In this document: piece by piece, positions 1-25,121 of the stretch
How positions within the stretch are numbered: position 1 is the stretch's first letter
Layout: every line of letters starts with the position of its first letter
Source: a virus
Virus record (IMG/VR): IMGVR_UViG_3300006916_000352
Location: 1-25,121 of that record
DNA: 25,121 bases
Reading direction: 5' to 3' (one strand)
Position numbers and translations under genes: made by a program
Notes under the pieces: model-generated
What the model saw: only the letters and a program-made list of their open reading frames with translations
Databases searched by the model: none
What the model was told of the DNA's origin: nothing

Positions 1-715
1 CTTTGAGTTCATCATAAGACTTATAGTTCTTAGGATCAGAGAACTCGGATAGATCATATGCTTTGTTATATACAGCTTCAAGCTTTTCTTCATCACCGTC
101 ATATAGAGGGCTAGCACCACGGAACTCTGATTTATCGTAGTTACGATAACCTTCAACCTGGCGAATCTTTAATACAAAGTCTGCACCTTCCCAAAAGTTA
201 AATGGGTCCACAGGCTTTTCATCTGGAAACTCGGGTTGTAGTTGGTCCATGATTTTATCAAAGATCTTTTTACCGAACTGATACATCATTACTTTACCTT
301 CATTTTCAGGAGCAGAAGGATCAGATACAACTAAGACATTAGCTACATAATGTAGACGACGCTTACGTTGTCTTACTGTTTCCTTATCAGACTCAACACC
401 TGAGTTCCAAAGGCGTGTATTCATTTCAGATACTGGATCTTGTTGACCAATAGATGTAAGTGATCTTTCAATGTACCACTGACCTGTTGGTCCTTTGAAA
501 CCATGATCCCAATAACGAACCCAAGGTAACTCATTACCTTCAGTTGCTGGAAGGAACCTTAGGATAGCATAACCATTGCCGGCTTTATCTACTGTTGGTT
601 TCCAAATACGATCATCGCCGTATTTCTTTTTCTGTTGTTCTCCACCTGCAGATTGTGCTGCTGCGACTAGTTTCGAAAAGTCGGTACGTGTACGTTTTAA
701 ATTTGCAAAAGACAT
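1..715 (-). CDS. 32: Single-stranded DNA-binding protein gp32 (3' end cut by window edge)
   Basis: Recognised from strong similarity to T4 gp32, which coats ssDNA during replication, recombination and repair. About 238 residues are present; the acidic C-terminal tail lies outside the window. Visible landmarks are the basic N-terminus MSFANLKRTRTDFSKL (the cooperativity arm), RFLPA, the HGF...WYIE segment, DPSAPENEGKV and FGKKIFDKI, in the order found in T4. ATG at 713-715 has GGAG about 10 bases upstream. The T4 zinc cysteines (C77, C87, C90) are absent: the segment after WYIE reads RSLTSIGQQDPVSEMNTRLW, with no cysteine, so this is a zinc-less gp32. It has its own sigma70-like promoter at 775-803. 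Confidence 0.95.
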   Translation of the reverse strand, partial: MSFANLKRTRTDFSKLVAAAQSAGGEQQKKKYGDDRIWKPTVDKAGNGYAILRFLPATEGNELPWVRYWDHGFKGPTGQWYIERSLTSIGQQDPVSEMNTRLWNSGVESDKETVRQRKRRLHYVANVLVVSDPSAPENEGKVMMYQFGKKIFDKIMDQLQPEFPDEKPVDPFNFWEGADFVLKIRQVEGYRNYDKSEFRGASPLYDGDEEKLEAVYNKAYDLSEFSDPKNYKSYDELK

Positions 716-774
716 TTATATTCTCCATATGTTTTTATATTTGCTGAATTATCCACATTATTCATGATATGATT

Positions 775-803
775 ATTATATACTAGTTTACTCAATAGGT
801 AAA
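775..803 (-). promoter_or_regulatory. Promoter in front of gene 32
   Basis: On the minus strand TTTACC (-35) is followed by a 17-base spacer and TATAAT (-10). It overlaps the end of gene 33 and lies about 60 bases upstream of the gene 32 start, so gp32 can be made independently of the upstream operon. Confidence 0.6.
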
Positions 804-1021
804 CTGTTTTGTCGAGGTAAAAAGTTTAATCTCATTGCCTCGGCCTCAATTTTATTTTTTATAATTGGTGAAATGAATTTCTTCACTTCCTCTAGTTCCA
901 CCTCATGCTTTTCACAGAGGTGGATGACTGCATCCATATAGGATGACTTATGACTTTGGACGGTAGTTTCTATTTCCTTTGCGAAGTCGCTTTTGGTTAG
1001 AAAGGTTTTTTCTTGCTGCAT
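788..1021 (-). CDS. 33: Late transcription coactivator gp33
   Basis: A 77-residue protein whose body (SSYMDAVIHLCEKHEVELEE, then ISPIIKNKIEAEAMRLNFLP) resembles the gp33 of marine T4-type phages. In T4, gp33 bridges RNA polymerase core and the sliding clamp at late promoters bound by gp55. The start MQQEKTFL at 1019-1021 was chosen because GAGGA lies directly upstream; an ATG at 1028-1030 (MRIMQQ) is equally possible. The reading frame stays open further upstream but only inside the preceding gene. It lies directly before gene 32, as in T4 (33-59-32), but no gp59 is seen between them. It overlaps the preceding gene by 74 bases in another frame. Confidence 0.75.
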   Translation of the reverse strand: MQQEKTFLTKSDFAKEIETTVQSHKSSYMDAVIHLCEKHEVELEEVKKFISPIIKNKIEAEAMRLNFLPRQNSLPIE

Positions 1022-1538
1022 TATCCTCATTTTCCATTTCTTGAGTATATTCTTCGCCGATGTCTGGATAGAAGACACCAACTGTTCTTTTAGGTGTACC
1101 ATCTGAATGGTATGCCATTGTTACACTACGATAACGAATACGGTTTTGTTTTTCTTCACCGTAACGAAAATCTCGATACACGCCGTCACCTAAGTATCTT
1201 TGTAAGTTAAAGATATAAGCTTCAGTATCAAAATAAGCTTGTCGCTCATTCTTATCCTTACTGTCTTTGAAACCTTTCATAGACTTAAGAATATCTTTTT
1301 GATATTTTAGCCAGTCTTTTACTTTATTAGGATTTAGAGGATGATCCTCAGGCAAGTCACGAATAGCCTCATCAATAGATAAGTTTTTAGCAGGACCACG
1401 AGCTTCACGTGCTTTTTTCATACGCTCGACAAGAACAGCTTTTTGCTCTTCAGTAAGCTTACGTTTCTTACGTGTCTTTTTTACTTCACCCATAACGGTG
1501 CCTTTGACATCTTCTCTAAATTTATCACGCTTTGACAT
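948..1538 (-). CDS. Conserved T4-like hypothetical protein, highly charged
   Basis: 196 residues, Lys/Arg/Glu rich, with a basic N-terminus (VKKTRKKRKLTEEQK), a central charged helical part and a region (RYRSVTMAYHSDGTPKRTVG) that looks like a folded core. Proteins of this kind occur in marine T4-type phages next to genes 33/32, but I cannot name a function. The start is supported by AAGGAG 9 bases upstream and by the early promoter at 1567-1595. The last 23 codons overlap gene 33. The basic character would suit a nucleic-acid-associated role, which is only inference. Confidence 0.85.
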   Translation of the reverse strand: MSKRDKFREDVKGTVMGEVKKTRKKRKLTEEQKAVLVERMKKAREARGPAKNLSIDEAIRDLPEDHPLNPNKVKDWLKYQKDILKSMKGFKDSKDKNERQAYFDTEAYIFNLQRYLGDGVYRDFRYGEEKQNRIRYRSVTMAYHSDGTPKRTVGVFYPDIGEEYTQEMENEDNAARKNLSNQKRLRKGNRNYRPKS

Positions 1539-1566
1539 GTATGTAACTCCTTCAGTTTACTATTAT

Positions 1567-1595
1567 ATTCTACCACAGTCGTGAGAAAAAGTAAA
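1567..1595 (-). promoter_or_regulatory. T4-type early promoter
   Basis: Minus strand: GTTTACT (-35), 17-base spacer ending in TGTGG, TAGAAT (-10). The extended TGTGG before the -10 matches the T4 early promoter style. It drives 948-1538 and then genes 33 and 32. An A-rich upstream block (1596-1636) is shared with two other promoters in the window. Confidence 0.8.
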
Positions 1596-1636
1596 CCTTT
1601 TTGTTTCGTTTAGAAACAATTACTTACGTTTTTTTT
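1596..1636 (-). repeat. Promoter-upstream A-rich repeat, copy 1
   Basis: About 40 bases directly upstream of the -35, nearly identical to 4203-4242 and 11041-11081. On the minus strand it runs from an A-tract through CGTAAGT to AAACRAAACAAAAAGG. The position and composition suit an UP element for the RNA polymerase alpha subunits. Confidence 0.75.
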
Positions 1637-1638
1637 AA

Positions 1639-1848
1639 TTATGAATTTTCTTCATCAAGAGGAATGAGTTCAATCTCGCCGTCACGTGTTCGATAACGAA
1701 CAAATCCACCTTCGACTAAATAGTCGATTGTATGTTCTATGGTATCGTTCTTATCGCCTTCGCCGTAGTGTCTTCCAATCATGAAAGCACAACCAGCAGC
1801 ACCGGCTAATAAGATCCACAATACAGCTTGTGATGAGATGTAAATCAT
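1639..1848 (-). CDS. Small membrane protein behind a late promoter
   Basis: 69 residues with one N-terminal membrane segment (about residues 7-25, VLWILLAGAAGCAFMIG), followed by a soluble acidic tail containing FVRYRTRDGEIELIP, which looks like a small beta unit. ATG at 1846-1848 follows AAGGGGA. A perfect late box TATAAATA at 1872-1879 lies just upstream, so it is probably expressed with the structural genes. No family recognised. Confidence 0.75.
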   Translation of the reverse strand: MIYISSQAVLWILLAGAAGCAFMIGRHYGEGDKNDTIEHTIDYLVEGGFVRYRTRDGEIELIPLDEENS

Positions 1849-1871
1849 TCATTCCCCTTATAGCGTAGTAC

Positions 1872-1879
1872 TATTTATA
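1872..1879 (-). promoter_or_regulatory. T4-type late promoter
   Basis: An exact TATAAATA on the minus strand, between the stop of 1880-2152 and the start of 1639-1848, giving a leader of about 18 bases with a ribosome binding site. This is the gp55-recognised late box of T4-type phages. Confidence 0.7.
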
Positions 1880-2152
1880 TTACGTGTCAACACCGTTAAA
1901 TGTACAGTCAAACGAGATAACGCTATCAACTCGAAAAGATCGCCATTGCTCTGATCCTACATCAATTACACGAATGACATCATTGTTAAAGCTCTTGCTT
2001 TCTTTGTCAGTGTTTTGATCTTTGGATGTTGTAGGTATCCAATCTTCATGAAGAGTGCACATCATATCACGCTCTTCACCATTTGCTTTTTTAAAGATTA
2101 CACGGCATTTACGTTTCCGCAACTCGACAATCATTTCTTCACGATTCATCAT
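1880..2152 (-). CDS. SH3-barrel-like (DUF2693-type) phage protein
   Basis: 90 residues when started at the ATG at 2150-2152, which has GGAGGA 7 bases upstream; a longer frame reaches 2191. The pattern 'REEMIVELRKRKCRVIFKK', then GEER.MMCTLHEDWIP and DVIRVIDVGSEQWRSFRVDSV resembles small phage proteins annotated as SH3 beta-barrel or DUF2693. Their role is unknown; CRVIFKK and WRSFRVDSV probably form barrel strands. Third gene of the 2559 operon, overlapping the previous stop by 14 bases. Confidence 0.75.
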   Translation of the reverse strand: MMNREEMIVELRKRKCRVIFKKANGEERDMMCTLHEDWIPTTSKDQNTDKESKSFNNDVIRVIDVGSEQWRSFRVDSVISFDCTFNGVDT

Positions 2153-2297
2153 TAGATGATCCTCCATTAGCACGTCTTTCATTATCTGCAATTATCCTTT
2201 CCAATAATTTTTCAGCACGACCTAAACGATAGTTGATCTTAGAAATCTTTTCGTTTAGATCATGCACTTTCATTTCTAATTGATTAGTCCCAGTCAT
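2139..2297 (-). CDS. Small coiled-coil protein
   Basis: 52 residues starting MTGTNQLEMKVHDLNEKI, with a heptad-like pattern through residues 6-40 and a hydrophilic Gly/Ser/Asn tail. ATG at 2295-2297 follows AAGG with 8 bases spacing and overlaps the end of the upstream gene by 14 bases, as expected for translational coupling. A longer frame exists but lies inside the neighbour. Function unknown; such proteins usually oligomerise. Confidence 0.65.
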   Translation of the reverse strand: MTGTNQLEMKVHDLNEKISKINYRLGRAEKLLERIIADNERRANGGSSNDES

Positions 2298-2559
2298 TAT
2301 CGAACCTTGTAGTTTCGTACATGACTTCGCCATAATATTCTTTGGCGTACTTAGAAGCATCAGTCCATGCATACATGTTTTCACCTTCTTTAGGTATTTG
2401 CATGAAGTCACGCTTAGCTTTTTTAGCTTTCTTTTTTACAGTAGCTGATTGAGCACGAACCTTAGCCATACGCTGTTTACGTGCTTCGTTTTGTTTTTTC
2501 GTTTCAGCGATTCTTTTGATTAGCGCCATACGATCGTCATAATTAGTTGCAACAGTCAT
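2284..2559 (-). CDS. Lys-rich hypothetical early protein
   Basis: 91 residues. The start MTVATNYDDRMAL (ATG 2557-2559) is set by GAAGGAG with a 7-base spacing; the ATG at 2572-2574 is part of that ribosome binding site. Residues 15-55 are very basic (KKKAKKAKR), followed by an acidic/aromatic C-terminus (MYAWTDASKYAKEYYGEVMY). A basic early phage protein may bind nucleic acid or host RNA polymerase, but nothing specific is visible. Confidence 0.75.
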   Translation of the reverse strand: MTVATNYDDRMALIKRIAETKKQNEARKQRMAKVRAQSATVKKKAKKAKRDFMQIPKEGENMYAWTDASKYAKEYYGEVMYETTRFDNDWD

Positions 2560-2577
2560 TATATTCTCCTTCAATTT

Positions 2578-2657
2578 CTATAACCTTTCTACCACAGTTA
2601 AAAACAAATGTACACCATTATTTTTAATTTATGTAATGGTGTATCATTTATGTTACA
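2578..2657 (-). repeat. Promoter/stem-loop cassette, copy A
   Basis: 80 bases that match 2884-2963 with five mismatches by direct comparison; the last 52 bases (2606-2657) are identical. It contains an early promoter and an upstream perfect 9-bp inverted repeat, ACACCATTA (2612-2620) and TAATGGTGT (2634-2642). The stop codon of the upstream gene lies inside it. The arrangement matches PeSL regulatory cassettes of T4-type phages. Confidence 0.85.
2586..2614 (-). promoter_or_regulatory. T4-type early promoter in cassette A
   Basis: TGTACA (-35), 17 bases ending in TGTGG, TAGAAA (-10), minus strand. The -35 overlaps the promoter-proximal arm of the inverted repeat. Drives 2284-2559 and the two genes after it. 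Confidence 0.75.
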
Positions 2658-2865
2658 GTTCATTTGGATTGTTTTTGTAAAGTTTAATAAGTTGAGAAAG
2701 TGTTAGATTATAAAAGATAGATGTTTTAGGATTATGAGGAGGGAAGATTAAAAAATCCGTAGTGGATGGAAGGTTAAGAGATTTGATATGTTTAATGATT
2801 TGAGGAATGGTTTTAAAAGATAGAGGTTGATTATAGTTAGTGTGGTTAATAAGAGTATAAGTCAT
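2653..2865 (-). CDS. Hypothetical early protein between two direct repeats
   Basis: 70 residues, rich in Asn, Ile, Leu, Pro and Thr and poor in acidic residues, which is unlike its Lys/Glu-rich neighbours. No domain recognised. ATG follows AAAGGAG with about 8 bases spacing. The gene is enclosed by two near-identical 80-bp cassettes and its stop lies in the downstream one, so it forms a self-contained promoter-gene unit that could be gained or lost by recombination between the repeats. Confidence 0.7.
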   Translation of the reverse strand: MTYTLINHTNYNQPLSFKTIPQIIKHIKSLNLPSTTDFLIFPPHNPKTSIFYNLTLSQLIKLYKNNPNEL

Positions 2866-2883
2866 ATGTGTCTCCTTTTCTGA

Positions 2884-2963
2884 CTATAACCTTTCTACTA
2901 TAGTTTAAACTAAATGTACACCATTATTTTTAATTTATGTAATGGTGTATCATTTATGTTACA
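2884..2963 (-). repeat. Promoter/stem-loop cassette, copy B
   Basis: Second copy of the 80-base cassette, with inverted-repeat arms at 2918-2926 and 2940-2948 and the stop codon of 2954-3193 inside it. The five differences from copy A all lie in the spacer between -10 and -35. Confidence 0.85.
2892..2920 (-). promoter_or_regulatory. T4-type early promoter in cassette B
   Basis: TGTACA, 17-base spacer, TAGAAA on the minus strand. Serves 2653-2865. Confidence 0.7.
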
Positions 2964-3193
2964 CCTCTCTTCTTATCTAAAACAAACGTTCCTTCGGATA
3001 AGTAAAAAGATTTCATAAGTTTAAAATACGTTTCTGGTTTGAAAGTTACAACATCAAACTGTTTCATCTTTTCATTCCACTGGCGAATATGACAATAGTC
3101 ATCGTATAGCAGCGCTTGCACATCCTCGAGCTCACCAGTGTCATCCATCACAGTGATAGTGGTTTCATCCATATCAAATTCTACAGTAATCAT
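2954..3193 (-). CDS. Hypothetical early protein
   Basis: 79 residues, acidic N-terminal half (VEFDMDETTITVMDDTGELED) suggesting beta strands, then a mixed helical part with FKLMKSFYL and a basic C-terminus. ATG overlaps the stop of the upstream gene (ATGA), so it is translationally coupled. Last gene of the operon starting at 4144. No family recognised. Confidence 0.75.
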   Translation of the reverse strand: MITVEFDMDETTITVMDDTGELEDVQALLYDDYCHIRQWNEKMKQFDVVTFKPETYFKLMKSFYLSEGTFVLDKKRGVT

Positions 3194-3402
3194 TCTTTTA
3201 CATTCAAATTACTGGGGCTGTATTGTTCCCCATTATATTGAGATCCAGTTTTACTTTTACCTGTTTCAACGCCGCTGTTACATCCAACGACAACTAATAA
3301 CAAAAAGAATACAGACCAACCTACTACTCTTTTAGTCCACAGCATAAACTGATCAAAAGTTTTCTCTGCTTCGATTTGTGCTGATTGTTTCGGATCCATC
3401 AT
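3190..3402 (-). CDS. Small membrane protein resembling aa3 oxidase subunit IV, or a lipoprotein
   Basis: 70 residues. The N-terminal part EAEKTFDQFMLWTKRVVGW followed by one membrane segment (about residues 27-41) is laid out like the small alphaproteobacterial cytochrome c oxidase subunit IV family (EKTF.GF...W, then a helix). The end of the helix, VVVGC, could also be a lipobox, with a hydrophilic Ser/Asn/Gly tail after the cysteine. Neither is proven. ATG overlaps the upstream stop (ATGA); a second ATG follows at once. Confidence 0.75.
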   Translation of the reverse strand: MMDPKQSAQIEAEKTFDQFMLWTKRVVGWSVFFLLLVVVGCNSGVETGKSKTGSQYNGEQYSPSNLNVKE

Positions 3403-3554
3403 TCAGGCTCCACCCATGGATAACAAGGTACAAGAATACTTTGCTTACAGTATCTCGCGTTGTCAACTAATAACAATGGTACGCCAAAAATAAAGAATGC
3501 ACATACAAGAAATGCCCATCCTAGTCCTTTTGTAGTACAATAATTTTCACTCAT
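3399..3554 (-). CDS. Small single-pass membrane protein
   Basis: 51 residues, MSENYCTTKGLGWAFLVCAF..., with one membrane helix at about residues 11-30 and a cysteine-containing C-terminal part (C36, C44). It fills the gap between 3555-3761 and 3190-3402 exactly: its ATG abuts the upstream stop and its TGA overlaps the next ATG. Function unknown. Confidence 0.7.
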   Translation of the reverse strand: MSENYCTTKGLGWAFLVCAFFIFGVPLLLVDNARYCKQSILVPCYPWVEPE

Positions 3555-3761
3555 TTACCACTCCTTGTAGTGTCCCATTTTTTCGTTATCACGGTAACCT
3601 GCAGTGTAGGCTGTAATTTCTGCAGGAGTCATATCTTTCATTTCAACTTTATCAGACATATTTGTATCGCCTGTAAAGTAATGAGGATTGAAAGGACGGC
3701 GGTAGTAACTATCAGCACCACCGCGATCAAAAGGTCCGCCATGTCTTTTACTATATCCCAT
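3555..3761 (-). CDS. Conserved small phage protein
   Basis: 68 residues. The N-terminus MGYSKRHGGPFDRGGADSYY and the C-terminal EITAYTAGYRDNE resemble a short protein found in phages of alphaproteobacteria and marine T4-type phages. It is rich in Gly, Tyr and His with no membrane segment. Function unknown. Coupled to the upstream gene by TAATG. Confidence 0.8.
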   Translation of the reverse strand: MGYSKRHGGPFDRGGADSYYRRPFNPHYFTGDTNMSDKVEMKDMTPAEITAYTAGYRDNEKMGHYKEW

Positions 3762-4144
3762 TACGCACCTCTATAAAGCTTACGGATATTATTAATGTCT
3801 TCGAATCCAATATCCATTTTCCACAAAGCATGCTCAAAGTCCTGATCACATTCAGGATCGCAATTCTCATTTACAATAAGAAGACGAAGAGCTAGCTTCC
3901 AGTTACATTTAAGAGAATTCATTCTTGAACGAATGTTTTTACGAAGATCTACAAGAGCTTCTGCTTCTTTTTCTTTTGCGACTTCGATACCTTCATCAAG
4001 TATATCGCAAAGCTCATCCCATAAAAGTTGCTTTTGAACTCGATTCATGCCGTTCCATTTTTCCATGAAACCTTGACGAGGACGAAAACCATAAGCATCT
4101 TTGTGTAAGTCAGAAATTAAATTATCGTCAAAACAAAAAGCCAT
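3761..4144 (-). CDS. Conserved phage hypothetical protein
   Basis: 127 residues, first gene of an early operon of five. The N-terminal LHKDAYGFRPRQGFMEKWN is a pattern I recognise from many phage hypothetical proteins; helices rich in Glu/Lys follow, then an acidic Cys/Asp part (NENCDPECDQD). Function unknown. ATG follows GAAGGAG, and the early promoter at 4174-4202 is about 30 bases upstream. Confidence 0.85.
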   Translation of the reverse strand: MAFCFDDNLISDLHKDAYGFRPRQGFMEKWNGMNRVQKQLLWDELCDILDEGIEVAKEKEAEALVDLRKNIRSRMNSLKCNWKLALRLLIVNENCDPECDQDFEHALWKMDIGFEDINNIRKLYRGA

Positions 4145-4173
4145 ATCATATCTCCTTCATAACTTATAGTATT

Positions 4174-4202
4174 ATTCTACCACAAGTAAATTAGAATGTA
4201 CA
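4174..4202 (-). promoter_or_regulatory. T4-type early promoter
   Basis: TGTACA, 17 bases ending TGTGG, TAGAAT on the minus strand, with the A-rich upstream block 4203-4242. Drives the operon 4144 to 2954. Confidence 0.8.
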
Positions 4203-4242
4203 CCTTTTTGTTTTGTTTAAAATCAATCACTTACGTTTTTTT
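4203..4242 (-). repeat. Promoter-upstream A-rich repeat, copy 2
   Basis: Near-identical to 1596-1636 and 11041-11081. It overlaps the last codons and stop of gene 4223-4453 (Val-Ser-Asp end), so part of the element is coding. Confidence 0.8.
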
Positions 4243-4453
4243 CTTCGAGCTCTTCTTCTTTGGCTTTCTTGAGTTCAATAATAGTTTTGTTTAATTCAAT
4301 AACTTCATTTTCAAGATGGCGTATCTTTTTCTTTAGTTCACCTGTGTTTTGCCATACCATTTTGTCTACGTGCTGTAACTCGCTCCACATAGAGAAAACT
4401 ACACCACCGATGAATAAAACACCAAGTATAAGTAAGATAGCCAATACATCCAT
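4223..4453 (-). CDS. Membrane-anchored coiled-coil protein
   Basis: 76 residues: an N-terminal membrane helix (about residues 3-22, VLAILLILGVLFIGGVVF) and a long Lys/Glu coiled coil (about 40-70). ATG overlaps the upstream stop by one base (TAATG). Such architecture occurs in spanin-like and other phage envelope proteins, but there is no specific evidence of that here. Confidence 0.75.
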   Translation of the reverse strand: MDVLAILLILGVLFIGGVVFSMWSELQHVDKMVWQNTGELKKKIRHLENEVIELNKTIIELKKAKEEELEEKNVSD

Positions 4454-5010
4454 TATGCAGCTACCTTAAACCACTCTGGTACATCACGCTTAGTCCATAC
4501 CATTTTAAATCTATCTTGCTTTGTTTGATAGTATTCTTGATATGATCTAACAGATTGTCCTTCATGAATACACTGCGGTTCATGAGTCATAGCAAGTTTA
4601 AATTCTGTAAATGGCACCTGTGGAATATTCGTTGGCACTAATTCCAACCAAGGACGTAATTTTTCTGTGCCGTGCTTTTTGCCATAGCGATAAGTATACT
4701 CGTCAAGTAAAGCAACAAAGTGATCATAATGCCAATTGTAATTATATACTGATTCCATACTCCATACAGTACATGGATGACCATGATGCACAGCTTTGTA
4801 AAGTACATTTTCCATTTCTGGATTAGGATGCACCCAATAATTAATCATACGTTTGCCGGATTTTGATGGACGTTTTTCTGTGTAACCATCAAGCATACGA
4901 TGAGCAGTAGATAACATTTGTGCAGACTCAACTATCATCTTAACAACATGCTTGTCGCATTGCAATTGAGCTGCAATTACTGGATCACGATCTAAGACAA
5001 AAATATTCAT
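4453..5010 (-). CDS. Conserved His-rich phage protein, unknown function
   Basis: 185 residues. I recognise the general pattern from marine T4-type phages: N-terminal 'MNIFVLDRDP..AA', CDKHVVKMIVESAQMLSTAH, HHGHPCTVW and NYNWHYDHFVALLDEYTYRYG. Conserved His and acidic residues (H21, H37, H75-H78, H94, H97, E104) could form a metal or catalytic site, suggesting an enzyme, but none is established. It overlaps the upstream frame by four bases. Complete, with no membrane segment. Confidence 0.85.
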   Translation of the reverse strand: MNIFVLDRDPVIAAQLQCDKHVVKMIVESAQMLSTAHRMLDGYTEKRPSKSGKRMINYWVHPNPEMENVLYKAVHHGHPCTVWSMESVYNYNWHYDHFVALLDEYTYRYGKKHGTEKLRPWLELVPTNIPQVPFTEFKLAMTHEPQCIHEGQSVRSYQEYYQTKQDRFKMVWTKRDVPEWFKVAA

Positions 5011-5076
5011 TTGTTTAACTTCTTTCTCATTTTAAAATGCATATCACAGTATTTTTCTGTGTTGCTGATTGACCAA

Positions 5077-5253
5077 TCAAACTTTTTTGAGATACTCTCT
5101 ACAAAACTTTCGTAGTTCTTCCCGTTCCACTTCGATATCAACTGCCACAGGATCTCGTCGATTTGCATCCAGTTCATATTTTTCTCGATCTTCCGCGTAT
5201 TTCCTTCTGATGAACGCATGATAAGACTCATACTCCCTTTCTTTTTTAACCAT
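5077..5253 (-). CDS. Small charged early protein
   Basis: 58 residues, MVKKEREYESYHAFIRRKYA..., helical, Lys/Glu/Arg/Tyr rich. The early promoter 5283-5311 would start RNA near 5276, giving a short leader with AAGGA before this ATG (5251-5253). Third codon positions are AT-rich as expected here. A rival frame (5007-5231, with DEILWQLISKWNGKNYESFV) has GC-rich third positions over the shared part, so I prefer this one, though the rival would explain 5011-5076. Function unknown. Confidence 0.6.
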   Translation of the reverse strand: MVKKEREYESYHAFIRRKYAEDREKYELDANRRDPVAVDIEVEREELRKFCREYLKKV

Positions 5254-5398
5254 TGATTCGGTTCCTTACTCTATCTTCATATATTCTATAACAAAACACA
5301 CCAATTGTAAACCCCAAAATGTCAATATTTAGTAAAGTAACCGCAAAAATATTAGCGAAGAATAAACACGCCACATAATCATACCATCTCAACTCCAT
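5246..5398 (-). CDS. Small hydrophobic membrane protein
   Basis: 50 residues from ATG 5396-5398 (MELRWYDYVACLFF...), with two hydrophobic stretches (about 8-22 and 26-37) and a charged tail. The start overlaps the upstream stop by eight bases. The early promoter 5283-5311 lies within its 3' part, so coding and promoter would share sequence. No clear ribosome binding site, hence moderate confidence. Confidence 0.45.
   Translation of the reverse strand: MELRWYDYVACLFFANIFAVTLLNIDILGFTIGVFCYRIYEDRVRNRING
5283..5311 (-). promoter_or_regulatory. T4-type early promoter
   Basis: TTTACA, 17-base spacer, TAGAAT on the minus strand. The predicted RNA start is near 5276, about 23 bases before the ATG of 5077-5253. 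Confidence 0.75.
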
Positions 5399-5535
5399 AT
5401 CAACGCAGGCAAAACAAAAATCAATAAGAATATTGCAACAACATATAAAGCCCATTTCTCTGGACCATCAATCCAAGGTTGCTTTTTAGATTCATCCCAT
5501 CCTGTTTTTAAAGCCTCTTTCCAATTCATCTTCAT
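5389..5535 (-). CDS. Small C-terminally anchored membrane protein
   Basis: 48 residues, MKMNWKEALKTGWDES..., with a soluble Trp/Lys-rich N-terminus and one membrane helix near the C-terminus (about 30-46). The ATG overlaps the stop of the lipase gene (ATGA), so its translation is tied to the lipase. A second in-frame ATG lies two codons downstream. Function unknown; the coupling suggests a partner role. Confidence 0.65.
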   Translation of the reverse strand: MKMNWKEALKTGWDESKKQPWIDGPEKWALYVVAIFLLIFVLPALIWS

Positions 5536-6326
5536 TTTGATTGTGCTGTCTCCATATCATTATTCCACTTCTCTAGATTTGCTACATAGTTAACCATGCT
5601 GTGATCTGAAAAGTTATCTACTCCACCTTTTTTTAATCCCATCCACATACCACGCCAACGATCTTTAACACGTTGCCATGAAGTAAGTTTACGGACATTG
5701 CCATAGGCATTCATGTAATGTTCAGTTCCATCATGGCGATATCCCATAGCAGCAAACGGAACTCTTGTCACGATGTCATTGTTATTAACCCAACGATGAT
5801 GCGTAACATTAAGATCTCTTACATATTTTTTCCAACCAGCTCTTGGTGATCCGTAGGTATAAACTTCAACCGGATCTTGTAGATCTGGATCATGCATACA
5901 ACGTCCTGCCATAATAGTTGTCATCGCTGCGCCAAGAGAATGACCAGTAAACCATAAGCTTTTGTTACCTGGATTTGCAAGAATATCTTCCTTGACCATA
6001 GGCCAAAGATCGTCAACCTCTTGCTTGAATCCCTGGTGCACTCTTGATACTGTCTCTGACTTGACAGGGAAAGCTTTTAAGTCTGCTTTTAAATCATTAA
6101 ACTCTTTTGGTTCCGTACCTCTACAAACAATAACTACATCATCTTTATTCCAGATACGATAAGCCTGTGCTCCATCTCTATCATAGTACTCAGCGTCAGT
6201 AAATCCAAGTGGCTTTATTTGTTGCGCCACTTTTTTCTTATCATTATAAGCAATTTTACTTAGCTTGGCAAAAAGCAAACTTTTTTGCTTCAAGTTCATT
6301 TTTTCTATTGGAACTCTCGCTATCAT
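5532..6326 (-). CDS. Class 3 (alpha/beta hydrolase) lipase
   Basis: 264 residues, a complete lipase_3-type enzyme that would hydrolyse ester bonds of lipids. The nucleophile elbow is GHSLG (Ser130), followed by VYTYGSPRAG (155-164). The likely acid is D184 in NNNDIVTRVP and the likely base H242 in FSDHSMVNY, so the triad is intact. CRGTEP (68-73) is the usual oxyanion-side motif. No signal peptide is seen, so export would need lysis or another route. ATG follows GGAG. It lies in a run of small membrane-protein genes downstream of a late promoter, which suits a late role against host membranes; that role is inferred. Confidence 0.9.
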   Translation of the reverse strand: MIARVPIEKMNLKQKSLLFAKLSKIAYNDKKKVAQQIKPLGFTDAEYYDRDGAQAYRIWNKDDVVIVCRGTEPKEFNDLKADLKAFPVKSETVSRVHQGFKQEVDDLWPMVKEDILANPGNKSLWFTGHSLGAAMTTIMAGRCMHDPDLQDPVEVYTYGSPRAGWKKYVRDLNVTHHRWVNNNDIVTRVPFAAMGYRHDGTEHYMNAYGNVRKLTSWQRVKDRWRGMWMGLKKGGVDNFSDHSMVNYVANLEKWNNDMETAQSK

Positions 6327-6329
6327 GGT

Positions 6330-6488
6330 TTACTCCGCTTTCCACAATGTCCAAGCACCATAAACAATTGCAACACCAGCAGCAATCTTTGCCAATGGTG
6401 CCATGAATAGTACAAGAAAGCCAAGCGCCATAAGTGCTACACCGTCAAGACTCGTTCTTTCTTTTAATCTATTTTTTAGCCAGTTCAT
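6330..6488 (-). CDS. Small conserved membrane protein
   Basis: 52 residues: basic N-terminus (MNWLKNRLKERTSLDG) and one or two tight membrane helices (about 17-45, ending GAWTLWKAE). ATG 6486-6488 has AGGAG about 7 bases upstream; it overlaps the preceding gene by 20 bases. Similar short proteins occur in marine T4-type phages; function unknown. Confidence 0.7.
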   Translation of the reverse strand: MNWLKNRLKERTSLDGVALMALGFLVLFMAPLAKIAAGVAIVYGAWTLWKAE

Positions 6489-6756
6489 TTTCCAACTCCT
6501 TTAATCGTTGTTCTATGTTATCTATTTTCTTTGTCACTTTGGGGTATCTTTTTCTCCAAGCTTCAGGATCATCCTGTAACCAGTCCCAACCAAAGCGATC
6601 TACTAAATAATCTAAGTACGCGTCAAACTTTGACATAAGATATAACGCAGCATGTGTATTTCTAAACCATGCTAGAAAAGCTGCACCTACAATGGAACCT
6701 GCAATTGCTGTATATATCCATAGAGTATCACCAAACATTCTTGCAAATAAATCCAT
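6469..6756 (-). CDS. Membrane protein with coiled-coil tail
   Basis: 95 residues: membrane helix at about 10-31 (LWIYTAIAGSIVGAAFLAWF), then LDYLVDRFGWDWLQDDPEAW and a C-terminal Lys/Glu coiled coil (75-95). The Trp-rich DRFGWDW..DPEAWRKRYP stretch looks conserved from other phages. ATG follows AGGAG. Function unknown; may associate with the envelope. Confidence 0.75.
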   Translation of the reverse strand: MDLFARMFGDTLWIYTAIAGSIVGAAFLAWFRNTHAALYLMSKFDAYLDYLVDRFGWDWLQDDPEAWRKRYPKVTKKIDNIEQRLKELENELAKK

Positions 6757-6765
6757 CGTAGTCTC

Positions 6766-6978
6766 CTAGTATATTTTCTTAACAAAGTAATCAAAAGGAA
6801 CAGACGTTCTGAACTCAACCTTGTGGCCTAAATCATCTATGCCTTTTAAATAATTATTGGTAATCTTTTTAATTTCTCTTAAACGAATTTCTCTAGAAGA
6901 ACCCTCATGATTTATTGTAACTACAAATAAGTCATTGAAAAGTCTGTATATGAATCCTCGTTCTTTATTCTTACTCAT
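6766..6978 (-). CDS. Hypothetical late protein
   Basis: 70 residues, basic, starting MSKNKERGFIYRLFNDLFVV. Probably a small mixed fold; no family recognised. ATG follows AAGGGA. It is the first gene after the minus-strand late box at 7013-7020 and so heads the lipase group. Confidence 0.75.
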   Translation of the reverse strand: MSKNKERGFIYRLFNDLFVVTINHEGSSREIRLREIKKITNNYLKGIDDLGHKVEFRTSVPFDYFVKKIY

Positions 6979-7012
6979 TTTAAATTCCCTTCAAGAGCTT
7001 TCTATACATCAT

Positions 7013-7020
7013 TATTTATA
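7013..7020 (-). promoter_or_regulatory. T4-type late promoter, minus strand half of a palindrome
   Basis: The plus strand reads TATTTATA, i.e. TATAAATA on the minus strand. It would direct 6766-6978 and the lipase group. It shares four bases with the plus-strand box at 7017-7024. Confidence 0.65.
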
Positions 7021-7024
7021 AATA
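7017..7024 (+). promoter_or_regulatory. T4-type late promoter, plus strand half of a palindrome
   Basis: Exact TATAAATA, with a predicted RNA start near 7030 and a leader of about 22 bases containing AAGGGA before the EF-hand gene. Confidence 0.7.
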
Positions 7025-7051
7025 TTCAATAAGGACATAAGGGAAATAAAA

Positions 7052-7423
7052 ATGGCTGCAGCGAAAACACTACAACCGGATTCAATATTTGCTGAATTAG
7101 ATACAGATGGTGATGGAGTCATTACCGATGAAGAAATGGCTCGTGCAAAAGAGATTGCCGAGTACGAACACAAACGTAAGATGCAAGAAAATGAAGATAA
7201 GAAAGAAGATCAAATACGCGCTATGGCTTGGTTTGCTCTCTGGGGCATGCTTCTATATCCAATTACAATCATTATAACTTCTATGATGGGGAAAGATACA
7301 GCTGCGCAATTAGTAAGTGACATAGCTCCGACTTACTTTGTCGCTATCGCTGGCTTAGTAGCAGCGTTCTTTGGGGCACAAGCTTACACCAAAGGTAAGG
7401 CAACACCCGAAAAGAAAACTTAA
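7052..7423 (+). CDS. EF-hand membrane protein (only plus-strand gene)
   Basis: 123 residues. Residues 17-28 (DTDGDGVITDEE) form a textbook 12-residue EF-hand calcium loop with D1, D3, D5 and E12 in place. A charged helix follows (30-54), then two membrane helices (about 58-80 and 92-112) and a basic tail. This suggests a calcium-sensing domain on a membrane hairpin; which side of the membrane is unknown. Only one EF-hand is present, so pairing by dimerisation is likely. ATG follows AAGGGA. It is transcribed from its own late box and converges on 7420-7620 with a 4-base overlap. Confidence 0.85.
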   Translation: MAAAKTLQPDSIFAELDTDGDGVITDEEMARAKEIAEYEHKRKMQENEDKKEDQIRAMAWFALWGMLLYPITIIITSMMGKDTAAQLVSDIAPTYFVAIAGLVAAFFGAQAYTKGKATPEKKT

Positions 7424-7620
7424 GTAGATATTTCAAGATCTTTAGTTTTCCAATCTAAACAGGTGTAATTTATTATAGTCCAACCTTCTGTTTCGGCTGC
7501 AACAATTCCTTCAGCTAACGAATCCAGGCAAGCATCTAATCTTATGTACACAACTGGATTTGCTAGGTTCTTACAAGTGTCAAGTTCTAGACTACATGCA
7601 AGTATTATTGCAGCCCACAT
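7420..7620 (-). CDS. Small Cys-containing protein with hydrophobic N-terminus
   Basis: 66 residues from ATG 7618-7620 (MWAAIILACSLELDTCKNLA), chosen because AAGGA lies 8 bases upstream. The short hydrophobic N-terminus may be a weak signal or anchor. Four cysteines (near 9, 16, 31 and 56) could form disulfides if exported. No family recognised. It ends head-on against the EF-hand gene. Confidence 0.7.
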   Translation of the reverse strand: MWAAIILACSLELDTCKNLANPVVYIRLDACLDSLAEGIVAAETEGWTIINYTCLDWKTKDLEIST

Positions 7621-7621
7621 A

Positions 7622-7885
7622 TCATTTTCCTTTATATATCGTTTGTAGATGAGTCTCAAACTGCTCTACTTTTGCAAGTCTATTTGGCCAAAGAATATAT
7701 TCTTTTTCAGGATTCTTTTTTAAATTGTTTAGCAATGGCACAACAGCATTGTAAAGATTATCTAATCTTTCTTGCGTTGTAGTAGCAAGTTGTTCAGCAT
7801 CATTGGCAAGTGCAGCTGTTTGCTGCACCGCCGAAAGTTCATCTTCATCGACTGCTGTAAAACCAAAGTCGAATATCTCAGACAT
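7622..7885 (-). CDS. Conserved T4-like hypothetical protein
   Basis: 87 residues, MSEIFDFGFTAVDEDELSAV then a coiled-coil helix and VVPLLNNLKKNPEKEYILWPNR, a pattern familiar from T4-type cyanophage-like genomes. Probably a small helical structural or replication-accessory protein; function unknown. Starts inside the end of the preceding gene (8-base overlap). Confidence 0.85.
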   Translation of the reverse strand: MSEIFDFGFTAVDEDELSAVQQTAALANDAEQLATTTQERLDNLYNAVVPLLNNLKKNPEKEYILWPNRLAKVEQFETHLQTIYKGK

Positions 7886-8027
7886 GTTGTTTCCTTTTTT
7901 GCGACTTCCTTCGGAGGTTTCGAAGTTTGGTATAAAGTCGTTCGGTCTTTCCTAGTAATATTTCTTTTGTTTCTCTACGTTTTGCTCGAGCGGCTTGTGA
8001 CCGCGCCATACGTTCAGATCTAATCAT
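7878..8027 (-). CDS. Small very basic protein after tRNA-Pro
   Basis: 49 residues, MIRSERMARSQAARAKRR..., about 40% Lys/Arg, likely nucleic-acid binding. ATG 8025-8027 follows GGAGGT at good spacing, and it is the first gene after the tRNA in the same early transcript. A longer frame exists through the tRNA but is not meaningful. Confidence 0.65.
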   Translation of the reverse strand: MIRSERMARSQAARAKRRETKEILLGKTERLYTKLRNLRRKSQKRKQHV

Positions 8028-8049
8028 TACTTTACCTCCGTTTGTTGAT

Positions 8050-8126
8050 TGGTCTCGATGGCTGGATTTGAACCAACGACCTCTTGTACCCAAAACAAGC
8101 GCACTACCAAACTGTGCTACACCGAG
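8050..8126 (-). tRNA. tRNA-Pro(TGG) with encoded CCA
   Basis: Full cloverleaf on the minus strand: acceptor CTCGGTG/CATCGAG (one G-T), D stem GCAC/GTGC with GG in the loop, anticodon stem CTTGT/ACAAG with loop TTTGGGT giving anticodon TGG and G37, T stem GTTGG/CCAGC with loop TTCAAAT, discriminator A, then CCA. The early promoter 8135-8163 predicts transcription starting within a few bases of the mature 5' end. Confidence 0.95.
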
Positions 8127-8134
8127 TTAAGTAT

Positions 8135-8163
8135 ATTCTATACTAAAGTTGGATAAATGTAAA
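8135..8163 (-). promoter_or_regulatory. T4-type early promoter for tRNA-Pro
   Basis: TTTACA, 17-base spacer, TAGAAT on the minus strand, placed so that the RNA starts near 8128. The -35 abuts the stop codon of the thermonuclease gene. Confidence 0.75.
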
Positions 8164-8655
8164 CTACTTTTTTTCCTCCATTAGTTTTATCGCAGCGTTG
8201 TACGAGGTGCGAGAGATGACACCTTCACGTAGTAACTTCTCTCTATTTGCCATATGCTTCATATGGATCTCTTCTTTATTCCCACCAAAGTATGCTACGG
8301 CATGGCCTTCTTCTATAAGAACATCAGTAAGTTTTTCTTTCTTACCTTCATGTCGTTCAATCCAAAAATCTCCAAGAACACGACCAAACTTACCTTTCAT
8401 ATCTTCACCATGTCTATCTTCGGTTGTGATAAGTCTTATGCTTCCAGTCATGAGTTCCTTTACTCTTGCCTTAGCGGCTTCTCCAAATAGATCTTCAACT
8501 TTGTCAGAAGTACGTGATTCAGGTGTATCAATACCTATGATACGTACACGTTCATCTCTTAACATGATACCAAAACCTAGATGAATGTCCACATCTACTG
8601 TGTCACCATCAATAACTTTTAGTACTTCTACGTCGTATTCGTTGTGATTAGTCAT
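8164..8655 (-). CDS. Staphylococcal-nuclease-like thermonuclease
   Basis: 163 residues, SNase fold, a calcium-dependent DNA/RNA phosphodiesterase. The catalytic set seems intact: IDGDT (15-19), R38 and IDTPE (42-46; metal D43 and base E46), and R92 in GRVLG. No signal peptide is seen, so it may act inside the cell, for example in host DNA degradation (inference). Start MTNHNEYD at 8653-8655 has AAGGG 7 bases upstream; the ATG two codons earlier is too close to it. Confidence 0.92.
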   Translation of the reverse strand: MTNHNEYDVEVLKVIDGDTVDVDIHLGFGIMLRDERVRIIGIDTPESRTSDKVEDLFGEAAKARVKELMTGSIRLITTEDRHGEDMKGKFGRVLGDFWIERHEGKKEKLTDVLIEEGHAVAYFGGNKEEIHMKHMANREKLLREGVISRTSYNAAIKLMEEKK

Positions 8656-8682
8656 TTTCATACCCTTATTAGTTTATAAGAG

Positions 8683-8690
8683 TATTTATT
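8683..8690 (-). promoter_or_regulatory. Possible late promoter variant (AATAAATA)
   Basis: One mismatch from TATAAATA, at a fitting distance from the thermonuclease ribosome binding site. Weak evidence on its own. Confidence 0.3.
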
Positions 8691-8694
8691 ATGC

Positions 8695-8922
8695 CTATGA
8701 AAAATCTTTGTAATCCAGTGAAAAGTATTTATCGATCATTTCTAATCGTTCATGTGCAGCACCCATAGTAGATAATTCTTTTTGTATTGCTTCTACAATA
8801 TCGCTATGTTCACCGATTCCTGCTGAATTATTCATATAAACCATAATGTTAGTTTTAGCTCGTTCCAACTCGCCTTCGGCATGCATTCGAGCTGCTTTAA
8901 TTAATTGTGCTGATAGACTCAT
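8695..8922 (-). CDS. Conserved T4-like helical protein
   Basis: 75 residues from MSLSAQLIKAARMHAEGELE; ATG 8920-8922 has GTGGAG upstream. The pattern HAEGELERAKTNI...GIGEHSDIVEAIQKEL is one I recognise from marine T4-type phages. All-helical, function unknown. Confidence 0.8.
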   Translation of the reverse strand: MSLSAQLIKAARMHAEGELERAKTNIMVYMNNSAGIGEHSDIVEAIQKELSTMGAAHERLEMIDKYFSLDYKDFS

Positions 8923-8934
8923 TTGTTTCTCCAC

Positions 8935-9537
8935 TTATAAGGGTTTCAATTTTACATTCTCATCGTAGATGCCATAACACCATCCGTCCTTTTTCATTGA
9001 ACCAAAACCAACTCTTTTTGCGAACGCTTCTCTATTCTTTGCGCCATCTTTCCAAGATGAAAGACTAGGACCAGCATCTACCTTTGATCCTTTTGGTTCA
9101 CATGTCAATACGTAATTAGACTTAGGTATATATCCAAACATTCCATTATGAATGTTATCGTAGCAAGCGCGATTAAATTTAATCATTAGCTTTACTCGTT
9201 CACGTTTATCTAGTTGTGAGGGATGTGTTTGATATTTTACTTCCCATCCGACTTCTGCCATGACGGTATCGTTTTCATAATCAATATTTTCAGCAAAGCC
9301 TTTTATCAAGCTATCTTTTGGTGAAGCACCAGCATCGATATATCGATAATATAAGTAGCTTGCTTTATTTTGATAGGGAACAATATATGTAATAAACCAG
9401 AAAGGATGTGGTCCTATATGTGTTGCCCGCTTTTCAATATGCTTATCTGCAAGAATCAATGGTGTCTTGATTTTATAACCAAGACGCTCCATTGTATTTT
9501 CAAACATCAAACGTTTGAGAGCATCAGTTGCTTTCAT
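8935..9537 (-). CDS. Hypothetical protein
   Basis: 200 residues, soluble, aromatic-rich (PFWFITYIVPYQNKASYLYY), with no motif I recognise. The C-terminal part has VTCEPKG-like turns and a WCYGIYDENVKL ending. It starts 14 bases inside the preceding gene's end. Codon use looks like its neighbours. Confidence 0.8.
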   Translation of the reverse strand: MKATDALKRLMFENTMERLGYKIKTPLILADKHIEKRATHIGPHPFWFITYIVPYQNKASYLYYRYIDAGASPKDSLIKGFAENIDYENDTVMAEVGWEVKYQTHPSQLDKRERVKLMIKFNRACYDNIHNGMFGYIPKSNYVLTCEPKGSKVDAGPSLSSWKDGAKNREAFAKRVGFGSMKKDGWCYGIYDENVKLKPL

Positions 9538-9808
9538 CGGTTGTTGTAAGTGCGTCTGCTAATGTGTCGATGAGCAGATCAATATTGTTTTTATTATTTT
9601 GAATTGAATCATCGTGCTCTTCATCAATGAAATTAGAACGAGCTGCGTGAGCAGAATGCGCTCCAATTAGTTTCATTAGATCAAAATCTATATTTTCTAC
9701 TTTATGATGTATTTCAACAATGTGCTTTTCTAAAAGACCAATTCTTGCGTCTTTGTCTTTTATATCTTCAGCCATTGAGTAAAATATCATCGCTGCGATT
9801 ATTTCCAT
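9524..9808 (-). CDS. Hypothetical helical protein
   Basis: 94 residues, short hydrophobic N-terminus (MEIIAAMIFYSMAED), then coiled-coil-like helices rich in His, Asp and Asn. ATG follows GAGGAG. Function unknown. Confidence 0.75.
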   Translation of the reverse strand: MEIIAAMIFYSMAEDIKDKDARIGLLEKHIVEIHHKVENIDFDLMKLIGAHSAHAARSNFIDEEHDDSIQNNKNNIDLLIDTLADALTTTDESN

Positions 9809-9811
9809 AAC

Positions 9812-10012
9812 TTACTCCTCAGTTTCAACTTGCATGCAGATAGCCTGCACATTCAATGGGAAGTGGCCTTCTTGACCACCCGCATCATAACTTAACATTT
9901 CTCTTGCATAAAAACATTCATACATCTCTGGAAACGTGTAACCTGGCCCGTATGCATTTACTGCGTACACATCATTGCCTTGTATCATAATATATATTAG
10001 CATCCAAGCCAT
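9812..10012 (-). CDS. Small hypothetical protein downstream of the structured element
   Basis: 66 residues, MAWMLIYIMIQGNDVYAVNA..., with a hydrophobic start and a pattern PEMYECFYAREML seen in short phage proteins with signal-like N-termini. Two cysteines. ATG follows AAGGA, and the structured region 10031-10155 is its leader if transcribed through. Confidence 0.75.
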   Translation of the reverse strand: MAWMLIYIMIQGNDVYAVNAYGPGYTFPEMYECFYAREMLSYDAGGQEGHFPLNVQAICMQVETEE

Positions 10013-10030
10013 AATAAATTCCTTTTATAA

Positions 10031-10155
10031 TCAGTGGGGAGTCTTTCCTAGGTGACCCCCCACCTATCTGCATTTAACGTATGCAGCAACCGACTGGGTT
10101 ATTCGGTACCAGTGGTTACACCGACCTAGAATAGAGAGCGCCTACTCTATCTAGG
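10031..10155. ncRNA. GC-rich structured intergenic element (possible RNA or leader)
   Basis: The only long gap in the window, clearly richer in GC than its surroundings. It holds four inverted repeats: GTGGGG/CCCCAC (10034-10039, 10058-10063), CTGCAT/ATGCAG (10068-10073, 10081-10086), ACTGG/CCAGT (10093-10097, 10109-10113), and an 11-bp stem with one bulge, CCTAG-A-ATAGAG / CTCTATCTAGG (10125-10136, 10145-10155). CTAGGT near 10050 can also pair with ACCTAG near 10126. No reading frame or promoter is evident. On the minus strand it would be the leader of 9812-10012; on the plus strand the last stem is followed by a T-rich stretch. Strand and role are unresolved. Confidence 0.5.
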
Positions 10156-10158
10156 ATT

Positions 10159-10629
10159 TTATTTTGTAAATGCTGTCTGATAAGTTATACCATTGACAAC
10201 CCAAGTGATAACAGAATAGTCATACACTTTTTTATTTACATCTCTATACTCAGTGATATCTTCGCACTGTCTCTCATATTTGTAACCAGTAATGACAGTT
10301 TCAGTCTTTGGCTTCTTTGCTTTATCGGCTGCAATTACACCACCAATTACTGCACCTGCGGCAGCACCGTTATCTTTATCTGTAATACCTTTACCAAGGA
10401 TTGCTCCAAGAATCATGCCACCAAGTACATCACCACCGCTGGCACCGCTACCTTGGCGTGTGACTGTACCGTATATAGGCACTTCAACTTGTTGACAAAC
10501 CTGTTTTGTATAAGGCGTGCTTTCAACTACAGTTGCGTAGAAATCTTCTACACTAGCAGTTACCTGCTCTGCAGCAGCAACTGGAGAAGCGAATGCTACA
10601 ATGGTCGCTGCTGTGATTAATGTTTTCAT
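10159..10629 (-). CDS. Secreted glycine-zipper (17 kDa antigen-like) protein
   Basis: 156 residues from ATG 10627-10629, set by AAGGA at 8 bases and by the signal peptide (MKTLITAATIVAFASPVAAA, cleavage likely after AAA near 20). The middle part (GGDVLGGMILGAILG...GAAAGAVIGGVIAA) is a glycine-zipper 2TM domain like the Rickettsia 17 kDa surface antigen family. Two cysteines (QVCQQVEVPIYG and YERQCEDI) flank it and could pair. Probably an exported outer-membrane or periplasmic protein; it may alter the host envelope during infection, which is inference. No lipobox cysteine. Confidence 0.85.
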   Translation of the reverse strand: MKTLITAATIVAFASPVAAAEQVTASVEDFYATVVESTPYTKQVCQQVEVPIYGTVTRQGSGASGGDVLGGMILGAILGKGITDKDNGAAAGAVIGGVIAADKAKKPKTETVITGYKYERQCEDITEYRDVNKKVYDYSVITWVVNGITYQTAFTK

Positions 10630-10645
10630 ATCTTTATTCCTTATT

Positions 10646-10984
10646 TTATGCAGCTTCTTCAACTGCGGGTACTTCGTCGAAACCTAACATTGCAACATCA
10701 TACACTTTGCCATCACCAAGATAGAAACGATCGCCCATCATAGAAGATCTAAGACCATATGTTTTGCCACCAACTACTGGAAGTTCGCCAACGACTTCAA
10801 CATTTTCGTTTTTGTCAGCAACACCTGCAGGATGGCTCCAGCTATCAGCAATATTCTGAGTCCAACGATAAGCATATTCTAAAGCAGCTTTTCTGATGCT
10901 AGCATTCTCTTTAGGAACATTAACTACAGCAACTCTTGTGTAACCGTTTCCTTCAAAATCTTTATGATAAACTGTGACTTTCAT
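10646..10984 (-). CDS. Hypothetical early protein
   Basis: 112 residues, MKVTVYHKDFEGNGYTRVAV..., mixed alpha/beta, acidic C-terminus (EVPAVEEAA). ATG follows AAGGAG and lies behind the early promoter 11012-11040. No family recognised. Confidence 0.8.
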   Translation of the reverse strand: MKVTVYHKDFEGNGYTRVAVVNVPKENASIRKAALEYAYRWTQNIADSWSHPAGVADKNENVEVVGELPVVGGKTYGLRSSMMGDRFYLGDGKVYDVAMLGFDEVPAVEEAA

Positions 10985-11011
10985 ATGTATTCTCCTTCAT
11001 TTGATATAACT

Positions 11012-11040
11012 ATACTACACCATTACGAGCCGATTGTACA
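11012..11040 (-). promoter_or_regulatory. T4-type early promoter
   Basis: TGTACA, 17-base spacer, TAGTAT on the minus strand, with the A-rich upstream repeat 11041-11081. The -10 is less regular than in the other copies. Confidence 0.65.
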
Positions 11041-11081
11041 CCTTTTTGTTTTGTTTAAAATCAACTACTTACGCTTTTTTT
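11041..11081 (-). repeat. Promoter-upstream A-rich repeat, copy 3
   Basis: Near-identical to 1596-1636 and 4203-4242; overlaps the final codons (Val-Ser-Ser) and stop of 11061-11201. Confidence 0.8.
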
Positions 11082-11201
11082 GTCTAAGTTGTTGAAATCA
11101 AACGAAACCTTTTTTTCATCACTATCACTTTTAGTCCACCCTTCTAGAGTACTTATATCTATTCTATCAAAAGGATCGTTATCTATAGGTTTCTCTGACA
11201 T
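11061..11201 (-). CDS. Small acidic protein
   Basis: 46 residues, MSEKPIDNDPFDRIDISTLE..., soluble and largely disordered in appearance. ATG 11199-11201 follows GGAG at 8 bases and overlaps the upstream gene by 23 bases. Its last residues are encoded by the promoter-upstream repeat. Function unknown. Confidence 0.65.
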   Translation of the reverse strand: MSEKPIDNDPFDRIDISTLEGWTKSDSDEKKVSFDFNNLDKKSVSS

Positions 11202-11472
11202 CTTGCAATGCTCCTTCTATTTGAGGCGGATACTTTCCTGTATAAGTTCCAGCCTCCAACATGTCTTTAGTTAAATAATCCTTGTGTCTATGATCTATGT
11301 TGTCCCAATCTTTCAAAATTTTTCGAGCTAGCTTATCGAACTCACTATCTTCTAAGATAGGATCGTCTTGTTCGTAATATGCGTATGCTGCCATAATGTA
11401 CCAAGGGACACTCATATTGATGTTGCCGTCGACTATGTCGATACACGCATCCTCAATACCTTTTTTGTCCAT
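11179..11472 (-). CDS. Conserved phage protein with a ligase-Ia-like motif
   Basis: 97 residues. The segment AYAYYEQDDPILEDSEFDKLARKI resembles the YY..D.P...D.EYD.L motif of domain Ia of NAD-dependent DNA ligases, which binds the NMN part of NAD. No adenylation domain follows, so it is not a ligase. Similar short proteins are found in phages; function unknown. It overlaps the end of the SprT-like gene by 20 bases. Confidence 0.75.
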   Translation of the reverse strand: MDKKGIEDACIDIVDGNINMSVPWYIMAAYAYYEQDDPILEDSEFDKLARKILKDWDNIDHRHKDYLTKDMLEAGTYTGKYPPQIEGALQDVRETYR

Positions 11473-11887
11473 CGTACAATTCCTTTAATTCCTTTTCTTT
11501 ATTATGAGCTTCGATCTCCCATGGTCTAGAATCGTAATCCATTTCTGCTTCAAATACTTTTTTTTCAAAAATAATTTCGTCGCCCCATTTTTGTTTCATT
11601 CTCCCCGTGAGATACTGATGCACGTGCACCATTTCGTGTAGCACTGTTGAAATCATGTCTTCGAGGGGGATAGATACATCGATGCGGATCGTAAACTCAC
11701 GATCACCTTCATCCAGAACGTCGCCGTAAACTCCTTGCTTTTCGGTTAACTTTCGTATCGTTCTAATATTTATATAAACAGGCTTCTTGATACGAGGCAT
11801 GAGTTGTTTCGCAGCAAACATCACTGAGTTAATAATTGCTTTTTGGCGATAACGGGCTGTTTTATTTTCAAAATCAATAACAATCAT
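11453..11887 (-). CDS. SprT-like zinc metalloprotease
   Basis: 144 residues with HEMVHVHQY (the HExxH zinc site, about residues 84-92) and a later PWEIEAHN that fits the third ligand helix (E/H). SprT/SPRTN proteins cleave DNA-crosslinked proteins in other systems; the phage role is not known. The early promoter 11894-11922 lies so close that the RNA should start at or next to the ATG (11885-11887), leaving no leader or ribosome binding site. Confidence 0.85.
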   Translation of the reverse strand: MIVIDFENKTARYRQKAIINSVMFAAKQLMPRIKKPVYINIRTIRKLTEKQGVYGDVLDEGDREFTIRIDVSIPLEDMISTVLHEMVHVHQYLTGRMKQKWGDEIIFEKKVFEAEMDYDSRPWEIEAHNKEKELKELYDGQKRY

Positions 11888-11893
11888 AATAGT

Positions 11894-11922
11894 ATTCTAT
11901 ACTATTTTCTTGTAAATGTAAA
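11894..11922 (-). promoter_or_regulatory. T4-type early promoter
   Basis: TTTACA, 17-base spacer, TAGAAT on the minus strand, between the end of the glycan operon and the SprT-like gene. The predicted start coincides with the ATG. Confidence 0.75.
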
Positions 11923-12519
11923 CTAGTTTTTTGTTCTAATTTCAACATTTTTTGGCACCGGAAACTTTATGTTTGGGTGCTTATGATATAAGACAAACTG
12001 TGTATCTGGAAACTCATTAAACATGTTTTGCCAGACTGGTCTCCAGTTGTTTATTAGTCGATTGTTATTCATATTTGATCTATCTGAATTAAGAAAGAAA
12101 TCACTATTACTTAATAGATTAAAATCAAACATAGAGTCGAATCCATACATATGGATTTCAGTTGCTTCCATTTTACTTGCTACACAGTGCACTGCCATGT
12201 GACCGCAGTTAAAGTCTGTGTAATTTTGTACATATTTCGGTAGAGTTAAGTAGAACCCTTTAATTTGAGATGCAAACTTCATGTAAAAGTCTGGTCTCAT
12301 CTCCATCCATTTCTTAGGTCGAGCACCAAGAGTCCATTCACCTGGAACTATTACAGATCCTTCATCAATTGCTTTCATCATCTTAAAGTCAACCATAAAG
12401 GTTGTGTAAACATTATGAACTTCAAGAGGCGGTAAGTTGCATGTTACTTTAAGTCCCTTTGCGGGTTTATACATTTGTGCACAATCGCCATTACCAATTA
12501 CATGAGCTACTTTACTCAT
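11923..12519 (-). CDS. GT42/MptE-like (DUF115-type) glycan protein
   Basis: 198 residues. N-terminal HVIGNGDCAQMYKP resembles the nucleotide-binding GNG.S turn of CstII-type sialyltransferases and MptE/DUF115 proteins. NYTDFNCGHMAVHCVA and the later IHMYGFDSMFDF also fit that fold. A sugar-transferring role, possibly nonulosonate, is plausible from motif and position at the end of the glycan operon but not proven. Coupled to the previous gene by ATGA, with GGAG upstream. Confidence 0.75.
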   Translation of the reverse strand: MSKVAHVIGNGDCAQMYKPAKGLKVTCNLPPLEVHNVYTTFMVDFKMMKAIDEGSVIVPGEWTLGARPKKWMEMRPDFYMKFASQIKGFYLTLPKYVQNYTDFNCGHMAVHCVASKMEATEIHMYGFDSMFDFNLLSNSDFFLNSDRSNMNNNRLINNWRPVWQNMFNEFPDTQFVLYHKHPNIKFPVPKNVEIRTKN

Positions 12520-13175
12520 TTATCATACTCCAAAAATTCATTGCTTTCTCTTATCATTTTTTCAATTTTAAGCTTGCCTTTTCTACCAGTCCAATGCATA
12601 ATAACGTGGTCCTTTGGCATAGAAGAATCTACTATATCCAGACGTAATGTATTATATTTTCTTGGAAGATCTGTTATATGTATGTGTCTTCTCATTCCAT
12701 CTTTTACAAGTTCATGAAGGACTTCTTGGTCACCGACTTTAGGGTTTGCTTTAACTGCTGCATACCATTCATCAAGAATGTTAGGTCGATTCTGAAAAGC
12801 AACTACACCAGAGTTGTGCCATGTCTCTTGTCTTCGTCTAGACCAAGGAACATCTTCAGCCATTGTAAGTTTATTGGGTTGTATGTAATCAAATATTTCA
12901 TCTACTTCACCAAGAACTTGGCAATCAGTATCCAGCCAACACACCTGTTCTGCAAGCTTAGATGCTTCGATCATTGCTTTTGGCTTTTTAAACCAGCCGC
13001 GTTCATTACCTTCAATAGGTCGAGCTGCAAACACACGTTTCATTTCTTCGGACATGCCAAAGTCATATACAACTAATTTAGTCTTAGTAAATCTTTTTAA
13101 ATTATCAAAGAACCAGGGTAGCTGCCATTGTGTTTTATGATCACAACCAGTAATGAATATTTTAGATAACTTCAT
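12516..13175 (-). CDS. DxD glycosyltransferase (GT8-like)
   Basis: 219 residues from ATG 13173-13175 (TTGGAG upstream). GT-A features: FITGCD at the start, a nucleotide-sugar/metal DxD in CWLDTDCQVLGEVD, WHNSGVVAF, GDQEVLHEL and a late MHWTG. It would transfer a hexose from a UDP-sugar; donor and acceptor are unknown. It overlaps the previous gene by 14 bases. Confidence 0.85.
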   Translation of the reverse strand: MKLSKIFITGCDHKTQWQLPWFFDNLKRFTKTKLVVYDFGMSEEMKRVFAARPIEGNERGWFKKPKAMIEASKLAEQVCWLDTDCQVLGEVDEIFDYIQPNKLTMAEDVPWSRRRQETWHNSGVVAFQNRPNILDEWYAAVKANPKVGDQEVLHELVKDGMRRHIHITDLPRKYNTLRLDIVDSSMPKDHVIMHWTGRKGKLKIEKMIRESNEFLEYDK

Positions 13176-13806
13176 AAGTTTCTCCAAAAGAATGCTTTGC
13201 ATAACATCCGATAGGATTTTGAATAGTGGAAAACGAGTCTCTTGCTTCTACAGGCCAGGGATAGTATTCTTGTAGGAAAGGAAACGATTCTTTGTTTAAA
13301 AATACATCGGTGGGCTGTGCATGCAGTTTAGCCTGCTTTACCAGTGCACGAGCTCCGGCAGGAGTGAGGCGATATGCATGTGCACCAGGGAAATACCTTT
13401 TAGATGTTAACAATCCAACCCCTAGAGCCGGCGTATGATATTTTCCATAGGAAGGTTTGCCTAATGAAATTACTTTGTCAAAGAGAAGTGAATCACTTAT
13501 TGGTTGTACGATAAATGCATCATGCTCGAAGATAGTGTAAGTGACATTATCTTCTATACACTTTTTCCATAAGCTATAATGAGATAAGAAAGCAGCGATA
13601 CAATTTTCAAGTCTTGAATATTCTTCAATAAAACCATGTGTATCGAGTTCTTCAGCTTCCATCATACGATATACGTTTATGTTTCGAGGAGTAACTGCAT
13701 CATACATATCAATCTTCATACCGTGCTTAGTGCCAGATTTGACACACCGTCTTGCAGTTTGTACTGATCTTACAATATCAGTGATAGTAATTACAAAATT
13801 TTTCAT
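13162..13806 (-). CDS. GT25-like glycosyltransferase (copy 2)
   Basis: 214 residues, LPS glycosyltransferase family 25 type. CIAAFLSHYSLWKKCIED and IFEHDAFI are the family's SH..W and EHD(A/D) motifs; AYRLTPAGARALV and QPTDVFLN complete the core. GT25 enzymes often add galactose to LPS or, in other branches, to collagen. It is a diverged paralogue of the next upstream gene (13803-14495), with the same motif order. ATGA coupling. Confidence 0.88.
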   Translation of the reverse strand: MKNFVITITDIVRSVQTARRCVKSGTKHGMKIDMYDAVTPRNINVYRMMEAEELDTHGFIEEYSRLENCIAAFLSHYSLWKKCIEDNVTYTIFEHDAFIVQPISDSLLFDKVISLGKPSYGKYHTPALGVGLLTSKRYFPGAHAYRLTPAGARALVKQAKLHAQPTDVFLNKESFPFLQEYYPWPVEARDSFSTIQNPIGCYAKHSFGETYEVI

Positions 13807-14495
13807 TGTGTTGTAGTACTCTTTAGCTTTTGAACACTAGTATAGAATTTGCGAGTGACACCAAGTTTAGGAACTAATTGATAGCACATGATTGCATCAT
13901 TAGGCCAGAGACCAAATTCCTTTACGAGACTAATAAGTTTATTAGCACCTTCTGGTTTAATTATATATGCTGAGTTTCCAGCTAAACCTTGTGGAACATT
14001 TGCAGGTGCTAAGCGAGGAACTGATTGTTGGTACCTATCATCATTTAAAATAGTTTGATAGTAATCACGTGATTTAAATGTGCAACCTATTGGATTATTA
14101 ATTCCAAGAATATTAAACTTTGAATCATTCATATTGAAATCAAGTTTTATTGTAAACATTGCATCGTGTTCAAGAATAAGTATTGGCTTATTTAAATTAG
14201 AACACATGTTCCATAATCTGTAATGACTCAATGCACAAGCAACTCTTGCCTTTGGACTTCTTGTTTGGTATGCTCGTTTGGTAAGTCCAGAACTAAAGTC
14301 AGTGACAGTTCCTTCCCAAGGATAGTTCCATTGCAGTTTATGAGCCAACAGAACTTCTTTTACATCATCTGGTGTAATAGCCTTGAACTTTTCAATTTCA
14401 AAATCATTACCAACTCTTTTCGAAGATTCAATTAAATTATTAAATCCTGTTTCAGATATTTCATTATCTTTTATGACAATACTATAAGCAATCAT
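13803..14495 (-). CDS. GT25-like glycosyltransferase (copy 1)
   Basis: 230 residues with ARVACALSHYRLWNMC, ILILEHDAMF, GNSAYIIKPEGANKLI and WPNDAIM, the family 25 signature in order. A paralogue of 13162-13806, suggesting tandem duplication followed by divergence in acceptor or linkage. Coupled to the methyltransferase by TAATG. Confidence 0.88.
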   Translation of the reverse strand: MIAYSIVIKDNEISETGFNNLIESSKRVGNDFEIEKFKAITPDDVKEVLLAHKLQWNYPWEGTVTDFSSGLTKRAYQTRSPKARVACALSHYRLWNMCSNLNKPILILEHDAMFTIKLDFNMNDSKFNILGINNPIGCTFKSRDYYQTILNDDRYQQSVPRLAPANVPQGLAGNSAYIIKPEGANKLISLVKEFGLWPNDAIMCYQLVPKLGVTRKFYTSVQKLKSTTTQ

Positions 14496-15070
14496 TACTT
14501 CTTACCGATGACTGTATACCCTACATTTTTAGTAACACGTTCTAGAACTTTCCATTGATTCTTTGCAGCCCAAGCATTTAATACTTGAAATAAACTGTCA
14601 TTCATTTTACCATGAAGAATGCTAGTATCATGAGCTATAATATACTTCTTAACGTTTCTACCATGCATGTCTAGTTCTTTTTGTAGATGATTGGGATGAT
14701 GATAACTATCAATGACTAACATATCAGTCATGTTAATAGCACCGAAACCAGTAGAGTCAGTTTGATTGACAATTAATTCTATATTATTTGTATCACACCA
14801 TTTCTCTGCAAGAGGTTTGAGGAACTTATTATATTTTGTAAAGTCAATATCTACAAGATAAACTCTGCTTGGTTTACATAACATGGCCACAGAAGCAGTG
14901 CCACCTTGGTGTGTACCAAGTTCCATATAACTCTTACAGTCTTTCATGTATTTCGTAATAGCATCATGGATAGCACAGTAGTCTTTACCATGTGCTTCTT
15001 CTTGCTGTTCTCTAATAGATTTGTTAAATGTTTTTACGGTCTTGCAATGACCTAGTTCGCTGTTAATCAT
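14495..15070 (-). CDS. Class I SAM methyltransferase (CmcI/Methyltransf_24-like)
   Basis: 191 residues. SYMELGTHQGGTAS is motif I for S-adenosylmethionine, VYLVDID the acidic strand-2 motif, and DMLVIDSYHHPNHLQKELDM with YIIAHDTS resembles sugar O-methyltransferases of the rhamnosyl/cephalosporin-hydroxylase type. O-methylation of a sugar in the glycan is the likely role from context. ATGA overlap with the aldolase gene. Confidence 0.85.
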   Translation of the reverse strand: MINSELGHCKTVKTFNKSIREQQEEAHGKDYCAIHDAITKYMKDCKSYMELGTHQGGTASVAMLCKPSRVYLVDIDFTKYNKFLKPLAEKWCDTNNIELIVNQTDSTGFGAINMTDMLVIDSYHHPNHLQKELDMHGRNVKKYIIAHDTSILHGKMNDSLFQVLNAWAAKNQWKVLERVTKNVGYTVIGKK

Positions 15071-15864
15071 TTTTCTATTGCTTCTTTTATCATTAAGATA
15101 TTTTCTTTTAGTTTATCGTTAAACTGGCTTTCAGTTTGACCGTATTTTAAACCTTCGCTCAATCCTCTGGAAAAACTAGCACTCATACCAGATTGACAAG
15201 CCAAACGTCTACACGCTTCTTTTGTCGTATATCCACCGCTAAGTCCAACAATCTGCATAACCTTATCGTGTTTCATGATGTCGCTATAAAAATTATCCAT
15301 GTCTGGTAATGTAAGTTTAAGTATACACTTTCCTTGGAATGCATCTAATCTTTCAGCTAACTCGTCTCGAAGCTTACACTCATATACCGATTTCATAGGA
15401 TGATCAATTGGAATCTCTGGTTCTACGATTGGCATGAGTCCACCTTTATATACTGTCTCTGCAATAGCAAATTGCTGAGATAATATCATGTCAATATCCT
15501 TTACGTCTTTTAGAATACTGCGCATCTTCGTACCAGTGCAAGCATGTTCTTGAGCATAGTCAACCATGTCATCCCATCTAAAATATTTTAGATAACCATT
15601 TTCTTCTACACCATTATCAATTTTTAGATAAGCCTGAATTCCTTTTTGTTTTAATATTGGTACCATGCCACGGTCAACTGTATCTTTGTACAGGATTGCT
15701 GCCCATATATTATCAGAATTAAACATAGGACTATTCACCATACGCATTCTCATGGCATGAATCTTATCCATCTTATCATCTTCTGTATATTCTTGACCAT
15801 ATCGTTCAAGTACACCGCCGGTACTTCCACCGCTATGATCCATTGCAGCTATAAATCTATTCAT
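15067..15864 (-). CDS. Class I fructose-bisphosphate aldolase
   Basis: 265 residues, clearly like bacterial class I (Schiff-base) aldolases of the staphylococcal type: FIAAMDHSGGST at the start, MRMRMVNSPMFN, GTKMRS (K113), IVEPEI, ILKLTLP with the Schiff-base Lys183, and a phosphate-binding VGLSGGY. It interconverts FBP with DHAP and G3P, or a related phosphosugar reaction. The start at 15862-15864 overlaps the upstream stop by 8 bases; the frame can extend to 15915 (MIKLFGVKTFLEKQ), and that extension also resembles family N-termini, so the start is uncertain. It sits among glycan genes, which hints at precursor supply. Confidence 0.93.
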   Translation of the reverse strand: MNRFIAAMDHSGGSTGGVLERYGQEYTEDDKMDKIHAMRMRMVNSPMFNSDNIWAAILYKDTVDRGMVPILKQKGIQAYLKIDNGVEENGYLKYFRWDDMVDYAQEHACTGTKMRSILKDVKDIDMILSQQFAIAETVYKGGLMPIVEPEIPIDHPMKSVYECKLRDELAERLDAFQGKCILKLTLPDMDNFYSDIMKHDKVMQIVGLSGGYTTKEACRRLACQSGMSASFSRGLSEGLKYGQTESQFNDKLKENILMIKEAIEK

Positions 15865-16195
15865 AGGTTTCGCCTGTTTCTCTAAAAAAGTTTTCACTCC
15901 AAAAAGCTTTATCATCTATCCACACATCATAGTGTTCTTTTTTACCAACACTTAATTCATGAAACTTTGCGCCCCATTTGATTAATTGATTGTTTGTCAA
16001 GTTATAATAATCTTTACCACTCACTGCACCGCGAGCTGTCATATACTTGATCGTATGTCCAGCATCGTAAAGTTTATTAATTTTTGTAATTCTGTCATAC
16101 ATTGGAATATGATTTGCGTAGTCTTTTTTACCACCGCTACCTGGAATGATAACTTCTTTACATATCGTTCCATCGATATCTATAACATACTTCAC
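15857..16195 (-). CDS. HAD-superfamily phosphatase (capsule/sugar type)
   Basis: 112 residues. DIDGTIC (5-11) is HAD motif I with nucleophile D5 and acid D7; MTARG is motif II and YDVWIDDKA motif IV. Short HADs of this form occur in polysaccharide clusters and probably remove phosphate from a sugar phosphate. The start is GTG at 16193-16195 with GAGG 7 bases upstream. Confidence 0.85.
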   Translation of the reverse strand: MKYVIDIDGTICKEVIIPGSGGKKDYANHIPMYDRITKINKLYDAGHTIKYMTARGAVSGKDYYNLTNNQLIKWGAKFHELSVGKKEHYDVWIDDKAFWSENFFRETGETYE

Positions 16196-16212
16196 TTAAT
16201 CACCTCTTCTTT

Positions 16213-17031
16213 CTATCCATCATTCGGCCAGTTTTCATTAACCGGTAAGTTCCATTCGCTTATTGGTTTATTTGTTATTTGCCATAATGCTTCTTCAGGC
16301 CAGTCATCTGCAGTTCTAAACATTATATGAACTAACTTAGGATTCTCTCCTCTATTGTCACCAATCTTAGCGTTAGGATGTGAGCCGACTTTATGCATAT
16401 AACAGTTCCACTCATTTGGCATTCTCATTAACTTAAAACCTGGTAAATGAATAAACGCTGAAAAGTAATCTTGAAACAATCTATAGAAGTTAGGAAATCC
16501 GTTCATATTGTTTACATACTCTTGAAAGGAAGGCCATTCCTTTTTCATCTTTTGTAAACCATTTTTTGATATAACAACAACACCAGTATTGAATACTTCT
16601 GGTCTGTCTTTCTCATCTGTAGGATACTTGATACCCCACTTTTGTTCACAAACTCTCACCCATCTTTTATCAATAACACTATTGATTCCACCAGAGTTAT
16701 ATATTGTCCTGAAATAAGGTTGCTTTGGTTCTGTGCAAATACCAGCATCTTCTCCATTTAACATAAACAGATCATCAGCAAGGCCTTCTGTAGGAAAGAC
16801 ATCAATATCAACTAAAGCAACGTTATCATACTTATCAAAAGATTTATCAACTAAAGGATTAGCTGGTTCATAGTAAATAGGAACATTCACAGTTTTACTT
16901 GCAATCTCAATGTTATGGTCAAATCTATATTCAGCACCAATACGATCTGCATATTCTTTCATTAGTCTTGTAGAAGCTATAACACCAGGCTTCATAGGAC
17001 CTTTCCAATATTGATATATTATGTTTGCCAT
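16213..17031 (-). CDS. DxD glycosyltransferase, paralogue A
   Basis: 272 residues, GT-A type. N-terminal IIYQYWKG, EYADRIGAEYRFD and DKYDNVALVDIDVFP (DxD), then FNTGVVVISK, DYFSAFIHLPG and HIMFRT. The same layout is seen in 18041-18712 and 19302-20087, so the three form a local family. Donor unknown; the preceding UDP-galactopyranose mutase makes UDP-Galf a candidate. AGGAG upstream; overlaps glf by 13 bases. Confidence 0.85.
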   Translation of the reverse strand: MANIIYQYWKGPMKPGVIASTRLMKEYADRIGAEYRFDHNIEIASKTVNVPIYYEPANPLVDKSFDKYDNVALVDIDVFPTEGLADDLFMLNGEDAGICTEPKQPYFRTIYNSGGINSVIDKRWVRVCEQKWGIKYPTDEKDRPEVFNTGVVVISKNGLQKMKKEWPSFQEYVNNMNGFPNFYRLFQDYFSAFIHLPGFKLMRMPNEWNCYMHKVGSHPNAKIGDNRGENPKLVHIMFRTADDWPEEALWQITNKPISEWNLPVNENWPNDG

Positions 17032-18044
17032 TTATTTCTCCTGATAAATTTCTTTGCTGTCTGCAAAGATGAGTTAATAGCCTGATGCATATCAATGTAC
17101 GTGTACATTCCACATCTTCCAATAAAAGTCATCTTAGGATTGTTATATTGCTTGGCTGCATATTTTCTATATATGCCCGCATTAACGCCAGTATTATCTT
17201 TGACCGGATAGAACCTTTCATAATTGTTTTCTTTATAATCACATGGTTCTTCTGTAGTAAGTGTAGTCATATTAGAATTGATACCGTGAAAAGGATAGTT
17301 TTTCCATTCTGTAATTCTAGTGTAAGGACCATCATGTGTAAAATTTACAGTAGGTACAGGTAAGACTTTATTCATCGGTAAATGCGTGTGATGGAACTTT
17401 ATAGATCTATATGGCAGTTCACCGTATTCATAATCATAATAAACATCAATTGGCATTGAGTTAAATACATGATCATAAAGTTCTTCCATTCTTTTATCAA
17501 ATGGCGTGTTTAAATGTATAACTATGTTTTGGTGATTTAGAATACTTTTGAACAAAGTTGTATAACCACACAGCGGCATTATTTGATACTCATCATTTGG
17601 AAAGTATAACTCGTTATCATCATCACGTATAGGTATTCTTTTTGTAACACTGCTATCTAAATCTTCTAGTTCCAATCCCCACATCTTTCTGGTGTAGGGT
17701 CTGTAAAAAGTATCTATGATATTTTCTTCGCCAACAATATCTTTTGTTTCGTTATTGACTGGTAAAGTAACATAACGTCCATCAGAAAGTTGTGCCTTTA
17801 CTTTATGCTCGTATTCACCGAACCTACCATACATGGTTATCCAGTCATAAACTCTTTTATTATTTGTATGAAATATATGTGGTCCGTACTTGTGAACTCT
17901 TATGCCATGTTCATTTTCATAATCATATGCATTGCCACCTACGTGATCTCTTTGATCTATTACACATATCTTATGGCCAGCTTCTGCTAACTCACGAGCA
18001 ATCGTAGCTCCAGCAAAACCGGCACCTACAACTAATATATTCAA
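17019..18044 (-). CDS. glf: UDP-galactopyranose mutase
   Basis: 341 residues, slightly short of the usual 370-390. The FAD site GAGFAG (7-12), RDHVGGNAYD and HKYGPHIFHTN are diagnostic; YTRKMWGLELEDL, PYTRITEWKNYP and the C-terminal FIGRCGMYTYIDMHQAI complete it. It converts UDP-galactopyranose to UDP-galactofuranose using reduced FAD, so the glycan made here probably contains galactofuranose. The start is TTG (18042-18044), overlapping the upstream TGA as TTGA, with AAGGT 6 bases upstream. Confidence 0.96.
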   Translation of the reverse strand: MNILVVGAGFAGATIARELAEAGHKICVIDQRDHVGGNAYDYENEHGIRVHKYGPHIFHTNNKRVYDWITMYGRFGEYEHKVKAQLSDGRYVTLPVNNETKDIVGEENIIDTFYRPYTRKMWGLELEDLDSSVTKRIPIRDDDNELYFPNDEYQIMPLCGYTTLFKSILNHQNIVIHLNTPFDKRMEELYDHVFNSMPIDVYYDYEYGELPYRSIKFHHTHLPMNKVLPVPTVNFTHDGPYTRITEWKNYPFHGINSNMTTLTTEEPCDYKENNYERFYPVKDNTGVNAGIYRKYAAKQYNNPKMTFIGRCGMYTYIDMHQAINSSLQTAKKFIRRNKWQT

Positions 18045-18712
18045 AGTACACCTTCATCTACTAACTGTTGATAGTTTTCCATCTTATCACGCTTTGGTCC
18101 TTGAGGAGTAATCTTAGTACGTATATGAATAAACCCTGCCTTTTCTGGGTTAGGAAGAAAACTACATTGACACCACTTCGGATCTAAGTGTGTTTTTCTC
18201 CAGTTAATACCTGCTCTTAAAGCTAACACATGAAAGATACCTTCATCTTCAAAGTGGTATGGCAAATTAAAGTTTTCCATCCATGTGTTTGGAGGTGTAT
18301 TTGCTTCTCTTAGAGCTACCCTTAATTTCTTATTCATTTTATATATTGCACCGCCCCAATAAGGAGATCGAGAAGATGTGATTAAAGGATACTGTTGTAC
18401 TATTTTTCTATGTAACATCTTCTGTACGGTGTGGTACATTCCAACACCTTGTTCTTCAAAGATATTAATAGTCATGCCTTTAGGTGCAAACATATCAATA
18501 TCCACCATTAGTACATCATCGTACTCGTCAAACTCTTTTGAGATCATATGTACTTTTTGACAGGGTGCTGTTAGTCTTCGATTGAAAGGTTTGCCAGTAA
18601 CAAGTTTATATTCAGCTCCAATCATATCAGCATACTCTTGCATGTTCGCCATCGAGAGTTTATCTAACGGCCGCAGCTCGCCATCAAAGTGTTGTAGTAC
18701 AATATTCACCAA
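18041..18712 (-). CDS. DxD glycosyltransferase, paralogue B
   Basis: 223 residues. NIVLQHFDGELRP, EYADMIGAEYKLV and DEYDDVLMVDIDMFAP (DxD) align by eye with 16213-17031; WGGAIYKMNKKL and FEDEGIFHVLALRAG follow, with a C-terminal HIRTK. The start is non-ATG: TTG at 18710-18712 fits the paralogue alignment, and the next codon GTG overlaps the upstream TGA and is an alternative. Confidence 0.83.
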   Translation of the reverse strand: MVNIVLQHFDGELRPLDKLSMANMQEYADMIGAEYKLVTGKPFNRRLTAPCQKVHMISKEFDEYDDVLMVDIDMFAPKGMTINIFEEQGVGMYHTVQKMLHRKIVQQYPLITSSRSPYWGGAIYKMNKKLRVALREANTPPNTWMENFNLPYHFEDEGIFHVLALRAGINWRKTHLDPKWCQCSFLPNPEKAGFIHIRTKITPQGPKRDKMENYQQLVDEGVL

Positions 18713-19305
18713 GGTTTGCTTGCCTCAACAACTGCAGAGTGTAACTTACGTATCAAGCCAGGAGTGTCAATACCATTAAAGTCTCTTACTCCAGATTTTC
18801 CATAAGGCATTTCTTGTACGTTTTTAAAACCAAGTTCAGTAAGTGTTTCTAACATTTCTTTCTTATACCAAAGATGTTTGTGTTCACCACCTTGATATAA
18901 AAGTCCTTCAGCACATTGAAGTTGTTTGGACAGGTGTTCAGTTCCGGGTGGTGCAAACTTATGTTTCAAAATATAAAATTGATAGTAATGTTGTACAAAA
19001 GGATGTTCATCTAAGTTTTGATCTTGCCTAAGAAAGTCTACAAAATCCATAGGAGGCCACACAGTACGAATGATACCACCTGGCTTCATTACTCTATACA
19101 TTTCTTTAAAAAAGTTTATGCCTTCATCTTTTTCTAAGTGCTCAACAAAGTGTTCACTATAAACTGCGTTATACTGATCATCCATAACTCCCTTCATTGG
19201 AAGCTTACGCATATCATATACCATACAACCAGGAGTAGGTACATCTCGTACACTATCCCAATTCAATCCTCTGTTTGCATTTGGAGCGATTTCTAAATAT
19301 CTCAT
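18706..19305 (-). CDS. Class I SAM methyltransferase
   Basis: 199 residues. The N-terminus MRYLEIAPNANRG is a short motif I; YNAVYSEHFVEHLEKDEG and EMYRVMKPGGIIRTVWPP are motifs of Methyltransf_11-type enzymes. The C-terminal part (LWYKKEMLETLTELGF) is the usual late helix. Such enzymes in polysaccharide clusters methylate a sugar. Coupled to 19302-20087 by a 4-base overlap. Confidence 0.85.
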   Translation of the reverse strand: MRYLEIAPNANRGLNWDSVRDVPTPGCMVYDMRKLPMKGVMDDQYNAVYSEHFVEHLEKDEGINFFKEMYRVMKPGGIIRTVWPPMDFVDFLRQDQNLDEHPFVQHYYQFYILKHKFAPPGTEHLSKQLQCAEGLLYQGGEHKHLWYKKEMLETLTELGFKNVQEMPYGKSGVRDFNGIDTPGLIRKLHSAVVEASKPW

Positions 19306-20087
19306 ATTACCAATTCCATTAGTCGCTCAATATCTTCTCCTTCATTAGGAATTAAATCTTTATGAAAGAAATGTAAGAAGTGAGCCTGTTGCATCTTCTC
19401 ATGTGGTATAGCATTGAATAAGCCATTCCACTTCCAATGAAGATGTTTTTGTTTCATCTTTTCTTCTTTTACCCAAGTGTTCAGTAGTGTTTGATCCGTA
19501 GACCATTTCCACGCGCCTAATCCATCAATGAATCCTTTGAACTTTGCACGCATTAAAAACTCTCGAGGAGTTTGACCACGTAAATACTTTTGTATTTTTT
19601 TACTCATTAACATCATACCCATGTTATAGAACTCAGCACCATGATGATTCCACTTCCAATCAACGTGCTTTAATGATCCATACTGCATATGAGAATAGTT
19701 TGTAATTTTGTCGAAGTATCTTTGAGTTAGTGGCATCTGTCTTTCTATAACACCAGCAAATTCAGTGTCTTCATCTAACTCGTCAAACAGGTTAGGACTG
19801 TTTGGCCTGATCCATATATCACCATCTACAATCGCAATCTGATCATAACGATCAAAGTATGCAAATGCATTTTCTTTTTCATATATTGGTAGAAAGCCGC
19901 CATGTTTACCATAGGACTCTTTGCTGCGATTAGTAGCAAATACATCTGGTTTGATTCTTAGGATAGGTTCTCTTTGTATAACATGATCAATGCCATGTTC
20001 TTCACAGTAAGTAGCGACAGACTTTGTACAGTGGTCGTATAATCTTTTACGAGGTCCTGTGTATACCTGATAAATTAGTCTCTTCAT
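19302..20087 (-). CDS. DxD glycosyltransferase, paralogue C
   Basis: 261 residues. LIYQVYTGPRKR at the start, YDQIAIVDGDIWIRP (DxD), EFYNMGMMLMSK, STDQTLLNTWV and HFLHFFHKD give a GT-A fold. It has the same N-terminal arrangement as paralogues A and B but is longer and more basic. It starts 41 bases inside the end of 20047-20289. Confidence 0.83.
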   Translation of the reverse strand: MKRLIYQVYTGPRKRLYDHCTKSVATYCEEHGIDHVIQREPILRIKPDVFATNRSKESYGKHGGFLPIYEKENAFAYFDRYDQIAIVDGDIWIRPNSPNLFDELDEDTEFAGVIERQMPLTQRYFDKITNYSHMQYGSLKHVDWKWNHHGAEFYNMGMMLMSKKIQKYLRGQTPREFLMRAKFKGFIDGLGAWKWSTDQTLLNTWVKEEKMKQKHLHWKWNGLFNAIPHEKMQQAHFLHFFHKDLIPNEGEDIERLMELVI

Positions 20088-20289
20088 AGTAACTCACGAT
20101 TTTATTTGCGATAACTAATGCATTCTCAAAGTTTTTTCGAAAACGATTCTTCTTAGCTCCGGTTTCAATGAATGCATATAGATTATCTATAGTACCATTA
20201 TAATGGCTCAGCTCATAAGACTTACGATACCTTACGATTTCTTCCCATTGACTACGAAGTGTAAGTACTTCACCTAGCGACATATTCAT
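20047..20289 (-). CDS. Small helical protein at the head of the glycan operon
   Basis: 80 residues from ATG 20287-20289, with AAGGA 5 bases upstream and a 20-base overlap with the HAD gene. MNMSLGEVLTLRSQWEEIVRYR and ETGAKKNRFRKNFENALVIA suggest an all-helical protein. No family recognised. It may be an accessory of the glycan enzymes. Confidence 0.75.
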   Translation of the reverse strand: MNMSLGEVLTLRSQWEEIVRYRKSYELSHYNGTIDNLYAFIETGAKKNRFRKNFENALVIANKIVSYYEETNLSGIHRTS

Positions 20290-20857
20290 AGATATCCTTC
20301 CATGTTGCAAATGTTGGAAACTCGTCATTATTCATATTATGAGCATGTTCTACCATAATACTTTCGAGTCCTAGTCGATCACCTGTTTGTGCATTTAATA
20401 ATTTATCTTCAATCCAAAGAAGACCAGAGTCACGATAAGGTTCTAGCACTTCATCTTTATCTTCACCAGTGTCACAAAAGATAAATTTAGTAAAAGCGGT
20501 TTCACCAAATAATTTTTTACAATTTTGAATACGAAGCATCTGAGCATGTTCGTTATTTGAAAGAGCGGTTATCATATGAAACGTATAACCATGTTTACGG
20601 TGAAGAAGATCTACATAATACATAGCATCACGAAGAGGAGGTAAGAATCCCATAGCAGCAGATTCATTGAACTGTCTAACTAATCTTCTACTTATAGATG
20701 ATGGAAGATTGTATCGATCTTTCATATCATAGTATTGTTGACCATCTTCAACTATTTTATAACCTTGTGTTTGCATCCAGACATTCATGGCGTATTCCCA
20801 ATTCATGAGAACACCATCGCAGTCAGTAAGTATCACCCGGTTTAAATTGTCTATCAT
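20270..20857 (-). CDS. HAD-superfamily phosphatase
   Basis: 195 residues from ATG 20855-20857, set by GAAGGAG. VILTDCDGVLMNW is HAD motif I (Asp nucleophile and Asp+2), ITALSNN motif II and LLWIEDKLLNA motif IV. It resembles the HAD proteins of marine T4-type phages, some like 5'(3')-deoxyribonucleotidases. The substrate could be a nucleotide or a sugar phosphate. First gene after the early promoter at 20882-20910, which is the only recognisable promoter before the whole glycan island. Confidence 0.88.
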   Translation of the reverse strand: MIDNLNRVILTDCDGVLMNWEYAMNVWMQTQGYKIVEDGQQYYDMKDRYNLPSSISRRLVRQFNESAAMGFLPPLRDAMYYVDLLHRKHGYTFHMITALSNNEHAQMLRIQNCKKLFGETAFTKFIFCDTGEDKDEVLEPYRDSGLLWIEDKLLNAQTGDRLGLESIMVEHAHNMNNDEFPTFATWKDIYEYVAR

Positions 20858-21023
20858 TATATTCTCCTTCATTATAGTAGTATTCTACCATATTTTCAGA
20901 AGAATGTAAATAGTTTTTTTCGTTTTTAATATATTTTTTTATTCTAAAATCTTTATGAATAGATTGTTTCTTATGTTTTCCACGTTTTTTATTACGAGAA
21001 TCAAAGCGACTGAACTTAGCCAT
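20823..21023 (-). CDS. Small basic protein (MAKFSRFD type)
   Basis: 66 residues. MAKFSRFDSRNKKRGKHKK at the start is a pattern I recognise from short basic proteins of T4-type phages. The C-terminal half is acidic/Tyr-rich and overlaps both the early promoter 20882-20910 and the next gene by 35 bases, so that part may be an unselected extension. Coupled to glutaredoxin by TAATG. Confidence 0.6.
   Translation of the reverse strand: MAKFSRFDSRNKKRGKHKKQSIHKDFRIKKYIKNEKNYLHSSENMVEYYYNEGEYNDRQFKPGDTY
20882..20910 (-). promoter_or_regulatory. T4-type early promoter of the glycan island
   Basis: TTTACA, 17-base spacer ending in ATGG, TAGAAT on the minus strand; the RNA start is near 20875 and the leader holds GAAGGAG. 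No further promoter of this type was found until 11922. Confidence 0.75.
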
Positions 21024-21271
21024 TAGATTTTTTCCTGTCCGAAGTTGCGTGTGTTTTCAATTTCAGCTGCGAATTCTGTGTATCCGCCTATATGTTTATC
21101 ATTCCAAAATATTTGAGGAACCGTTCGAGCTCCAGGCAATATTTCTGTGAGTTCCTGAAGTTTCCTTGGTCCATCAACTAAAATGTATTCGTACTCAAGT
21201 GCATGTTGTTCTGCGAGTGCTTTTGCTCTATCGCACCATATGCACCTTGGTCCTCCCCAAATTGTTATCAT
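21023..21271 (-). CDS. Glutaredoxin
   Basis: 82 residues, a complete glutaredoxin: redox site CIWC (10-13), TVPQIFWNDKHIGGYTEF with the cis-proline (about 51-68). It would reduce disulfides with glutathione, typically feeding ribonucleotide reductase in T4-type phages (nrdC counterpart). TAATG coupling to PhoH. Confidence 0.93.
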   Translation of the reverse strand: MITIWGGPRCIWCDRAKALAEQHALEYEYILVDGPRKLQELTEILPGARTVPQIFWNDKHIGGYTEFAAEIENTRNFGQEKI

Positions 21272-21969
21272 TAATCGTATCCTAACATTTCTTTTGTCAT
21301 AATATAATCTCTCACCATTCCTGATCTTACAATGTCATCCCAACCAAACTGTATGATTGAAAAGTTTTTCATTTGTTCTAGTATTGCCATGAACTTAAAT
21401 AAACCATCCTTTTCATCTTGAAACTTAAAGTCAGATTGTTTATAATCACCGCAAAATATAATCTTACTGTTACGTCCTACTCGTGTAATAACTGTATCAA
21501 GTTCATGGAACGTAAGGTTCTGCATCTCATCAACAATAATAATAGAATCATCAAACGTGGATCCACGAATAAATGATGTAGATTCAAATTCAATTTGTCG
21601 AGCTGTTGTGAGTTTGTTATACGCTCCTACATCACCAAAGAGTTCAGCACAAATATTCTTATATGGAATATTGTACATGTCCTTTTTTTCTTCTGCGGTA
21701 CCTGGAAGAAATCCAATGTCTCTTGTTGGTACAACAGATCTAATTATTACAATACGACGGAAAAAAGAATCTGAATCAAGAAGTTCTTCTAGCGCCATAT
21801 AAAGAGCTATAAAAGTTTTACCTGTGCCTGCAGTTCCAGCTAATACCAGATTATCGTCATCTTCCCACGATTCAAAAGCAATCTTTTGATTTTCAGTAAT
21901 AGGTTCATACTCTAACAAATCATCAATGCGAACTGTAAGAGAGTTGTTCTTACTTAAACGTTTACTCAT
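21271..21969 (-). CDS. phoH: PhoH-like P-loop ATPase
   Basis: 232 residues. Walker A GTAGTGKT (45-52), PTRDIGFLPGT (81-91), Walker B IIIVDEMQN (143-151) and the GDYKQ sensor are all present. PhoH is very common in marine T4-type phages; its role in infection is not settled, with RNA-related and phosphate-stress functions proposed. ATG 21967-21969 has no clear ribosome binding site. Confidence 0.95.
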   Translation of the reverse strand: MSKRLSKNNSLTVRIDDLLEYEPITENQKIAFESWEDDDNLVLAGTAGTGKTFIALYMALEELLDSDSFFRRIVIIRSVVPTRDIGFLPGTAEEKKDMYNIPYKNICAELFGDVGAYNKLTTARQIEFESTSFIRGSTFDDSIIIVDEMQNLTFHELDTVITRVGRNSKIIFCGDYKQSDFKFQDEKDGLFKFMAILEQMKNFSIIQFGWDDIVRSGMVRDYIMTKEMLGYD

Positions 21970-21970
21970 A

Positions 21971-22204
21971 CTATGTTTTTATTGTGTTGCTACGGCCTGA
22001 TCCGGATTTCACTTTATTCAAAACTTCTTTCCATCCATCATCTGTTTTGCTCAAAGTACTTCCTACACCTGATACAATCTTTGGTGTACTTGGTACTTGA
22101 ATTACGTCTGGCATAGCGTCTAATATATCTTGTAATTCATCCCAGGTACATATAGTGTCCCAGGTTTCTTGAGTCTTAGTATCTTTCAATGTATATGAGG
22201 GCAT
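21971..22204 (-). CDS. Conserved T4-like small protein (FmdB-like layout)
   Basis: 77 residues. MPSYTLKDTKTQETWDTICTW and later DDGWKEVLNKVKSG match the start and end of small T4-type phage proteins sometimes called FmdB-like. The zinc cysteines of true FmdB are missing (one Cys only). Function unknown. A hairpin (22223-22249) precedes it. Confidence 0.8.
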   Translation of the reverse strand: MPSYTLKDTKTQETWDTICTWDELQDILDAMPDVIQVPSTPKIVSGVGSTLSKTDDGWKEVLNKVKSGSGRSNTIKT

Positions 22205-22222
22205 AATATTCTTTCTGTAAAT

Positions 22223-22249
22223 CGGCCGACTAGTCGTGCTAGCCGACCG
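22223..22249 (-). promoter_or_regulatory. RNA hairpin between two genes
   Basis: On the minus-strand RNA an 11-bp stem (two G-U pairs) closes a 5-base loop CACGA. No U-tract follows, so it is not a standard terminator. An AGGAGGT just upstream (near 22252-22258) has no start codon at normal distance. Confidence 0.55.
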
Positions 22250-22257
22250 TCTACCTC

Positions 22258-22419
22258 CTATTGCAATGCTTGTTGTTTCTCAGTGATGAAGTCTTCGAGA
22301 TATTCTCTCTTTCGACTTATTTTAGTAGCTAAATCAATTTTGCCTTTCTGTTTGAGCTTGGTGATATAGTTTTCTAATTCAATAACATCTTGTTTAAGTC
22401 TATCAAACTGAGCAGTCAA
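22258..22419 (-). CDS. Small coiled-coil protein with TTG start
   Basis: 53 residues, (M)TAQFDRLKQDVIELENYITK..., a continuous helix of heptads rich in Lys, Glu and Leu. No ATG is in frame, but TTG at 22417-22419 follows AGGAG with a 6-base spacing. It fills the gap between 22451-22885 and the hairpin. Function unknown. Confidence 0.65.
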   Translation of the reverse strand: MTAQFDRLKQDVIELENYITKLKQKGKIDLATKISRKREYLEDFITEKQQALQ

Positions 22420-22450
22420 TGCAATCTCCTATTGTTATTTTTTTACATGA

Positions 22451-22885
22451 TTATTTTACGATAAGTTTTGGAAAAGCCTCCTCTACAAGTTTCTTGGTAA
22501 TTCCTTTTGCTAATGCTTTCTTATCTTTCATAAGAATAAGAAGCTCAGCGTCTTTTGGGTGAATACCTTCAAGGATATCAATGAACATACGTTCACGTTT
22601 AAATCCCATCATCTGATCACCCACAAGTCCTTTAACGAAGTATTTAAACTTCTTGTGTTGATTGTGTAATGTGGAAGGTACAGTTTCTTCTTTGGCTGGT
22701 TCATACGGAGGATCACCAGGTGGTAATGACCACTGGACCAAATCATCGTATGTGCCGCGGAGTAAGTCTTTTAAAGCCCAAGACTCGTTTTCACGAAGGA
22801 CGTTTATTCTATCCTGTTTCGTTTTTGCTTTTGAAGCAAGTTCAATTACTTCATAAACGTTTATAGTTCTAGTTTTAGTAACCAT
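22451..22885 (-). CDS. Conserved T4-like protein (DUF6433-like)
   Basis: 144 residues with KDLLRGTYDDLVQWSLPPG, PSTLHNQHKKFKYFVKG, ERMFIDILEGIHPKDAELL and the C-terminal KKLVEEAFPKL, a layout I know from marine T4-type phages; the DUF number is from memory and unverified. All-helical core, function unknown; it follows RNase H directly, which hints at replication. Confidence 0.85.
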   Translation of the reverse strand: MVTKTRTINVYEVIELASKAKTKQDRINVLRENESWALKDLLRGTYDDLVQWSLPPGDPPYEPAKEETVPSTLHNQHKKFKYFVKGLVGDQMMGFKRERMFIDILEGIHPKDAELLILMKDKKALAKGITKKLVEEAFPKLIVK

Positions 22886-23728
22886 CTAAATAAAGTCCTC
22901 AATATCTTCAATCAATCTCTTGCATCGTTTAGCCACTAGGTAAGGAAAGACCTTGCCTTTATTATCATGTGTATCTTGGCTTTCAAATGTATTTATAATT
23001 TCGTTTTTTAGAACATCAGGTGTTTCATTTAGATCAATCAATTTTTTGTTACGTAAAAAATTACGATATATTTCTTGTCCTTGTGATTCAGGATTTTCTA
23101 TTAATTGATCCAATAGTTTTTGTCGAAGAGGTGTTTGACGTGTACCTTCTACGAATACATTATCGCCAGACAAAACATTAGGTACACCGTCAGATGTATC
23201 ACCTCTTAGAATAAGTTCCATTAACTGTTTCCTAGGATGTTCTATTTTTATATATTTCTTTGTCATAGGAGAATACTGTGACACATTGTCAAATTTTTGC
23301 AATTGTGCAAAATCTTTATCAGCAGATATAATCATAACTTTTTCGTATTGACCAAACTCCTGCGTATTGTAACAAAGCTGGCCAATAATATCATCAGCCT
23401 CGCATCCTTCGATCTTTAGTGTTTTATAGGGGAAGTGATCGCCAAGTTCTTCAAACACTAGATTAGTGATACGAAATACTTCGTCCCAATCCATACTTGA
23501 TTTCTTACGGCCAATTTTACGAGCTGCTTTGTAATTAGGAAAAGCTTTGTATCGCCAGTTGTTACCTGCGTCAGAAGCAATAACAACTTCGCCAAAGTCT
23601 TTATGAAAACGTTTACGGTACATACGAATACTATTCAGAATCATATGCCTAATAAGGTTTTCATCTATGTCAAGCTTTTGAGTAACAATGTTTCCAATAG
23701 CTATTCCATTATAATCAATAATAATCAT
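22886..23728 (-). CDS. rnh: T4-type RNase H (5'-3' exonuclease/flap nuclease)
   Basis: 280 residues from MIIIDYNG (ATG 23726-23728, TGGAG upstream). It removes RNA primers and flaps on the lagging strand. FEN-family residues are visible: D5, ASDAGNNWRYKAFPNYKAAR (51-70), CEADDIIG (109-116), ISADKDF (134-140) and LRGDTSDGVPNV (174-185). It is expressed from the early promoter 23754-23782. A TATAAATA on the minus strand inside it (22990-22997) may be chance or a late start for 22451-22885. Confidence 0.95.
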   Translation of the reverse strand: MIIIDYNGIAIGNIVTQKLDIDENLIRHMILNSIRMYRKRFHKDFGEVVIASDAGNNWRYKAFPNYKAARKIGRKKSSMDWDEVFRITNLVFEELGDHFPYKTLKIEGCEADDIIGQLCYNTQEFGQYEKVMIISADKDFAQLQKFDNVSQYSPMTKKYIKIEHPRKQLMELILRGDTSDGVPNVLSGDNVFVEGTRQTPLRQKLLDQLIENPESQGQEIYRNFLRNKKLIDLNETPDVLKNEIINTFESQDTHDNKGKVFPYLVAKRCKRLIEDIEDFI

Positions 23729-23751
23729 TACAAACTCCATTCATATTAAGT

Positions 23752-24183
23752 TTATTCTACCACAGTTTCATCCAATTGTAAACCTAAAATATGCTTTCGA
23801 TGTATTTTTCCTCCAACAAATGCGTTATAGTATTCTTCTGGTTTAAGTAATACATCGAGTTCAAGTTGATATTTCATTTCATAGTAAGAACATTGTCCTT
23901 TGGTCTTACATAACATAAGTATTTCGCGATGAAATGCATCAGCGCCATTCTCTTCTACGAGTAATTGCACTTCTTTGCTAGATCCAAAATACTTACGCCA
24001 GTCAGATTCAGTTCTTGTCCTGACTCTACGTTTTCTTTTTTTAGTTTTTGGTAGAACTTTTGGTTTCCAGAAAAACTTCTTACCGATATATTTCATACCA
24101 GTTGCTTTTTCTGTTATTTGATACACGAATCCTTGATACTCTTCTGGAGTCTCGTCAAATTCTTTTCCATTATAATGCCACAT
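23752..24183 (-). CDS. GIY-YIG nuclease-like protein
   Basis: 143 residues. GFVYQITEKATGMKYIGKK (18-36) is a GIY-YIG motif in the VYQ...YIG form. Basic KKRKRRVRTRTESDWRKYFGSS and a late EMKYQLE glutamate fit proteins of this type in T4-type phages. It may be a DNA endonuclease, but whether it homes is unknown. The ATG (24181-24183) has no ribosome binding site; an AATAAATA box lies 6 bases upstream. Its 3' end encodes the RNase H promoter. Confidence 0.85.
   Translation of the reverse strand: MWHYNGKEFDETPEEYQGFVYQITEKATGMKYIGKKFFWKPKVLPKTKKRKRRVRTRTESDWRKYFGSSKEVQLLVEENGADAFHREILMLCKTKGQCSYYEMKYQLELDVLLKPEEYYNAFVGGKIHRKHILGLQLDETVVE
23754..23782 (-). promoter_or_regulatory. T4-type early promoter inside a coding end
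   Basis: TTTACA, 17-base spacer, TAGAAT on the minus strand, with the spacer ending TGTGG. It lies entirely within the last codons of the GIY-YIG gene and drives RNase H. Confidence 0.78.
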
Positions 24184-24188
24184 AAGGC

Positions 24189-24196
24189 TATTTATT
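24189..24196 (-). promoter_or_regulatory. Possible late promoter variant (AATAAATA)
   Basis: One mismatch from the late box, overlapping the stop of the zinc-ribbon gene. It would start RNA at about the ATG of the GIY-YIG gene. Confidence 0.3.
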
Positions 24197-24332
24197 AATC
24201 GTCTTCAGTTTCTTCAAATTGTGATTCTTCACCACACATCGGGCAGAATATTGGAATTTCATCTCCTTCTTCTAATAAGACGTAAGTTACCATGTCACAA
24301 ACGTCGCACTCGGTCCAATATTCTTTATCCAT
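24195..24332 (-). CDS. Small zinc-ribbon protein
   Basis: 45 residues, MDKEYWTECDVCDMVTYVLL..., with CDVC (9-12) and CPMC (30-33), two CxxC knuckles that form a zinc ribbon, and an acidic tail. Probably a small protein- or nucleic-acid-binding module. ATG 24330-24332 follows AAGG at 6 bases. Confidence 0.78.
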   Translation of the reverse strand: MDKEYWTECDVCDMVTYVLLEEGDEIPIFCPMCGEESQFEETEDD

Positions 24333-24456
24333 AGCTTACCTTACATTTTTTGTAGTCAAGTATAGGATTAAGAGTTTTATAATCTAAGATTTTATTTAAC
24401 TTCCCCATCCAGCAAACTCCCCTCTGTTTTGCATTCTCACATACAAAGATCTTCAT
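24325..24456 (-). CDS. Small basic protein
   Basis: 43 residues, MKIFVCENAKQRGVCWMGKL..., Lys-rich with three cysteines. It spans the gap between 24437-24625 (20-base overlap) and the zinc-ribbon gene (8-base overlap). The ribosome binding site is weak; a shorter start at MGKLNKIL has GGGGAG upstream. Function unknown. Confidence 0.55.
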   Translation of the reverse strand: MKIFVCENAKQRGVCWMGKLNKILDYKTLNPILDYKKCKVSYG

Positions 24457-24625
24457 ACTTTGTAGTATGTTGTCTATGTTTACTTTTGTCTTCTTTGTTT
24501 TTTCGTTTTATATCGTATGGCCATTCGCCTTCAACTTCGAATCTTGATTTATTATGCCAAGCCCATTCAATACTACTAAAGAATGGATAGCCTTTAGATC
24601 TTAGAAATTTGAACCATTCTATCAT
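24437..24625 (-). CDS. Hypothetical protein
   Basis: 62 residues, Trp/Lys/Glu-rich, MIEWFKFLRSKGYPFFSS..., very basic C-terminal half. ATGA coupling to the previous gene. No family recognised. Confidence 0.7.
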   Translation of the reverse strand: MIEWFKFLRSKGYPFFSSIEWAWHNKSRFEVEGEWPYDIKRKNKEDKSKHRQHTTKYEDLCM

Positions 24626-24870
24626 ACGTCTTGTTTTTCCTGTTTAATAGATTCTAGAATATCTTTTATTTGTTCCATTTCAAGACAATTTGCTAATTCT
24701 ATAGGCATTGGTTTACCGTATTCTTCATTTAACTTTTGAGCGATGCGTAATCTTTGAACAGGATCATTAAGTGCATTCATACATTCTTGACGAGTCTCGA
24801 ATGTAGGTGTGGTGAATATATAAAAGTCACCCATCATAGTTCCAAATAATACTACTACCATCCAACTCAT
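24622..24870 (-). CDS. Small protein with hydrophobic N-terminus
   Basis: 82 residues. Residues 1-20 (MSWMVVVLFGTMMGDFYIFT) are hydrophobic and may act as signal or anchor. Two cysteines (C30, C62) and helical FETRQECMNAL follow; that layout resembles short exported phage proteins. ATGA coupling. Function unknown. Confidence 0.72.
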   Translation of the reverse strand: MSWMVVVLFGTMMGDFYIFTTPTFETRQECMNALNDPVQRLRIAQKLNEEYGKPMPIELANCLEMEQIKDILESIKQEKQDV

Positions 24871-25121
24871 GTTCTGTTACCTCTCAAAGCAAAGTACAAA
24901 CCACCAACCCATAACAGTACATGAAAGTTATCATATAATAATACATCAACAATACTTTCGGGTTGACTGGTCCATATCACACCAGTAATTATACTACAAA
25001 TAGTAATTCCACTAAACCTTGTTATAATATCATAGAGTTCTCTCCATGCTTTTATTAACACAGCTCCACCTACAAGTAATCCAAGACCAGCACCTATTTC
25101 ACCATAGATGACAAACCACCA
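24867..25121 (-). CDS. Multi-pass membrane protein (5' end cut by window edge)
   Basis: At least 84 residues, open to the window edge. Three hydrophobic segments are seen: GAGLGLLVGGAV, a middle helix ITICSIITGVIW and HVLLWVGGLYFAL, ending with RGNRT. An internal GTG at 25059-25061 could be read as a start, but the frame continues upstream with a further hydrophobic segment, so truncation is more likely. The glycine-rich helix would suit a small holin-like or pore protein; no family is assigned. Confidence 0.65.
   Translation of the reverse strand, partial: WWFVIYGEIGAGLGLLVGGAVLIKAWRELYDIITRFSGITICSIITGVIWTSQPESIVDVLLYDNFHVLLWVGGLYFALRGNRT

Follow-up and report, generated by a model that had tools for sequence, protein, structure and literature searches.

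Enzymes of the GT25 family, LgtC-like GT-A glycosyltransferases, CstII-fold transferases and UDP-galactopyranose mutases (UGM) are the families found in the biosynthesis of Neisseria- and Campylobacter-type lipooligosaccharide (LOS) outer cores and of O-chains containing galactofuranose (Galf). Among marine viruses, the T4-like pelagimyophages are rich in glycosyltransferases, and the authors who surveyed them favour modification of the host O-chain (PMC7029224). Here we describe an island of such genes in a 25,121-nucleotide stretch of DNA (the window; IMG/VR record IMGVR_UViG_3300006916_000352) from an uncultured ocean T4-like virus.

The island consists of 14 minus-strand open reading frames (ORFs) spanning positions 20857 to 11923 (the ORF list covers 11923–20872), in which adjacent frames share 1 to 59 nt and the sole internal gap is 17 nt. 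Its features, from promoter to promoter, are as follows.

20882–20910, minus strand: early-type promoter 5′ of the island (TTTACA-N17-TAGAAT, with TG before the −10 box), kept in the sister contig G001 at 85243
20270–20857, minus strand: HAD200, HAD-type nucleotidase/phosphatase (phrog_420), the first gene; non-core
20047–20328, minus strand: u93, small protein (PF04414, 19.1 bits, below cut-off)
19302–20087, minus strand: GTa, DxD glycosyltransferase (GT-A type) with an invariant DxD, replaced in sister lineages by another DxD protein (f16)
18706–19305, minus strand: MT1, SAM-dependent methyltransferase (PF08241, 28.5 bits against a cut-off of 21.2), in 19 of the 25 sequences compared
18041–18712, minus strand: GTb, DxD glycosyltransferase and GTc paralogue, in 24 of the 25 sequences compared
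17019–18044, minus strand: UGM, short phage form with a TTG start (PF03275, 176.6 bits against 26.3)
16213–17031, minus strand: GTc, DxD glycosyltransferase with a GT-A fold (AlphaFold pLDDT 90)
15857–16195, minus strand: HAD112, small HAD phosphatase (phrog_1238; weak EcbF/BcbF)
15067–15915, minus strand: class I fructose-bisphosphate-type aldolase (2iqt, E 1.1e-44 over 262 residues)
14495–15070, minus strand: MT2, putative sugar O-methyltransferase (CmcI/RMNT-like, weak; PF04989, 17.3 bits against 23.2), in 21 of the 25 sequences compared
13803–14495, minus strand: GT25a glycosyltransferase (PF01755, 57.1 bits against a cut-off of 24)
13162–13806, minus strand: GT25b glycosyltransferase (PF01755, 45.3 bits against a cut-off of 24; profile match to 8xc8, E 1.8e-7)
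12516–13202, minus strand: GT8-like (PF03407) DxD glycosyltransferase, 228 aa, with an invariant DxD (21.0 bits, below the cut-off of 22)
11923–12519, minus strand: MptE/GT42-like transferase (CstII/Maf fold), 198 aa (AlphaFold pLDDT 82)
11894–11922, minus strand: next early-type promoter, directly after the last gene, marking the end of the unit

The initial annotation had placed about fourteen coupled genes behind one early promoter, and this arrangement is borne out. The motif gTTTACA-N17-TAGAAT occurs eight times in the window when one mismatch is allowed, whereas shuffled sequences would give 0.43. Since copies of it flank the island, and the single copy within it (17342) falls in UGM coding sequence, the sequence supports a single putative early-type promoter for the unit. 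For the first gene, the most likely start is the originally annotated ATG at 20857, which has an AGGAG ribosome site and lies just 3′ of the −10 box; the frame is also open from 20872. At the other end, 35 nt separate the last island gene from the next, an SprT-like gene (11453–11887). The late T4 motif TATAAATA, which is enriched before the structural genes of the sister contig (15 copies against 6.5 expected), has no copy inside the island and is absent from 18 of 19 related cassettes scanned. A copy at −111 before gene f9 of sister loci was rejected as a late promoter because conserved coding sequence upstream contains it and two loci (L050 and L057) have lost it.

Most of the enzyme assignments made at first sight hold at the level of family or fold. 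UGM and both GT25 enzymes pass their Pfam cut-offs; UGM also carries a Rossmann FAD domain (PF13450, 72.6 bits against 21.9), and its score against the TIGR00031 equivalog falls below the cut-off (276.9 against 303.75 bits). Alignments show that short phage-type UGMs miss about 34 residues and retain the YTRITE and YxDM motifs. The DxD is invariant across the island's DxD enzymes, including the three proposed paralogues, and the one modelled, GTc, has the predicted GT-A fold: its best solved match is PBCV-1 A64R (2p72_B; Z 14.7, rmsd 3.3, 189 residues aligned), followed by WbbM (Z 13.8) and by LgtC and LARGE1 (both Z 13.1). GTa matched no family in Pfam, PHROGs or NCBIfam. The GT8-like call keeps its invariant DxD and narrowly misses its profile cut-off, and of the two methyltransferases MT1 is clear and MT2 weak. 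For the proposed GT42/MptE-like protein, sequence gives no family-level match above cut-off (PF01973, 14.2 bits against 34.6), and Foldseek by itself found no significant match to the AlphaFold model. Realignment matched it to Maf (5mu5, Z 11.0), CstII (1ro8, Z 10.2), CstI (also within Z 10–11) and an MptE-type HPPK (8sd5, Z 9.2), and on these structural grounds only the gene at 11923–12519 may be called GT42/MptE-like. Matches to phrog_61 raised the idea of collagen-type modification by a GT25 and a 2OG oxygenase, which we rejected because a search for collagen repeats found none and because the matches fall nearly all on GT25 genes and cover only the N-terminal part of the profile.

The conserved part of the island, hereafter the cassette, recurs in about 20 uncultured marine T4-like lineages, adjoining phoH/RNaseH/regA at identities mostly of 40–80%, so that the synteny anticipated for other marine T4-type genomes is indeed present. 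Up to ten genes keep their order and company over these lineages, six of them occur together at a second genome site, and in one lineage the cassette has relocated as a set. Core dN/dS values of 0.006–0.12 (0.006 for MT2) show strong purifying selection on the cassette. None of 50,697 GenBank phages carries it as a set, and a near-DNA search in GenBank phages gave no match. Identity in the cassette tracks identity in the backbone only loosely (Spearman 0.33; 38 of 500 permutations reached this value), which makes reshuffling likely and disfavours vertical inheritance alone. As for recent capture from a host, a GTc pattern scan of GTDB contigs, which reaches close relatives only, confirmed no relative.

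The view of all 14 genes as one system does not survive this comparison. The two HAD phosphatases and the aldolase are present as first described and lie outside the conserved core. The aldolase, which scores below curated family cut-offs (NF003784, 242.6 against 392 bits; PF00274, 20.0 against 22.2), occurs in only three viral loci; among cassette loci it and HAD112 are confined to the window's species group, and both represent inserts specific to that lineage. Neither HAD200 nor u93 belongs to the core, as both also turn up in the absence of the cassette or away from it (for HAD200, without the core in L067 and L068 and apart from it in L036 and L049). UGM is an optional member, missing from several otherwise intact cassettes, and the donor genes swap between UGM and a pair of UDP-sulfoquinovose-synthase-like and GalE-like genes. 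The cassette of another genome, G015, carries a NanM-type sugar O-methyltransferase. What stands is that the island appears equipped to build a methylated glycan, probably one with galactofuranose, from an early-type transcript.

Our tentative reading, which may well prove wrong, is that the cassette is an early-type phage assembly line for a short methylated oligosaccharide whose acceptor is, by a narrow margin, the host LOS core. The genes, their families or folds as given above, the synteny, the selection, the early-type promoters and the lack of membrane segments are what the sequences show; the enzyme activities, the order of addition, the acceptor and the purpose are inferred. UGM would supply UDP-galactofuranose; the DxD, GT8-like and GT25 enzymes would attach sugars successively from UDP-sugars, the GT42-like enzyme would probably add a CMP-activated acidic sugar, and MT1 and MT2 would methylate the chain. 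Searches of nine cassette or sister records, which are fragments, found no Wzx-type flippase, Wzy/WaaL or sugar-phosphate initiator (PF01943, PF04932, PF02397), and the sugars are therefore probably added directly to an acceptor on the cytosolic side. The chain would thus be built in the infected cell's cytoplasm without a lipid carrier, most likely, if narrowly, on LOS core where the inner membrane faces the cytoplasm; the cell's own export machinery would carry the altered LOS outward, changing the cell surface during infection and, for example, blocking co-infecting phages. In favour of this reading are the enzyme families, which match those of LOS outer cores and Galf O-chains, the absence of membrane segments from every cassette protein, the flanking early-type promoters with no late motif in the unit, the exchange of donor enzymes among cassettes and the similar view taken by the authors of the pelagimyophage survey. 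Contig G014, probably of the same genome as G001, encodes a UDP-glucose dehydrogenase-like protein, an epimerase, KdsA above its curated cut-off and a KdsB-like protein, genes that may form a CMP-Kdo route and provide acidic-sugar donors for the sister virus. Phage KdsA sequences form a group of their own that is common among contigs of marine viruses; assigning a host through KdsA failed, as its best cellular matches (42–50%) are spread over many phyla. Several observations count against host LOS as the acceptor: KdsA and KdsB were not seen in G006, G007 or G015; the GT8-like and GT42-like proteins are without an extension suited to membrane binding; and the nearest solved structure to GTc is a viral capsid glycosyltransferase, with LOS enzymes within about 2 Z units. 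Moreover, the core is about 60% identical across phages possibly with different hosts, an observation that would fit an acceptor encoded by the phage no less well, if not better.

It is possible, if somewhat doubtful, that the cassette instead decorates a phage structural protein autonomously in the cytoplasm, as in chloroviruses, its enzymes being made early and standing ready for late proteins. The glycosyltransferases of PBCV-1 are mostly soluble, early and cytoplasmic and act on the capsid protein, and one PBCV-1 enzyme is thought to methylate a terminal sugar (PMC5408694). The initial annotation had taken early expression to favour a host-surface or DNA target over the virion; the PBCV-1 enzymes remove that argument. 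A PBCV-1 capsid enzyme is also the closest solved fold to GTc, although by a small margin over LgtC and WbbM, and the cassette proteins are likewise all soluble, with no membrane segment predicted in any of them. The core is kept while donor and decoration genes vary, the set lies near a fibre-like protein in G002, and G006 and G007 have, by eye, extra glycosyltransferase-like genes within the structural region. However, neither collagen repeats nor a 2OG-oxygenase partner for the GT25 enzymes was found, and the island itself lies among replication genes, between phoH and gp59/gp32, rather than with tail fibre genes as in the pelagimyophage host recognition cluster; in G001 the fibres are elsewhere. 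A broader form of the idea, in which a lytic phage clade attaches a methylated, acidic, often Galf-containing cytosolic oligosaccharide to its own virion by means of a conserved core and interchangeable donors and decorators (UGM, sulfoquinovose-type, carbamoyl, CMP-Kdo), seems rather unlikely. As acceptor, host LOS is marginally favoured over a virion protein.

We consider it improbable that the cassette extends a sugar on hydroxymethylcytosine of phage DNA, because one cassette genome, G007 (a possibly incomplete contig), has gp43, UvsX, gp41 and ThyX and no dCMP hydroxymethylase, dCMP deaminase or phrog_14998. Of four large genomes, three carry the hydroxymethylase (G006, with 50% identity to gp42 of phage RB32; G015; G014), other marine phages carry UGM beside it and phrog_14998 at the T4 beta-gt position, and the attachment of diverse glycans to phage DNA by glycosyltransferases has been reported (Pyle 2024, as cited in PMC12619734). 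Nevertheless, the cassette is unlinked to the hydroxymethylase, which in G014 adjoins an alpha-glucosyltransferase-like gene of its own (phrog_2888). We regard it as very unlikely that the island is an assortment of auxiliary metabolic genes and morons with no joint product: the aldolase, HAD112 and HAD200 vary in their presence and lineages differ in gene content, but the shared order, the second site and the low dN/dS speak against it.

The suggestion of an undescribed phage glycosylation system was overstated, as glycosyltransferase-rich marine T4-like phages are known (PMC7029224); known phage records do not contain this set as a unit, and what appears undescribed is a conserved syntenic cassette outside the host-recognition cluster. 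That many uncultured marine T4-like phages keep a multi-enzyme glycan pathway as a unit, while none of the cultured phage records searched contains that unit, shows how poorly isolates represent the use of sugars by ocean viruses. Be the acceptor host LOS, virion or DNA, the cassette comprises about ten small, soluble enzymes, a defined set amenable to expression and testing, and it could reveal how such phages control superinfection, protect their particles or evade defence.

Mycobacteriophages also encode glycosyltransferases, and glycans are reported on their capsid and tail proteins (PMC12619734). They are not known to have as many glycosyltransferases per phage, and no related sequence came up in our analysis. 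The LOS outer-core enzymes of Neisseria and Campylobacter (LgtB/LgtC/CstII) share the GT25 family with the island and the LgtC and CstII folds with our models, whereas the phage enzymes are trimmed to catalytic domains. In Aeromonas, Erwinia and marine T4-like phages a phage UGM adjoins phrog_14998 and sometimes, in marine contigs, dCMP hydroxymethylase; the window's UGM, whose short form also occurs in C48C1 and the marine contigs, lies inside the cassette. Chlorovirus PBCV-1 (A064R and others) has virus-encoded, soluble, early GT-A enzymes, a methyltransferase and a fold similar to GTc, but it is a eukaryotic virus with multidomain proteins, other sugars and a known acceptor. Pelagimyophages likewise have many glycosyltransferases, together with UDP-glucose dehydrogenase and rfaE-type genes, and a host surface change has been proposed for them; many of their glycosyltransferases lie in the host recognition cluster or scattered in twos and threes (PMC7029224), whereas here a conserved unit of 9–10 genes, containing GT25, GT42-like and UGM enzymes, is set between phoH and gp59/gp32.

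The window is one entire virus record of 25,121 bases, with no near-identical DNA among GenBank phages. The island comprises 14 minus-strand ORFs running from 20857 to 11923, in which neighbors overlap by 1 to 59 nt apart from a single 17-nt gap. Its genes were assigned as follows.

UGM, UDP-galactopyranose mutase: PF03275, 177 bits
GT25a and GT25b: two GT25s by family evidence
PF03407/GT8-like protein: score slightly below the PF03407 cut-off
GTa, GTb and GTc, glycosyltransferases: invariant DxD common to all three
MT1, methyltransferase: PF08241
MT2, methyltransferase: CmcI-like, weak match
HAD200: phrog_420
HAD112: phrog_1238
Class I aldolase: 2iqt match, E 1e-44
11923-12519, minus strand: MptE-like protein

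Outside the island, the window carries a minus-strand tRNA-Pro (tgg; 8050-8126) and a 97-aa protein (11179-11472) whose sole match is the N-terminal Ia domain of NAD+ DNA ligase (PF22745).

The window has 8 copies of the motif gTTTACA-N17-TAGAAT versus 0.43 expected, and those at 20910 and 11922 bracket the island. The motif is largely kept in the sister contig G001, a 99.6-kb T4-like myovirus fragment, most of whose cassette proteins are 93-99% identical to those encoded here. The T4-type late motif TATAAATA is enriched ahead of structural genes in G001; a motif scan found none within the island, and it lies inside 1 of 19 cassettes scanned. The flanking early-type motifs and the lack of an internal late motif support, at the sequence level, the proposal of the initial annotation that the island is one early-type unit.

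The AlphaFold model of GTc is confident (pLDDT 90), and by its predicted fold the protein is a GT-A enzyme. The top solved match is PBCV-1 A64R (Z 14.7, rmsd 3.3, 189 aligned), followed by WbbM (Z 13.8) and by LgtC and LARGE1 (Z 13.1). For the MptE-like protein the model is fair (pLDDT 82, one loop <50) and matches a Maf glycosyltransferase (Z 11.0), CstII/CstI (Z about 10) and archaeal MptE-type HPPK (Z 9.2), which supports the earlier GT42 label at the level of the fold but not of the family.

A GTc scan of IMG/VR gathered 39 loci, onto which the window proteins were mapped; GTc's own count is therefore conditioned. The same cassette core is present in about 20 distinct contigs, mostly adjoining phoH/RNaseH/regA. 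Among 25 sequences compared, GT25a then GT25b is kept in 19, GTc then MT2 in 18 and UGM then GTc in 14, while aldolase and HAD112 are restricted to the window's species group. UGM is missing from contigs G010 and G011 and from the cassette of G015, which has in its place UDP-sulfoquinovose-synthase-like (L183 662-1801, within the phage glycan cassette), GalE-like and NanM-type sugar O-methyltransferase proteins. Other loci add a NodU-type carbamoyltransferase, radical SAM or epimerase gene, and in contig G002 six cassette genes reappear at a different site, close to a fiber-like protein. For those cassette genes where it was computable, dN/dS of the window against G001 is 0.006-0.12. The MptE-like gene has a dS of 0.037 versus 0.19-0.38 for the remaining cassette genes, which suggests recent recombination. 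By eye, two related contigs hold further genes of note. In G006 a stretch of about 26 kb inside the structural region (52964-79410) has genes resembling those for radical SAM enzymes, glycosyltransferases and carbamoyltransferases, along with repeated hydrolase-like genes; G007 has TctC/TctA-like transporter genes and a PstS-like gene (117773-120251 and 93885-94868).

A second, 37-kb contig from the same sample as G001, G014, finishes in T8 where G001 starts with T8; joining them restores the gene order of G006 and G007, and both use the same promoter motif. From these features we infer a single genome split over the two contigs. G014 contributes the following genes.

dCMP hydroxymethylase, dCMP deaminase and an alpha-glucosyltransferase-like protein
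UDP-glucose-dehydrogenase-like protein and an epimerase
L188 2495-5116, compact run: KdsA (over curated cut-off), KdsB-like and PEP-carboxykinase-like proteins

The compact run would constitute a phage-encoded CMP-Kdo route, possibly with its own PEP supply from the PEP-carboxykinase-like gene. Relatives of this KdsA are common among marine virus contigs. This T4-like phage contig also encodes a type I GAPDH over the curated cut-off (L187 14873-15859).

The cassette proteins have no membrane segments, and a search of nine records turned up neither a flippase nor Wzy/WaaL nor a PF02397 initiator, which argues for direct addition of sugars in the cytosol. As acceptor we tentatively rank host lipooligosaccharide first, as the enzyme families fit and the sister genome encodes acidic-sugar donors, the CMP-Kdo route included; a pelagimyophage survey arrived at a similar guess (PMC7029224). 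The virion comes second, almost level with it. Early expression had been taken to speak against it, but this argument fails, as chlorovirus glycosyltransferases that modify capsid protein are both early and soluble (PMC5408694). Phage DNA is a less likely acceptor, for although 3 of 4 large genomes encode dCMP hydroxymethylase, G007 holds the cassette without it and genes for DNA-type transferases are located away from the cassette.

UGM is matched in 87 GenBank phage records, all at <60% identity. A UGM and phrog_14998 pair (L018 7451-11763; L021, L022, L020) occurs in T4-like phages of Aeromonas/Erwinia, in phage C48C1 and in marine contigs. In some of the marine contigs the pair occupies the T4 beta-gt position, preceded by dCMP hydroxymethylase and dCMP deaminase, and a possible role for phrog_14998 is that of an hmC galactofuranosyltransferase. 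GenBank phages, searched at the protein level, gave no match for GTc and GTa and a single distant one each for the MptE-like protein (phage C48C1, 43%) and GT25b (26%). The cultured relatives Melnitz and HTVC008M have no annotated glycosyltransferase at the corresponding place. A conserved syntenic cassette of such make-up was not found in the literature or phage records searched; that marine T4-like phages are rich in glycosyltransferases was already known (PMC7029224).
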